Below, piece by piece: positions 1-64,000 of a DNA stretch of 64,000 nucleotides (positions within the stretch are counted from its first letter, which is position 1; every line of letters begins with the position of its first letter). The stretch lies in the NCBI GenBank assembly GCA_963281255.1, contig OY725488.1, positions 682,001 through 746,000 on the forward strand. The letters run 5' to 3'. The DNA is from Aphrocallistes beatrix. Its lineage: Eukaryota; Porifera; Hexactinellida; Sceptrulophora; Aphrocallistidae. Below the pieces are notes generated by a model. The model saw only the letters and a list, made by a program, of their open reading frames with translations, made no database searches and had not been told where the DNA came from. The translations under genes and the position numbers were made by a program.

Positions 1-198
1 TGTTAGTAAAACCTATATCAATAAGTTTGCATTAGTTCAGCCATGTGTTGATTGCGAATCCTGACTTTAATAGAGCTGGATAGAGAAATGATTAGTTACT
101 TCTGAAGACTTGTTGGATAAGGAATTAGATTGACTGGTAATGTGTCTCTACTATGAATTTGATGATTCAACACGTGTACTAATTAAATATTTCTCTAG

Positions 199-2672
199 AT
201 TAATATCACTTTCCAAACTACTCCCGCACCTAATGGATTCATTCACGTCTGCGTGGCGCTGAACAGAACCACCAACACCTGGTCCCCCGTTGGAGTTAGC
301 ATTGTGAGTGATGATGAAGAAACGAACACGACAACTTGTCAGAGCAGCCATCTGACTAGTTTTGCTGTGCTTATACAAACCAGGACGTTCCCAAGAAGCA
401 ACATCGAGATAATAATCGCATCCACTTTCACCTACATACTCCTGAGTCTATCATTCTTCTTCTTACTGGCTAGTCTCATCCTGTTCATTCTCGGAGGAAG
501 GAAGTTCCTTAAAATCGAGATGAACATCCTCTACCTTAACTACGGGATTGCGCTTACTGTAGCTAATGGCTTATTCATATTCGGCGTACAACTTGGAAGT
601 TTCCATCTCATCTCTTGTACGATCGTTGCTCTCTTACTGCATTACTTTTGGAGTGCAGTCTTCTCATGGAGTCTTTGCAATGCTATACTAATATTCTACA
701 GATTGTTCATAGGTTTGTTTTCTTTATATAAATACTGTACTTGATTCGCAATTAATGATTGATAATATTCTCTTTTTTAGGTGTTCTGAGTAACAGAAAG
801 GTTTGGCCATATTTAGTCTTTTTCGGTTGGCTCTCACCTATGCCCCTCATCCTCATAACAGTCAGCATCAGACAAGAGGCTTATAGCAGCCACAATGCGG
901 GCTACTGCTGGCTCTCAAACGAGGATGGGGTTATATGGGCTTTCTTGGGCCCCGTATTCCTTGTCCTAATTTTGAATTCAATTATCCTCACCGCGAGTGC
1001 TATTCGTATCGGAACAGCTCGCAAGAACCTTACTCGGAACCAGCAAGTGAAGACTGCCCTAATTAGCGCATTTATCCTGACCCCGGTTCTCGGGATGCCG
1101 TGGATCGTATCTTTTGCTAAGATTGTAACAGTCGGCATTCAGAATGAATTAGTGCTGCGTATCTTGGACTCTTTCATCGATTATGTGTTCATCTGTCTCA
1201 ATGCACCGACAGGAATCGTTTTCTTCGTGATTGTTTTCAAGAGATTTAGAGAACATAGAAGAGGGATTCGAGCAGAAAAAGAGAAAAAAACTGATCAATC
1301 TACAGCTGCATCGGATTTTGCCAAATTCAGACGAACGAAAAATACTGAGGTGGACTCTTGTTCAACAGCTAAGTATAACGTCCGCAGATCTCCTACTATG
1401 CTTTCAGATGCTTCTAATTCTGAATCTGAGAAATACAAATTAAAATCTATTATAAAACCTCCACGTGAGTCGCTATTCCCTGATGGGCAGCCGAATTCAA
1501 TCTATTCAACACTAGATAAGACTATGATAGATGAGAAGGAAGGGACAGGAAAAAACCAATTGGGGACTTCAAATCCGGTATATGAGACTAGTACTAATGG
1601 ATCCGGTGACAAAAATTGCATTGAAATGGCGGTACTTAGAAAAGACAGAGAAAATGACGATGCGAAATTAGTTTATTCCGATAATGAGGAAAACGACAGT
1701 TTCGTAACGAAAGGTATTCGATTTATCAGAAACTCGCTTCGTTTGTCAGGAATAGCCAGTCAGGACACAGAGGCCGCCGAAGATTCAATTCAAGCAGAAT
1801 CGCCTTCGAAGAGGAAAGCCGGCTTCTACCAGAACAAATACTTGCAGCATTTACACAAGCTGCATGAAAAAACCCTCGGTGATTCAGAGGACCTGGTTGG
1901 AGGAGAATCAGATGATAACTCCGAACAACCCAACACCCGTAAAACTTCATTCAGTCCTAAAAGGAAAGTCGACCCTAAGATCAAAGAGCTGAAAGGACAT
2001 TTCGATTATAGCGACCAAGAGCTTATCGATGAATCAACCAAATCTTCAGAAGATCCAAATTCCAATATGGGCAGTCCCGTATTGCAAGCCCTGTCTAAAC
2101 CATTAGATGATCTCTCTCAACTTCAATCGAATGAGGCAGGTGTTGATCAAGTGGAAAAAGTAACTGGTACCGAGGAATGTAGGAAGTCTCCACCCGAAGT
2201 TCCACCTCGTCCGAGAACCGAATCGATACAGAATGCGTTCGATTCATTTTCCCCCAAAGATAAAGAAAGGAGCATATTCTCCTATGACGGACCTAATAGA
2301 GCATATAGTCCAATTCAGAAAAGAAAGAGCATGTCTATGAAAAATATTGGATCAGAAAGCCCACTATTAACGCGTAGCAGTTCACACAGTGGAGCTGTAT
2401 TCAGAAAGATACATGCCTCCAGTATCAGTGATCAGGCCAAAAGTCTTGAAATATTGTTAAAGAAAGAAGAGTCCGATACGAGCATGGTCATTCCTCGCAA
2501 CAAAGCGAACAGCATAGATGGCGTGTCTGATGGCAGCAGTAGTTCCCCTCTCAAGACAATGGCACACGCGTCCAGTTTTACGTCGCTTGAAAACCTAAAA
2601 AAATCCTCGAACAGTGACGATACGGTTGATGATAATGCTGATGATAAGACCCCCCTTGCCTCAGATTTGTAA
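199..2672 (+). CDS. Adhesion G-protein-coupled receptor, 3' end (GPS, 7TM and long cytoplasmic tail); 5' part outside window
   Basis: I join two exons, 199-712 and 781-2672, across a 68-bp GT-AG intron (phase 1). The upstream acceptor ends at 198; bases 1-198 have stops in all frames and look intronic, so the extracellular exons lie before the window. The first exon encodes the end of a GAIN domain with a classical GPS: a Cys, WSPVGV, a second Cys and HLTSFAVL, so the autoproteolytic HL/T site is intact. It then encodes TM1-TM3. The second exon supplies TM4-TM7 and about 480 residues of Ser-rich, charged cytoplasmic tail with no domain I recognise. Both exon boundaries match those of the receptor on the opposite strand at 9.6-26 kb, so the two are paralogues. 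Expected role: surface receptor with a tethered agonist. Ligand unknown. Confidence 0.85.
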
Positions 2673-3228
2673 TTACCACTAGCATTATCTACAATGCTAA
2701 TGAACTAAACCCTAATTGTTAAGCTTATATTGTTTACTAAGCTAAACCCAGAAGTTTTTATTGATTTCCCCTATTCTTAACTTTAGTTTAAATCTGTAGT
2801 ATACAGTTTGTATCCTTCTTTGTGTAATTTAGTTGATGACAAAATGTAATGTATTTCAATGATATGGTGAAATAATTACATAGCTTATAGACGAAGGAAT
2901 GCATGTTTAGTCAATCAAAAGAATTTGTGGTATTGTATTAATTTGGGAATTGATCAAATAATGACTTAGAGAATAGAGTTGCCATATTCTGATTGCTGTT
3001 ATTCGCAGCTGTCGTCTTGCTGAGACATTTATTGAAATTCAGCGAGACTACAGCTGCATGTACCAGTGTTTTAGCCATTTAGATCTTTCTCTTAGAAATT
3101 ATAATCAAAATACTCAAATTTGATATACATACAATAAGTAATACGGGGAGAGTTCATTTACTAGTGTTCCATTAAATAATTATAACTACTATCTATGCAG
3201 GTACTAATTCATTCCAAGTATATCCTTG
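2673..3228. other. AT-rich 3' spacer between two converging genes
   Basis: This 556-bp stretch separates the stop of the + strand GPCR from the stop of the - strand adenylosuccinate lyase and must hold both 3' UTRs. I see no open frame, RNA gene or repeat worth naming, and no clean AATAAA hexamer close to either stop. Confidence 0.5.
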
Positions 3229-4677
3229 CTAAACTTGTAGAACAGTCTTGAGATCCAAAACCTCTTTGTATCCCTCAGTGAAAGGCGCGACCTCTTCATC
3301 TAGGAACTTGGTCACCTGCTCGGGTGCTCTCCCGGTAAAGGTGGAAGGGTCGAATATCTCTCCAAGTTTCATTCTCACAGGAGCGAAATAAGGCTCGTTC
3401 TGTATTCGCGCTAGAAAGTCGTTGTCTTTTCCATTCATCTTTATTTGTAGCCCAGACTGATGAGAGATTTTCCGGATTATTTCATGGCATTTTTGTCTGT
3501 CCCCTCCTTGCTTCACCATTTCAGCTATCAGGTTCTCGGAGGCTAGAAACGGAAGCTCTTCGTTAATCCTTTTCTCGATCACTTTATCGTACACGACTAT
3601 TCCCTGAACAATTGATTGGAAAGTGACGAGCATTCCATCTGCAGTGAGAAACCCTTCAGCGAGTGTGATTCTGCGATTGGCACTGTCGTCCAGTGACCGT
3701 TCCAGCCACTGGAGGGCGGCGGTTTGGAATCCATTCTGGAGGAGAGACCCGAGGTGTCGAGCCAGGCTGCAGCAGCGCTCAGAGCGCATTGGATTCCGTT
3801 TGTAAGGCATCGCGGTCGATCCGACCTGATCGGATTCGAAGGGCTCTTCTAGCTCCTTGTGTCCGGCCAGGAGGCGGATGTCTGTACAAATCTTGTGGAT
3901 GGACGCTCCTAGTGAAGCGAGGATGGACAGGATCTCGAAGTCCATCTTCCGCGTATAAGTCTGTCCGGTTACCGCGAATGGTTTGGAGAACCCTGCCATT
4001 TCAGTGATCCTCTGATCCAAGAGCTCAACTTTATTGTGATCGCCATTTAACAGCTTCAAGAAGCTGGCCTGGGTACCTGTAGTCCCCTTGGCTCCGCGAA
4101 ATTTTAAATTGTTCGTTGTCCGAGTTAGGTTTTCCAGGTCTATGAGCAAATCTTGTATCCAAATGCAAGCTCTCTTCCCAACTGTGGTAAGCTGTGCGGG
4201 CTGGAAATGCGTGTAACCTAGGGTGGGAAGTGATTTGAACCTATCTGCGAATTTCGCAAGATTATGAATACATCTAACCAACTTTGGTTTAAGAATGACG
4301 AGCCCTTCCTTAATGTTGATGAGGTCCCCATTGTCACCTACGAAACAGGAAGTTGCTCCCAAGTGTATGATGGGAGCGGATTTCGGGCATGCTCCTGCGA
4401 AGGTGTGTATGTGTGCCATGACGTCATGCTTTGTCGTGTTCTCGTGTTTGTTTGCTTGGCTGAAGTTGATATTATCAAGGTTGGACTCCATCTCATTCAG
4501 TTGCTCCTCACTAATGGACAATCCAAGTTCCCTCTGTGCCTTGGCCAGGTACAGCCAGAGACGGCGCCAAGTCGAGAATTTGTGCTGATCTGAGAAAATG
4601 AAGCTCATCTCCTCGCTCGCATAGCGACTTGTAAGCGGGGATTGGTATGTCACATACTTGTTCGGATCTTCAGACAT
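3229..4677 (-). CDS. ADSL: Adenylosuccinate lyase
   Basis: A single uninterrupted 482-residue frame starting at an ATG. It belongs to the fumarase/aspartase superfamily and catalyses two steps of purine nucleotide synthesis (SAICAR to AICAR, and adenylosuccinate to AMP) as a cytosolic tetramer. The signature loop [11 protein letters not shown] lies at residues 286-296 with the catalytic Ser at 287; the YTHFQPAQ motif places the active-site His at 157, and KHDV places the conserved His at 84. Length matches the animal enzyme (about 480 residues). It is divergent from the phospholipase B-like gene, sharing a 429-bp upstream region. The absence of introns is notable beside the exon-rich receptors. 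No missing catalytic residue was seen. Confidence 0.95.
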
Positions 4678-5106
4678 GAAACTACTCTAAAATTAACAAT
4701 AAATTTTATCAGAAAAAATGTAATGTGCCAGTACTTTACATAGAAACTTAAATTAATTGGTCGATTAGATGTGAGGATTAATTAAGTTATCGAAGTGGAA
4801 GAGTTTTAATTAAAAATCATGAGTTGTAACACAATATCTCCTAGAGTCCTAGAGGTTAAGTATGCAATGTTTCTCATGTGATTCATGATACGTGTGTCAG
4901 GGGATAATTTCCAAATTCAAAGGGCATGTGATATACTTGTGATACTATTTTTGTCTCTTCAAATATAATCATGGGGAGACCTAATCCTAAAATTATAAAG
5001 ACTGTTAAATTGAAAGTGTTCAATCCTATAAAAAAGTTTTTAATTTTTACCTAATATAAAGACAAATTATACTAAAAACTGTCAAATTTCTTGAAATTAG
5101 GCAAAT
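4678..5106. other. Shared upstream region of ADSL (-) and the phospholipase B-like gene (+)
   Basis: The 429 bp between two divergent start codons must carry both promoters. It is AT-rich with no ORF. A TATA-like element faces the + strand gene and is listed separately. I see no comparable element facing ADSL. Confidence 0.5.
5055..5061 (+). promoter_or_regulatory. Putative TATA box of the phospholipase B-like gene
   Basis: TATAAAG begins 52 bp before the ATG at 5107. The two small duplicated genes at 52.9 and 54.7 kb have TATAAATA at the same 52-bp distance from their ATG, which gives the match some weight. It is position and motif only. Confidence 0.35.
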
Positions 5107-6699
5107 ATGGAGAAACTCCTCGCATCTATAAGCATTGCGCTGCTACTTCTTGCTACATCTGCTCAGAAGTTCGAGAATGAAGTGGTGGTTGCTGTTTTCG
5201 ATGACCAACAAATAGCCAAAACTGGATGGGCGACTCTTACAATTGACACGAAATTTGGTACAATTACGGATGAACAAATCGCCAACAACAGTGGATATGC
5301 TGAAGGTTACCTCACAGGCAAATACATCTATAATCAATGGCAAAATACGATGGTAGAACTTTGCGATAATAACACGTGTGACGAAATTTGGAGTTGGGTG
5401 CAGAAACAGCATGATTGGGTCGATGCCAATGAGCCACTCTATGAAGGTGACAAGTATTGGCACCAGGTACATTTGGTACACGTTCAAATCGCTGGACTCG
5501 CTGCTGGGTATAAGGCTAGCGGACAGCCGCCACTTCCTGATTACGCATTCGACCTCTTCCAACTATCCAACGAGTTCGATGCGATCAAGGGTGCAATGAA
5601 GAAGCCATTGCATCGTACGACAGGATCTGGATCGTGCTCAGCTCTGATCAAACTGACAGAGGATCAGAAAGAGTTGTTTTTCTCTCATGTCACTTGGAAC
5701 ACCTACACTTCCATGTTGAGAATATTCAAGCGGTACTACCTGCCTTACAGTCTCAACATGCGCAGCGGTGCTAAAATACCAGGGAACAACATCACCTTCT
5801 CCTCCTACCCAGGGGCTATCTTCAGTATCGATGACTTCTACAAAATCAATACAGGGTTAGCCGTGATGGAAACAACCAATGGGAACTACAATGAGGAATT
5901 GTGGCATCTCGTTGATGGGAAGGCGATCATGGAGTTTGCTCGCGTGATTATCGCTAACAGATTAGCTGAGAATGGTCAAGACTGGGTGGAGATCTTCAGT
6001 CGGTACAACAGCGGGACCTACAATAACCAGTGGATGGTGGTGGATTATAATAAGTTCAGTCATGGTAACTTAGAAGAGGGAACTCTCTGGGTACTGGAAC
6101 AGGTACCAGGTTACATAGAGAGACAGGATATGACTTATTTCCTGCGCGAGAAGGGATATTGGGCTAGCTATAACATTCCATTCTTCTCAGAGGTGTTTAA
6201 CCGTAGTGGGTTTCCGCAAATGGTTGCTAAATACGGACCATGGTTCACACATGACGGGAGTCCTAGAGCCCAGATATTCAAGAGAGACCAGCACAACGTC
6301 AAGGATGTCAACAGCCTGTTAAAACTAATGCGCTACAACGACTTTATGCACGATCCTTTGTCTAAATGCGAGTGTCCCCCTAACAACGCGTCTGCTGAGA
6401 ATGCCATTTCCGCCCGATGCGATCTCAACCCTGCTGATGGGACGTACCCGTTTAAAGTTCTAGGACACAGACTGCATGGTGGGACGGACGCCAAAATCCT
6501 CAGCAGCCAATTGTTCAAAAATGATGAAGTGGTGGCAGTGTCCGGTCCTACCTGGGATCAACAACCACCCTTCAAGTGGAGCACCTCAGGGTATGGGAAA
6601 ACCCCGCTTGGACAGCCTGACGAGTTCAAGTTTGATCCTGTCATTTTCAAAGGTGGGAGGATAGAAGCTAAAGATAGTAAAGGTTTTATTAAGTTTTAA
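5107..6699 (+). CDS. Phospholipase B-like protein (lysosomal, PLBD1/PLBD2 family)
   Basis: A single 530-residue frame. Residues 1-19 form a typical signal peptide with a Leu-rich core. The family consists of N-terminal-nucleophile hydrolases that are secreted to lysosomes and self-cleaved before a Cys. Here the sequence GSGSCSALIKLT puts the candidate nucleophile at Cys177, followed by the family motif HVTWNTYTSMLRIFK. There are several N-glycosylation sequons. Length is close to that of animal PLBD proteins (about 550-590 residues). I cannot tell PLBD1 from PLBD2 by eye. In vivo substrates of the family are uncertain (lysophospholipids and possibly amides), so the hydrolase role is a family inference. 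No introns. Confidence 0.92.
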   Translation: MEKLLASISIALLLLATSAQKFENEVVVAVFDDQQIAKTGWATLTIDTKFGTITDEQIANNSGYAEGYLTGKYIYNQWQNTMVELCDNNTCDEIWSWVQKQHDWVDANEPLYEGDKYWHQVHLVHVQIAGLAAGYKASGQPPLPDYAFDLFQLSNEFDAIKGAMKKPLHRTTGSGSCSALIKLTEDQKELFFSHVTWNTYTSMLRIFKRYYLPYSLNMRSGAKIPGNNITFSSYPGAIFSIDDFYKINTGLAVMETTNGNYNEELWHLVDGKAIMEFARVIIANRLAENGQDWVEIFSRYNSGTYNNQWMVVDYNKFSHGNLEEGTLWVLEQVPGYIERQDMTYFLREKGYWASYNIPFFSEVFNRSGFPQMVAKYGPWFTHDGSPRAQIFKRDQHNVKDVNSLLKLMRYNDFMHDPLSKCECPPNNASAENAISARCDLNPADGTYPFKVLGHRLHGGTDAKILSSQLFKNDEVVAVSGPTWDQQPPFKWSTSGYGKTPLGQPDEFKFDPVIFKGGRIEAKDSKGFIKF

Positions 6700-6833
6700 A
6701 AGGCTTAATAAGTAGTGTTTGATTTCCCATATTTATACTGTTTATCGGACTTCATTTGAGTTGAACGTAAATTGTTTGATTTGTATTATTATGTGAGTAT
6801 CATAAATGTGTAATAGATGGACGGGTCCTGAAA

Positions 6834-6877
6834 CAGGGGTGGCGCCAGGAATTGCCCCCTCCCTGGCGCCATCCCTG
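6834..6877. mobile_element. 44-bp hAT-like palindromic MITE remnant with target-site duplication
   Basis: Terminal inverted repeats CAGGGGTGGCGCCAGG and its near-perfect complement enclose about 12 bp. Both sides are flanked by an 8-bp near-duplicate, TCCTGAAA at 6826-6833 and TCCTGAAG at 6878-6885. CAGGG-type termini and 8-bp duplications are hallmarks of hAT elements. The piece is too short to encode anything. Confidence 0.75.
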
Positions 6878-6973
6878 TCCTGAAGTTTTGAGCACACCTA
6901 TTCATTCCATCACTTCTTTTTACAATTTAATGTTGACTTAAAAGTTAGGATTCCAAAAAATACTTATCGCGTG

Positions 6974-7960
6974 ATGTCAATTGATTCGACTCAAGGCATT
7001 TTCTCGCAGTTCGAAACTAAATACGCACTTCCTACAACTTTCTTACTTGGAACCGGAATAATATTCGTACTTATTCGCAGGTACTTCCAAGGAGCCCGTT
7101 GTTTGTCTAAAGTTATGCTCAATGGCAAGACAGTAGTTATCACAGGAGGGAATTCTGGAATAGGAAAAGCCACAGCTTTAGAATTAGCAAAACGAGGAGC
7201 ACAGGTGGTGATGGGGTGTCGAGACGTGACTAAGTGTCAGGGGGTGGTTGGAGAGATCAAACAGAAAAGCGGGAATGAAGCTATATTTGTGAAAATGTTG
7301 GACCTTTCAGTTCTCTCTTCTGTATCCGAATTCGCGGAAGAAGTTTTGAGAGAATTTCCAGATGTCCACATACTTATCAACAATGCAGGTGTCATATGTA
7401 AGAAAGAGACAACGCAGGATGGGTTCGACAAGCAGTGGAGCGTTAACTACCTCGGGCACTTCCTCCTGACAAACCGTCTTCTCGACAGGATGAAGTCAAG
7501 CTCTCCGGCCAGGATAATAAACGTGGGATCAAAGATATATGCTGATCGATTAGATTTTGAAGACCTTATGCAGGAAAGTAACTACGAGGCAATGAAAGCA
7601 TACAAACACAGCAAATTAGCTGTTTGTCTGTTCACGCATCACCTATCGCAGCTCCTCCGAGGTTCAAGCGTCACTGTCAACACCGTTTCTCCTGGACATG
7701 TGTGGACTCAGCTGAACAGGCACATAATCAGAGATGTTTCTCTCATAAAAAAGTGTTTGTTTTGGTGCATCTTCGGTTTGGTCGCTAAGAGTCCATGGTT
7801 TGGTGCTCAGACAGTGGTGCATTGCTGTGTTGCTCCTGAAATGGAGAGGGTGAGTGGTCTAATGTTTCGTGAATGTAAAGTAATGGAAGTTAAGCCCCAT
7901 GCTAGAGATCCAATCGTTGCAGAAAAATTATGGAGTTTATCTCGCCAGCAAACTACGTAA
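6974..7960 (+). CDS. Membrane-anchored short-chain dehydrogenase/reductase, retinol dehydrogenase-like
   Basis: A 328-residue protein from the first ATG (a GTG three bases upstream is not needed). A hydrophobic segment at about residues 20-36 is a likely N-terminal membrane anchor. The NADP/NAD-binding motif TGGNSGIG is at 57-64, NNAG at 136-139, the catalytic Ser at about 186, and Tyr210/Lys214 in YKHSK. This layout is that of the RDH11-14/DHRS13 group, which reduces or oxidises retinoids, steroids or lipid aldehydes at the ER or mitochondria. The exact substrate cannot be read. It follows the phospholipase gene in the same direction by 274 bp, with a small hAT relic between them. No introns. 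Confidence 0.9.
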   Translation: MSIDSTQGIFSQFETKYALPTTFLLGTGIIFVLIRRYFQGARCLSKVMLNGKTVVITGGNSGIGKATALELAKRGAQVVMGCRDVTKCQGVVGEIKQKSGNEAIFVKMLDLSVLSSVSEFAEEVLREFPDVHILINNAGVICKKETTQDGFDKQWSVNYLGHFLLTNRLLDRMKSSSPARIINVGSKIYADRLDFEDLMQESNYEAMKAYKHSKLAVCLFTHHLSQLLRGSSVTVNTVSPGHVWTQLNRHIIRDVSLIKKCLFWCIFGLVAKSPWFGAQTVVHCCVAPEMERVSGLMFRECKVMEVKPHARDPIVAEKLWSLSRQQTT

Positions 7961-8146
7961 TTTGGATAATTAGATCTTACTCTAGTATGTAGCTAATAAA
8001 TCCTTATAAACCGATAATATGTTCATTTTCAAAGGGTTGATATGGTTGATATCTAAGATTTTCAAATTGTTATTCGGGTGTCATGAGTACCGTGTTTTAT
8101 TTAACAGATATTTACTAGGAACTTTAGGATTTAGAAGAGAAGAAAC

Positions 8147-8989
8147 ATGTATCTAAATACCCCAGTGAGGCAGGACATGGTTGTGATAAGAGAAAAGCAT
8201 TACCAATCGGGAAGAGGTGTACCCTATCCCACAGGACTTGCGATTGATCTGAATTCAAAACAAATCTATATTTCTGATTGGAAAGCGAACTGTATCGATG
8301 TCTTCAGTAAATCTTTGGCATGGGAGAAGATATTCACAAAATTTCGGATTAAATCGCCTCGTGGTTTAAGATTTAAACATAACATGTTATATGTGGCGGA
8401 GTCCGATGGAAATATACAACATTCTTGCATAAAAGTGTTCTATAAAAATGGTGTGCTAGCTCAAGAGATCGGTTGCTGGGGAGAAAGAAGACTTCGATTC
8501 CAGTACTCTCTATCATTAGACGTTGATACAAGCGGAAATATTTACATTTGTGATGCTTTAAATGCTGCCATCAAAATATCATCTGATGAAGGAAACTTCG
8601 TAGCTCAATTTGGATTCAAATATTTGCAATGGCCGATCGATATACGCATCTACAACACTCTAATATACGTCCTAGATTATCACACCAAATGCATGTCTGT
8701 CTTCACCTTACTGGACTACTACCTTGTGACAAAGTTCAAGCTACCTCGACAATGTGCTCAACCGAACTACTTCGTCATCAATCAAGAAAACGAATTGATT
8801 ATCGTTGACAAGTTAGACCACATTTATAAAATGAACGAGTTTCATATATTTATGCTTGTAGGAAAAGAAAAGACAATAAATCGGAAGGGAATTGAAATCA
8901 ACGGAGAAGGAAATCTCGTACATATACTAAGTAACCAAGAGAAGGGACATTTGCAAATAATAGAAGATCCGTGTGTTGTTTCATTTTGA
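8147..8989 (+). CDS. NHL-repeat beta-propeller protein
   Basis: A 280-residue single-exon protein. It shows repeated propeller blades of the NHL type: a Pro-x-Gly-Leu/Ile or equivalent turn, then an Asp/Asn turn, then an IYISDW/IYICDA/IYVLDY strand, recurring roughly every 45 residues (YPTGLAIDLNSKQIYISDW near the N terminus; LSLDVDTSGNIYICDALN in the middle). In animals such repeats usually bind RNA or protein and often sit at the C terminus of TRIM proteins. Here there is no RING, B-box, signal peptide or membrane segment, so it is a bare propeller of about five to six blades. Partner and pathway are unknown. Starts at the first in-frame ATG. Confidence 0.7.
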   Translation: MYLNTPVRQDMVVIREKHYQSGRGVPYPTGLAIDLNSKQIYISDWKANCIDVFSKSLAWEKIFTKFRIKSPRGLRFKHNMLYVAESDGNIQHSCIKVFYKNGVLAQEIGCWGERRLRFQYSLSLDVDTSGNIYICDALNAAIKISSDEGNFVAQFGFKYLQWPIDIRIYNTLIYVLDYHTKCMSVFTLLDYYLVTKFKLPRQCAQPNYFVINQENELIIVDKLDHIYKMNEFHIFMLVGKEKTINRKGIEINGEGNLVHILSNQEKGHLQIIEDPCVVSF

Positions 8990-9034
8990 TACAAAATGTA
9001 TTATAACTCGTTAGCTTTTCTGTAATTACAGATA

Positions 9035-9100
9035 CAGTAGGACGTCAGTTATCCGAACCCCCTTTGGTCCCATCACGTTCGGATAACTGGCGTTCTACTG
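9035..9100. mobile_element. 66-bp pogo/Tigger-like element reduced to its two terminal inverted repeats
   Basis: The termini begin CAGTAGGACGTCAGTTATCC and, on the other strand, CAGTAGAACGCCAGTTATCC; the 24-bp arms differ at two positions. The element is bounded by TA on both sides, the target duplication of Tc1/mariner/pogo transposons. The CAGTA...TTATCCGAAC terminus is typical of Tigger/pogo families. It lies in the 593-bp spacer 8990-9582 between two converging genes, where I see nothing else. Confidence 0.75.
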
Positions 9101-9582
9101 TATGTACATATTGTGGATACGTAATTGTATATATAGCGTCATATACAAGAGTTCGTTTTCTTAGTGCTGTATTTTGATAATTGATACAATCTAGTACTTG
9201 TATTATTATAATGTTTTAAAATGTAATCTATAGTAGGTTGTTTAGCAGGTGCGTACGCGTAACGCGTCAGCAATAGTTAGATATCGATTCGTGTATCTAC
9301 GAAACAAAAATTATGGGTGATTTGCACCCCAGGAGATTCTACTCGCTGGGTAAAGTCTATGAAATATTTGGACATCATTTTCCAGCGGAAGGGGAAATCA
9401 AAAATTAATGGATTTAACCTGTGAAAGTTACTAAATACAAACAAATGAGTAATTCAAAATTCAAAACAATAAAAATACACAAGAAATCAAAACAAAATGA
9501 AACAGGAAAATTGAATTGCATATGATAGTTTTGACGATAAATATATTTCCATCCGAGCAGTTGTGAGGGCGGAAGTTACAGC

Positions 9583-12500
9583 CTACAGAGGATTTTCAAA
9601 CTCATCCTCATGGAGGGGCCTGGTGTGATATCTCGAAGGAGAACATTGAGGCGATGGGGCTATAGTTCCGGGATCCGTGTCGTGGGTGATGCTTTCTGAA
9701 TAGCAGCTACGATTGGGAGATGGAGAATAATTAGATTTTTTGAGAGGTGAACTACCAGAAGCAACACAAACACTGGCTTGATTGTGTGACTCCGGACTAG
9801 AGATTGAAGTATTTCGTGAAGGTATATCGTTGCTGTTCGTGATGCTTAAAGTATTATTGTTTGCATAAATCGTCCTCTCGTTGTGAAATAAACTCAAAGT
9901 ACTATCAGCTTCTAGGTTAGTTGAGTAGCTGTTGAGTGATACTCGACTGGAAGGTAGAGCAAGCATATCAAACTCGACTTGACTGGGCAACCTTTTGAGT
10001 TTTTTCTTTGACATTCTTTTAGGCGTCAACATCGTAAAGATTCTCCCACGGTGTGTGTCATCGTGCTTTGAGTCCATAATTGGATAATCAGGAAAATTAT
10101 TAGTTTTATACATACTTCCTTGTGATTGACAGCGCGAGTTGTGTGGAAATTGAGAGTCTGGTAATGCGTTGCAAGGCTGACTATATAAACGGGTAAGAGA
10201 ACTACAATGTGTTTCAGTGATAACAGGAAATGATGTACTAGAAGTGTTTTGGTTATCATGGATATAATCATTGGAAAAAATGTCTGCAGAATTAATCTGC
10301 TTCACATGTTCGGGTAGATTTTCAATTTCAACTGAGACGGAGAGGCCGTCTATCGAAGCTGAATCATCGACCCTCTTCTTCCTGGAACACTTCGGTAGAT
10401 TTGATGGCAGTGCCGTGTGACTTGTATCGATCTTTGAAGCTGTGCTCTTTTTAGACATATTATTACGACGATAAACTTTAAAGTATCTGTATCTGTGGAT
10501 GATGATGGCAAGTAGACTCACGCCTAAAAGTCCGTTTGATAATATAAAGAACCACTGAGTAAACGACAGAGTTCTGTCAATCTTGGTGAATAAAAGTATA
10601 AGCGTGCTGAACCATGGAATGCCAAGCGTTATGCTTAGAATTCCTATGCTAAGGAGCATCTTCTTGAAATTTGCCATTTTCGTGTCACTTAACGTCCTGA
10701 AAATACGGAAAGCCGTTATTATAAGTAAGCCGAGGTTGAAAAGAAGTGTGAGGTAGAGCGGGCCTAAGAAAAGCCAGATTAAATCGTCTCCAGGCTCGAT
10801 CCAACATATTTTGGCTGTATCGACGTGTCCTCTAAATCCGAGTACACAGGAGATTATACTGGGTATCAGGGGGAATCCCCACCCGATAATGTAGAGCAGC
10901 CACATGGTATTGTATTCTTTAAGTGAAGCTGTAGAATATAAAGATAAATAAACCCCAAGTCTAATTTCTTTAGAAATCTGTTTACTTTATAAAACGTATA
11001 TTGTGACAAAAACTATTTAGCATAGAGGCTATCGAAAAAATCTTACCTATAACAACTCTCTGGAATATGTGAATCCCAGCACAGAGCTGCCAGCAGAAAG
11101 CAGAGAGAAAGAAGTACTGTATTAGTGCGGAGGTTAGTACGCAAAGATGGCTGAGATTAGGTTTGGCTGCAAAAGTTTCGATTCCAACCAAAAATATTGC
11201 GATGCCGGCGAGAAGTGCGATCGAGATGTTTAGGTATATTTGGTTGATACCATGGTCATGCCTGAGGAATTTAAAGCCTCCGTGACAAATCAAGCATACA
11301 GCAACAAAGATAAGGAGGAAGGTTACGCAGAGTAAGATATAAGAAACAATTTTGAGGCTAAGAGTTTCCAAATCGTTTATAGTGACATTAGCTGGAGTGA
11401 ATAAAACCGCGAAACTGGTTAAATGGGTAGTTCCGCATGTTATAATGCCCTCTTCTCTGTCGTAAGAAACCAGTTCCACTCCTTCCGTGGACCAAACGGA
11501 TGTGCTCGTGTTAAAGAACTTGCATCTTGGAGTGTAGCCGTTAGGAGGAGGGTAGAGAATGTGGAATATTATGTTTACCTGAATTAAGTATAAAGACTGA
11601 TATAAATACAATAAATTAACTTGAAATAAGATTGCGTTTTGACATTGATCAACTACTTATACTATACATTACATATTTACCTTTCTTGGTAAACGAGTGA
11701 TGGTTTCGGAATTAGAATTCATTAGTCCAAAGGATAGGACAGAAGATGCTCTTTTTTCTTCCAGGACTGTAGCATTAGGGTTCGGATCAACAGTGATACC
11801 TCCAAACACAGCTGTTGTTGCCTATTATTTAGAGTGAATGAATGAATTTCTTCACTCTTTTAATTACAAGTATGTAGTATTAATATGATAAACTGACCTT
11901 GATGACGCTACCATTAATTGAACTATTCTCATTCAATTCGGATAACAGGGACAGAGGGAAGACTATGTTGTCACTTATGTTGCCAAAATTTCCCTCAGGA
12001 AATTTTACGGTAACATTCGAGTTTTGATTTGGGTCCGTATTATTAGGGATGGCGTCTGAAACGATGAGAATGCTGGTGTTCTCCTCGTTGACAGTTATCT
12101 CGGTAGAGTTACATTCTACGATCGAGTAACAGTCTCGGGCTAGTTTTCTGGAGAGATTTTCTATCCCAACAATGGCTGATACCACCACGCTTTCACTGTT
12201 GCTAGACTAAAAAATAAAAAGTTCATAAAACTATTTTAAATATCGCGAAATTTAAGTCACTTACGAGGGGCTGATTGTCTGTTTGGCTATAATTCTTTGA
12301 TGTATTCTCATCAGTTATGACAAGGTTGTTTGCGGTTGTTAACAGGTTCCCTTTGATACCGTCCACACTACTATTTCTGTTGTTTGATACCAGAGTGACG
12401 CTAGTCGCATACAGTTGCCCTGCTACTGTCAACACCTCGTCAGAAGAAATTAATGTGTCATTGCTTTCTTCTGTTTGTTGCGCAAAATTGACTGCATCAT

Positions 12501-15500
12501 CAACAATACTGTTAAGACTGTCGGCAAGGGTAGGAGATATTTCAGTTTCATTCTGCAATTGCTCGATAGTATCTCTCAGATTCCCGATGTCTACTTCGGA
12601 TACCAGTGTGAACAACCTGGTTACGGAGGCATTTCTATTTGTAGCATGGCAGGTAAACTTGAATACAGTCAAACCCGTCTCATTGAGAATGCTAGGGTCA
12701 ACGTTATATGAGTTGATTTGGAGTGTTGTATTGTCGAGGTTGGTTGTCCAGGTTATCTTCGGGAGAGGATTTCCATTAGCTTTGCATTCAAGCAGTCTAG
12801 CAAATTTTCTTATATCTTTTTCTACAGTGTATTCATCTTCAGTTGGGAAATCGATCATTGGAGAAGTTTCTACACGAATTTAACAAGCAGTTTATTTTAA
12901 ACGCATGTCTTGACTTGAAGTGACTTTCAAGGTTGCTCGTATGGTTGTGCATGGAGCAACTTCTTTGCAAGCAGAGGCATAGCCAGGGTGCGGCACATGG
13001 GGCCTAGGCCGCAACCTCAAAGGCTGTGCCCACTAAAATTTCACAAATTAGCATTGGGTGCCGCAACCCTCTCACGGAATGGACTGGAGTTGCCGCACCC
13101 TAAAATTGTGCTGGCAACGCCTTTGTTTGCAGCATTTAAATCAATTGATTTACTCTATCGCTCAGTTCTAATTTATACTGCAAGCTGTACCTGGTCGTAA
13201 CTCTAGCTGTGTTGACTTTGAAGGTCCATCTCCTACTGCTGTGTAGGGAGTGACTGTAAAGGTGAATGGAATCGAGTGGAAGAGCTCCCTCAGCAAGATG
13301 CAGGTTTCATTGGTATAGTTGTCCCATCTCCTAAACTCCGAGTTATCAGATGTAGTGACAATCGTGTAGTTAATTATACGTCCATTCTGATGTTCGAATG
13401 GGGGTGGGTCCCAGGAAATTGATACTGAATAGGGACTCGCCTCTCTTGCGATTAGATTCAGGACTCGGGCACTCGGAACTAAAGTAAATAAGCGAGTTTC
13501 TCAATTTAAAGGATTGGTGGTGAGTTGGTGTATAAAATAATGGTTACCTGCTTCAATTGTAGATGCATAAGTAGAAGCAACAGGTCCAAATCCAACAGAT
13601 GTGGCGGCGTTTACAGAGATAGAATAATTCGTATTCTCTTGCAAGTCTGACAGTATTGCAGAGGTGTCACTGATATGCACAATTCTGATGGATGTATCCA
13701 AGTCGATTCCGTAGTATCTGACAGCATAGCCAGTAATGCTCCCATCTGTTAGATTCCGATTTGGTGCTGACCAGGTGACATTCAGTGCAGTGCTACTTAT
13801 GGGTCGGGCGGACAAACTCGAAGGAATCCCTTCAGGATCTACGGAAAAGTTATAATAGAATTAAGTAACAATATGATATTGTTGCACGTATTTATATGGT
13901 CAATAATTAAATAAGCTGTATTCGTCCGAATTTTGTAGTATGCATTTGTCCGACAATTGAATGTCTATTGTCTGATACCTGCATACTCCTTTCGGACAAA
14001 TGCACGAACCTAAATAATTACTTAAACATACTTGATTCGTTAGTCTTTATAGTTAATTGTGTATCAGGGCCTTCTCCAACAATAGTGTTAGCTCTCAGTG
14101 TAACATCATAATTGGTGTTCTCCTCTAACCCAGTCAGTTCTGGTTCGATATAACTGATACCGTCCACAACCTGTATTACTTCAGTAAACAAAAGCGTGTC
14201 TCTCTCCACACCTCTGTAGGTGAGTGTGTAGTTGGTAATGACTCCGTTCTGATCGTAGATGGGAGGAGGATCCCAGGTCACGCTCACGATGGTAGGAGAA
14301 ATGGAAACAGCTCTGAAGTTTGTAGGAATAGCAGATGGAACTAAACAGATCAAATTAGTGAATAATAAACATATTCTACTCCGTCAGCTGTGTTGTATAA
14401 GAGTATGCATACTCACCATCTTCATTAGTTCTCTGCGTGACAATAGCATCAGGACCTTTACCCACAATCGTGAAAGGAGCCACAACAATGGAATAAGTCG
14501 TATACTCCTGTAGCTCTGTAAGTATAATGGATTGATCACCAAAACCAGGATTACTGAGATAGATAACCCTGGTAGTTGTGTCAATCTCTATGCCGGAGTA
14601 GGTGACAGAGTAGTTGAGAAGAACTCCGTTCAGATCATTCAGAATTGGTACACTCCAACTCACAAGGATGGATGTGGCATTCAGCTGTGTTGTGGAGGTT
14701 GTTAGGTTACGAACAGGTGAAGAAGGAACTGAAAGTAAGTAACAAATGATATCCTGAATGTTTCATAAAAAACTGAGGAGTCATAGCTCAAAAATAATAC
14801 TGTAACTTTTACAATTGCATTGTTACACACAACTTATCTTTAAACGTACCATCTTCAGATGTATGTTCTGTCAGATTGATGTACGGACCTGCTCCCACAA
14901 TCGTGTTAGCACTTACACTGATTTCATAGGTTGTGTCTTCTTGCAAGTTAACAAGATCCGGAGCAATATAAATACTCCCATTCAATACAGGAATTTCTAT
15001 AGTTTTCAAATTGAAATCTCTTTCTATGCCACTGTAAGATAGTGTGTAGCTTGTAATTATTCCATTCAAATGGTCGATTGGAGGAGGTTCCCAAGTTGTG
15101 TTGATAATACGAGGGGAGATGACATTGGTAGAAAAAGAAGTGGGGGAATCAGATGGGGCTAAAATATCAAAACAATAAACAATCACCTCTTCAAAATTAT
15201 TTATATTAATGTTCTGCAACTCACCATCTTGATTAGTTCTCTGCATGACAATAGCATCAGGACCTTTACCCACCATCGTGAAAGGAGCCACAACAATGGA
15301 ATAAGTCGTATACTCCTGTAGCTCTGTAAGCGTAATCGATTGATCACCAAAACCAGGATTACTGAGATAGATAACCCTGGTAGTTGTGTCAATCTCTATG
15401 CCGGAGTAGGTGACAGAGTAGTTGAGAAGAACTCCATTCAGATCATTCAGAATTGGTACCCTCCAACTCACAAGAATGGATGTGGCATTCAGCTGTGTTG

Positions 15501-16313
15501 TGGAGGTTGTTAGGTCACGAACAGGTGAAGAAGGAACTATAACGATTAAACGATAATTAAATTCAAATAAAAAAATAATTTAATATATTGCTTATTATGA
15601 TTTTAGAAATATTCCATATCGAGAAATGTCATACCGTCTTCAGGAGTGAGTACGGTTGTCGATGTGATAGGACCAGCTCCTATGATGGTGTGAGCTTGAA
15701 TTGTGATGTTGAAGGTAGTGTCCTCTTCCAGACCTGTCACAGTCAGAGAGGTGTTGGATCGGCCCTCAGTTGGGATATTCACGATTCGCTCTTCTGTGTC
15801 TCGTTCCAATCCCTGGTAGGTGAGTGTGTAACGAGTCAGCAGACCGTTGAGGTCCGGATAGGGAGGAGCGTACCATGTGATGTAGATGGTGCGTGGTGTC
15901 ACTGCTGAGCTGGTGAGGTTAGAAGGAACTCCAGTTGGTGCTATTCAACATAACTCGAATAAGAACGCCGTAGAATGATTATATTCTAACAACTGACAAC
16001 CTACATGCTTGCAGTGTTCTCAGCTCTGTCGTGACCTCAGGGCCATATCCTACGCTGGTGGCAGCTGCCACACGGATCTCATACAGCGTATACTCTTCTA
16101 AACTTGTTATGGTATAGTCATAGAGGATACTAAAATCCGATGCTTGGAGGTGGATCATCCTCTCGGATGTATCCAAAACGAATCCCCTGTAGGAGAGAGA
16201 GTAGTTGACTATAACTCCGTTCTGATCCCTTAGTACGGGCGCTTCCCATCTGACATTTATAGATGTACTGCTTAAGGAAGAGACCGTAAGGTTGGTCGGC
16301 TCAGAAGAAGGGA
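9583..16313 (-). CDS. Adhesion GPCR, exons 9-21 (eight FnIII, Ig, GAIN/GPS, 7TM, tail); same gene as 20956-26079
   Basis: Exons in transcript order, joined by GT-AG introns: eight FnIII exons 16005-16313, 15635-15940, 15225-15536, 14850-15158, 14417-14728, 14032-14340, 13548-13838, 13191-13478 (all phase 1-1); 12265-12869 (Ig-like domain, then the start of GAIN); 11898-12206; 11681-11821; 11047-11578 (GPS with HLTSFAVL, TM1-3); 9583-10928 (TM4-7 and about 290 tail residues). With exons 1-8 the CDS sums to 7623 nt, exactly 2541 codons. Each FnIII shows the WxxPP...NG...Y.L.Y.G.ERD pattern. The first exon here starts in phase 1, so it needs an upstream exon, and the nearest lies beyond exportin-7. 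The alternative is a separate gene starting at an ATG at 16365, but that leader is not a convincing signal peptide. The receptor is paralogous to the one at 199-2672. Confidence 0.85.
12972..13125. mobile_element. 154-bp hAT-like MITE in a GPCR intron
   Basis: Ends CAGAGGCATAGCCAGGG and, on the other strand, CAAAGGCGTTGCCAGC, close to the well-known CAGGGGCGTAGCCAG type of hAT terminus. Flanked by TTTGCAAG (12964-12971) and TTTGCAGC (13126-13133), a decayed 8-bp duplication. The interior has partly inverted repeats of a GGGTGCCGCAAC-like motif and no coding capacity. Confidence 0.65.
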
Positions 16314-16514
16314 CTAGAATAATCGAACATAAATTAGAAGAATGGATACAATGAATTATGTTCAAATCTTAACAAATTAATACTATACTGTTTATAAACG
16401 TATTAAAATGCATGAAAATAAGTGATATGGATTAATACTACTAAAATAGGAACTGGTCTCATTCGATCTCAAATAATAGAAACTAGGGTTAAATACTAAT
16501 TCTGCAAAAATATT

Positions 16515-19500
16515 CTAATCTGAATCGATAAAAGAATATTCGGGGTTTCCAACTTCCTTCAGTTTATTGTTTAGATCTCTTCGCAGAGCGTTCAAATTTT
16601 GAGTGAATTTATCCTTATTTCTAACATTGACGGATTGTTCAATGCCTTCCATCAGCTGTTCAAAACTTTTCTCCATCCTAGTCCGTAGTTCAGAGGGTTG
16701 CAACTCAATTATTCGCTTCTGAAATCTCTGGAAGTATTCGGGATCGATCAAAATGAGTGACAGGAGGGGCCGGGACATGGACCACTGGTTCCTACACTCC
16801 TCAAACATGACGGTGTTTAGGATGGAAGACATGATCTCCTGAATGAGCTCTTTACACTGTTGGAAAACGTGAACAAGATGTGCACCTGTCGTGGACTGTA
16901 TCTTCTTGTTCGCCTGTTTGAACACGTGACTGAAGATGTTATCCAGGGACTGGCAGCACCCAGTGCACATGAGCGTATCACTCGACTTGATCCCGCCGGC
17001 CAGGGAGCTCAGGATATAGAATATGACCTGGTGGTCGAGTGGAGAGATATACTCCACGTGATCCTGACAGAATACTTCCAACGCATTGAAGTAGGCGGCT
17101 GTCAGTTTGGGATATTGGAGGAGCTGGTCTAATTGGATGCTCATGAATAATTTGATAAATGTTTGAAGAGCACTGTCTAGTGCAGGGTCATTGTACAGTT
17201 GGAAAACGCCGAAGTTACAGTACTGCCCACTCAGGCCTACCTTAAGCACATTAAAACAACACAAGATTCCTTTCAGTTTAAATTCGTATAACTTATCAGG
17301 AGGGAAGTCGTTGAAGTTTATGATCTGAGACCCGTAGCCGACCACAGCTCGGCTCAACTCTTGGAAGATGAGGACCCCACTCGGGGAGGTGACTTCAGGG
17401 ATGAGTCGCTGGCAGCGGTTGGTCCCCGACTCCATCAGGAGTTTGAGGATGGGGACTGCGACATCAGGGTCATGGAACCATCTGTTGAGACAGTCGATGA
17501 GAAGGTGGATGAACTCAGGAAAGAACCAAGCAAAGAACATTTGGTAGCAGGGCCGTGATGAAATAACCTGTACAACTCCCCTCAGGTCATAGGAAAGTCC
17601 GGTGATCATGTTCTTGACCTGTGCCTCGTTCTGAGACGTGGAACCGGTGGGTAGCGCCTGTATCATCGAGGTAAGCTTTTTGAAGTTAACAGTGAGTGGA
17701 GCCATGTACATATCAAACACTTCACTCTCCTCTTCCTTCAACTCTCCTAGCACCAGCCTGCTGATGGACTTGTAGAAGAAGAAACGCAGCTTGAAGTGTG
17801 TCTTGCACCCGCTGTTATAGTTGAGGAACGGGAACTCGACGCTGTTGTGATGGTTGATGAGGAGCTGTGATGCTTCCAGCTTCATTAGCCTCTTAGGCGT
17901 GGAACTCCCAGTGGACAGCTCGTTGAAGAGGGAGAGAGTGCGCTGTAGGATGAGGTCATTGTCTTTGAACAACTTCAGGTTCGAAATGATTCGCTGCAAG
18001 TAGAATTCTAGCAGGAAGGATTCATCCGCGATGCCCAGCTGTCGGGAGAGAACCTCGTAGACTTGAGTCGTGCTCTTCTGCATGTGTTCGTTGATGTAGG
18101 TCTTGCGCAGGTGGTCAAGAAACACCAGGAGCGCCTCATCCAGCCTGAAGCAGGTGATCTGCGCCCTGTGCTGGTCCATGAACCCACTCAGCTGCAGCAC
18201 CCGGCTGGTCATCTCCCCGTCCAGCATGTCGTGCTCATCGTTGGCCGCGTAGGAGATCCTCCCACCCACCATGTACCCGGCGATGAACACGAGCCAGGCC
18301 AGCTGCATCTCCACCACCTCGGACGAGAGGACCCCCTCCACTGCAGGGGTGCTCGGAGCCGCGAGAGCGGTCTGGTAGCTACGCGCGCAATGCTCGAAGT
18401 AGTTGAGGATGCAGCGGGAGGTGTGGTCGTAGTCGCACCTTGCGATCGTGGCGATTTGTTCCAGCTGGTGCATGATGGTGCCTGAATCTTGGAATGCCTC
18501 CTCGCACGCTTCAAAATGGGTGACGCACATCTGTAGGCGGTTCATGATATAGGCCTCCATCATCCGGGGGGTGTGCACCTTGATGATCTGAGTGTCGGTT
18601 CTACGGACGTAGGCCATGGAGGCGACCTGGCGGGCCCAGAAGCTGAGCACGTAGTAGACCGACTGGGGAGAGAACTCGTTGAGTGCCGAGAAAATCTTGG
18701 TCGTGAATTGGCTGACTTGGTTGAGGAGATGCTCAAAGTGTGGTTCCTGCTTGACAAGCTCTGACATCTGATAGTTTGCTTTCAGGCGAAGTATCAAACG
18801 GCAGAATTGGTGGAAACAGTCCGCATTATCCAGGTGTATCTCTGTGGTGAGGATCTCAGACACGCCTAGTATGAACTCCTTCAACAGTTCTTGTCTCTCT
18901 GTCGACTCCAACAAGCCCCTCCTGACAGCTGCGATTGAGCTAAGACATGACATTGCCAGGTGTGCTATTTCAGCAGGCAATATTGAATACAGTTTGAAGA
19001 GAACGGTATGGGTGGTCTGAGGCAGGAAGAAAGGGCGCCAGGAGTTGGGGGCCTGTAGGCTAGTCATTTCGTCACTTTGCTCATCCGTAGCAAGACATGT
19101 AAAGTCGAATTGCAGACAATGGTTGATCAGCTGTAGGCACTGGCCCATGTTGATGTAGACTGGGCTCACTTTGGTCAGATTCTGTACTTGGTTCGTGTTG
19201 AACTTGTCTTTTATATATTCGATCGAGGATGTGAATATGTCGAAGAGAACTTCTTCTTTGAAGCTAACCAGCAGCTTCCTGTGCCTGGCGAGAGATCTGA
19301 GGCTGCCTGACTGACTAAATTGATTGACTGTGTCAATCAGAATTACAAGTCCGACAAAATTTATCTCAGGGTTAGGAGCCGACATGGCATCGGATCGTGA
19401 GGTCGGGATCAGTGCAATGGCTTCCTTCACAATTTCTCTAAACGGAAAATCGTCATCAATAGAATCGAACCATCCGAATTTGCAAAGTTTTGCAAGGACG

Positions 19501-19841
19501 CCTGAAACTTGAAGAATGACGTAATGCGGCACTCGGGCAGCTATTCCACTTGTGAGGTATCGGAAGAGGTCGTTCTTGAGCTGGACGCGCTCGACAATAG
19601 CCAACGGCTGTCTCTGAGAGGACACCTGTTTCTCCAACATACTGGCTGCTACGACGATAGAAGAGGGAGAGGTGGATCTCTCTAGCAGAAGCTTGGCAAC
19701 GGTGAAAGCACTCGGCGATTCGGCGAGCACTTGCAGGGCTTCTTGTGCTCTCTGCCTCAAAACGCTGTCAACCGATTCGTACATGTCATTGCAGAACTGC
19801 TCGACTTGCTTTAGATCAGAGGGACTTATCGGACCAGACAT
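16515..19841 (-). CDS. XPO7: Exportin-7 (RanBP16-type importin-beta family nuclear export receptor)
   Basis: A single 1108-residue frame. I start at the ATG at 19841; the frame stays open upstream but without an ATG. Exportin-7 is a HEAT-repeat karyopherin that binds Ran-GTP and carries folded proteins through nuclear pores. Recognised family stretches include the N-terminal LEQFC-like helix followed by a LLLER motif, NFGVFQLYNDPALDSALQTF, MCTGCCQSLD and FEECRNQWSMSRPLL near the C terminus. Length is close to vertebrate exportin-7 (about 1087). I considered exportin-4 and rejected it on these motifs. The gene sits inside a roughly 4.6-kb intron of the adhesion GPCR, on the same strand, with only about 200 bp between its stop and the next GPCR exon. 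Confidence 0.93.
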   Translation of the reverse strand: MSGPISPSDLKQVEQFCNDMYESVDSVLRQRAQEALQVLAESPSAFTVAKLLLERSTSPSSIVVAASMLEKQVSSQRQPLAIVERVQLKNDLFRYLTSGIAARVPHYVILQVSGVLAKLCKFGWFDSIDDDFPFREIVKEAIALIPTSRSDAMSAPNPEINFVGLVILIDTVNQFSQSGSLRSLARHRKLLVSFKEEVLFDIFTSSIEYIKDKFNTNQVQNLTKVSPVYINMGQCLQLINHCLQFDFTCLATDEQSDEMTSLQAPNSWRPFFLPQTTHTVLFKLYSILPAEIAHLAMSCLSSIAAVRRGLLESTERQELLKEFILGVSEILTTEIHLDNADCFHQFCRLILRLKANYQMSELVKQEPHFEHLLNQVSQFTTKIFSALNEFSPQSVYYVLSFWARQVASMAYVRRTDTQIIKVHTPRMMEAYIMNRLQMCVTHFEACEEAFQDSGTIMHQLEQIATIARCDYDHTSRCILNYFEHCARSYQTALAAPSTPAVEGVLSSEVVEMQLAWLVFIAGYMVGGRISYAANDEHDMLDGEMTSRVLQLSGFMDQHRAQITCFRLDEALLVFLDHLRKTYINEHMQKSTTQVYEVLSRQLGIADESFLLEFYLQRIISNLKLFKDNDLILQRTLSLFNELSTGSSTPKRLMKLEASQLLINHHNSVEFPFLNYNSGCKTHFKLRFFFYKSISRLVLGELKEEESEVFDMYMAPLTVNFKKLTSMIQALPTGSTSQNEAQVKNMITGLSYDLRGVVQVISSRPCYQMFFAWFFPEFIHLLIDCLNRWFHDPDVAVPILKLLMESGTNRCQRLIPEVTSPSGVLIFQELSRAVVGYGSQIINFNDFPPDKLYEFKLKGILCCFNVLKVGLSGQYCNFGVFQLYNDPALDSALQTFIKLFMSIQLDQLLQYPKLTAAYFNALEVFCQDHVEYISPLDHQVIFYILSSLAGGIKSSDTLMCTGCCQSLDNIFSHVFKQANKKIQSTTGAHLVHVFQQCKELIQEIMSSILNTVMFEECRNQWSMSRPLLSLILIDPEYFQRFQKRIIELQPSELRTRMEKSFEQLMEGIEQSVNVRNKDKFTQNLNALRRDLNNKLKEVGNPEYSFIDSD

Positions 19842-20955
19842 CCTTACACTACTTATTTCCAAACAGGCGCTAATAAAATGAATTAGTACGGTGTGAGATC
19901 TATAACTAAGTATGTAGTTGGATGACTACTGATCAGGATTTGATCCTATAGTAATTTTATAGTTATTTGTGTGATGTACTAATTACTTTGTCTGCTTCTA
20001 CATAACAGCATAATGTAAACTGCTGTGATCTTGCAATATAATTATCAGTACACTATTGATTTCAAAAATTACCAACTTTCAACATGATGACAATTAGACA
20101 TTACTTAGAAGGGAATACAAATCGTTCCTTGTGCATTCTCGTAATATATTTACTTACATGCAAGTCCAAACAATTACATAATGGTTGAGTAAGAGAGGTA
20201 CTAGTCCGAAATTCTATATTGAAAACCTGACTAATTAATTAGTTTAATTGAGAGATAATATTTGTGGCGGCACAAGTAAGGCGCCGGACGCCAGCCCGGT
20301 ATTCATCTGCCTGTCGCCTGAGCAGAAACCTTTTGACAATACAAATTAATGCAAATAACCGAAATTGAAGTTGCAATCCATAATTATTGTGCAAAATAGC
20401 ACTAATGTACATTTGTCTGCAAAGTAATGACTAGAAATTGTGACTCAAATTACTAAATTTTAGCACTTAGCAGTGCTCGACAATCCGATGGTTTGGTGGT
20501 GATAGCCACCAAAATTCATCTGGCACTTACATTAACTCATAGAGGCTTATGAAAGCTACAAAACACAGCTGATAGAATAGAAGGACTCCTCTAGGTATGT
20601 CAATACACGACTTATGTATACCTTTGATCTCGATAACCATCATCCTTCCAGATGATGTGTCAACATGAAGTACCTATGCAATTAATTAAACCAATGAAGA
20701 GCATTATTTTTTCTCTCAAATTGGTGTAATTACGCGTAAATTTGCGGTATAGAATTTTTATAAACGAAATATTCAAATTGTATATTTCAAACGGTTTTGT
20801 TTACACCAAAATCTTTCAAATAAATAAGTATGCGTTTATTCGACTTGCAATTAATTAAATGGTAAGGAGGGAATATATACACAATATTGTGTTCTAACTG
20901 TTCTTAGAATAATATAAGCATACTATGTATCATACAGAATAAAATTTCAACTCAC
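19842..20955. other. Intronic spacer upstream of exportin-7
   Basis: These 1.1 kb lie between the exportin-7 start and GPCR exon 8, and must contain the exportin-7 promoter. AT-rich, no ORF. Two short items stand out. A 23-bp GC-rich motif at 20282-20304 recurs with two mismatches at 41377-41399. A stretch near 20469-20510 begins CAGTGCTCGACAA and contains GGTTTGGTGG...GCCACCAAAATT, which resembles sequence at 59.6 kb and is probably a decayed hAT-like repeat. Confidence 0.4.
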
Positions 20956-23900
20956 CATCTTCCCGAGTAATGACACAGTTGTGACTGAATGGTCCATTTC
21001 CTGCAGAATTGACAGCTCGTATTGACACGTTGTAAGTAGTGAATTCTTGTAGGTCTTCCAGTAGAGAGTACAGCATGCTATCAACTGAGAAGTTAAGCGC
21101 CCGTGTTTTAGCTTCGCTATCTCTCTCCACTCCCCTGTAGTGGACTGAGTACTGATCTACCAGACCATTCCTATCCGCCTCTCGCAGTGCTACCCAGCTC
21201 ACTAGGATAACAGTTGAGCTAACTGCTTCCAATTTAAACTCAACTACACCAGAAGGAGCTAGTGGACAAATCAACATGAAATGACATCCTTCTTTCAGAC
21301 AGGAATTTATCATTGCGTTACAAACCAGATGCGAAAGTAGTCACATCGGTAGAAGCCAGAGGACCACTCCCCTCTTTCGTACTAGCTGACACCTGTATTT
21401 CGTACACAGCGAATTCTTCGAGTGATGAGATTTCATAGGTGTAAGGTTGCGTAGTTAGAGAGGAGAAAGGAATGACTACCTCTCTCCTCTCTGTATCAAT
21501 CGAGGCCCCTTGGTAGAATATTGAGTAGCTGATGAGAACGCCATTTGTGTGGTCAGAGGGAGGAGCTGTCCAGGAAACACTGACTGAGTTTGAGCTCGTA
21601 GCAGAGGCAGAAATATCCCCAGGGGGGTCGGAAGGAACTAATTCGGAACAATGATTAAATGGTTAGTATAATGGTAAGCATTCCTCAATATCATAACGTA
21701 GTTACTATAGTCTATGCCGGTAGGAAATATTACACAGGTAAGAAGGAACCAGTTCAGCGAGGCTTTGTACAGACTCACCATCTTCTAGCGTCTTAACCAT
21801 CACCACAGCCTCAGGGCCTGCCCCAATGCTGGTAACAGCGGCTACAGCGAGCTGATAGGTCGTGTTCGCGTCTAGGCCGTGCATGAAGTAGAATAGAAGA
21901 GGAAGAGAGGTGTAGGAGATCACCCTCATAGAAGTGTCACGTTCTATTCCATATAAGGTAATGTTGTAGAGAGTAATGTTCCCATTCCTGAGATGCGAAG
22001 CTGGGAGGTCCCAGTTGAGGCTGATAAGAGAAGAACTAAGAGGGGTGGGTGTCACTAGTAACGGCGGGCCTGTGGGTTCTAAACGAACAAGAACAACATA
22101 AACTTAGAAGAAACGAAGTTTGTAGGATAAAAAGAGCCGCATCAATTACTAGATTTATATTCCTAAACAGTTTCATTCTTTTTTAGGATATACTCCTAAA
22201 ATCTGATTATTTCCATGCGCCTAACCTATGCACATTTTCGCGCGTCCAGATCAATATTGGTTTAAATTTACACGCCTGGAATCCCTGGATGAAGCCTTGC
22301 TCCAAACATACTATTTTCTGCTATTTAAACAAGCAGCGTAGCGTATTCATCAATCCTACTCGTTTTTATAATTAACAGTTGGACCCTGAAGAGTTTAAGA
22401 AAAAAGTTCGGAGCAGAGCTTTCTAATATCTATTTGCGGATAGGACTACGCGTCCCAAGGAGTCTAAATGTAATTCTAACCTCCTTCATAAATTATCATC
22501 ACACTTTCGGATGGCCCGTCTCCAATGCTTGTAACAGCTGATACGTTGATGACGTAGGTGGTGATGGAAGTCAAGTTATAAATGAGATACACCTGTTCAG
22601 TACTGAGGTCTGATTGAGGAGTAAAAGTATAACTTTTTGCTTCAGTGTCTCTCTCAATTCCTTGAGAGGTTATACGGTAAGAGACGAGATCTCCGTTGAT
22701 GTCATCAGGATTCGGAGACGTCCATGTCAGCTGTACAAATCCAGAGAAAAACAAGACTAGTGCATTTAGAGTACGAGGTGGCGATGAAGGAACTGTAAAA
22801 TAAAAAAGTATATTATTCAATAACAAATACAATCCCCGTTTGCTTGCGCAGTGCGGCTAGCGACACTCCATACATCAGACACCCTATAGCGACTAATGAA
22901 AAGAGTAATATATGCCATTTATTATGTATCTGTGTGCCTCGATTTTAATATTTGATTACTTATTTTGTCCAACTTACTGTCTTCAAAAGTAGAATTGCTC
23001 TCCATGGCCCATGGTCCTGCCCCTACAGCTGTACTAGCTCTTACACTTATGACATACTCTGTGTCCTCATCTAAACCAGTGAGTTGGTAGGTGTTGCTAT
23101 TCTCAGGTAGAGTAAGAGTTCGTAAAGTGCTGTCCCTCTCCACGCCTGTGTAGGTTAGCGTGTAGCTCGTGATGATCCCGTTAATATGGATAGATGGAGG
23201 AGAGTTCCAGCTAAGGAAGATGGCACGGGAGGATACGGTCATGGCAGTAAGAGAAGTTGGACTTGCGGAAGGAACTAACAATAGAGTCAATTCAAAACAT
23301 ATTATTTGATGCATTTTAAAAAACTGTAACAATGTAAAGCATACCATCTTCACTTGTCAATGGAATTAGCTGTGAACTGGGTCCAGATCCTAGAACTGTA
23401 GCTGCTGCCACAAACACAGAATATTGCGTGAACTCCTCCAGTCCTGTTAATTCGATGTTTCTAACTGAGAATGACACATTAAATGTCCTCAGTGCAGAAT
23501 CCCTTTCAATCCCAGAATAAGTGATGACGTAATGGGTTATGATTCCTCTTTGAGATCCAGGAGGGGGTGGGGACCAGGCGACTGAAATCGTCCGAGAAGT
23601 CACTCCAGACACGATGAAGTCCTCGGGAGCTGAACCAGGAACTAGAAAGTATTTAAAATGTCGTTTAATCAAAATGAACAAAATAAGCAGGTCGAAAAGA
23701 TCTCTTTCGACAATCACCTCCAGAGCTGCAGAAGAATTCTCTGGTACTATTACACTCTGAATTTCTCCAGTCACTCGTAGCTGTGCGAAAGTACACACAG
23801 CTGCCTTGTCCACTCTTAGGATAGCCTTGATCCCAATCAGTATAGGTTAGAACAGCATCATCCTTCCATACATATTGCTCGTTAACCAGGGATAACCCGA

Positions 23901-26079
23901 TCCACGGGTTTGATAAGAAGAAGAGGACAACACTCTGAAGTTGAGTCTGAACATCTTGTGAAGGGATGGTTGCAAGATATCCTCCTTCGTTCGTACAGAT
24001 GAGAGACGCGGCGCTTTGAGTGAGAGGATTGGGGTGGCTGGTGTAGCAAATATTACTGATGTATGTGCAGTCCAAACACCAAACAACTATAATGCAATAA
24101 TGTGGTCAGTGGTAATACCATGATGAAAGTTATCAAACATCTTTGCCTATACGAGCCAAATGATTAATTGATAATTTTTCCTGTAGTAGTACATGTTTTT
24201 TAAGGGGGATATTGGTGTAAAATTACACCACGAATTTTGGGAGTTACAAAAAGGTTTCAAGTATAATATTTAGGTCGAGATGGAAGGGAGAAGAGTCAAG
24301 TTTGTAAATTTTAAATATTAAGGTTTATTAAAGCAATTACTTATACAATCAATATACAATATAGAACCTCCATAAGTTGGGAAGCTTGGACGGCGAGAAT
24401 ACACCTACTCCCCCATTCCCCACATAAAACTTACCGTAACCACAAGAAATTAAGCCAAAATGGTTTGAATAAATCCCAAAATAGTAATTTCAAGTCATTT
24501 AGTCCTTTGGGGGTCAATAATACATCTACGTATTTCGTTTATATTCTGACTATTTGGATCAAATTGTTGTCAACATGATGATCCAAAAGTTAGTTTCTAG
24601 TCAAGTCAACTGCAGGGTTGGGTTCAATTATAATTGTAATTAATTAATTACAATTAATTACGTTTTGTACATAATTGTAATTGTAATTGTAATTGTAATT
24701 CGAAAAAATTGACATAATTGTAATTGTAATTGGAGTACATAATTGTAATTACGTCTAAATTATACTTAAAGGCTAAAGCCACGTTTACAATTCCTATACA
24801 TGTGATAATTATTTACATTATTGTTTTGATATCGTTGTGATTGGTGTTTCTCGGGAATTGGTAAGTGTAAGTTGACAACTTTACGAGTAAGCGTATGAAT
24901 TCTCTCTTTTTCATGGTCCCTGTGCACTATAAATATGTTCACCGAAGATACACGCATCATTTTTGTAATTGTAATTGTAATTGTAATTGTGAATATCTTC
25001 TCAATTAGAATTATAATTGTACGTAATTATAATTATAAATTAAAGTTGCTTGTACAGTAGAACTTCAGTTATCCGAACACTTCAGTTATCCGAACCCCTT
25101 GGTTGACCAAATAAAATATACAAATTTATAAATGATGCATCCTTGAGTTGAGAATTGAAAGTACTACATTGCCATCATTTTATATACTACTGATGATACT
25201 TACACAGATCAATATGTAGTTTATCCATATTCATAATTATGACTACTTAGTACTACTGACCAACTTTCCTATATAATTACATAACAACTTCAGTTATCCG
25301 AACCCCCTCGGTCCCAACCCGTTCGGATAACTGACGTCCAAAAGTTAGTTTCTAGTCAAGTCAAGTCAAGAAACGATTTTATGACAAGCTGCAAATTGTG
25401 TCCAGAAAACTGCTCTCTCAACACTTTCTGCCCAAATAAAGAGGTTAATATGAATGGGAAAATAGTTTCTGAAATTATTAATTCCCCGCATAGAGGTTCC
25501 CCATTTATAGAGACCCCACAAGAGGCTCTACTACTCTATCAACTTCGAATGCAACTAAAAAGAAAGGATCAATGAATGAGTTCCAAGCCATTAGACAAAA
25601 ATATGTCTTTGTGAAAGTTTGCTATAAATTTAAAAATAAAATTAAATAAGCAAAACTTAGATCATCCCAAAAAGTAGAATTAACATTGTTGTACGGTAGT
25701 ACTGATAATTGAAACCAGCCTGTACTGTTTCTCTACAAAGGAGGCTAATAGTGGAATCATTTATTTTGAATTGAAATTTTAGTTTCTAGAAGAAAGCATA
25801 AATCATATTTATTACTATTATATCAAGAACATTACTTTTACTTGCGAGATTATATTAATTCAGTTATGGGCGATAAACCGAGGTAATTTAAGAAAATAAA
25901 AAAGAATTTATATGTGTGAATAACTATGTTACTCACTGAACAACCAAAAAATAGTGGCATGCAAGCTCAAGTTGCACGTTTCCTCGAAACCACAAAACTT
26001 GTCTTTAATACTCACCTTTCAGACAGAAAACTACCAACACAAAATAAACATTCAAAAAGTAAGATGCACAAAATAACAT
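20956..26079 (-). CDS. Adhesion GPCR, exons 1-8 (signal peptide, C-type lectin, six FnIII); same gene as 9583-16313
   Basis: Exon 1, 26016-26079, is only 64 bp: an ATG, 21 codons with a hydrophobic core (YFLNVYFVLVVFCL) and a phase-1 GTGAGT donor. I take it as the signal-peptide exon because its phase and orientation fit exon 2. Exon 2, 23718-24086, is a C-type lectin domain with WIGL, WDQGYP and WRNSEC motifs, most of the expected Cys and no classic EPN/QPD sugar motif. Six FnIII exons follow: 23345-23641, 22978-23274, 22481-22792, 21779-22078, 21326-21637 and 20956-21258, all phase 1-1. Intron 1 is about 1.9 kb and repeat-rich, so another small exon could hide there. Exon 8 splices, by phase, to 16313 across the nested exportin-7 gene. 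Confidence 0.78.
22834..22872. repeat. Relic of the GC-rich repeat inserted at 52.2 kb
   Basis: The stretch TTGCTTGCGCAGTGCGGCT followed by AGCGACA matches TTGCTTGCGCTGCGCGGCT followed by GGCGGACA at about 52260 with a few changes. It is a short fragment in a GPCR intron, which suggests the 52-kb insertion belongs to a dispersed family. Confidence 0.4.
24582..25364. repeat. AT-rich repeat cluster bounded by a 28-bp perfect direct repeat
   Basis: The 28 bp at 24582-24609 (starting TCCAAAAGTTAGTTTCTAG) recur exactly at 25337-25364. Between them are many TAATTG/GTAATT hexamer tandems (about 24630-24750 and 24965-25010) and a Tigger-like element. It occupies intron 1 of the GPCR. It looks like an unstable, repeat-expanded segment, not a coding region. 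Confidence 0.7.
25055..25339. mobile_element. Pogo/Tigger-like element, 3' terminus truncated
   Basis: Starts CAGTAGAACTTCAGTTATCC next to TA, then repeats the ACTTCAGTTATCCGAAC motif once more. Near the right end, CTTCAGTTATCCGAACCCCC and the inverted GTTCGGATAACTGACGTCC are present, but the terminal CTACTG is missing. The right part closely matches the 66-bp palindrome at 9035-9100, so the two are one family. No transposase. Confidence 0.65.
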
Positions 26080-27254
26080 TGTAGGATTTAAACATCCACT
26101 AATATATCTCAGTTAAATCCTAATCATACTATATCTACTTTTATATATAAATATTATCCTACATTATGCTAGATCATGCAAGGTTATCTTCGTAACATTA
26201 CATGCTCCTGATAGAGTAGATATTGCAAAAGAGTATGCTGGTGACCAATTTTACATGACTAGTTATACTCTTTTTTAAAAATAGTTCTTAAAATACACTC
26301 AACTAAAATAAAAGGTTAAAATATAAAAACCAAATTAACAGGGGTAAGACTTAAATTTGGTAGAATATCGCTTCGGACGGACATACTACACCCTCCATGC
26401 TACAAAGGATATCCAGTAGGAGCAGCACTAAGAATACCGAATAATCTACACCAGTGCAAACACTTCGACCACTAGCGTGCTAAGCTATATAATTGGAAGT
26501 TTTAGAATCTTATATGTACGAATATGTACGTATTATCACCCAACGGTCCCAACCTTATGTTTTGCATTGTAGGTATACATTATCATTGAAGCAGAACTCT
26601 CGCTTATTTTTGTCTGTTTAAACAATCTTGAGATTCTTTACGTTAAGTCCACACACATAAAATACTAGCCAGACTTCATGTGGAGAGTAGTGCAATTATT
26701 TTCAATGGAAATTAATTTCAATTAAGTATTTTTCCTATATGAAAGACTTGGAAATTTGACTAATATGCAATAAAAGGGTAGTCTGTCTAGTAAATATCAA
26801 TAATTGAAAGTCATGGCTATCCTTACTTAGTCAGAATAACTTCTTAGCTAGGGAGATATTATTAAACTATTCGTAACCCTATCTGCGTGCTAGATGTTAG
26901 CATAATTTAAAAATCTTATCTAGAATACAGTACTTGTGCCATTTGCACTAAAATTGTTGGGAAACTTAGCTTACCTGGAGTTGACAATGTTGTCTGAATC
27001 CTTTTACATATGTAGAAGTGATTTGCAGCTTGGGGGAAATGTTAACATAGTTACACCACACAACATCAAAACCCCAACTGTAATTTTTCATACGTAGTAT
27101 CAGAAGAATGATATCAAGTGAAATTAGTACATGAAATAATATTTGTTCCCAAAAACTGCGAGTTTAACAAAAATCCAGGAAAGGCAAGTTCATATTCAAT
27201 TTAATCAAGATTTTCGTTTAAAAACAAATAAAAATAAAAAGAATAAAAATAAAT
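26080..27254. other. Spacer upstream of the GPCR signal-peptide exon
   Basis: About 1.2 kb between the proposed GPCR start and the stop of the LRR gene, same strand. AT-rich; no credible ORF. A good minus-strand donor (CTCCAG then GTAAGC) at about 26977 could end a non-coding first exon, because the sequence before it has stop codons. It should contain the GPCR promoter and the LRR gene's 3' UTR. Confidence 0.4.
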
Positions 27255-28517
27255 TTATTTAGATATTGCGTCTATAAGTTCAGTGATCTTTTTGTTCTTT
27301 TTCAAAAGAATTTCCAAAAACAATCCATAGAGTTTGTCACTGCTTGCACTTTCCAACTTCAACACTTGCAGTGTCGTGTTTGTCTTGAGAGCTTGAAGCA
27401 GCAGCCACATTGCATTCTCATCGATGTGACACCCGAGGAGACTCAGGAGAGTGAGTGAGGTGTTATGTCCGAGTATTTCAGTAATTTCGTACAGGGCACC
27501 TAGCCTTACCTGATTGTAGTCTAGGTACAACTCTCTCAATCCAGAATTCGACTTGAGAGCGATCATCAAGCGGACGACCGCATCCTCTGGCAAGTTACAG
27601 TAAGAGGCATTCAGAATTTTCAAAGAATTGTTATTTTCAAGACCGCGACTTAACATCCGAGCTCCCTCTTCAGACAGACCGATATTTCCAGCTATATTTA
27701 ATGCTCGGAGCGTCGAATTCTTGACTAGCACTTCCCCTAAAATTGAAAAGGCAGTGGCTTGAATCTGACAAGATTTTAAACTTAAGGATGTGAGAGTTTT
27801 GTTCGTAGACAGATTTTTAAATAATGCTTCTATTCCAAAGTGTTCGGTTTGCACATTCGAGTCTAGAATTAGTGTAGAGAGACGAGGAATTTGGGATAAA
27901 TACCGGCCAATGAGAGTGAATGCCGAAGACTTAAGTTTATTTCTTGACAAATTTAGAATGGAGAGGTTATGCGACTTACGCAAACAAGCTAAAATCGATT
28001 CAAATGACTCGTCTTCAATTCCGCATTGAATCAGACTCAGTTTCTCGATATTATTCTCAGCAAGAGATCTGGCAATCACAGTAGCTCCCTCACTCCCAAT
28101 CGTATAGTCCAACAGATCGCACTGAATGCATTCCATCCCAAATTCCGACAGAGTTTTATTCAAACTGAGCGCTTCTCCGATGTGTCTGGCTCCGTGGCGG
28201 CTCACCCCGTTAACTCGGAGGAAGAGCGAACGGATGGATAGACTCTTCGGAATGAAACCTGCGAGCCATTCCATGCCGTAGTCGGTGATCTTGCGTACCG
28301 TGATGTCAAGAGTGTTCAAACTGGTTAGCTGCATTAAACAGGCAGTGAGCTCGTGGACCATGTCGTCCTCGATTAGACATTCAACTTGCAGAATTGGGGA
28401 ATTGGAGGCAAGACTGGAAAATTTGTCCAAATTATTGCTCTCATTGATTACTAAGGATTGCGCGGTTCGTTTGGACGAAACTATTTTATCCAATTGATGA
28501 TAGAATTTCTCTGTCAT
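27255..28517 (-). CDS. Leucine-rich-repeat protein, ribonuclease-inhibitor type
   Basis: A 420-residue single-exon protein starting at an ATG. From about residue 50 to the end it consists of roughly twelve 28-29-residue repeats of the RI type, e.g. LSILNLSRNKLKSSAFTLIG and LRALNIAGNIGLSEEGARML, alternating leucine strands and helices. Such solenoids act as protein-binding horseshoes in NLR proteins, RNase inhibitor and the LRRC34/LRRC74/T-complex-like families. No NACHT, CARD, signal peptide or membrane segment is present, so it is an LRR-only cytosolic protein. Partner unknown. It lies about 450 bp downstream of the NuMA-like gene in the same direction. Confidence 0.8.
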   Translation of the reverse strand: MTEKFYHQLDKIVSSKRTAQSLVINESNNLDKFSSLASNSPILQVECLIEDDMVHELTACLMQLTSLNTLDITVRKITDYGMEWLAGFIPKSLSIRSLFLRVNGVSRHGARHIGEALSLNKTLSEFGMECIQCDLLDYTIGSEGATVIARSLAENNIEKLSLIQCGIEDESFESILACLRKSHNLSILNLSRNKLKSSAFTLIGRYLSQIPRLSTLILDSNVQTEHFGIEALFKNLSTNKTLTSLSLKSCQIQATAFSILGEVLVKNSTLRALNIAGNIGLSEEGARMLSRGLENNNSLKILNASYCNLPEDAVVRLMIALKSNSGLRELYLDYNQVRLGALYEITEILGHNTSLTLLSLLGCHIDENAMWLLLQALKTNTTLQVLKLESASSDKLYGLFLEILLKKNKKITELIDAISK

Positions 28518-28966
28518 TAAGAAAACTAATTCAATAATTCGTTGACCAAATAGATAAGTTGAGAATGACTGTAGAAGTATAAATTGCGAGATACTTAATT
28601 AATGAAGGTCGACAATAAGTCAGTGTTTTCATGTATTTATGGACCCTCCTATTAATTAACCTTATCTGAATTAGCATTCTATCGACGGACCGTACTTCGG
28701 TGGCCACAGGTTGAAAACACTGGCACATGTGCACTTCTCTGTGGTCAGACATTTAAACCTTCACATCAGATTTTATAATGACTATAGCTACTAGAAAATA
28801 TAGAAATAATAACTCACAGGGCCAGGGCCAAGTTCATTGTATTAGAGCGGCATACTAATGCTAAAGAAGTAAAAGAGCGTGACAATTAGACAAGTACTGG
28901 GAAATGGGAAAAAACGCTGCACTAAATTCATTAACTATATTTCTGGACTATTCCCTACACGCTACA
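28518..28966. other. Spacer between the LRR gene and the NuMA-like gene
   Basis: 449 bp between a - strand start and the stop of the next - strand gene. It includes the LRR promoter. A 73-codon minus-strand frame here (28531-28752) has no homology I recognise. No repeats noted. Confidence 0.4.
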
Positions 28967-31900
28967 CTAGGTCCTTTTCTTTTTGTTGGTACTGGTACTT
29001 GTCGGGAGAACAGTTGCAGGTCTGGTCCTGTGGCTGCGTAGCATTCGAGGTTGCTGTGCAGCATTATCCTTCTCTTTCTTCACTTTCGGAGCTTCAGGGA
29101 CCCCCACATCTACCTCAAACGCAAGGGCTTTCCTCTTGGGCGGATTGTCTGCAATGAAGCTCACATTCGGATGAGTTTGAGACATTTTAGAAGGTTGGTA
29201 GCGGGGGTTCACGTCTGCGTCTCGATTCTGAGACTGAAGGTATCTCTCTGAAACAGAAGTAGTCTGGAACTCAACTGGGTAGGAAGATTTGAGATGAGGT
29301 AGGTTTTGCGCATTCCTACGTTTAATTTCGTCTGTGCGGTAAATAGACGTGTCGGGCATGTTGGCAGGTGTGATGGATGAAACAGAAGACTCCGGCTCGA
29401 TGGCACTAGAGTAGAGTGCAGCACGTGAGCTGGAACGAGAAGTGGGTTGAGAATAGTTCGTCTCGACTGAATCTCTCCAATTCGATCGCGGGGCAGGAAT
29501 CGCATGTTGGGAACTGGAATTGTTTATGTTCGTGAACTCGAAATCAGGACGTTTAATGGTAGGCACAGTGATACTCTCAGTTCGGTGAGAAGCTCTGGAG
29601 AATTTATTTGCATCCGATTTGTTTTTCTCCATAAGTTGAGTTTCCGCGAACTGAAGTTGTACATTCAAAGATCGCACTTGAGAGTGGAGAGAATTCCTCT
29701 CGTTCTCGATGTCATCTAACTTCTCCTCTAACATCCAGACTCGGTTCTTCTTCTCGTCTAGCTCCTCCCTCACCCTGAGGTTAGTTTCAGCTTCCATGCT
29801 TTCATACTCTTTGACGATTGCTGTCAGTCTTTGCTTTTCCTGTTGAAGTGACTGGTTATCATGAGCCAAAGCTTGCACGTTCTCTTCCAACGAACATACG
29901 TGTCCCTGCAGCGCGCTCTTTCTGTCAGCGAATTGGTTTCCTGCTTGCTCCAGCTTCAATTCGAGCTCTTTTTGGCATTTCTTGAAATCTTTTGTTTCGT
30001 TTTCTAATTCTTCCGCTTTGCGTTCGTATCGCTTGGTTAAGATTTCCAGTTGGCCTTGTATAGTTGCATATTCACACTTAACCTGATTAACTTCACTCTG
30101 AAGCTCATCGTTGCGGCTTTTAGCACTTTCCAATGCTTCCGAGAGGTCGAGTTCTTTCTTCCTGGAAGATTCAGATAAGGAAGATATCACCTCCTCTTTC
30201 AAAGCACACTCAGATGTTGCAGTATATACCTTCATCTGTATATTTCTGAGCCCATTTTCTAATGTACAATTGGTTTCCTGTAGCGCAGCTAGCTTAGCAT
30301 TGAGTTCAGTCTGCTCTTCAGTTCGTTGGGAAATAACCGCATTGAGCTCGGTCGCAGTTCGCGTTTCTCGGTCTTGCAAGAGAGATTTGTTAACTTTAAT
30401 CTCCATTAACTCTTTTTCCAAATTATCATTATCTAACACAAGTTTGTGCTTCAGAGCGAATAGTTCGTTGTAAGTTTCCTGCACAGATATCACGGTCGCA
30501 TCTAGTTCGGTCGCACGGCGTTTCAACATTGCTTTCTCTCGCTCCGATTGATCCAAACAAAGCTGCAATCGGTCCTTCTCCGTGGAGATAGTGCGGTGAG
30601 TCGAACTGTTGGACTGTAGCTCTAGGCTAAGAGACGAATTCTCTTTCTGGAGCGAAGTTAAATCCTCTTTCGCAGAGTCGAGTTTACTTTTACAGTTTTC
30701 AAAGTCGACCAATTTTCCTTCCAAACGTAGGTTACATGTCTTAACCTCGGAGAAAAGTTTGGTGAGCTCTTGGTTGCTTTCTCTCATCGCGTCCAGTTCC
30801 TTCGTCGTCCGTTGTAGCTCTACCTGTATCGCGTCTCTCTCAGCCGCCACAGGAATAAGTTTTCGTAGCTCATGGATTTTATCCTCCAAGAGTTTAATCT
30901 TGAATAGAAGCGCAAACTCATCACTACGCATGGATTCACTCTCTTTCTCGTCCAATTTGATATCTTTAATCTCGCCTTCTTTCAGCTGGCGAAGGTCAGC
31001 ATGCAAATGGTCCGCCCTGTTCCTCATGACCTCCAGCTCTCCCCTCAACTCCTCCTTGCCCTGCTCCAAAACCTGAATGGTAGCTTGCTGCTCTAGGCTA
31101 GCTCGTTCAAGGCTCGCCTTTTCTGATTGGAGATTGAAACAAGTATCTTTCTCGGTAGTCAGCTCCAGCTGTAGCTTTTCCGCACTGAGAAGCAACAGCT
31201 GATTCCCCTTCGCAGTGCTGGCGAGCTCCTCGGCCATATTCTGCAGGCGAGAGCACTTGTCTCTGTACTCACTGAGAGCAGAGACTTCTTGCTTCAGGGA
31301 CTTATTCTCCCTTTCGAAAGTCTGATTTTGCTCATGTAAGGCCTTCTTCTCGTCTTCTAGATCTCGTGTGCTTTCACGCTCAAGCCGCAGCGTAGTGCAC
31401 TCCGATTCCAGGATCCTACACCTGTTGCCACTGTCGGCCAGCTCGTTTTCACACTCCTGGCAGAATCGTTTCAGGGAGTGTATCTCTTCCTGCTGCTGAT
31501 TAACCATGTACTGCAGCTGGCGTAACTCGTGGACTTTGGGTGGGGTGGGGCGCGAAGAATCTTGGCGCTTAATACGCCTCAGCTCTGGCTTGTTTATCCA
31601 TTTGAGAGCGGCAGGGGAGTCAAACCCATAATACCTACAGGTCACACCGAATTGAATCTCTTCCTGAGACGTCGTGTTTTGGACAGGGGAATTGAAAGGG
31701 GACGATATGGGTTCGATAATCAGTTTATCTGCTGGTGGGATCTCAGCCGGCGATGGCTCTGGAGATCGAAGTGGTGGGGTTGCTAGTTCGGGATTTTCTG
31801 GTAAATCTATCATCTCATCAGAATTATCAATGACTTCATTCTGAGTTTCACTGAAATCCAGATCTGATTCTATAATCAGATCTTGAATAATGTCACTTTG

Positions 31901-32392
31901 CTTACTTCCGAGTTTCTGGAACATTTCCTCGATCAACTTACGCAGTGTCACTTGAACTTCGTTTTCAAGCGAGAGAATTTTCTGGATGATCAGCTCATTG
32001 GGTTTCTGCTGCAGAGCATAGGCAAGAAATACAAGAACGAGTTTGATGAACTCGGATTCACTTCGAGTTAGCAGCTCCCGAATGAAAATAGCTTTATCCA
32101 ATGCGAATCCAAAGAATTCTGAAAAGATTAAAACTACCTCAGAAAAGTTGGATTCGTGATCCTCACCAGGGGGACTGTCAAATTGGATCTTCTGGACGAT
32201 AGAGGAATGCTGGAAAGATTGAGTCCTACGAATAGGTGTGGCCTTCCTTACACATTCCACAAATATTCTGGAATCGGAGAGATCGGTGAGGGAGGTTATC
32301 TTAGGTTTGATGTTGTCAAAACTGTTGATCCAACTCAATAAACTCCTGTACAATACGGTCGAGTTAGGATTGTACTTCTCTATATCTGACAT
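28967..32392 (-). CDS. NUMA1: NuMA-like nuclear mitotic apparatus protein
   Basis: 1141 residues from the first ATG at 32392; the open frame upstream lacks an ATG. Residues 10-150 resemble the Hook-type calponin-homology fold of NuMA, beginning LYRSLLSWINSF, which in NuMA contacts dynein/dynactin adaptors. About residues 285-945 are almost continuous heptad coiled coil. The C-terminal 200 residues are Ser/Thr/Arg-rich and carry QNLPHLKSSYPVE, very like a conserved NuMA tail motif, followed by RKALAF and a basic end compatible with a nuclear localisation signal. NuMA links dynein and the LGN/G-alpha-i complex to spindle poles and cortex. The coiled coil is about half the length of the vertebrate one. 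A generic Hook or CCDC88 protein is the main alternative; the tail motif argues for NuMA. Confidence 0.75.
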   Translation of the reverse strand: MSDIEKYNPNSTVLYRSLLSWINSFDNIKPKITSLTDLSDSRIFVECVRKATPIRRTQSFQHSSIVQKIQFDSPPGEDHESNFSEVVLIFSEFFGFALDKAIFIRELLTRSESEFIKLVLVFLAYALQQKPNELIIQKILSLENEVQVTLRKLIEEMFQKLGSKQSDIIQDLIIESDLDFSETQNEVIDNSDEMIDLPENPELATPPLRSPEPSPAEIPPADKLIIEPISSPFNSPVQNTTSQEEIQFGVTCRYYGFDSPAALKWINKPELRRIKRQDSSRPTPPKVHELRQLQYMVNQQQEEIHSLKRFCQECENELADSGNRCRILESECTTLRLERESTRDLEDEKKALHEQNQTFERENKSLKQEVSALSEYRDKCSRLQNMAEELASTAKGNQLLLLSAEKLQLELTTEKDTCFNLQSEKASLERASLEQQATIQVLEQGKEELRGELEVMRNRADHLHADLRQLKEGEIKDIKLDEKESESMRSDEFALLFKIKLLEDKIHELRKLIPVAAERDAIQVELQRTTKELDAMRESNQELTKLFSEVKTCNLRLEGKLVDFENCKSKLDSAKEDLTSLQKENSSLSLELQSNSSTHRTISTEKDRLQLCLDQSEREKAMLKRRATELDATVISVQETYNELFALKHKLVLDNDNLEKELMEIKVNKSLLQDRETRTATELNAVISQRTEEQTELNAKLAALQETNCTLENGLRNIQMKVYTATSECALKEEVISSLSESSRKKELDLSEALESAKSRNDELQSEVNQVKCEYATIQGQLEILTKRYERKAEELENETKDFKKCQKELELKLEQAGNQFADRKSALQGHVCSLEENVQALAHDNQSLQQEKQRLTAIVKEYESMEAETNLRVREELDEKKNRVWMLEEKLDDIENERNSLHSQVRSLNVQLQFAETQLMEKNKSDANKFSRASHRTESITVPTIKRPDFEFTNINNSSSQHAIPAPRSNWRDSVETNYSQPTSRSSSRAALYSSAIEPESSVSSITPANMPDTSIYRTDEIKRRNAQNLPHLKSSYPVEFQTTSVSERYLQSQNRDADVNPRYQPSKMSQTHPNVSFIADNPPKRKALAFEVDVGVPEAPKVKKEKDNAAQQPRMLRSHRTRPATVLPTSTSTNKKKRT

Positions 32393-33307
32393 TACCCAAA
32401 ACTGACTCAAGTTAGAAGTGAAGTGCGTAACAAGTGTAAATACAACTATTTTCGGATGTAGATTTATGGGATATTAAAATTACGCAATAGGCTTAGTTTT
32501 CTGTATCTTTTTAGTTAGCATTTTATAATTATGAATTACTTAGTAATCTCTGTTGTTGATTCTGAACCACAATCTGACACAACAGACACAGAATCTTATC
32601 CTCCAAATTACCCAGTTAGATGGTAAAATAATTACACGTGCAAATTAATATGAAATCGAAACGACAGTAGAACCTAGTTAATACAAACTCCAGTTTGTAT
32701 TATCCAGAATTTACATTAACCGAAGTGATTTACATGTATTTCCTCCGTAGGGATAAAATATATGTTCATAGTAACGAGGTTCACTGCATATTGATCGAAT
32801 TAGATTAATTCTCCACAAATAATTTTGTAACAAGAAAGTGCTGAAGTCCAAAAATGGATTTGGCAGAATCTAGTGCTACTTATTTTAGTGGACACATCAA
32901 CATAATTGATCTATCATCAATATTTTTCTTCTCGACTAACACACTGACCCTACAGCCGCGATTGTGGGCTTAATCTATTGTGCAATCAATGCCGGAGTAA
33001 TCTGGATTGACCAACGAATGTCTCCAGACTGTATGTAATTATCTCGTCGCGCACTCATTTCATGAATCATTTAACGTGAAATACAAGAACGACTACGAAT
33101 GTACTTACTTCATCGTAAAGAGTTCCTAGATGTCATTATAATAGCAGTCTGTCTCGTTGCATATATCTGTATTTAAATTTAAAATAAGGAAGTGGCTATA
33201 ATGATTAACAATGAAATTCGAAAGTTGCTGAGGGAGAAGTAGAACTAAAAACAAAAAATGAATAAATAACTAAATAAATAATCAATTAGTGGAGAAGGGC
33301 TGACGAT
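32393..33307. other. Upstream region of the NuMA-like gene and 3' flank of TRPA
   Basis: 915 bp, AT-rich, holding the NuMA promoter and TRPA 3' UTR. The one recognisable item is the MITE at 32665-32786. No ORF or RNA gene seen. Confidence 0.4.
32665..32786. mobile_element. 122-bp MITE with Tigger/mariner-like termini
   Basis: Left end CAGTAGAACCTAGTTAATAC. The right end read on the other strand is CAGTGAACCTCGTTACTATG, the same terminus with a one-base gap and three changes. An inner short palindrome (ACAAACTCCAGTTTGT) follows the left arm. The flanks do not show a clean TA duplication. A second family related in style to the TTATCCGAAC elements. Confidence 0.55.
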
Positions 33308-36300
33308 TCACAATTCTTCTAACGCCGCAAGTTCCTGGTGAGTGGCCATCTTCCTAGCCAATAGCATCAAGATGTTCTCAATCTTCTGGGTGCGCTCCTG
33401 CAATTCGTCACACTGGTCTTTCACACTGTTCAGTTTCTCTTTGATCTGGTACGTCTCCTCCGAGATCTCCTCCAGCTGCGTCGGCTCCTGTACCAGTGCA
33501 GAACGAATCTTGTCGGATGTGAGTTTATTCTCGAACAGAAAATTAAAAACTCGATACTTGAAGAAATCCACAATCCCGAACTTGTTCGGATATAGTTTCT
33601 TTATACTAGTGGAGAACAGTTTCCTGATGCCATAGGGTAGCTTCCCTTCAGTATCCAAGACAAGCACCACCTGCATCTCAAACCTTTTGAGCTCAGCATT
33701 CTCCTGCACCCCTTTGATATCGTCTACAGCCAGTCCGACTAGCAGGTTCATCAGCAGGATGGGCATCATCACGATGAACAGTACCCATATGATGATGGCA
33801 GAGACGTAGTAGTAGAGAGGTTGCTGAGGATTCTCGAAAATGCTGTCGTACTCAAATTCGCCAGTCGTCATGGTGAGAGTTTTGAGGAATGCCTTGATGG
33901 GATTGCTGAACGCGTAACAGTCCCTGCTCTCTTGTAGTAGAGCCATGTAGAAAGCCATCCCAAAGGCGATGAGGAAGAAGAGAGCCATCACCACTATCTT
34001 GAGAAATGTGAAGAGAATATCGACATACATCAGAATATAGATTCCGATTAGAGGATACCTTTTCATTGAAACGAAAAAGTTTATCCAAGTTAAGAATACA
34101 GCAAAAATTCCGCATTGCCACGCCCAGTCATGCGGCAGAGATCTGCAGTTGAGAGTGAGAATGGGGTCCACCATGAACAGCACAATAAGAATATGCCCAG
34201 AAACTTCAAGATAATTCTCGAAGGATGTCAAGTAAGCGATCGGGTGCACTACGAACTGTAGGATTTCAATCAGGATTCGGATGGCGGCCAGAATGAGGAT
34301 CAGGGTAACCACACTCACAATCTGAGTCAGATTAAGGGTCAGCCCGATGAACCATCTCCCTGTGAAACTACGGCTGTTACAAGTTGTACCGGTGTAGATG
34401 ACTGTGACATTTGTGGGTGAACAGAATTCATTGAAAGTTCGGTCTATGGGGTTAGGATAGAACCAGACGAACAAGGATAGCGCCAGTATCAGGATGAGGT
34501 AGAGGAAGAGGTTGGGGTAGTAGAGGAAGCGGCCTACACGGTCCCACTTATTATTCAGGATGCTGGTCACAATGGGATGGTTGATCAGTTTCGTGTGGCC
34601 GGATTGTGCGATTATGTAGAGTGGGTGGTTGGAGTCGCTCAGGACGGCAGGGATGAAGTTGTAGTACCAGGGGATATACACATTCTTCGCCACCTCCACG
34701 TGGCGAGATATCTCCCCTTTGTGCTTCTTGTAGAAGTGATTCTTCTGATAGGACTCCATGTCATCGATAAATCTGTGGTCAAATTTCACCTCGTATTGCG
34801 CATCCTTGTAGTCAATGTTCTCTTTGGATATGTTATCCGTGGTCCAACGGTTGAAGAGAGCTAAGGTAAGGTCTGGCATCTTCGTAATCATCTTTCGCAG
34901 TGGTGAGTTGCCATCAGAGGCGTAATTTAGGAGACAGGTCTCAAACTTTGGATGTTTTAGAAACAACTCCACGCAATCCTTCTCATCTGCCTCTATCGCC
35001 AGGTCTAGTGGCGTCTCTCCCTTATGGTTCGTGACTGTGATGCTAGCTTCATTCTCAATCAGGATCTTGACACACTCATATCTCCCGTTCTCACAAGCAA
35101 GGTGCAGCGGTGCGGCCCCATGGGTCTTGGTATCGAGACAGTCGATGGACGCGTCCTCCTCTATCAGGAGACTGACCACCGCGTTGTGCCCATTCATGGC
35201 GGCTAGGTGGAGCGGGGTCAGTTTGAGACCGTTAATCGCTCTGACGTCAGCGCCGTTACTCAGCAACAGGCGACAGCACAGCAGGTGTCCCTCCTCCGCG
35301 GCCAGGTGGAGCGGTTGGTTCGAGTCCTCATCTTCATCCGCTACCAGATCTGAAATCAAATGCGACTTGGATTTCGCTATCGCTTCGATCACTTTAGCCT
35401 TGCCTGCTCTGGCCGCACCGTGCAAGGGAGTGGCCTCGTCTTCGTTGCGCTCTACGATTTTGGCGCCATTTTTCAGCAACACCTAAGGAGATCAGAGGTG
35501 AAATAGATCAAACTACCGCGGATAAGATCATTAGTATTGGAGAGACGAGGGATTACAATACTAGCTATTCTTAATTGGGTACAACCACCACCTTACTTTA
35601 ATTTCAAATTGAATTTCCTAACTCAAGTATTAAACAACTGGCTCTACATGAATCTATGAGTACAAATCCAGACGTGCCTTTATGGTTTTCGTATTAATGA
35701 AAAAATTCAATGCATTGTTAAACAAAAGCAAAACTCTATCCTGCACTTCCCACGTAGTATATCATGCGGGAGAAACCGACCTGAGTAATTTTTTGGAATC
35801 CTTTCTCCGCTGCTATGTGTAGCGGTGTGTTGTCCCTGTTCCCATGCTCGTTGATGTTTTTCTGTATCCTCTTGTCGCAGAGGAGAGCCTCCACAGTCTC
35901 CAGGTGTCCCTCTTCCACTGCATAGAACAGAGCGGACTTCCCGTTCCTGTCCACGAGGAGCGGCTGGCATGCTCTCTCTTTCAAAAGTCTCTGGCACACC
36001 TTTACGAATCCCCAAATGGCGCCTATAATGAACGAAGTGGCGCTCTCCGCGTTAGTGGCATTCACCAAAGCTCCCTTCTGGAACAGAAAGCTGATCATCT
36101 CGACTCGATTGTTCCTAGCTGCGTAGTGCAGCGGCGTAGCACTATCATTGTCTGGACAGTTCACATCCACTTCCTTATTCTGCAGCAGCAGCCTGGCTAA
36201 CTCGATGTGACCAAACTGTGCGGACAAATGTAACGCCGTAGCGCCGTGGGTGTTCTTCTCCACTCCAGTGAACCTCTGAGACAGACACATCTTCACTGCT

Positions 36301-36845
36301 TCCTGAGATCCTGACATGACTGCACAGTGTAGCACGCAGTTATCGTCCACATCTCTCTTCGTTAGAATCTCAGTTCCTTGCTTGCGATAGTTTATATGAA
36401 GGAACAGCTGTGTCAGAACGTCCACGTGACCTTCAGTAGCTGCAAGGTGAAATGCAGTCTCATCTTCAAAGTCGCAGGCAAATACCTCTCCGTTTGTAGT
36501 CAGAATCAGCTCAACGATCTCTTTGTGTCCGTAGTAAGCAGCGATGTGAAGACAGTTCTGACTCTGCTCATCTATCTGCCAAGGGTCAGCCCCGAACTCG
36601 AGCAAGATTTTCACCCCCTCCACGTTGCCCCTCAGACACGCGTAGTGCATCGGAGTCATCCCGTACTTGTCCTTCTTGTCCTTCTGAGCGTCGTTGGAGA
36701 GCAGAAGACTGAGGCAAGGGAGCAGATCCTTGTCAACAGGACCAACCTCCGCGTCTGGATCGTCCTCAGCTTCAGACTTGAGAACGTTCTTAGCAGCATA
36801 GTGCAGTGGAGTCTGGTCCTCCTCTGTGAGCGGGTCCACCGTTAA
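33308..36845 (-). CDS. TRPA-type ankyrin cation channel, exons 2-3
   Basis: Exon 2 is 35781-36845 and exon 3 is 33308-35482, both in phase 0. With exon 1 at 41456-41932 the CDS is 3717 nt, 1238 residues, near the usual TRPA length of about 1100-1200. Residues 130-720 form a long ankyrin array (TPLHYAA, ALHLSAQFGH, TPLHIAAEKGF and similar). Six membrane segments follow at roughly 825-1105. The pore loop reads LTMTTGEFEYDSIF and the last segment is followed by LLMNLLVGLAVDDI, both close to TRPA1. A short coiled coil ends the protein. TRPA channels are Ca-permeable sensors of chemicals or temperature at the plasma membrane. The N-terminal Cys cluster used for electrophile sensing in bilaterian TRPA1 is not obvious. 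Exon 2 has no ATG before the ankyrin repeats, so an upstream exon is required. Confidence 0.88.
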
Positions 36846-37611
36846 CTAGGAAGATTCTGGAATAATATTACTGTTGCAGTACAGACCGTTTGGCGTCGAA
36901 CGCATTTGAACTGTAACATTACTATGTTCAAACTTCCTTAATTATAGGCAATCAATGCACACATCACAATCTTACTAATCGCGCAATATATTATCTACGT
37001 GTGTAGTAATCTCTTATAATTAAAACTCTCTTTTTTATAATTGAGCAACTGGGAGGTGCTAGAAATGTGAAATTAGAGATTTCGAATATCATATTTTCAA
37101 GTCTATATGATGAATTATTTGTTTACTTTTGTTCACAATAGATACATAAAGTAAACAAATCTCAAAAATATGCTAGAAACTAGCTTTCAACGGTTGACAT
37201 GGGGTTTTTAGGGGTGCCATTTCGAATATCATATTTTCGAATCGGTAAAATATGTGGTTCACAATAAAATGTAGATTGCGGTGTAAGAGGCAAGGTTGTA
37301 GATGTACCGATATAAAAGTGAGATTGTGAATAATAAACAGCTTAATGAAAATATTTTAATAGAAATATAACAACGTGAATTAAACAAGTAATGTATCTTA
37401 AGAAATCATGTAAATACACATTACAGTACCAACGTAGTAATAAATTTATAAATAATTAGAAAGTATTAATAACATTAAACAGTATGAGTATTATACACTT
37501 AGAATAAACGTAACTTTAACTAATGAAAAGTAACTCGAAAGCGATATGAGTAGTAGCCGTATGAAGGAGACTAGTTCCGGACAGTAGCATAGTCACCTCG
37601 GGCTAGTTACA
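36846..37611. other. TRPA intron 1, 3' part, downstream of the receptor kinase
   Basis: 766 bp, AT-rich. Contains a direct repeat of a TTTCGAATATCATATTTTC-like motif at about 37080 and 37222, and the kinase gene's 3' UTR. No ORF. Confidence 0.4.
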
Positions 37612-40404
37612 TTAATTCGATTCACTAACTTCATCGTCAAATGGATCCGGCGCGTCGGAGTGGATGTCTGGTAGTGAGGCGGATTCGGTGGAGCTCACTC
37701 TCCATGAGTTGAGTCGCTGGAGGATGGACTCGAAAGTTATGCGTTTTGAAGGTTCCATGTCCCAACACTCTAGCATGAGGGAGTAAATCATTTGCGGACA
37801 GTTATCTGGTCTCGACAAGATCTCACCCCCTTTCACTTTCTCCATCACCTGTTCGTTTGTGAATCCGTACCAGGGTTGCATCGCGAACGAAAACACCTCC
37901 CATATAAGCACCCCGAAAGACCAGATATCAGTTTGAATGGTAGCCTTTCCATACATGATCGCTTCTGGTGCCATCCATTTTATTGGTAGAAGCGCCTCTT
38001 TACCAATGCGATAATAATCCGACTTGTACACATCCTTACTCATTCCGAAATCTCCAATCTTGACGACAAGATTCTTTCCGACAAGACAATTCCTAGTGGC
38101 CAGATCTCGATGCACGAAACTTCGCACAGACAGGTAGTGCATTCCTCCTGAGATCTGACTGCATATATTGACAAGGTCGGCCGTGGATAGAATGGGGGGA
38201 TCTTCTGATAAATCACTCTCGGTCCGTGAACTCGGATTGACGGAATTCTTAGGTCGCTTCATGAGACTGCTCGCACAGCCTCTGAGGTAGTTGTTCAGAT
38301 CTCCGCTCTCCATGTACTCGAATATGAGACAGAGAGGAGCAGTTTTGTCTTTGAAAGAGACGCCTAGAAGCTGTAGGATGTTGGGATGGTCAAATCGAAG
38401 CATAATATCAGCTTCTCTCTCGAAATCCATTCTATTCTTCACAGTTGCTCCTTCGTGTAGGGTCTTGACTGCGACTAGTGTCACCTTCTCACCTGGAATG
38501 ATCGAACTTGCTTCCGCCAGTTCAACAGCGCCGAACTGCCCCTGCCCTAGCTTCCTAATGAACCGGACGGAAGAACGAGGAAACTCTTTCTTATCGGTCA
38601 GACAAGCTTTGTTGTTGAAAGGGGAATAGAACTGATTCTCAGCGACCTTACTCTCAATGAACTTTGAACTGCAGAACTGCGGCTTATTGAACTGTCGGTA
38701 GTACATCACGCAGAGGACTATGATCCCAATGGCGATGATGATAATAATCACGAATATGATGACAATCCCAATGATGAGTGGGAGAGTGGTGGAGTCCACA
38801 TTCGGCTGGGGAGGATCTGTCCCTCCTACTCCGATGATGACTGTAGGAGGGCGAGATGGCGGAGCTGCGATGATGCTCTTAATCCCTAACTGAGTGCAGG
38901 TCTGAGGGGAAGAACTGATGTTGCCACAATCATACAACCAAGGATACTTCCGAAAAATGTCGCTCGTTGTTAATTCTCTCCAGTAATCTATGCAATCACT
39001 CCTCCAAAAATCGATACAATCTTGAAAGCAGAAGTCGTTCGATGCAGAAACAGTTTGTACAGGGCTACGGGTTATGTCACACGGTCTGAACAAGTTATTA
39101 CAAAGGTACTTCATCCCCGCCCTATAGCAAGGCTGCGACACCGAAGACCCGGTGATGGAGAGGAGATATTCATGTAGCTCTGTGGCTAGCCCCTCTATCT
39201 GAGAATCGAGCAAGTAGTAGACTGGAGCCTCCTGAGTATCCTGAGTCCCGTTAAGGTATGGAGTGCATTCATTAATTGAGACAATCGCACAATGGTCAAC
39301 AGGGGTAGGGGTGGTGTATGTAGGGTTGACAGTCAGGGTGACAGCTTGCGTGTCATATGTGTGCGTTCCATTGGGACGATTCGATGCGGTGCAAAAGTAT
39401 GTACCTTCATCTTCCGTGGAAACCAAGTTGAAGATTAGTGTCTTTTCATCGCTCAGTGTATTCGAGGGATCGTCTATTATGGTCCACGAGAAGGTAGGAA
39501 CTGGGAATCCTAACGCCTCACAGGTGAGAGAGACAAAGCTCCCCTCATTCACGTTTCTGGATTCAGGCAGCCCGTTGATTTGGGCGGCGGTGTGCTCTAG
39601 GATTAGAATTTGATCCGACACTTTGTGCTTAGTCTCTCTAGTGGTGTTACAGTAGGATATAATATCTATCTTGACATAGTGATTGAGAGGGATTTCCCTG
39701 AGAGTATATGAATATGAACCACCTGTAGCATCCAGAATGTTCAGAAACATCTGCTCACTAAATTCCCAGATATTGCCGAATCTTTCAGCAGTCTGATGCC
39801 ATATTTTGTATGTAATATTGAAGTAAGTAAGACAGTGTGGGCCTGAAGCAGGGTACAACTTCCAATCCAGTTGCACTTCTCCCTGTCTGGGGTTAGTCAA
39901 CACATATTTATTCGGTCTGGGAGGCTTTCTCTTGTCTTTCATAATGATTTGCTTGGTTGTAGAAGTTGTATTGAATAAAGTTGTATTGTAGCTCATAGGG
40001 AAATCTGTTGCAGAGATAGTAAGGTCTATAGCAGTATAGGATTTTGGGTGTTCTATTTCCAAATCTCGGTCACAGACAAATACCGTTGTCCACTGAATTG
40101 ATTTGATACTCCCAGTAATAGTTGTGTTCTTCCAAATAAAATCTTCTCCAGGGGATTGTGCTTCAGTTATGACAAAATCATCCGAAAAAGAAGAATTTAC
40201 TAACGCTATTTCAGTTGGATCTACAACGAACCATAAATAGGTGAATGGTCGATTCGTGAAGGTCGCGAAGGTGAGAGAAAATTCTTGGTTCAAGTCTACG
40301 TCCATCCTTCTGGGCGGAAATTCCGTCCGTTCACGGCATTCCATTTCATACTTCGACAAAATGAGCAACAATCCGATGAAAATGAAATTAGCATCCAACT
40401 TCAT
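37612..40404 (-). CDS. Receptor tyrosine kinase with FnIII-like, Ig and frizzled-type domains (ROR/MuSK class)
   Basis: 930 residues from the first ATG at 40404, no introns. Residues 1-20 are a signal peptide; about 160-265 look FnIII-like; 275-360 form an Ig domain (SLTCEALGFP...GTYFCTAS); 370-505 form a Cys-rich frizzled-like domain; 541-567 are a membrane helix. The kinase spans about 613-890 with GQGQFG, Lys647 in VAVK, HRDLATRN (Asp767), DFG (785-787) and activation tyrosines in YKSDYY. All catalytic residues are present, so it should be active. Ig plus frizzled plus kinase is the ROR/MuSK plan, but no kringle is seen and the FnIII-like part is unusual. Frizzled-type domains suggest a Wnt ligand. 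The gene lies wholly inside TRPA intron 1 on the same strand. I leave the symbol blank because ROR and MuSK cannot be separated. Confidence 0.9.
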   Translation of the reverse strand: MKLDANFIFIGLLLILSKYEMECRERTEFPPRRMDVDLNQEFSLTFATFTNRPFTYLWFVVDPTEIALVNSSFSDDFVITEAQSPGEDFIWKNTTITGSIKSIQWTTVFVCDRDLEIEHPKSYTAIDLTISATDFPMSYNTTLFNTTSTTKQIIMKDKRKPPRPNKYVLTNPRQGEVQLDWKLYPASGPHCLTYFNITYKIWHQTAERFGNIWEFSEQMFLNILDATGGSYSYTLREIPLNHYVKIDIISYCNTTRETKHKVSDQILILEHTAAQINGLPESRNVNEGSFVSLTCEALGFPVPTFSWTIIDDPSNTLSDEKTLIFNLVSTEDEGTYFCTASNRPNGTHTYDTQAVTLTVNPTYTTPTPVDHCAIVSINECTPYLNGTQDTQEAPVYYLLDSQIEGLATELHEYLLSITGSSVSQPCYRAGMKYLCNNLFRPCDITRSPVQTVSASNDFCFQDCIDFWRSDCIDYWRELTTSDIFRKYPWLYDCGNISSSPQTCTQLGIKSIIAAPPSRPPTVIIGVGGTDPPQPNVDSTTLPLIIGIVIIFVIIIIIAIGIIVLCVMYYRQFNKPQFCSSKFIESKVAENQFYSPFNNKACLTDKKEFPRSSVRFIRKLGQGQFGAVELAEASSIIPGEKVTLVAVKTLHEGATVKNRMDFEREADIMLRFDHPNILQLLGVSFKDKTAPLCLIFEYMESGDLNNYLRGCASSLMKRPKNSVNPSSRTESDLSEDPPILSTADLVNICSQISGGMHYLSVRSFVHRDLATRNCLVGKNLVVKIGDFGMSKDVYKSDYYRIGKEALLPIKWMAPEAIMYGKATIQTDIWSFGVLIWEVFSFAMQPWYGFTNEQVMEKVKGGEILSRPDNCPQMIYSLMLECWDMEPSKRITFESILQRLNSWRVSSTESASLPDIHSDAPDPFDDEVSESN

Positions 40405-41455
40405 TTCAAACTGATTCAAATTAAAGCTAAAACTATAAAGTTTTTGTAACTACAACAGAGTTATAGTATTGGATATAAATCGTACCAGCTTTGACTTATG
40501 TGCATACGATAAGAAGACTTGAGCGTGCGGTGACAGTTGAATGTCACTCGCTTGCTATGGGTTGAGAAGTCCTAACGAACTCATTTCTAGCATGCTGATC
40601 CCGCAACTACCTCCCTAGCGGTAACATAGCAAACCGTTGCGGCTTCAAAACTGAATACAATTTATTGATTTATAGATTATTATTTTTTAACACGCAGGTA
40701 AGGATGCCACCACGGAGATGTGAATGGTGCTCTCAATAGAACTAGAATTTATGAATTATCACAATTGTATGGAATTAAAATGCAATGGGGCTTCATGACA
40801 AATTTCAAACATTCTAATTGGTTGCTGTGAAACTGTTTCGAGTTTATAGAACTTCAATCTATCCACAAAAACAAGATAGAAATATTTTAAACTCCGTACT
40901 AAAACGAAAAATTGAAATAATTAACTTAAAAATTGAAAGATTAAATGTATAATACGTTAATCAATCTAATATCAAACGGACATGATATTAATTCCTTGGA
41001 ATCATTATTAATTAATTGCTCCAATTAAATTAAATTGGATGTCCTAATGATCAAATTGAAAAGATGTTAGTGTGTAGCAAGTATTACCCAATTCACAAAC
41101 CGATTTTAACGTTCATAATTATTAAACTATATTAAAGACCAAGGAACTACCATGAGGTGGAGGAGAGAAGAAAATTAAATTTAAGGTTGTTTCTAGCAAA
41201 GACATTCAATAAAATAATAAATAAACCTAAAGATTTGTGGTTATTTTTCTATGGCACTGCACTATAATAGACAAATCAATCGTTTATGGATAATGATGTT
41301 TGGTGTAAGGAGTTTCCCATTAAAATTATAGATAAAATTACTTAAAAAACTCTGTTACTAATTTGGCACTAGTAGCCGCCGGTCGCCAGTCCGGTATTCT
41401 CACAAAGAGCTAGTCGGCCATCAAATAAAACGAGCAAGAAAGGGAATAGAAATAC
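40405..41455. other. TRPA intron 1, 5' part, upstream of the receptor kinase
   Basis: About 1.05 kb of AT-rich sequence that should hold the kinase promoter. The only repeat noticed is the 23-bp GC-rich motif at 41377-41399, shared with 20282-20304. No ORF. Confidence 0.4.
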
Positions 41456-41932
41456 CTGCAGCACATCTTTACGTCTGAGCAGTTGGTCCAATACGAAGAA
41501 TCGGTTCAGCTTAGAAGCGTAGTGCAGTACGTACATTCCTGACTCGTCAGGCGTCTGCAGCAGGCGGCTGAAGCTGCCGAGCTTACCAGTCTTGCAATTG
41601 TGGTGAATAACATTCATGAAATCCAACTGAGACCAATCCCTCACAGCTTGGAACAGAGTGGTGGAGGTAAGCTCTCGGGAAATAATTGACTCATCAATAT
41701 TCGTCAGTTTGTGTGCTTCTTTAATGCTCGTCTTGTGCTGAGGGGGCTCCATGTTATCGATAGGTTTTACTTGAATTACGGGATCTAGGAAAGTAGCGCT
41801 ATCTATGGATGTAATGTGTAGGCTAGAGTAAGAACTAGATGGAGCTGTGCTCTCAGTCAGCGCGATATCTGAGCAAACTACACTACTTGATCGGGAGAAA
41901 TTCATACCAGTGTATTCATTGATCAAGTCCAT
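41456..41932 (-). CDS. TRPA-type channel, exon 1 (N terminus and first ankyrin repeat)
   Basis: Starts at an ATG and ends at a CAG then GTATTT donor, 159 codons, phase 0. The last 30 residues (DESGMYVLHYASKLNR...LLRRKDVLQ) are a half-finished ankyrin repeat. Exon 2 (36845) begins LTVDPLTEEDQTPLHYAAK, which completes that repeat and starts the next in register; this is the main reason for joining the two across a 4.6-kb intron. Residues 1-100 are Ser/Thr-rich with no known domain. The frame reads 28 codons past the donor before stopping, so intron retention would give a truncated protein. Confidence 0.75.
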
Positions 41933-43015
41933 CGGAGTTCATTTTAGAGACAATACTAAGGTAAATTTTTCTTTCCTACATCACTTTCAAATATAAAGTG
42001 CAGAATGAGCATAATATAAATGAAATAGAGTTCTGAGCAAAATGAAATGTGTATTCTATAGCAATGACTTCAATAAAACAATCGTTCTACTCATTCATAG
42101 AGAACCATTCTACTCAAGTAAATAATAATATTACATATTTTCATAGACAGCTAACGAAGTAGAATATTACTCGACCTAAAGGATGGTTCGCTAACTAATT
42201 TATCTGAAATCCCAAATGCATTGAAAAGAATCGTACTTAAGTATATTTATCTTTTTTTTGGAATTAGATAGATAGAATCCAATACATTACTTACATTGTC
42301 TCGCCAGTTTGAGAATTTGAGAACCCGTGTTTAGCAGGTACGCTCGAATTTCCCTGTCACTGATTGACAAACAAAGAATTAGCGCAATAAGGCTGCTTGG
42401 AGATAGAATATCAATGATGTAGTATCTACGTCAACCCCAGGTTTCTTTCCATGCCATCAAGACTCACAACTTTATAAAGTACATATTTATCGCAATTACC
42501 GTTGCCATGCATGAAGTAGGAATAATGATGATGCCCTAGCATGTCACAGGAATCATTCCGAATACGATAGACACATACTTGTAGAGTGATAAGGCCAAGT
42601 GAATGAAGAGAATTCAAAGAAAAAATGTGTCAAATTTTAGATGGGTTAGTTCATACGCTAATGTACAGTATGCTAGGTAACCAATTCAATTGAATGGTGA
42701 GTCTAACATAAATATGATAGTCTCACCACTATACATTCACATGGGACTGAATCACTTTTGTTAAGCTACCAACGACCCTGTAGATCTAACAATCACCAGC
42801 ATTTGCATTCAATTTGTAAGACCTCTCATTACATTAACATAAATTAATTAGAATGTCTAATTTGATTATTTAAATTATGCGAATTGAAATGTGTTCAGAA
42901 AACTTTAAGTTTAGAAGTTTAGTGAATAAGGCCCATAGAGAATAATGCCATCCTACATCAATTCGATACAGAATAAGACTAAGTAAACCTATAAGTTGAT
43001 GATATTAAAATGGAA
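41933..43015. other. Spacer between TRPA and PRPF31
   Basis: 1.08 kb with the TRPA promoter and PRPF31 3' UTR. AT-rich, no credible ORF (a 63-codon frame near 42.5 kb lacks an ATG start), no clear repeat. Confidence 0.4.
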
Positions 43016-44891
43016 TCATGAAGGTTTAGGAACCGGCCTGGGCTTTACAAAGCTGAATTCAGTATCAGTTGAGAAGTATCGCTCTGTTTCACCGTGTTTC
43101 TTCTCGGCGGCATTCGGGTTGAAGATTTCAATTCCCTGGATGGGAGTGAAAGCAATGGAAGAAGAGGTCCCGGACACCTGGCGGACTGTGGACCTACCTC
43201 CCGAGTACATCTGCTGCTGCCGCTGGATTTCTTTCTGGAGTTTCTTTGATATAGTCAGCTGGAGATTTGTACAGTAGAAATAAATACAGTACGAAATAAG
43301 TACTTTCGATGGAGCAATGAAAGTTTAAATATTATTTGTAACAGTCACCTGGTTTCGCGAGGTGGCAGCTGGTCCTCTCACTTTCCCAGTGTTCTCCTTC
43401 CGGCCAAGAGTCCCGACTCCAAACCCTAGATCCGTCTGGTACACGTCCTCCTCAATCTGTCCGAACACGATCCGATTACTCTGCTTCCTCACTTCAGTCA
43501 GAGCGTGCTTCTCCTTCAGGCGCCGGATCCGTTTCCCTCCTCTCTTCTTGCGGGGGGCGTCGTCAGGTTTGGGAAGCGGTTTGATATTCTTGACGGGAGC
43601 TGGTTCTTGGAGCTTGTCAATCTTCTTGCGAACCTCTGCCAGGAGCGTCTCTCCCTCTCCACCTGTTGGACTAGGGATTATGTTAAACAAATTACAGCGA
43701 TAAAATGATCTAAAGAGAGACAAATATATGTCACGCAACGTGAGATATCCTCTTCACACCTGTTATTAAACGCGTCGAGCCTCGCTGCGATGGTGCACTT
43801 GGCAGCGATAATTCTCGAAGCTTTCATCCTGACATCTTCCGCCACACTCTGCACCATCTCTGAGAAGTAGAGATATCCGGAGTGAGGGAGAATAGAGGAA
43901 ACAGAGAAACCAGCCAACACTTTCTTCTGAGCGCCTAGCACCTGCACATTACACGCAGGCATCTTTGCGAGGTTGTGTAACCCCCCGGCCACGCCCACAA
44001 GCTTGGCGGCTATAGAGGGACCTGCACACACAAGGGTTAGACCTGATAGGCACCTGTATCAGAAGTACCTATTCTGTACCGAAGACTGACCTATTACTGT
44101 GGATAAGTTAGGCGCAATGAGAGACATGTACGACTCCACAAACTCCAGAATTCGCCGGTACGAGTCAGTGAGATGCTCCGCAGTGCTGCACGCCTCCTTC
44201 ACGCTCTCGAGCTCAGGAGGAGACAGCGGCTTCCCCTGAGTAGTGGAGGCGGCCACGCTGACTATCATGATGGTAGCCGGAGCTAAGATCTCTGAGAGAC
44301 CGCTCTTTGTCACTTCCAGGTGATTCTCCAGCTCCTGCACTGTCCGCATATAGTCGATAGACTTGTGCACCAGCTGTTCTAGCTCCGGAAACCTCTGAGA
44401 GTACAGGTCTCTCACCAGCCTGTGGATCATGTTGATCTAGAGAAGGAAATAACATATCATACCAGAGGTGAGAGGTGAAAGTCTGGATCGTGGATTGATC
44501 GAGCATCTACGATAGGAAGTAAGGAGGAGTGAGGAAAGGGAGTTACCTCATTATCGATCTCGACTAAGATGGAATTACAGTCTACAATCAACTTATACTG
44601 CGGACTATCGGAGGCTAGAGCACCTGAGCTGGTTGTGAGGGGACTGGCGGCCTCTTCTTGCTGCTGGTACTGCTGCTCTATGCTGGACAGGATGGACTGC
44701 AGCCGATCTGAGCTCGCTATCCGCGCTATGTAGCGGACTGCGGCGGTGGGGTCTTTCTGCCCAAACTGGAGCTGAAGGTCCAGCAGCACAGAGTCACTCT
44801 CCGCGTGAAGGTCGGAGTTCCCCTCTGGGAGGTCACCCGGTAGCAGTTCGTCTTCTCCGAGGTCATTCAGGAGCTCTTCTGCCAGAGACAT
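43016..44891 (-). CDS. PRPF31: Pre-mRNA processing factor 31 (U4 snRNP protein)
   Basis: Five exons: 44547-44891, 44091-44436, 43760-44021, 43349-43670, 43016-43258. CDS 1518 nt, 505 residues, close to human PRPF31 (499). It has an acidic N terminus, a long coiled coil and a Nop domain with GPSIAAKLVGVAGG, which in PRPF31 binds the U4 k-turn together with SNU13. The basic segment KKRGGKRIRRLKEK and the C-terminal TISKKLQKEIQRQ match the Prp31 C-terminal domain. It is needed for U4/U6.U5 tri-snRNP assembly in the nucleus. The first 28 codons plus about 145 bp upstream are duplicated at 46101-46335, where they drive the mitofusin chimera. Confidence 0.94.
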
Positions 44892-46335
44892 TCCTAGTCT
44901 ACTGAATAGGGTTTTAAATATAAAATCAACCTCGATTATGTAAGATAGAATTATGAAGAGTCATCCTGGAAAAAGATGTGTTGGGACTTTATAAAATTAG
45001 ATCAATTGCTTAGATAATATGATGAAGCAATTTTTTCGCAGGACTCCTGCTAATAGGAGTTTAGGGATGAATGACTTAAGTGCAAAACAAGAGATTACGT
45101 ACAATTCGAGGCTCTACGTTTAATAAAGAAAGAACTTTATTAATTTAAAAAAATGAAAAGTGTATATGGATATTTGAAAGATGGGAGCTACGCCCATCAG
45201 GTCCGTTCTTCAACCGGTTTAACTTTCTCTAACACTGTTAAGTTTGATGTCTCTGATCGCATCGTTTAATCCTACATCCAATCCTTGGAGAAAATGTTCC
45301 AAAGACATCCTAAACACATTGATGCACCCGGATACATGAGTAGGCTCACTCTTTCTCAGTTCTCGGTCCAATCGGCACACTAACTGATACTTCAGCTTCC
45401 CTAGCTTAGAATCGTCAGTATACCAGTCTAGGGCGTAGAAAATAGAAGTGGCTGCACCAACCCCTAAAACAAGTTTCCAATTCATCAATTTCCGTATGAG
45501 GAAAGCTGATCCGCCTAGAGCACCTAGCGCCATTAGTACCGGCATGACAGGACCTCTCTGCAGTGCAGAGGAGAGTCCGGTGGGCAGACACCGCGAAAAG
45601 GTTGTGTACATTCCAATCTTTCCCAATAAAGGCGTAATCCAAGCAGGAATGCGGAAGAAATTGTAATCAAGGTCTGGCACGAAGTCGTCTAAGAGGTGAG
45701 CACAGTCTGGACGCACATCCAACCTGTAGGTGACAGCTTTCGCGTTACCTACTGTCTCTTGTCCCAGAGAATCCAGTGCATGTCTGCTGTCGCGAGAGGG
45801 AGGAAGCACCTTCTTCGTGACGTCATCCACTACCTTGTGGAAGTAGGCAGTCAGCTCTTCGGCAGATTCTGTGTTGAGTTTGTTCGTGAGTTTCTCATCA
45901 ATGAATGCCACCAGTTCCTGTTGGTACTCCGTGACCTGTCTAAACGTGAAATCCTGTTCAAACCTGTCCGCTATATCACCCAGCGCCCTTCTCCCCCTTT
46001 CGCATATTCTGCGGACGGTATCCCCCGCCTCTTTCAGGAAACGATCCTCTCCCTCCTTCACTTGTATGAGTTCACGCTTCTTCTCTTCCAACACGAGTAA
46101 AAGGTCTGAGTTCCCCTCTGGGAGGTCACCCGGTAGCAGCTCGTCTTCTCCGAGGTCATTCAGGAGCTCTTCTGCCAGAGACATTCCTAGTCTACTGAAT
46201 AGGGTTTTAAATATAAATCAACCTCGATTGTGTAAGATAGAATTATGAAGAGTCATAAAGTCGCCTGGAAAATATGTGTTGGGATTTTATAAAATTAGAT
46301 CGATTGCTTAGATAATATGATGAAGCAATTTTTTC
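44892..46335. repeat. Segmentally duplicated mosaic: PRPF31 5' flank, ANKRD45-like 3' end, mitofusin piece, PRPF31 5' end
   Basis: 44892-45037 matches 46185-46335 (PRPF31 upstream). About 45035-45240 matches 46950-47153 (3' flank and last codons of the ANKRD45-like gene). 45238-46101 matches 48151-49013 (mitofusin). 46101-46184 matches 44814-44891 (PRPF31 codons 1-28). Identity is high throughout, about 97-99% by eye. Junctions show at most one to three bases of microhomology. Confidence 0.85.
45219..46184 (-). CDS. Chimeric gene: PRPF31 first 28 codons fused in frame to an internal mitofusin segment
   Basis: A 321-codon intact frame. Residues 1-28 are identical to the PRPF31 N terminus. Residues 29-315 match mitofusin residues 425-711 of the gene at 48019-50283 with only about half a dozen amino-acid changes. 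The final NSVRES comes from ANKRD45-like gene sequence read in another frame and ends at TAA. The product would lack the mitofusin GTPase domain (P-loop, switch and NRWD motifs) and the last 43 residues, but keeps the middle helices and the two membrane segments. About 145 bp upstream duplicates the PRPF31 promoter, so expression is plausible. It is either a young chimeric gene or a pseudogene that still happens to be open. Function unknown; membrane anchoring or interference with mitofusin is only conjecture. Confidence 0.75.
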   Translation of the reverse strand: MSLAEELLNDLGEDELLPGDLPEGNSDLLLVLEEKKRELIQVKEGEDRFLKEAGDTVRRICERGRRALGDIADRFEQDFTFRQVTEYQQELVAFIDEKLTNKLNTESAEELTAYFHKVVDDVTKKVLPPSRDSRHALDSLGQETVGNAKAVTYRLDVRPDCAHLLDDFVPDLDYNFFRIPAWITPLLGKIGMYTTFSRCLPTGLSSALQRGPVMPVLMALGALGGSAFLIRKLMNWKLVLGVGAATSIFYALDWYTDDSKLGKLKYQLVCRLDRELRKSEPTHVSGCINVFRMSLEHFLQGLDVGLNDAIRDIKLNSVRES

Positions 46336-46944
46336 CTTATAATAAAAAGTCGAGAGAGCATGCTCGTTAAGTCGAGAGAGCATGCTCGTTAAGTCGAGAG
46401 AGCATGCTCGTTAGGTCGAGAGAGCATGCTCGTTATATACTCCATTGGGGTAAGCAGAACTTTCGTCCCTGGAATTTTCGTCCCCGGAATTTTTGTCTCA
46501 TTAGAGCTAAAAAAACGGGCACTAATATGTAAGGAACGGAAATTGAGGCTTTTGGAGTGGAGTATGTTTGAAAAAAAGGGTGAAAATGAGGCATTTTGAT
46601 TGAGAAATCAATAGGTGCGAGAAGGGCATTTCAGGGGACGAAAATTGGTTACCAGCATCATACCTACTTATAATAGTAGGAAGTTATTACATATATGAAA
46701 CTTCTCGAACTAATTTAAACCAATTTTACATCAGGATTTTTATAGGTGATACTACGTACGGGAAGTACAGTATCTAGGACGCATGTAGTAGATTCAAATC
46801 AGTAAATACCTGTACCTTTTTTGAATATAAAGAAGGTATAAATGTAAGGAGCATGCTCTCTCGACCTAATGAGCATGCTCTCTCGACCTAATGAGCATGC
46901 TCTCTGGACTTAACGAGCATGCTCTCTCGACTTTTCAATACCTC
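46336..46944. mobile_element. 609-bp foldback-type element with tandem-repeat arms and target-site duplication
   Basis: The left arm (about 46348-46436) holds four copies of a 22-bp unit containing GTCGAGAGAGCATGCTCGTT. The right arm (about 46851-46940) holds four inverted copies. It sits between AATTTTTTC (46327-46335) and AATTTTTC (46945-46952); the homologous duplicated site at 45029-45037 has one uninterrupted AATTTTTTC, i.e. the empty site. The interior has no ORF. An 8-9 bp duplication fits hAT, Mutator or foldback families; I cannot choose among them. Confidence 0.85.
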
Positions 46945-47109
46945 AATTTTTCGCAGGATTCCCTGCTAACTGAAGTTTAGGGATGAATGACTTTAATTGC
47001 AAAACAAGAGATTACGTACAATTCGAGGCTCTACGTTTAATAAAGAACTTTATTAATATTAAAAAATGAAAAGTGTATATGGATATTTGAAAGATGGAAG
47101 CTACGCCCA

Positions 47110-47778
47110 TCAGGTCCGTTCTTCAACCGGTTTAACTTTCTCTAACACTGTATTCAGCTTAGATCTGAAATCTTCCCTCTGCTCACTCACTTCCGAGTGA
47201 GTGGAAGTGAGTGAGTTCGCATCTAACCAGTTACTCTTCTCATCGCTAACTTTGGTGATCCGTGTCTTGTCATCTTTCGATAGTTTCCCAGTGAAGTTCT
47301 CCGGAGTGAGCACCACACTACGAGCATACGCTATCTCTTCTCTGAAACTTTGCTGGAATGTAAGACATTCAAAAAACTTCATCGCTTCTTTCTGTTCATA
47401 ACGAATCGCCATGTCTTCCGCAGTTTCCCCGAATAAAGTCTCAGCCTTGATTTCTGCCCCCAGCCTAACCAGAGTTCTGAGCGCCGGCACCAGCCCCCAG
47501 CACGCAGCCAGGTGCAGCACTGCGTAACCGGTGCATTCTGTCCTGCCTGCCACATCGACACCGGCACCTGCAAGCTGTTCTATGAAGGCAGTACGACCTG
47601 GAATCAGAGCTGCGGTTTTCAACGGTTCAGAGAGATGAGTGCACTGCTTCATCAGGGTAACATATGGATTCTCACTCGACTCCTCTTGATCTCCAGTCAG
47701 GAGATTCGAGAACTCATCAATCTTGTTCTCCTCGATCAGACGAATTAGTATATCCAAATCGGCAGCTCCTTCTTCCAT
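47110..47778 (-). CDS. Ankyrin-repeat protein, ANKRD45-like
   Basis: 222 residues, single exon, ATG start. Two to three ankyrin repeats lie at about residues 45-145 (GYAVLHLAACWG, GETAEDMAIRYEQKEAMKF). The C-terminal part, KLSKDDKTRITKVSDEKSNWLDAN then a helix, resembles the lid of Hsp70 (KxxxEDKxxI...WLxxN) and is the distinguishing feature of ANKRD45, a small protein linked in vertebrates to cilia and dividing cells. Role here inferred from family only. The last codons and 3' flank were copied into the mosaic at 45.0-45.24 kb. Confidence 0.75.
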   Translation of the reverse strand: MEEGAADLDILIRLIEENKIDEFSNLLTGDQEESSENPYVTLMKQCTHLSEPLKTAALIPGRTAFIEQLAGAGVDVAGRTECTGYAVLHLAACWGLVPALRTLVRLGAEIKAETLFGETAEDMAIRYEQKEAMKFFECLTFQQSFREEIAYARSVVLTPENFTGKLSKDDKTRITKVSDEKSNWLDANSLTSTHSEVSEQREDFRSKLNTVLEKVKPVEERT

Positions 47779-48018
47779 CGACTCTAACTAGACATTAATA
47801 AGCTACCAAATATACTGCAATTCTTCTTAAAATGGTCGGCCAGTATAATACGTACGGTATAGTAATTGAATGTTTATTATAAATCAGGGAATTTTTCAAA
47901 TCTAAGAACGAATCAATCAAAAGTAGTAAAGAGGAGCAAATACACTAATTCATTAACTAATTTATTAACTAATTTATTGGTTGAAACCAGATCATGTCAG
48001 ATGAGGTACGAGATTCCG

Positions 48019-50283
48019 TTATTTTTCAATGTTTTCACTTTTGAATGTTCCAAATTTAGCCCTGAGCAAGATACTTTCATTTTTTAGCTTATTAGCTTCC
48101 TTTCTCAGTAAACTTAGAGCCTCCTTTTCTTCATCAAACTCCGAAACCTTAAGTTTGATGTCTCTGATCGCCTCGTTTAATCCTGCATCCAATCCTTGGA
48201 GAAAATGTTCCAAAGACATCCTAAACACATTGATGCACCCGGATACATGAGTAGGCTCACTCTTTCTCAGTTCTCGGTCCAATCGGCACACTAACTGATA
48301 CTTCAGCTTCCCTAGCTTAGAATCGTCAGTATACCAGTCTAGGGCGTAGAAAATAGAAGTGGCTGCACCAACCCCTAAAACAAGTTTCCAATTCATCAAT
48401 TTCCGTATGAGGAAAGTTGATCCGCCTAGAGCACCTAGCGCCATTAGTACCGGCATGGCAGGACCCCTCTGCAGCGCAGAGGAGAGTCCGGTGGGCAGAC
48501 ACCGCGAAAAGGTTGTGTACATTCCAATCTTCCCCAATAAAGGCGTAATCCAAGCAGGAATGCGGAAGAAATGGTAATCAAGGTCTGGCACGAAGTCGTC
48601 TAAGAGGTGAGCACAGTCTGGACGCACATCCAACCTGTAGGTGACAGCTTTCGCGTTACCCACTGTCTCTTGCCCCAGAGAATCCAGTGCATGTCTGCTG
48701 TCGCGAGAGGGAGGAAGCACCTTCTTCGTGACGTCATCCACTACCTTGTGGAAGTAGGCAGTCAGCTCTTCGGCAGATTCTGTGTTGAGTTTGTTCGTGA
48801 GTTTCTCGTCAATGAATGCCACCAGTTCCTGTTGGTACTCCGTGACCTGTTCAAACGTAAAATCCTGTTCAAACCTGTCCGCTATATCACCCAGCGCCCT
48901 TCTCCCCCTTTCGCATATTCTGCGGACGGTATCCCCCGCCTCTTTCAGGAAACGATCCTCTCCCTCCTTCACTTGTATCAGTTCACGCTTCTTCTCTTCC
49001 AACACGAGTAAAATTCCGCGACATTCCGTCTGCTCCTTGTCCAGAGCTCTCAGATTGTCGTCGGCGTGCTGCTCGATATCTCGCATCAGGTTCTCCGCCT
49101 TGTCCACGATCTCCATTCCCTTCTGCACGTGCTGTGAGAACTTGGTGCGGACCGCAGACGTACTCAGACACTCGAGGAGTTTCCTCTCAAATTCTTCAAA
49201 CTGAAATCTCCTCTGCATCACCCCCGTATCGGGGTGTGAATCTTGCTTCGCATTGGTTCGCATCCCCATTGCTTCCTTGCCAGAGACGAAATAAATGCGT
49301 TCTTTCGCTGTGAAGGAATCAACAGATTTGAGTTCATTCACTAAGAACTCTTCACACTTCTCCGTGTGCTGAGTCCGCACCTTGTCGGCCTGATCGGTGA
49401 TGGCGGGTACGTCCCATCTGTTGTTGAGGATGAACACGTTGGGAGAGCTGAGCAGTTTCGAAACTGTGGCGAAGAATCGCTTCTCAGCTCGCATCAGAGT
49501 AGACTCGGAGTTGGCTACCAGCACAAACACGTCCGCATCCAGACAGTGCTGGTCGATCCACTTGTCCGTGTAGTCGTCGATGTCTATGCCAGGACTGTCC
49601 ACAAGCTCCACGTCATACTTCAGCAGCTCGCAGCGCTCTTTCGGCCAGTGCACCCGCACCATACTGGCGGCGTCCAGCCGGTCGTCTTGTAGGGCGTTGA
49701 CTAGCTGGTCCACATTAGTGAGAGGCAGCTTGTCCCTGGTCCGTGTCTCCTCTTCATCAGCACCAGCAGCCACCAGCTCCATGAAACCCTCTTTCTCCTC
49801 TGTACCCACCACGCTGCAGAAGCAACACGTGGTGTGTCCGAAACCAGTTGGCAACACCTGGTCGTGTAGCATCGCGTTGATGCAAGTGCTCTTGCCGTTG
49901 CTCGTTCGCCCGAAGAACACAATCTTCATCTGTCTGCGAGAGGTGATGTCCCTGATTCCTTCTGATTGAGACACCCAATCAGTCACAACCTTGGTGTTGT
50001 CATCGATCAGCTGAACCAGCAGGTCGCCCTTGATCTTCGTGTGCTGTCGCTGAGTCGTGAGGAAGGTCTGTGCGTTAGTTAGGCACTCCAACAGACTTGT
50101 GAAAATGTTCAGGGCTTTGGCTTTCACTTGGGCGAATCTCTCTAACGGTTTGGCGCCGTGAAGAGAGGGAAGCATGCCTTCGTGTAGCGTCATGGATTTA
50201 TTGAAGGGTGAGCGTGGTGCATCTGATTTGATTGGACTTATCGTTAAGGATTTTTTATCCATTGACTTCATGGAGGCCATCAT
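48019..50283 (-). CDS. Mitofusin (outer-membrane mitochondrial fusion GTPase)
   Basis: 754 residues, single exon, ATG start; human MFN1/2 are 741/757. Dynamin-family GTPase: P-loop GRTSNGKST (125-133), switch Thr in GHTTCC, VDSPGID (G3, Asp229), NRWD (G4, 288-291). A heptad segment (HR1) follows at about 360-450, a pair of hydrophobic membrane segments at about 585-645, and a C-terminal coiled coil (HR2) at about 690-750 (EKEALSLLRKEANKLKNES). All fusion-relevant parts are present. It is the presumed parent of the duplicated fragment at 45238-46101. MFN1 and MFN2 diverged within vertebrates, so no symbol is given. Confidence 0.93.
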   Translation of the reverse strand: MMASMKSMDKKSLTISPIKSDAPRSPFNKSMTLHEGMLPSLHGAKPLERFAQVKAKALNIFTSLLECLTNAQTFLTTQRQHTKIKGDLLVQLIDDNTKVVTDWVSQSEGIRDITSRRQMKIVFFGRTSNGKSTCINAMLHDQVLPTGFGHTTCCFCSVVGTEEKEGFMELVAAGADEEETRTRDKLPLTNVDQLVNALQDDRLDAASMVRVHWPKERCELLKYDVELVDSPGIDIDDYTDKWIDQHCLDADVFVLVANSESTLMRAEKRFFATVSKLLSSPNVFILNNRWDVPAITDQADKVRTQHTEKCEEFLVNELKSVDSFTAKERIYFVSGKEAMGMRTNAKQDSHPDTGVMQRRFQFEEFERKLLECLSTSAVRTKFSQHVQKGMEIVDKAENLMRDIEQHADDNLRALDKEQTECRGILLVLEEKKRELIQVKEGEDRFLKEAGDTVRRICERGRRALGDIADRFEQDFTFEQVTEYQQELVAFIDEKLTNKLNTESAEELTAYFHKVVDDVTKKVLPPSRDSRHALDSLGQETVGNAKAVTYRLDVRPDCAHLLDDFVPDLDYHFFRIPAWITPLLGKIGMYTTFSRCLPTGLSSALQRGPAMPVLMALGALGGSTFLIRKLMNWKLVLGVGAATSIFYALDWYTDDSKLGKLKYQLVCRLDRELRKSEPTHVSGCINVFRMSLEHFLQGLDAGLNEAIRDIKLKVSEFDEEKEALSLLRKEANKLKNESILLRAKFGTFKSENIEK

Positions 50284-50825
50284 AACAACTTAGAAGCGAT
50301 GTTGTAAGTCTAAGTATAGAAATAAGAAACGAAGTTAAAAGGCTTCTAAACAATATTTATTTCCTAACCAGAGAGTTCTCGTGTATCGAGACGATATGCG
50401 GCCAGTGCGTCTTCGAGTAAAATTAAGTCGAATGGACAGTGATATCCCTTCAGATGAAGACGTATATAGGCATCACGTCTTCCATGATTTCTGGGGTGAT
50501 TACTGCTAAAATATTTAAATCTCGATAAAATGTATACGAATGCCATTTGAAATTAATACATGACAAATGTCAACTTATACTTGCCAACTTGAGCCATTAT
50601 AAAATCGGGATGCGGCGTTGCATTTCGCGGGACATGGCGGGACGTAATAGAAAAATAATATACATAGAATAAAAAAAAGCGGTACATATGTGTAATGTGG
50701 AAATTTCATGTAAAAATGGGACACTCGTGAAAATTAGCTCAATAGGAGATTGAAAAAAACGGGACAGTTGGCAAAGTTTAGGAATGGGATTTTGATTGAT
50801 ATTGGAATGTCATACACTATCCAAT
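50284..50825. other. Mitofusin upstream region
   Basis: About 540 bp with the mitofusin promoter. AT-rich; includes a poly-purine run near 50660. No gene recognised. Confidence 0.35.
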
Positions 50826-51246
50826 AGAGTGTGTCAAAAAAATCAAGCAATTTGGATGATTTAGTGGTCGCGCAAGGTAGGCTTCTCCAAGTGCAGATTT
50901 ATAATGGGATTTTTCCGGTTTAGGGATCAAATTGCAAAAAGAGCACTAAGAGTACAGATTTTAGCCCATCAAAATGTATTATTAGCTGATATAAAACTAT
51001 ACCCAAATATCTCAATACAAGGTTGTTAGATCCATTGCTTATATCAGAAGTACTCTTTTTGCAATTTTATCCCTAAACCAGAAAAATCCCATTATAAATC
51101 TGCACTTGGAGAAGCCTACCTTGCGTGACCACTAAATCATCTCCAAATTGCTTGAATTTTTTGTGGTGAACATTTGGTGATCAAAGTAAACTATTTGAAG
51201 GGTAATCATCTAAAGATTCAAACTTTTTAATTTGTTGACACACTAC
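50826..51246. mobile_element. 421-bp long-inverted-repeat MITE
   Basis: Both ends read GTGTGTCAA inward, the start of mariner-like termini. Long arms at about 50838-50965 and 51045-51168 are inverted copies of each other (for example GTAGGCTTCTCCAAGTGCAG in both), about 95% identical. The right arm has an extra segment of about 75 bp between terminus and repeat. The transcript would fold into a near-perfect hairpin. No transposase. Confidence 0.75.
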
Positions 51247-52238
51247 TAGTATCCAACCTTCGATTGCTTCTATTTCTCAATTCCAAAATAGTTTAGTTCT
51301 AAAGTGGTGACTGCGTTTGATTAGTGAATGTACGTATCTAGTAAAATTAGAACAAGTAGTGTTCCTATAAGTAACAATTTATATAATATTTACAATCTTT
51401 TTCAAATACAATCGCAAAATGTTTGGTGAGTCTAAAATAGCCTAAAATGACCTCTGACTGTTAATAAGTGGCACAATTGTAACTTGGTCTGCCATAAACA
51501 TTCTACATTTTAAGTTAAATTTATCCATCTCTCACCATGGTCTCCCTAAAATCCATTATGGAGAAAGTAGCAGGGTATTTTAGAAGTAGGCCCTGCCACT
51601 GCACACAATTAGCCGACAAACTAAAAATCTTTATTAAACCACAGCCAAACCAGCTCTGTTTACAAATAACTAGCGAATACACAGCATTATTGTGCTGAGG
51701 TCGTTCCGTGATGGGGCGAGCTTGCGAAACAGTCACAATACGTATTTAAATTAAGGTTTGGAATCTATGCAATTTATAAAATGAATAATTAATTAAATAA
51801 AAATAGAACTAAGAACATTCCTAGTGGAATATGACTTTCCTGTTTGTGAGAAAATAGACAAAACATATGAATAAATATTGCTATGGTGTCAAGTTTTAAT
51901 TAGCATAATTTCGCAACATACAAGACAAAAATAACACAGAAAATTTAATCTTCTTCTACCACATGGAGTTAATGGGATTTGAAAAATCTTAACTACACCC
52001 CGCGACACCACCACCACTACCACAGGGGTGCCAACTGCCAACATCGAGGAGCCCAACTGTCATTTCTAAATCGAAACCCTGTTACTAATAGGCTAATACT
52101 ACTGATTTACTTTAATTAGTGCGATTTGGAGGAGCTCTATAAAAGGATGAAGGATAATTACAGCACTGGCAGTGATTAGAGGACGATATTTCGAACAAAT
52201 GTAGCTAGGTAGAAAGGTGTCGAAAGCTCAGTTAAATA

Positions 52239-52788
52239 CTACAAGCGCGCTTCGCGCTTGCTTGCGCTGCGCGGCTGGCGGACACTTCGTGTCCGCCGGA
52301 GGCTCCCTTCGGTCGCCTGGAGTCACATTGGTTAATTATAAGGGAGATAACATCTCTAAATATGTCTGTTCTACTGTGCTAATCGATATCACTCGAAAAA
52401 TCACCAAATTTGTCAATTTTAAAATTTTTGATGCGTAATGATGACGTCATAACAAAGTGATGAGTCATCATTTTTTGATGAAAGTCGCATCATATGTGAG
52501 GTATGTTAGTATACAGATTCTATTAAAATTTCAGCCTTCTATCTCCTATAATGGCTGAGTTATGCACGAATAACTGTGTTGCTTAACTTTTAAAAATGTG
52601 ACAATGACGTCATAATTCCATGATGAGTCGACATTTTGCTCTGAACTCAGAACTTACTGGAGCCATAGCCAAAAGACTCCCACATGCCAAAAATCAGCCT
52701 TCTGCGCCCGGCAGTTTCTTCAATCAATTCGTTACAGATATATATATATATATATATATACAATCATCGAGTTTTAATAGTAAGGATA
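52239..52788. mobile_element. About 550-bp insertion, GC-rich hairpins at one end and (TA)n at the other
   Basis: Absent from copy 2, where the flanks join directly. It begins with strongly folded GC-rich sequence (GGCGGACACTTCGTGTCCGCC split hairpin, GGCTCCCTTCGGTCGCC), continues with AT-rich text containing GATGACGTCAT-like repeats, and ends in a TATATA run at 52738-52760. The asymmetric layout with a simple-repeat tail suggests a non-LTR or SINE-like retroelement. A relic occurs at 22834-22872. Confidence 0.6.
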
Positions 52789-52940
52789 TATTAATAGCTA
52801 CTCTATTATATAATTCAATTTTAATTTTGAAAAGACAGCACAGCACATAAAATAAACAAAACTATCTCTATTAAGGATTATAAACGAAACTAAAGTTAGG
52901 TGCTATGCTCTAGGAATCTATGTATGTGGAGTTGAGAGGT

Positions 52941-53180
52941 TTATGTGTCGGTGGACGATTGAATTTTCTTCAATTCAGAATAAGCCTCTTTCAGCATGGG
53001 GATAAGAATTCCAATTTTATCCGCATTGATAAAAGGTGTTCTTTCAAATTGGTTGTCCCTATCCAAATACTGCTGGTTGATTGTGATGTGGTATTCAGAG
53101 TATGGTAATTTACTTCGCCATAAAGCAACATCTAAATCACCATCCTTCCAAGATTTAATTGGTCTATCAGGAGATGCCAT
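52941..53180 (-). CDS. Small conserved-pair protein, copy 1 (79 aa)
   Basis: 79 codons from an ATG, with TATAAATA 52 bp upstream. The protein begins MASPDRPIKSWKDGDL, has an aromatic/beta-rich middle (DVALWRSKLPYSEYHITIN) and ends in an amphipathic helix (IGILIPMLKEAYSELKKI). No signal peptide, Cys or membrane segment. Copy 2 at 54674-54910 keeps the frame despite a 3-bp indel. The layout of a strand-rich core with a Lys-x-Trp start and a C-terminal helix reminds me of small bacterial proteins with a PC4/Whirly-like nucleic-acid-binding fold; this is weak and unverified. I do not recognise the family. Confidence 0.6.
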   Translation of the reverse strand: MASPDRPIKSWKDGDLDVALWRSKLPYSEYHITINQQYLDRDNQFERTPFINADKIGILIPMLKEAYSELKKIQSSTDT

Positions 53181-53224
53181 TGATGTCAGTAGAGTGAAAA
53201 TAATAAAAAAGTGAAATATACTCG

Positions 53225-53232
53225 TATTTATA
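53225..53232 (-). promoter_or_regulatory. TATA box of small gene copy 1
   Basis: CTATAAATACGAG read on the minus strand, 52 bp from the ATG at 53180. Conserved in position and sequence in copy 2. Confidence 0.55.
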
Positions 53233-54673
53233 GTTGTGAGAGCTTACTCGCCTCAGTGAATATGTTAACATTTGCTACACTCCCCATCCCGAATGTTCAA
53301 ACCTGGTCCCTGGCTTTTTCAATAAAAATCATGTTGGTGTTGAGATAATACGAGTGTATCATTTCATTAAGATATATTCTCTCGCTAAACTCCCTGATAG
53401 ATAGGACTAAACTGCACGATTTCGATGAAATTATTTAATTTTGGACCTGGAAAAACACCCCTGACGTATCCCCTTTTTAGTGGCTCTGAGCCTCTGACAC
53501 CCCTGCCCCTCCATATTATGCATTGCATACACGTTACATAATTGATTCCAATTCTCCAAACCTAGTTAATAATTTATACCGAACAAATAATGTAACATTG
53601 CAAAATAGTTTAGCTCTAAAGTGGTGACTGCTAGTAAAATTAGAACAAGTACAGTAGTGTGTTCCGATAAATATTATATAATATTTACAATATTTTTCAA
53701 ATACAATCGCAAAATGTTTGGTGTGTCTAAAATAGCCTAAAATGACCTCTGACTGTTAATAAGTGGCACAATTGTATCGCAAGTTGTCGGATCGAAAATC
53801 GTATAGTAACTTGGTCTGCACATAAACATCTACATTTTAAGTTAAAATTTCATGTATCTCTCACCATGGTCCCCAAAAATCCATTATGGAGAAAGTAGCA
53901 GGGTATTTTAGAAGTAGGCCACTGCACACAGTTAGCCGGCAAACTAAAATCCATTATTAAACCACAGCCAAACCAGCTCTGTTTACAAATAACTAGCGAG
54001 TACACAGCATTATTGTGCTGAGGTCGTTCCGTGATGGGGCGAGCTTGCGAAACAGTCACAATACGTGTTTAAATTAAGGTTTGGAATCTATGCAATTTAT
54101 AAAATGAATAATTAATTAAATAAAAATAGAACTAAGAACATTCCTAGCGGAATACTTGTGAGAAAATAGACAAAATATATGAATAAATATATATTGCTAT
54201 GGTGTCAAGTTTTACAAGACAAAAAAACACAGAAATATAAATTCTTCTACCACAAAGAGTTAATGGGATTTGAACTACACCCCGCGATATCACCACCACA
54301 GGGGTGCCAACTGCTAACATCGAGGTGCCCAAATGTCATTTCTAAATCGAAACCATATTACTAATAGGGTAATACTACTGATTTACTTTAATAAGTGCGA
54401 TTTGGAGGAGCTCTATAAAAGGATGAAGGATAATTACAGCACTGGCAGTGATTAGAGGATGAGATTTCGAACAAATATAGCTAGGTAGAAAGGTGTCAAA
54501 AGTTCAGGTAAATATGTTAATAGCTACTCTATTATATATAATTCATTTTTATTTTGATAATGATACCACAACAGAGCACAAAAAATAAACAAAACTATCT
54601 CTATTAAGGATTATAAACGAAACTAAAGTTAGGTGCTATGCTCTAGGAATCTATGTATGTGGAGTTGAGAGGT

Positions 54674-54910
54674 TTATGTGTCGGTGGACGATCGAATTTT
54701 CTTCAATTCAGAATAAGCCTCTTTCAGCATGGGGATAAGAATTCCAATTTTATCCGCATTGATAAAATGTGTTTTTTCAAATTGGTTGTACCTATCCAAA
54801 TATTCCTGGTTGATTGTGATGTGGTATTCAGAGTATGGTAATTTACTTCGCCATAAAGCAACATCTAAATCACCATCCTTCCAATATTTAATTGGTCTAT
54901 CAGATGCCAT
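54674..54910 (-). CDS. Small conserved-pair protein, copy 2 (78 aa)
   Basis: 78 codons, ATG start, TATAAATA 52 bp upstream. Compared with copy 1 it lacks one Pro codon and has six replacements (Ser to Tyr, Gln to Glu, Asp to Tyr, Arg to Lys, Pro to His, Gln to Arg). Of the seven nucleotide substitutions I count in the frame, six change the residue and the seventh lies in the same codon as one of these. An open frame kept through an in-frame indel suggests it is coding; the lack of silent changes suggests relaxed or diversifying selection. Function unknown. Confidence 0.6.
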   Translation of the reverse strand: MASDRPIKYWKDGDLDVALWRSKLPYSEYHITINQEYLDRYNQFEKTHFINADKIGILIPMLKEAYSELKKIRSSTDT

Positions 54911-54954
54911 TGATGTCAGTAGAGTGAAAATAATAAAAAAGCGAAATATACTCG

Positions 54955-54962
54955 TATTTATA
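54955..54962 (-). promoter_or_regulatory. TATA box of small gene copy 2
   Basis: Same element and same distance from the ATG (54910) as in copy 1. Confidence 0.55.
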
Positions 54963-55518
54963 GTTGTGAGAGCTTACTCGCTTCAGTGAATATGTTAACA
55001 TTTGATATACTCCCCATCCCGAATGTTACAGCCTGATCCCTGGCTGCAATATATTGTACTCAAATTTGATTTGTGATCAGAAAGAAAAACAATTTGAAAC
55101 AAATTGTTTAGAATCATGTAATACATTTTGTCTCTCAATAAAAATCCTGTTGGTGTAAGATAATATCATTTCATTAAGATATATTCGCGATCCCAAACTC
55201 CCTGATATAGTATACTCTAAATTGCAATATCTCGATGAAAATATTTAATTATTTAATTTTGTCCTGGATCAGATAAAAAGTGATGTAACCCATACGGAAC
55301 AACAGTTTAAGTGGGGACTTGGAAAGCTCTTTTGGACCTGGGAAAACACCCCCGACGTATCCCCTTTTTAGTGGCTCTGAGCCTCTGACACCCCTGCCCC
55401 TCCATATTATGCATTGCATACAAGTTACATAATTGATTCCAATTCTTCAAATCTAGTGAAGAGGCAGAGCTAGAACGTAGCTTAAGAACCTAGTAACTCA
55501 TTTACAAATTATAATTTG

Positions 55519-58500
55519 TTATAAATCCGTGTGTATAGATCCGAGTGACTCGTCCAAATTCTGAGACTCAATAATATCTCCTTGCAAATTCTTGTTCTTG
55601 AGATTTCCAATTGTGAACGCGTCCGTGCAGTTATTGACATTTAGCATAGCTTTGACGCGGAAAACAAAAGTTTCAAGAGTTTTCCGTAAGAGGGGGACAT
55701 GGCGTGTTAATAAAACATCCTTGAGGTTCTTTGAGTGAGTGCAGTAGTGCTGGAGACATCTGGTGCCTTGCTGCATTGACTTGAGTAGACTGGTTACTTC
55801 AGAATTCTTCTCTCTGAATACGTAGTCAAGCAGAGGCATGCCTAGTTTGAGAAATAAGTCAATGTAGAGGCGACCGTTCTTCAGCACAGTTCCTAAGAAT
55901 AATCTTCCGTCGAATGATTTGACAATGTTAACTAGGATCGCAAAGAGTCTAACAGAAATTTCAAGCGTGAATAATCTCTGCACATGTAGGTCCATGGGAT
56001 CAGAGGGGTGGAAGAGAGGATCCTGGAGGCTCTTAAGCTCAATGACAAGTTCTAAGAACATGACTTTATAGAATGCATGCAACGTAGAAAAGTTGAGCAT
56101 CGGAAAGAGCTTAGACTTAGTGCAATCTTCCAACAATAACTCCGGTACAGCAATACCTGCTATCTCCTCGATTGCTAAGAGCGGTGACTCATGGAAGTGT
56201 ACGAATAGCTTCACCACTTCCTCGAACACAGATTGCCTGTATGAACTAGGGTTCGACCAATCGCGCTTCAGGACCTTGTATACACTCTGTGATATGCACT
56301 GTTTCACTTGAGACGTGTTGTGTAGCTGAGATAGGTGAGTGAATATCTTACATGCAGGCTGTACCAAGGCGAATATGTCCCCACGGAAGAGTAGTGAGTC
56401 GAAATAAGCAATGCAATTTATAACGAGCTCTTCTCGCCCCAATAGCAACTGCTCAGAATTCAACTTGAAGATGTTTGCAATATCTCTCAGCATAACATCC
56501 AACTTATCTAGATGTTGGTTGATGGAAATAATGTGCAGTAGATTCTCTATACAAGAAAATATGAGAATAATAAGCTCCATTTCGTTCTGAGATTGGAAGA
56601 AATCATTAACAGAGACATCCATTGACTCGTCAGAGGTCTTATCAACAAGTTCCAGATATGTACAAAGATGTGGGATTAGCACGCATGCCATTGGGACGAG
56701 ATTGTTGTCAGAGATATTGATGGGTTTGTTTGATGGTGCATGAGCACCGAATCCATGTAGTGGAACGGCCCTTTCAAGTTTATGTTTCAGAGCTCGAACC
56801 AGAAATGTGCACTCATCAAGATTGATTGGCAATGTGTTCCATAGTTCATGAGAACTGAGCCCTTTCAACTCATCTGGGCTGAGTTTGATTCTGATCAATA
56901 GAATGGATTGTGGGGTTAGCTGATCGTAGAGTGGGACAGAGGAGAATGTTTCAGGGCAGGCTTTCCCCTTTTCAGTGAAAATATTCTTAAATTTACTTAA
57001 CTGTCCGTCGGTAGCAGCTGCTGATAGGTGTGTGGCGGTCACGGCTTGGTGAAGAGGTTGGTAGAGGAATCTAGGGAGGGAGGAGAGCTGGGGGGCGTAT
57101 TTCTGGAGTAGTCTCTCCACCAAGATAAGTTGGGACAACCGCTGGAAGACAAGCGGGTCGCTATCTCCGTGTCCGGAGTACACATTAACGAGCTCGCACA
57201 GCCATGCGGCCAGAAGTAGGAGGCACGCGGCTACGAGGGGAGAATCGGCCGAAGCAAAGTTGGCAGGCTGTGCCAGCTCATCCTGCTGAACAAGGAGGAT
57301 GGGGGATGAGAGAATGGAGTCCAGGTGCTGCCAGCTGCCGTGGAGATGTTGGTAGCAGATAGAGAGGAGCTGGAGCTGGGGGAGGAGGGACAGGATACAG
57401 CGGGATTCCCGAGGGCGGTCCAGCTTACCCCTCTGTAGCCGATGTACCAAGTTGAGGAGGTTAAGAGCGAAGTGGGGCTTTTCTCTCAAACCGAACACGG
57501 CACAAGGATGTAAACCACCGATCTGCTCGAAATCCTCTTCCAAACTAACCATGAAATCACTTCTGAACTCTTTCTCTAGGCCGGTGATCACCCAACCCAG
57601 GAACGCATCATTCTTCTGAGAAGCGCGGACCACTCCGGCGAGTTCGGTGTAGAAGAGCGACAGAGAGGAGGGATGTGAGGAGAGGGACTTTTTGAGATTT
57701 AAAATTGGTTTCGTCAGTCTTTGCAATTGGAAATCACTCATTTGGAAACCTTCATATTTATCCAACAAGATTTTCACACCTACTGTCACACCTATCACTC
57801 CCACATATCTGATCAACTCCTCTACGTTGCCTAGCAACAAGCTGACCGCCTCATGGAATGCCTCTCGCATGAAATAATCGTTTGCTCCATTGGAGTGTAG
57901 AGCCAATCTCCCAGTCAGTTCAAAATAACTAATTATGTTGTGTTTTAGAAATGTGCCAAGTTCTGTGTACAGATCTTGTAACTGGGTGAGAAAGGGAAGC
58001 AGTGCGTCCTTGTCAGACTCCACGATGGAAGAGAGGAGGGTGAGAGGGGGGAGAGGGTCGAGTTTAGGTTCCAGCTGTAGGGTTCTGAGCAGGAAATCAA
58101 TGAGGGTCTGTCTTTGATCAGATCCAACTGTAAGGAAAAGAGAGAGGATGAGAGAGAAAGTGAAATCAGAATCATTGGTCAGGAGAGGGACCTCGAAGAG
58201 GGAGTAGAAGGGAGTGGAGTACATCTCGAGACAGTACACGATGATGGCCATATCCTCCAACATCTTGTCAAGACTGATTCCTTCTCTGAACTTAGATTTG
58301 AGCTCGGTCTGCACCCTCCCCTGGAAGCAGTCGTTCCCGTACATGAGACAGAGGGTGCACAGGTCCACAGCTCGGATGTCCGCAGCCGGAGAGTGCTCGA
58401 TCAGTCTCAGCCAGCTCTCCAACACCATCGGCTGGAACTTCATAATGCTATCTAGGGTTCTTAGAATGACCACATTCTTATTCTCCTCTCTGGTTGTGGT

Positions 58501-59367
58501 GAAGATCTCGCTGCTTCTCACCTGTGACACAACTTCGTCACTCTCCGCCTGATGTGAAGGGTGCAGAATGAATTTCAGCAGGTACTCCAGATCCTCACTA
58601 GAAACCGCAGCCAGCAGTTTCATAGCTGACTCTCTGAACTCGTTGATCAGGTCTGGCGTCAGATTGAAGTTGTCTATTGTATCGACAATGACAGCGGTGA
58701 GGTTAGTATCCGGGAGCAGCTGCTTCAGTTGCTGAGCCACGAAAGTGTGTTCAGAATCCGGCACAATGTCCGGGAGACAGAGGACCACGAGGCGCTGTAA
58801 GGGGAGAGGACAGGAGGTCAGTATTCTGAGGATCTTTGTTGAGAATTCTCGGGGGTTGACTAGTTTACTGATCCAGCGTAATTGTGTTATGATGAGGTTA
58901 GTTACTTCATTGGCGGTTTCTGTATCCGGCGAAGTGGAGTAGCGTTCTAGGCGGGATAAGAGGAACGAGATGATGAAAGGTTGGATCGGGTGAATGTCGA
59001 GAAGGAGACGGACTAGGGTCGGCTGTCCCATGTTACACAGGGAGTATTCAGGAGGGCCTGTGTAATCCAGTGGGTCTAGTGAAGCCTTCAAACGATCCTC
59101 TGAATCCAAATGGTACTCAATCTCTGTCTGCAGTTGATCGGGACTGATTCGGGAAGATGAGAGCTTTGAAGTGAATGTGCGAGAAAATGAAGTGACGTCA
59201 CACCTAATGCCATAGCTGAGTTGTGATATTGTAATACCACATGCGTCGAATAAATCCTTCAAATTCGCAGCTTGATCGGTTCGAATGGTATCCACCTGTT
59301 TCTTCGGAGGGTTCTTCTTTGAGAGACCAGCTCTGCGTGACTGGGTTGCCTTTTTCGACAGTGACAT
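55519..59367 (-). CDS. FANCD2: Fanconi anaemia group D2 protein homologue
   Basis: 1282 residues, no introns, ATG start; the human protein is about 1451. An alpha-solenoid nuclear protein that clamps DNA with FANCI during interstrand-crosslink repair. Family matches run the whole length, e.g. YSLCNMGQPTLVRLLLD near residue 108, AIEEIAGIAVPELL, NGRLYIDLFLKLGMPLLDYV, and near the C terminus RHVPLLRKTLETFVFRVKAM and NLKNKNLQGDIIESQN. The human mono-ubiquitination site is Lys561 in a YKLIGIIGA context; the matching stretch here is IRYVGVIGV, with Arg520 where I align the Lys. The acidic C-terminal tail is shorter than in vertebrates. Confidence 0.93.
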   Translation of the reverse strand: MSLSKKATQSRRAGLSKKNPPKKQVDTIRTDQAANLKDLFDACGITISQLSYGIRCDVTSFSRTFTSKLSSSRISPDQLQTEIEYHLDSEDRLKASLDPLDYTGPPEYSLCNMGQPTLVRLLLDIHPIQPFIISFLLSRLERYSTSPDTETANEVTNLIITQLRWISKLVNPREFSTKILRILTSCPLPLQRLVVLCLPDIVPDSEHTFVAQQLKQLLPDTNLTAVIVDTIDNFNLTPDLINEFRESAMKLLAAVSSEDLEYLLKFILHPSHQAESDEVVSQVRSSEIFTTTREENKNVVILRTLDSIMKFQPMVLESWLRLIEHSPAADIRAVDLCTLCLMYGNDCFQGRVQTELKSKFREGISLDKMLEDMAIIVYCLEMYSTPFYSLFEVPLLTNDSDFTFSLILSLFLTVGSDQRQTLIDFLLRTLQLEPKLDPLPPLTLLSSIVESDKDALLPFLTQLQDLYTELGTFLKHNIISYFELTGRLALHSNGANDYFMREAFHEAVSLLLGNVEELIRYVGVIGVTVGVKILLDKYEGFQMSDFQLQRLTKPILNLKKSLSSHPSSLSLFYTELAGVVRASQKNDAFLGWVITGLEKEFRSDFMVSLEEDFEQIGGLHPCAVFGLREKPHFALNLLNLVHRLQRGKLDRPRESRCILSLLPQLQLLSICYQHLHGSWQHLDSILSSPILLVQQDELAQPANFASADSPLVAACLLLLAAWLCELVNVYSGHGDSDPLVFQRLSQLILVERLLQKYAPQLSSLPRFLYQPLHQAVTATHLSAAATDGQLSKFKNIFTEKGKACPETFSSVPLYDQLTPQSILLIRIKLSPDELKGLSSHELWNTLPINLDECTFLVRALKHKLERAVPLHGFGAHAPSNKPINISDNNLVPMACVLIPHLCTYLELVDKTSDESMDVSVNDFFQSQNEMELIILIFSCIENLLHIISINQHLDKLDVMLRDIANIFKLNSEQLLLGREELVINCIAYFDSLLFRGDIFALVQPACKIFTHLSQLHNTSQVKQCISQSVYKVLKRDWSNPSSYRQSVFEEVVKLFVHFHESPLLAIEEIAGIAVPELLLEDCTKSKLFPMLNFSTLHAFYKVMFLELVIELKSLQDPLFHPSDPMDLHVQRLFTLEISVRLFAILVNIVKSFDGRLFLGTVLKNGRLYIDLFLKLGMPLLDYVFREKNSEVTSLLKSMQQGTRCLQHYCTHSKNLKDVLLTRHVPLLRKTLETFVFRVKAMLNVNNCTDAFTIGNLKNKNLQGDIIESQNLDESLGSIHTDL

Positions 59368-60210
59368 CTAAGGAACTGATAATTATTCACCCATAAATGA
59401 ATGATCTCACAACAAAATCTTATTGGGTCAAGTGGCAGATTGTGTCGTGGAATGATGCTATCTTTTTTCCCCGTCTTACTTTGTGATGACACCTTTTTAG
59501 CTGACCACTAGAAATAGTTTTTAAACCTGTGTTAAGGTTTAATAACGCAATATTTTCATGTTTTATTCAAAAACCCAAATTGACGTTTTATTTTTTAGAC
59601 ATCAGTGCTAAGTAAATTTGGTGGTTTGGTGGCTATCGCCAACAAAATCTACGATAAGCCATCAAAATTCTGAGCCGTGGTGGTTAATTAACTGAGTGTT
59701 GGTCAATTTATTTAGAGCATTACTTAGTGGTTATTAGTCACCAGAGAAAATAAAAAGTGATGAATATACCCAAACCAAATTTTGATTTTGTCGAGCAATG
59801 CTAGAGGTTAATCTCTACTGGTTTTTGAAATCAAGTAAATAAATTGAGTAGACAGAAAAAAGAGTTACCACTCTTCTTTTAATTCTTTTAATACGTGTAC
59901 CTGTGTGTTGCCTTTTTGGTTTAACATATTCACCTTTTACCCGGAATATTCCGGAGAATAGGCGTTTTAATCTCGGGAATAAATTTCTTCTGGAACTTAT
60001 AACCGCACAGCCTAATTCCATGTTAGGTAGTGAGGTATTTCGGGATGGTAACGTTCTGGAATTAGAGACAGGCACTGGCGTAATCTTACTTGCTAACTGT
60101 CCGTGAATCGAAAACAAAAAAAACTACAAGTAAAAATTATAAGTGAAGCAACATAAAAAGTATCCAAAAACTCGAAAATATCCTGAAATCCCAGCGATCA
60201 TGTCCTAATA
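59368..60210. other. Spacer between FANCD2 and the CYTH protein gene
   Basis: 843 bp including the FANCD2 promoter. A likely decayed hAT-like repeat of about 200 bp runs from CAGTGCTAAG (about 59606) to the inverted TGTCGAGCAATGCTAG (about 59790), with a GGTTTGGTGGCTATCGCCAAC motif shared with 20.5 kb. A basic 100-codon minus-strand frame (59815-60117) has no ATG at its start and is not called. Confidence 0.4.
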
Positions 60211-60756
60211 CTAATTCCATTGCTCGCCTGCCTTATTCGACTCCAGTATCTCCATGTAGGCATGAGTCTGCAGCCAGGAGACATCTACCTTCAGCTCGAT
60301 CAAGATCTTCTCAGCTAGAGCCATCCCCTCCTCCCTGGACTGTCCCGATTTCAGTTTGACTTCTAGCTCCAAGAAATAGCCCAATCCATCTACTTTGTCT
60401 AAATGAATGCGAACCTGACCCAAGATGTAAAGGTAGCGATGCTTTTCGATTTCGCCTCTCCTCCCCAACAGGTTGGACAGAATTTCCCTCATAGAGGGAG
60501 GGTCCTTGACGGGACTCTTGAAGTAATGGCATCTTTTGGAATCAAGATCATCTGATTTTTTATAAAAAATCAGAGTAGCATTGGTATCGCCATTTTGTTC
60601 CCTTAGCTTCACCACACCTTTTGATGAATGAAAAAATGTGTCGCGCTGGAGAATAAGAACACCTTTGGTCTTAGTTTTGAGATTCAATTTAGAGTAGATG
60701 TGCTCATATATTTTCCGAGTAGGTAATTGAACTTTTATTTCTATATTTTCACACAT
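60211..60756 (-). CDS. CYTH-domain protein (class IV adenylate cyclase / thiamine triphosphatase-like fold)
   Basis: 181 residues from the ATG at 60756. Starts MCENIEIKV, the signature strand of CYTH proteins (usually ExExK; here the first Glu is Asn, as I recall for many animal members). It then has QRDTFF, KLREQNG and the C-terminal RIHLDKVDGLGYFLELEV, in which charged residues line the triphosphate-binding tunnel. Such proteins hydrolyse or bind triphosphates (thiamine triphosphate, tripolyphosphate) or make cAMP in some bacteria. The animal members of this subgroup resemble bacterial CyaB more than human THTPA; activity is not known. Single exon. Confidence 0.82.
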   Translation of the reverse strand: MCENIEIKVQLPTRKIYEHIYSKLNLKTKTKGVLILQRDTFFHSSKGVVKLREQNGDTNATLIFYKKSDDLDSKRCHYFKSPVKDPPSMREILSNLLGRRGEIEKHRYLYILGQVRIHLDKVDGLGYFLELEVKLKSGQSREEGMALAEKILIELKVDVSWLQTHAYMEILESNKAGEQWN

Positions 60757-60961
60757 GCTTATAAACCTACGCACCTAGATGTAGATAGTCAATTAAATTA
60801 ATCCCAGCTGTCAAGTGAAACCGAAGAGAAGAATAAAATCATTTAGGCTAAGACAACAACATTACTTCAATAATAAGTCCAAATGATTGTAATAATAATC
60901 AAGTGCCATGCCAAGCAATAGTTTTATAGCTTTGTTCAAATTGAGACATCAATTCAGGAGA

Positions 60962-61708
60962 CTACACTGTGAATCCTACCCCTGGGGGCATGTCAGTCTG
61001 TGAGGGAGTCTGTGATTTTTGTTGTAATTGGGAGGGATATACATTGTTCGATGGCTGCATAATAAATCCGATTGGATTAGCCATTGCTATCCCGCCACCA
61101 TTATGGTATGCAGGCGGGATGGGTGGAGGATGTGGGTAGGGAACAGGGGAGGGGACGGAATTGTAGGGTTGATGGGTTGGGGGCGTTGGCATGAGAGAAG
61201 ACGGATAGAGAGAAGCTGTGTTTGGTGAAGAGTAGACAGATGTTGTGGTTAGTGGAACAAGAGAAGGCATTGAAGAATTGTGAGCTGGTACTGAGTGTTT
61301 GGTTGATGGTTTCCGAGTTTTGCTGAGGAGGTATGATACCTTGTCCTGGAATTCTGTTCCAACGAAGAGAGTGAAGAGGGAAGGATTCTCTGACTCGCTG
61401 ACATTGAGCTTACGATATTTCACCAACTCTTCTATACAACTAAATTGAATTTCTTTATTCGCAGTGTTCATACTTACGACTTCAATTAGGGTGAGTGCTC
61501 CTTGCAAGTCGCAACTTTCCATCTCTTCTGACAGCAATTTCAACACTTTCAATCTTGAACTTGCGCGAGTTATCGACTTCACCAGTTGAGTTATCTGGTC
61601 TACCCTGAACCTCTGAGCGACATAGCAACTCAGTATTTCTACTTTCCCCACATTCGTTGTGCTAGTTTCAATGTCGTCTAGTAAGAGGGCAAATTTCTTT
61701 GACTCCAT
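60962..61708 (-). CDS. DUF4476-like helical domain protein with proline-rich tail
   Basis: 248 residues from the ATG at 61708. Residues 5-95 are helices with the pattern KVEILSCYVAQRFRVDQITQ...ASSRLKVLKLLSEEM, like the DUF4476 repeat seen in proline-rich animal proteins. Residues 130-248 are low complexity, rich in Pro, Ser, Tyr and Gln (PVPYPHPPPIPPAYHNGGG). No signal peptide or membrane segment. Function unknown. Divergent from THOC5 over 243 bp, which suggests a shared promoter region. Confidence 0.65.
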   Translation of the reverse strand: MESKKFALLLDDIETSTTNVGKVEILSCYVAQRFRVDQITQLVKSITRASSRLKVLKLLSEEMESCDLQGALTLIEVVSMNTANKEIQFSCIEELVKYRKLNVSESENPSLFTLFVGTEFQDKVSYLLSKTRKPSTKHSVPAHNSSMPSLVPLTTTSVYSSPNTASLYPSSLMPTPPTHQPYNSVPSPVPYPHPPPIPPAYHNGGGIAMANPIGFIMQPSNNVYPSQLQQKSQTPSQTDMPPGVGFTV

Positions 61709-61951
61709 TTCTTGTTTCCTCGCTTGCAAATCTAATTCTATCTTCCAATGACTTATTTCACTTATTTATTGCGCTTAGTGCCCATTAATCCAAGTGCATA
61801 ATTCATAGTTGAATGATGAAATGTATGAACACATCACAATGGAATAGTGCCTGACCTCGATTTGAATAGATTTTTATTCTTCCAGCTCATTTTTAGGATT
61901 CCTTATTCACAATATCTTAATTAATTAGCTCGACTATATTTTGTTGAGGAC

Positions 61952-63049
61952 ATGAATCAAACCAATAGAGAATCGAATACTTTTACACAATTCAAGCATT
62001 TAGCTGATGAACTCAGACAGAAAGTGGATGAATTCCAATCCATTCCACCCGGTGCTAGGAAGAAACTGCTGGAAGGTAGCGGCGAGGTAAGCAACGTCCA
62101 GGTGCTGTTGAGTGAGCTAGTCAGCTGTCAGAGCCGGTGCATCCAGGTGGGAGCTGAAGCGGAAGAAGAGTTCCAGACAGAGCAGGAGGTATCGGATGTT
62201 CTGCACGACAGATCGCAGGAGTCCGAACTGCACCTGCAAATACTGAAAGACGAAGTGAACGACCTGAAGAGGTTTCGAGAGCTGGGAGAGGGAGTCAGCG
62301 ACCCTAATGAGGTCATAAGAGGAGAGCTCCAAGAGAGAGGCCGCCTGATCAGACAGATGGAGCAGTTGAAGCTTGAAGAGATGAATGCCGCTCATAGCTT
62401 ACTGGGGAGGAAAGCTGAGTATGATAAACTGAACTCAAAGTTCCTTCATCTCCAAGAATTCTTTTCCCTCTTCTCCCCATCCCAGACCATATACTCGGAC
62501 ACAGCATCAGATATGGAGATGATGCCACGCGATATCTACGAGCTGCCTCTCCCTCTTTTCATGATCTACATGCGTCTCTCTGTCTACGTCATCAACAAGA
62601 AGGACCCAAATCTAGAATGCGTGGCAGAGGAGATTCAAGACTTGCCCGAGAACTCACACCCTGCTACTCTCCCGTACTCGTTCTCCATCGTTCTCAGCTA
62701 CAAGCGCAAGTACCTGAAGTTCTATTTCCATCCTGACATACAGGTGGTCAGTGTGAGGCATAACATCGCTACGCAAGACGGGATTCTGCTCAAAATCTAC
62801 CAGAATGACGATGGTGCAACTTCTCCCAATCCTTCTACTTTCTACTTGCTGAAAGCCGCGAGTTCCAGCCTCTCAATGGATGCTCTAGTGTCTGAAGGAC
62901 ACACTGGTCGTATGTACAGGTGGGGTCAGGTGTTGGGGGGTCTCTCTTTCTATCCGGAGAGACAAGACGAGTTAGAGATTCAGGTTACGTCGTTCGATGT
63001 TATTCGAGAGTTAGACAGCATTCTGTCATCAGACACAAAGTCCCAATGA
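61952..63049 (+). CDS. THOC5: THO complex subunit 5 homologue
   Basis: 365 residues, single exon, ATG start. An N-terminal coiled coil (about residues 5-180) is followed by a beta-rich C-terminal part. Family hallmarks are YELPLPLFMIYMRLSVY (LPPPLY... in vertebrates) and RMYRWGQVLGGLSF near the end. THOC5 is part of the THO/TREX complex that couples transcription to mRNA export in the nucleus. Vertebrate THOC5 is about 683 residues; this one ends soon after the LGGL motif and so lacks the C-terminal half. No frameshift is evident, so the short form looks genuine. Confidence 0.82.
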   Translation: MNQTNRESNTFTQFKHLADELRQKVDEFQSIPPGARKKLLEGSGEVSNVQVLLSELVSCQSRCIQVGAEAEEEFQTEQEVSDVLHDRSQESELHLQILKDEVNDLKRFRELGEGVSDPNEVIRGELQERGRLIRQMEQLKLEEMNAAHSLLGRKAEYDKLNSKFLHLQEFFSLFSPSQTIYSDTASDMEMMPRDIYELPLPLFMIYMRLSVYVINKKDPNLECVAEEIQDLPENSHPATLPYSFSIVLSYKRKYLKFYFHPDIQVVSVRHNIATQDGILLKIYQNDDGATSPNPSTFYLLKAASSSLSMDALVSEGHTGRMYRWGQVLGGLSFYPERQDELEIQVTSFDVIRELDSILSSDTKSQ

Positions 63050-63181
63050 TTACATAAGTGTTAGTCTATTATTATTGAACTATTTTCTCTTATGATAAGT
63101 TTCCAGAATTCAGAATTGAGAGGAGAGGCTTGCATCAACTAAGTATCCACATGTGCTATTCCTATTTAGACCCTCACTGCC

Positions 63182-64000
63182 ATGATCTTGAGTATCGACG
63201 GGCTGGAAGTGGTGTTCCCCTTCGAAAGCATCTACCCCGAGCAGTACGAGTACATGCTCGAGTTGAAGAGGGTGCTGGACGCCAGGGGGCACGCAGTGCT
63301 GGAGATGCCGTGTGGCACAGGTAAGACGATTTCGCTCCTCTCTGTGATACTCTCCTACGCACTCAAACACCCTCACGCGGTCTCCCGCCTCATCTACTGC
63401 TCCAGGACAGTCCCGGAGATAGAGAAGGTGTTGGAGGAACTGAGTCTCCTGTTCACAGCGCATAAGAAGGAGATGGGGTCACACCCTCGTGTCTTGGCGA
63501 TCGGACTCAGTGCTCGCAAGAACCTGTGTATCCATCCGGAAGTATGTAAGGAATCGGATGGCAGAATTGTTGATGGGAAATGTCAACAGATGACGTCATC
63601 ATTAGTGAGAGAGCAGCGAAGAATTGATCCAACATTGTCGCAATGTGATTTTTTCGAACGCTTCGAGTCGTTTGGAAAAGACAGTCCAATCCCAGACGGT
63701 GTGTACACGCTGGAAGGGTTGAAAACATACGGAAAGGCGAAAGGATTGTGTCCTTACTTCCTTGCTAGAAACGCGCTTCTGAATGCTAAAATTATCGTCT
63801 ATAGCTACTACTATCTATTGGATCCTAAAATTGCAGAGATTGTCTCAAAAGAGTTTCCCAGGAATTCGGTTATAGTGTTCGATGAAGCACACAACATCGA
63901 TAACGTATGTGTGGAGTCGATGAGTGTTAAGCTGACTCGGACTACACTAGCGGGTGCGCTCAAGAATCTGCAAACACTCTCTAGCGAGATTGAGAGGATC
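63182..64000 (+). CDS. ERCC2: TFIIH DNA helicase XPD/ERCC2, N-terminal part (runs off the window)
   Basis: Open from the ATG at 63182 to the window edge, 273 codons. Begins MILSIDGLEVVFPFESIYPE, matching the XPD N terminus. Walker A is EMPCGTGKT (residues 41-49; Cys where most XPDs have Ser). Four Cys at 116, 134, 155 and 190 form the iron-sulfur cluster ligands at the same numbering as human XPD. Walker B/DEAH is VIVFDEAHNID (234-237). XPD opens DNA in nucleotide excision repair as part of TFIIH. It follows THOC5 by 132 bp in the same direction. Confidence 0.95.
   Translation, partial: MILSIDGLEVVFPFESIYPEQYEYMLELKRVLDARGHAVLEMPCGTGKTISLLSVILSYALKHPHAVSRLIYCSRTVPEIEKVLEELSLLFTAHKKEMGSHPRVLAIGLSARKNLCIHPEVCKESDGRIVDGKCQQMTSSLVREQRRIDPTLSQCDFFERFESFGKDSPIPDGVYTLEGLKTYGKAKGLCPYFLARNALLNAKIIVYSYYYLLDPKIAEIVSKEFPRNSVIVFDEAHNIDNVCVESMSVKLTRTTLAGALKNLQTLSSEIERI

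Follow-up and report, generated by a model that had tools for sequence, protein, structure and literature searches.

How did a single open reading frame in Aphrocallistes beatrix come to begin as PRPF31 and continue as mitofusin, and does it encode a functional protein? The frame lies on the minus strand between its intact parent genes in the stretch of 64,000 nucleotides analyzed here (the window). A preliminary description had presented it as an in-frame PRPF31-mitofusin chimera with a duplicated PRPF31 promoter. We examined its parts, origin, predicted product and substitution pattern.

Anatomy of the chimeric frame and its parent genes

The gene order at the locus is PRPF31 – ankyrin – mitofusin, and the relevant features are the following:

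43016..44891, minus: PRPF31, intact, five coding exons with GT..AG introns (spliced translation; matches to human Prp31)
45028..45239, minus: ankyrin-derived part of the chimera, final 6 codons and stop, then 3′UTR (alignment)
45136..45141, minus: AATAAA, candidate poly(A) signal within the copied ankyrin 3′UTR (read directly)
45219..46184, minus: chimeric ORF, 321 codons from ATG to stop (ORF list; junctions by alignment)
45240..46100, minus: mitofusin codons 425–711 (alignment)
46101..46184, minus: PRPF31 exon 1 part of the chimera, 28 codons (alignment)
46185..46335, minus: copied PRPF31 upstream DNA, presumed promoter/5′UTR (alignment)
47110..47778, minus: ankyrin-repeat gene, 222 aa, single open frame (ORF list; Pfam Ank_2)
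48019..50283, minus: mitofusin, intact, 754 aa, single open frame (ORF list, Pfam, protein matches)

The ORF list and the alignments confirmed the coordinates, the codon counts and the junction near 46101 given in the preliminary description: 28 PRPF31 codons are joined in frame to mitofusin codons 425–711, and the 321-codon frame carries no indel. Chimera codons 1–28 are identical to PRPF31 exon 1 at 82 of 84 bases, both differences being synonymous, and codons 29–315 correspond to mitofusin codons 425–711 with 15 differences and no gaps in 865 aligned bases. The 98.3% identity of this mitofusin-derived block across 865 bp in the self-comparison rules out chance similarity. Alignment likewise bore out the accompanying copy of PRPF31 upstream DNA, ~145 bp long, with 2 or 3 small gaps and either 4 or 8 mismatches, depending on the aligner. 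Based on this copied upstream region, the chimera would be expected to show PRPF31-like transcription.

As far as it went, the description as a PRPF31-mitofusin chimera was accurate, but it was incomplete and missed both a third parent and an origin by duplication followed by deletion. From the final six codons of the chimera (NSVRES) through the stop codon to about 45028, the sequence matches the ankyrin gene's 3′ end at 93%. Within this tail, the reading frame of the chimera differs from that of the ankyrin gene, and this shift provides the chimera with its stop codon. A two-gene fusion is therefore too simple: as judged by these alignments, the chimera has three apparent parents, namely PRPF31 (upstream region and start), mitofusin (body) and the ankyrin gene (stop and 3′UTR). 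Pieces from at least two genes are fused and the parents are retained, as expected for a chimeric gene.

The spliced PRPF31 model has an open frame with four coding introns and matches human Prp31 in exon 1 (E 8.9e-4) and exon 2 (best E 1.5e-33). The 754-aa mitofusin carries the Pfam domains Dynamin_N and Fzo_mitofusin and resembles human MFN2 and MFN1 (best E 2.2e-90) far more than yeast Fzo1. The ankyrin label is based on a Pfam Ank_2 match with E 3.4e-4 and 21.5 bits, below the curated cut-off of 27.3 bits. We also searched the genome exon by exon and scored the best candidates. Among these, mitofusin was found at two places, the single full-length gene and the chimera; PRPF31 exon 1 also at two, the gene and the chimera; and the ankyrin protein at one. 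Mitofusin is a single open frame, while its neighbor PRPF31 has four coding introns, and may be an old retrogene.

A proposed tandem duplication and deletion, and an inserted element

We propose that the chimera arose by a single tandem duplication of ~2.3 kb, with one end at PRPF31 codon 28 and the other at mitofusin codon 425. At its central junction, the PRPF31 start codon, with the DNA upstream of it, would have been fused in frame to the C-terminal part of mitofusin in one step. A deletion of 1.0 kb would then have stripped the left copy of the body of the ankyrin gene and the end of mitofusin, leaving the chimera with a new stop and the ankyrin 3′UTR, and the right copy alone would have gained an insertion of ~0.6 kb. 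The two differences between the copies are located as follows:

46336..46952: insertion of ~0.6 kb that bears inverted arrays of a 22-bp unit at its ends, present in the right copy only (self-comparison, alignment)
47152..48148: right-copy stretch absent from the left copy, covering the body of the ankyrin gene and the 3′ end of mitofusin (self-comparison, alignment)

Self-comparison shows three collinear duplicated blocks whose boundaries coincide with the predicted junctions, and the chimeric junction falls where one unit ends and the next begins. The right unit without its insertion measures 2296 bp and the left unit with the deletion restored 2292 bp. When a reconstruction was aligned to the left copy, 1257 positions matched and 33 did not, and there were 6 gap runs, of which one falls at the join point made for the reconstruction. 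Divergence is of one order throughout: the PRPF31 codons differ by 2.4%, the upstream DNA by 2.8–5.5% and the ankyrin part by about 4%, and the mitofusin part has a dS of 4.1%. Inspected by eye, one junction has no more than 2 shared bases (TT) and the other no more than 1 (A), and both resemble those produced by non-homologous or microhomology joining. On the sequence, one duplication, one left-copy deletion and one right-copy insertion account for all junctions.

The insertion is flanked by AATTTTTTC and AATTTTTC, which resemble a target-site duplication of likely 8–9 bp; it was therefore presumably gained by the right copy rather than lost from the left one, which keeps the insertion-free site. 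A genome search with the locus as query gave 69 matches from the best 40 of 160 candidates scored. Sixty-six of them fall within query positions 1102–1182, at or beyond the left edge of the insertion, and many of these start at this edge (1116–1118); the remaining three are the local copies of the locus. The insertion edge and the 22-bp unit thus recur on many genome contigs among the scored candidates.

Two other origins can be weighed against this duplication. Two diverged haplotypes could have been joined within one contig, and a divergence of 2–5% might also be allelic in an outbred animal. However, the window contains no N, a false join would have to be in frame by luck with only 2 shared bases, and the left copy has a deletion of its own and lacks the insertion, so that we regard such a haplotype or assembly artefact as highly improbable. 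Retroposition of a fused transcript would explain why the fused coding part is intronless, but the copied PRPF31 exon 1 and mitofusin parts are intronless in the parents anyway. Moreover, the PRPF31 upstream DNA and the ankyrin 3′ flank were copied collinearly at the same locus, and on these copied flanks we rejected retroposition, which has almost no probability left.

Other duplications are present in the window. Another tandem duplication, broken and ~2 kb in size, is located just upstream of mitofusin (51280–53569 and 53597–55460; 4–5% mismatches). It contains two similar small ORFs on the minus strand (52941–53180 and 54674–54910), neither of which has a Pfam match up to E 1. A direct duplication of 325 bp with 96.6% identity is found at 14406–14730 and 15215–15538, and its second copy overlaps an ORF (14809–15471, minus) with what we take to be a fibronectin-type-III-like look.

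Predicted product and constraint

If expressed, the chimera would be translated into a membrane-anchored mitofusin stump with no GTPase domain and a cut HR2. According to Pfam, the dynamin-type GTPase domain is absent from the chimera, Dynamin_N being detected in the parent only. The strongest hydrophobic stretch comprises chimera residues 212–230 (19-residue hydropathy maximum 1.84), and a second, weaker one lies within residues 233–256 (1.18); hydropathy thus places a hydrophobic, putatively membrane-inserted region before HR2. These results agree with the GTPase-less product retaining membrane segments that had been proposed before. By analogy to MFN1 and MFN2, we take HR1 to be located mostly before mitofusin codon 425, and it is probably missing from the stump.

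Because the deletion took the final 43 mitofusin codons together with the ankyrin gene body, the C-terminal region of the product is cut. The lost codons cover positions 112–158 of the 161-position Fzo_mitofusin profile: the parent aligns to positions 31–158 with 39.5 bits, and the chimera to 31–111 with 19.3 bits, below the curated cut-off of 27. The known mode of tethering or docking through HR2 would therefore be unlikely in the chimera. In a review (PMC6317495), mutations destabilizing HR2 are described to abolish tethering by GTPase-less MFN1. Together with the lost C-terminal end, this requirement weakens the idea of a dominant-negative or adaptor protein raised in the preliminary description, which is possible but unsupported. 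A role for the chimera remains conceivable since, according to two further papers, perinuclear mitochondrial clusters can result from, among other causes, truncated mitofusin without the GTPase domain (PMC9568670), and mitofusin splice forms without this domain act at the ER (PMC10757993).

Next to these structural features, the substitution pattern bears on function. In 286 codons compared, we counted 8 synonymous and 7 nonsynonymous changes, with the E-to-R codon counted as two of the latter, resulting in a dS of 0.041, a dN of 0.011 and a dN/dS of 0.26. This ratio, which the preliminary description had suggested as a check, is compatible with weak constraint as well as with neutrality and fails to separate them. 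The neutral level was 0.039 (22 differences at about 564 sites), pooled from synonymous sites and flanks, with an estimated 19 synonymous sites for the PRPF31 part. For a neutral chimera branch and a parent at 0.05–0.2, 11.0–11.9 of 29 changes would be expected to be nonsynonymous, compared to 7 observed (P 0.044–0.086), which is a marginal fit. If both chimera and parent are set to 0.1, only 3.0 are expected (P 0.027 for at least 7), and among the chimera-branch values tried, 0.25, 0.5 and 0.75 each fit. With 15 differences and no outgroup, both the dN/dS and the indel tests are low in power. Six residues are changed in the mitofusin part, two of them markedly (E to R and H to N). The Protein Data Bank chains found for the parent align, by best stretch, to its residues 43–449 at most, and the chimera itself gave three matches at chance level (E 0.16–0.97), leaving the six changes unpolarized.

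Not a single gap interrupts the 948 aligned coding bases. The flanks contain 6 gaps by BLAST (3 + 3) or 5 by MAFFT, besides the join point, in 342 aligned bases. Four other direct-repeat pairs in the window have 22 gap runs to 78 mismatches, a ratio that leaves out an inverted pair and the arrays of the insertion and is probably too high for coding DNA, since these pairs are partly of low complexity. We simulated the survival of a neutral frame, defined as a start kept, no stop and no indel. At K 0.039, it was 0.08, 0.01 and 0.002 for indel:substitution ratios of 0.1, 0.2 and 0.3; over all settings (K 0.03–0.05, ratios 0.1–0.5) it ranged from 0.15, reached under the most lenient one (K 0.03, ratio 0.1), to below 0.001. 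Some gaps would thus be expected in 948 coding bases, which counts against a fully neutral frame. The lack of indels may point to some constraint, to gene conversion or to youth, but is no proof of function.

Could the chimera be a functional new gene under selection, that is, a PRPF31-driven, GTPase-less mitofusin in the outer mitochondrial or ER membrane that modulates the full-length protein? The open and indel-free frame, the dN/dS of 0.26 and the low simulated survival (0.08 and 0.01 at ratios 0.1 and 0.2) argue for it. Against it stand the missing C-terminal end, with the drop of Fzo_mitofusin from 39.5 to 19.3 bits, the two marked changes among six, and the poor fit of a constraint equal to that of the parent, while the neutral case also fits. 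We therefore consider such a gene unlikely, and likewise doubt the specific picture of a selected and broadly expressed three-gene stump that sits in the membrane, modulates the only full-length mitofusin found and ties its own expression to a spliceosome gene. Instead, the sequence most likely describes a young chimera of duplication origin, under relaxed constraint and with no established function, a reading to which we assign a probability of roughly 0.75.

Known systems and significance

The closest precedent is Sdic of Drosophila melanogaster, an AnnX-Cdic chimera (PMC3395120), and our chimera is Sdic-like. In both cases, adjacent genes were tandemly duplicated and parts then fused, for Sdic by at least one deletion; the new gene is flanked by its intact parents, it lacks the C-terminal end encoded by the coding parent, and a transposable element is inserted nearby. 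In contrast to Sdic, whose coding region stems solely from Cdic, the chimera contains 28 in-frame codons from PRPF31 and a 3′ end from a third gene, it is present in one copy instead of several, and any expression or function is hypothetical. Tandem duplications frequently produce chimeras with altered expression: in Drosophila yakuba (PMC5460883), 24 of 76 chimeras show raised expression in at least one tissue, and one duplication with a secondary deletion is described. In that study, chimera-forming duplications had a lower frequency than duplications of whole genes, which suggests that their effects are mostly harmful. These chimeras are backed by population and RNA data, whereas ours is described from its DNA. 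The MFN2 splice variants ERMIN2 and ERMIT2 (PMC10757993) resemble the predicted product in that the GTPase domain and the first coiled coil are wholly or partly missing, but they arise by splicing, and the text available to us mentions no C-terminal loss like that of the chimera. By title, no mitofusin/PRPF31 chimera was evident among the literature matches listed, a thin basis for calling it absent from print.

Taken together, the locus offers a clear and recent case of a known route to new genes, in which tandem duplication and subsequent trimming join parts of three neighboring genes. It is an unusually readable gene birth, with the main parents, the third donor, the deletion, the insertion-free copy and all breakpoints inside 8 kb. 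If not expressed, the chimera would illustrate that an intact chimeric frame can persist for some time without function. If expressed, it would be a natural test of a mitofusin membrane anchor that lacks both the GTPase domain and the C-terminal end.
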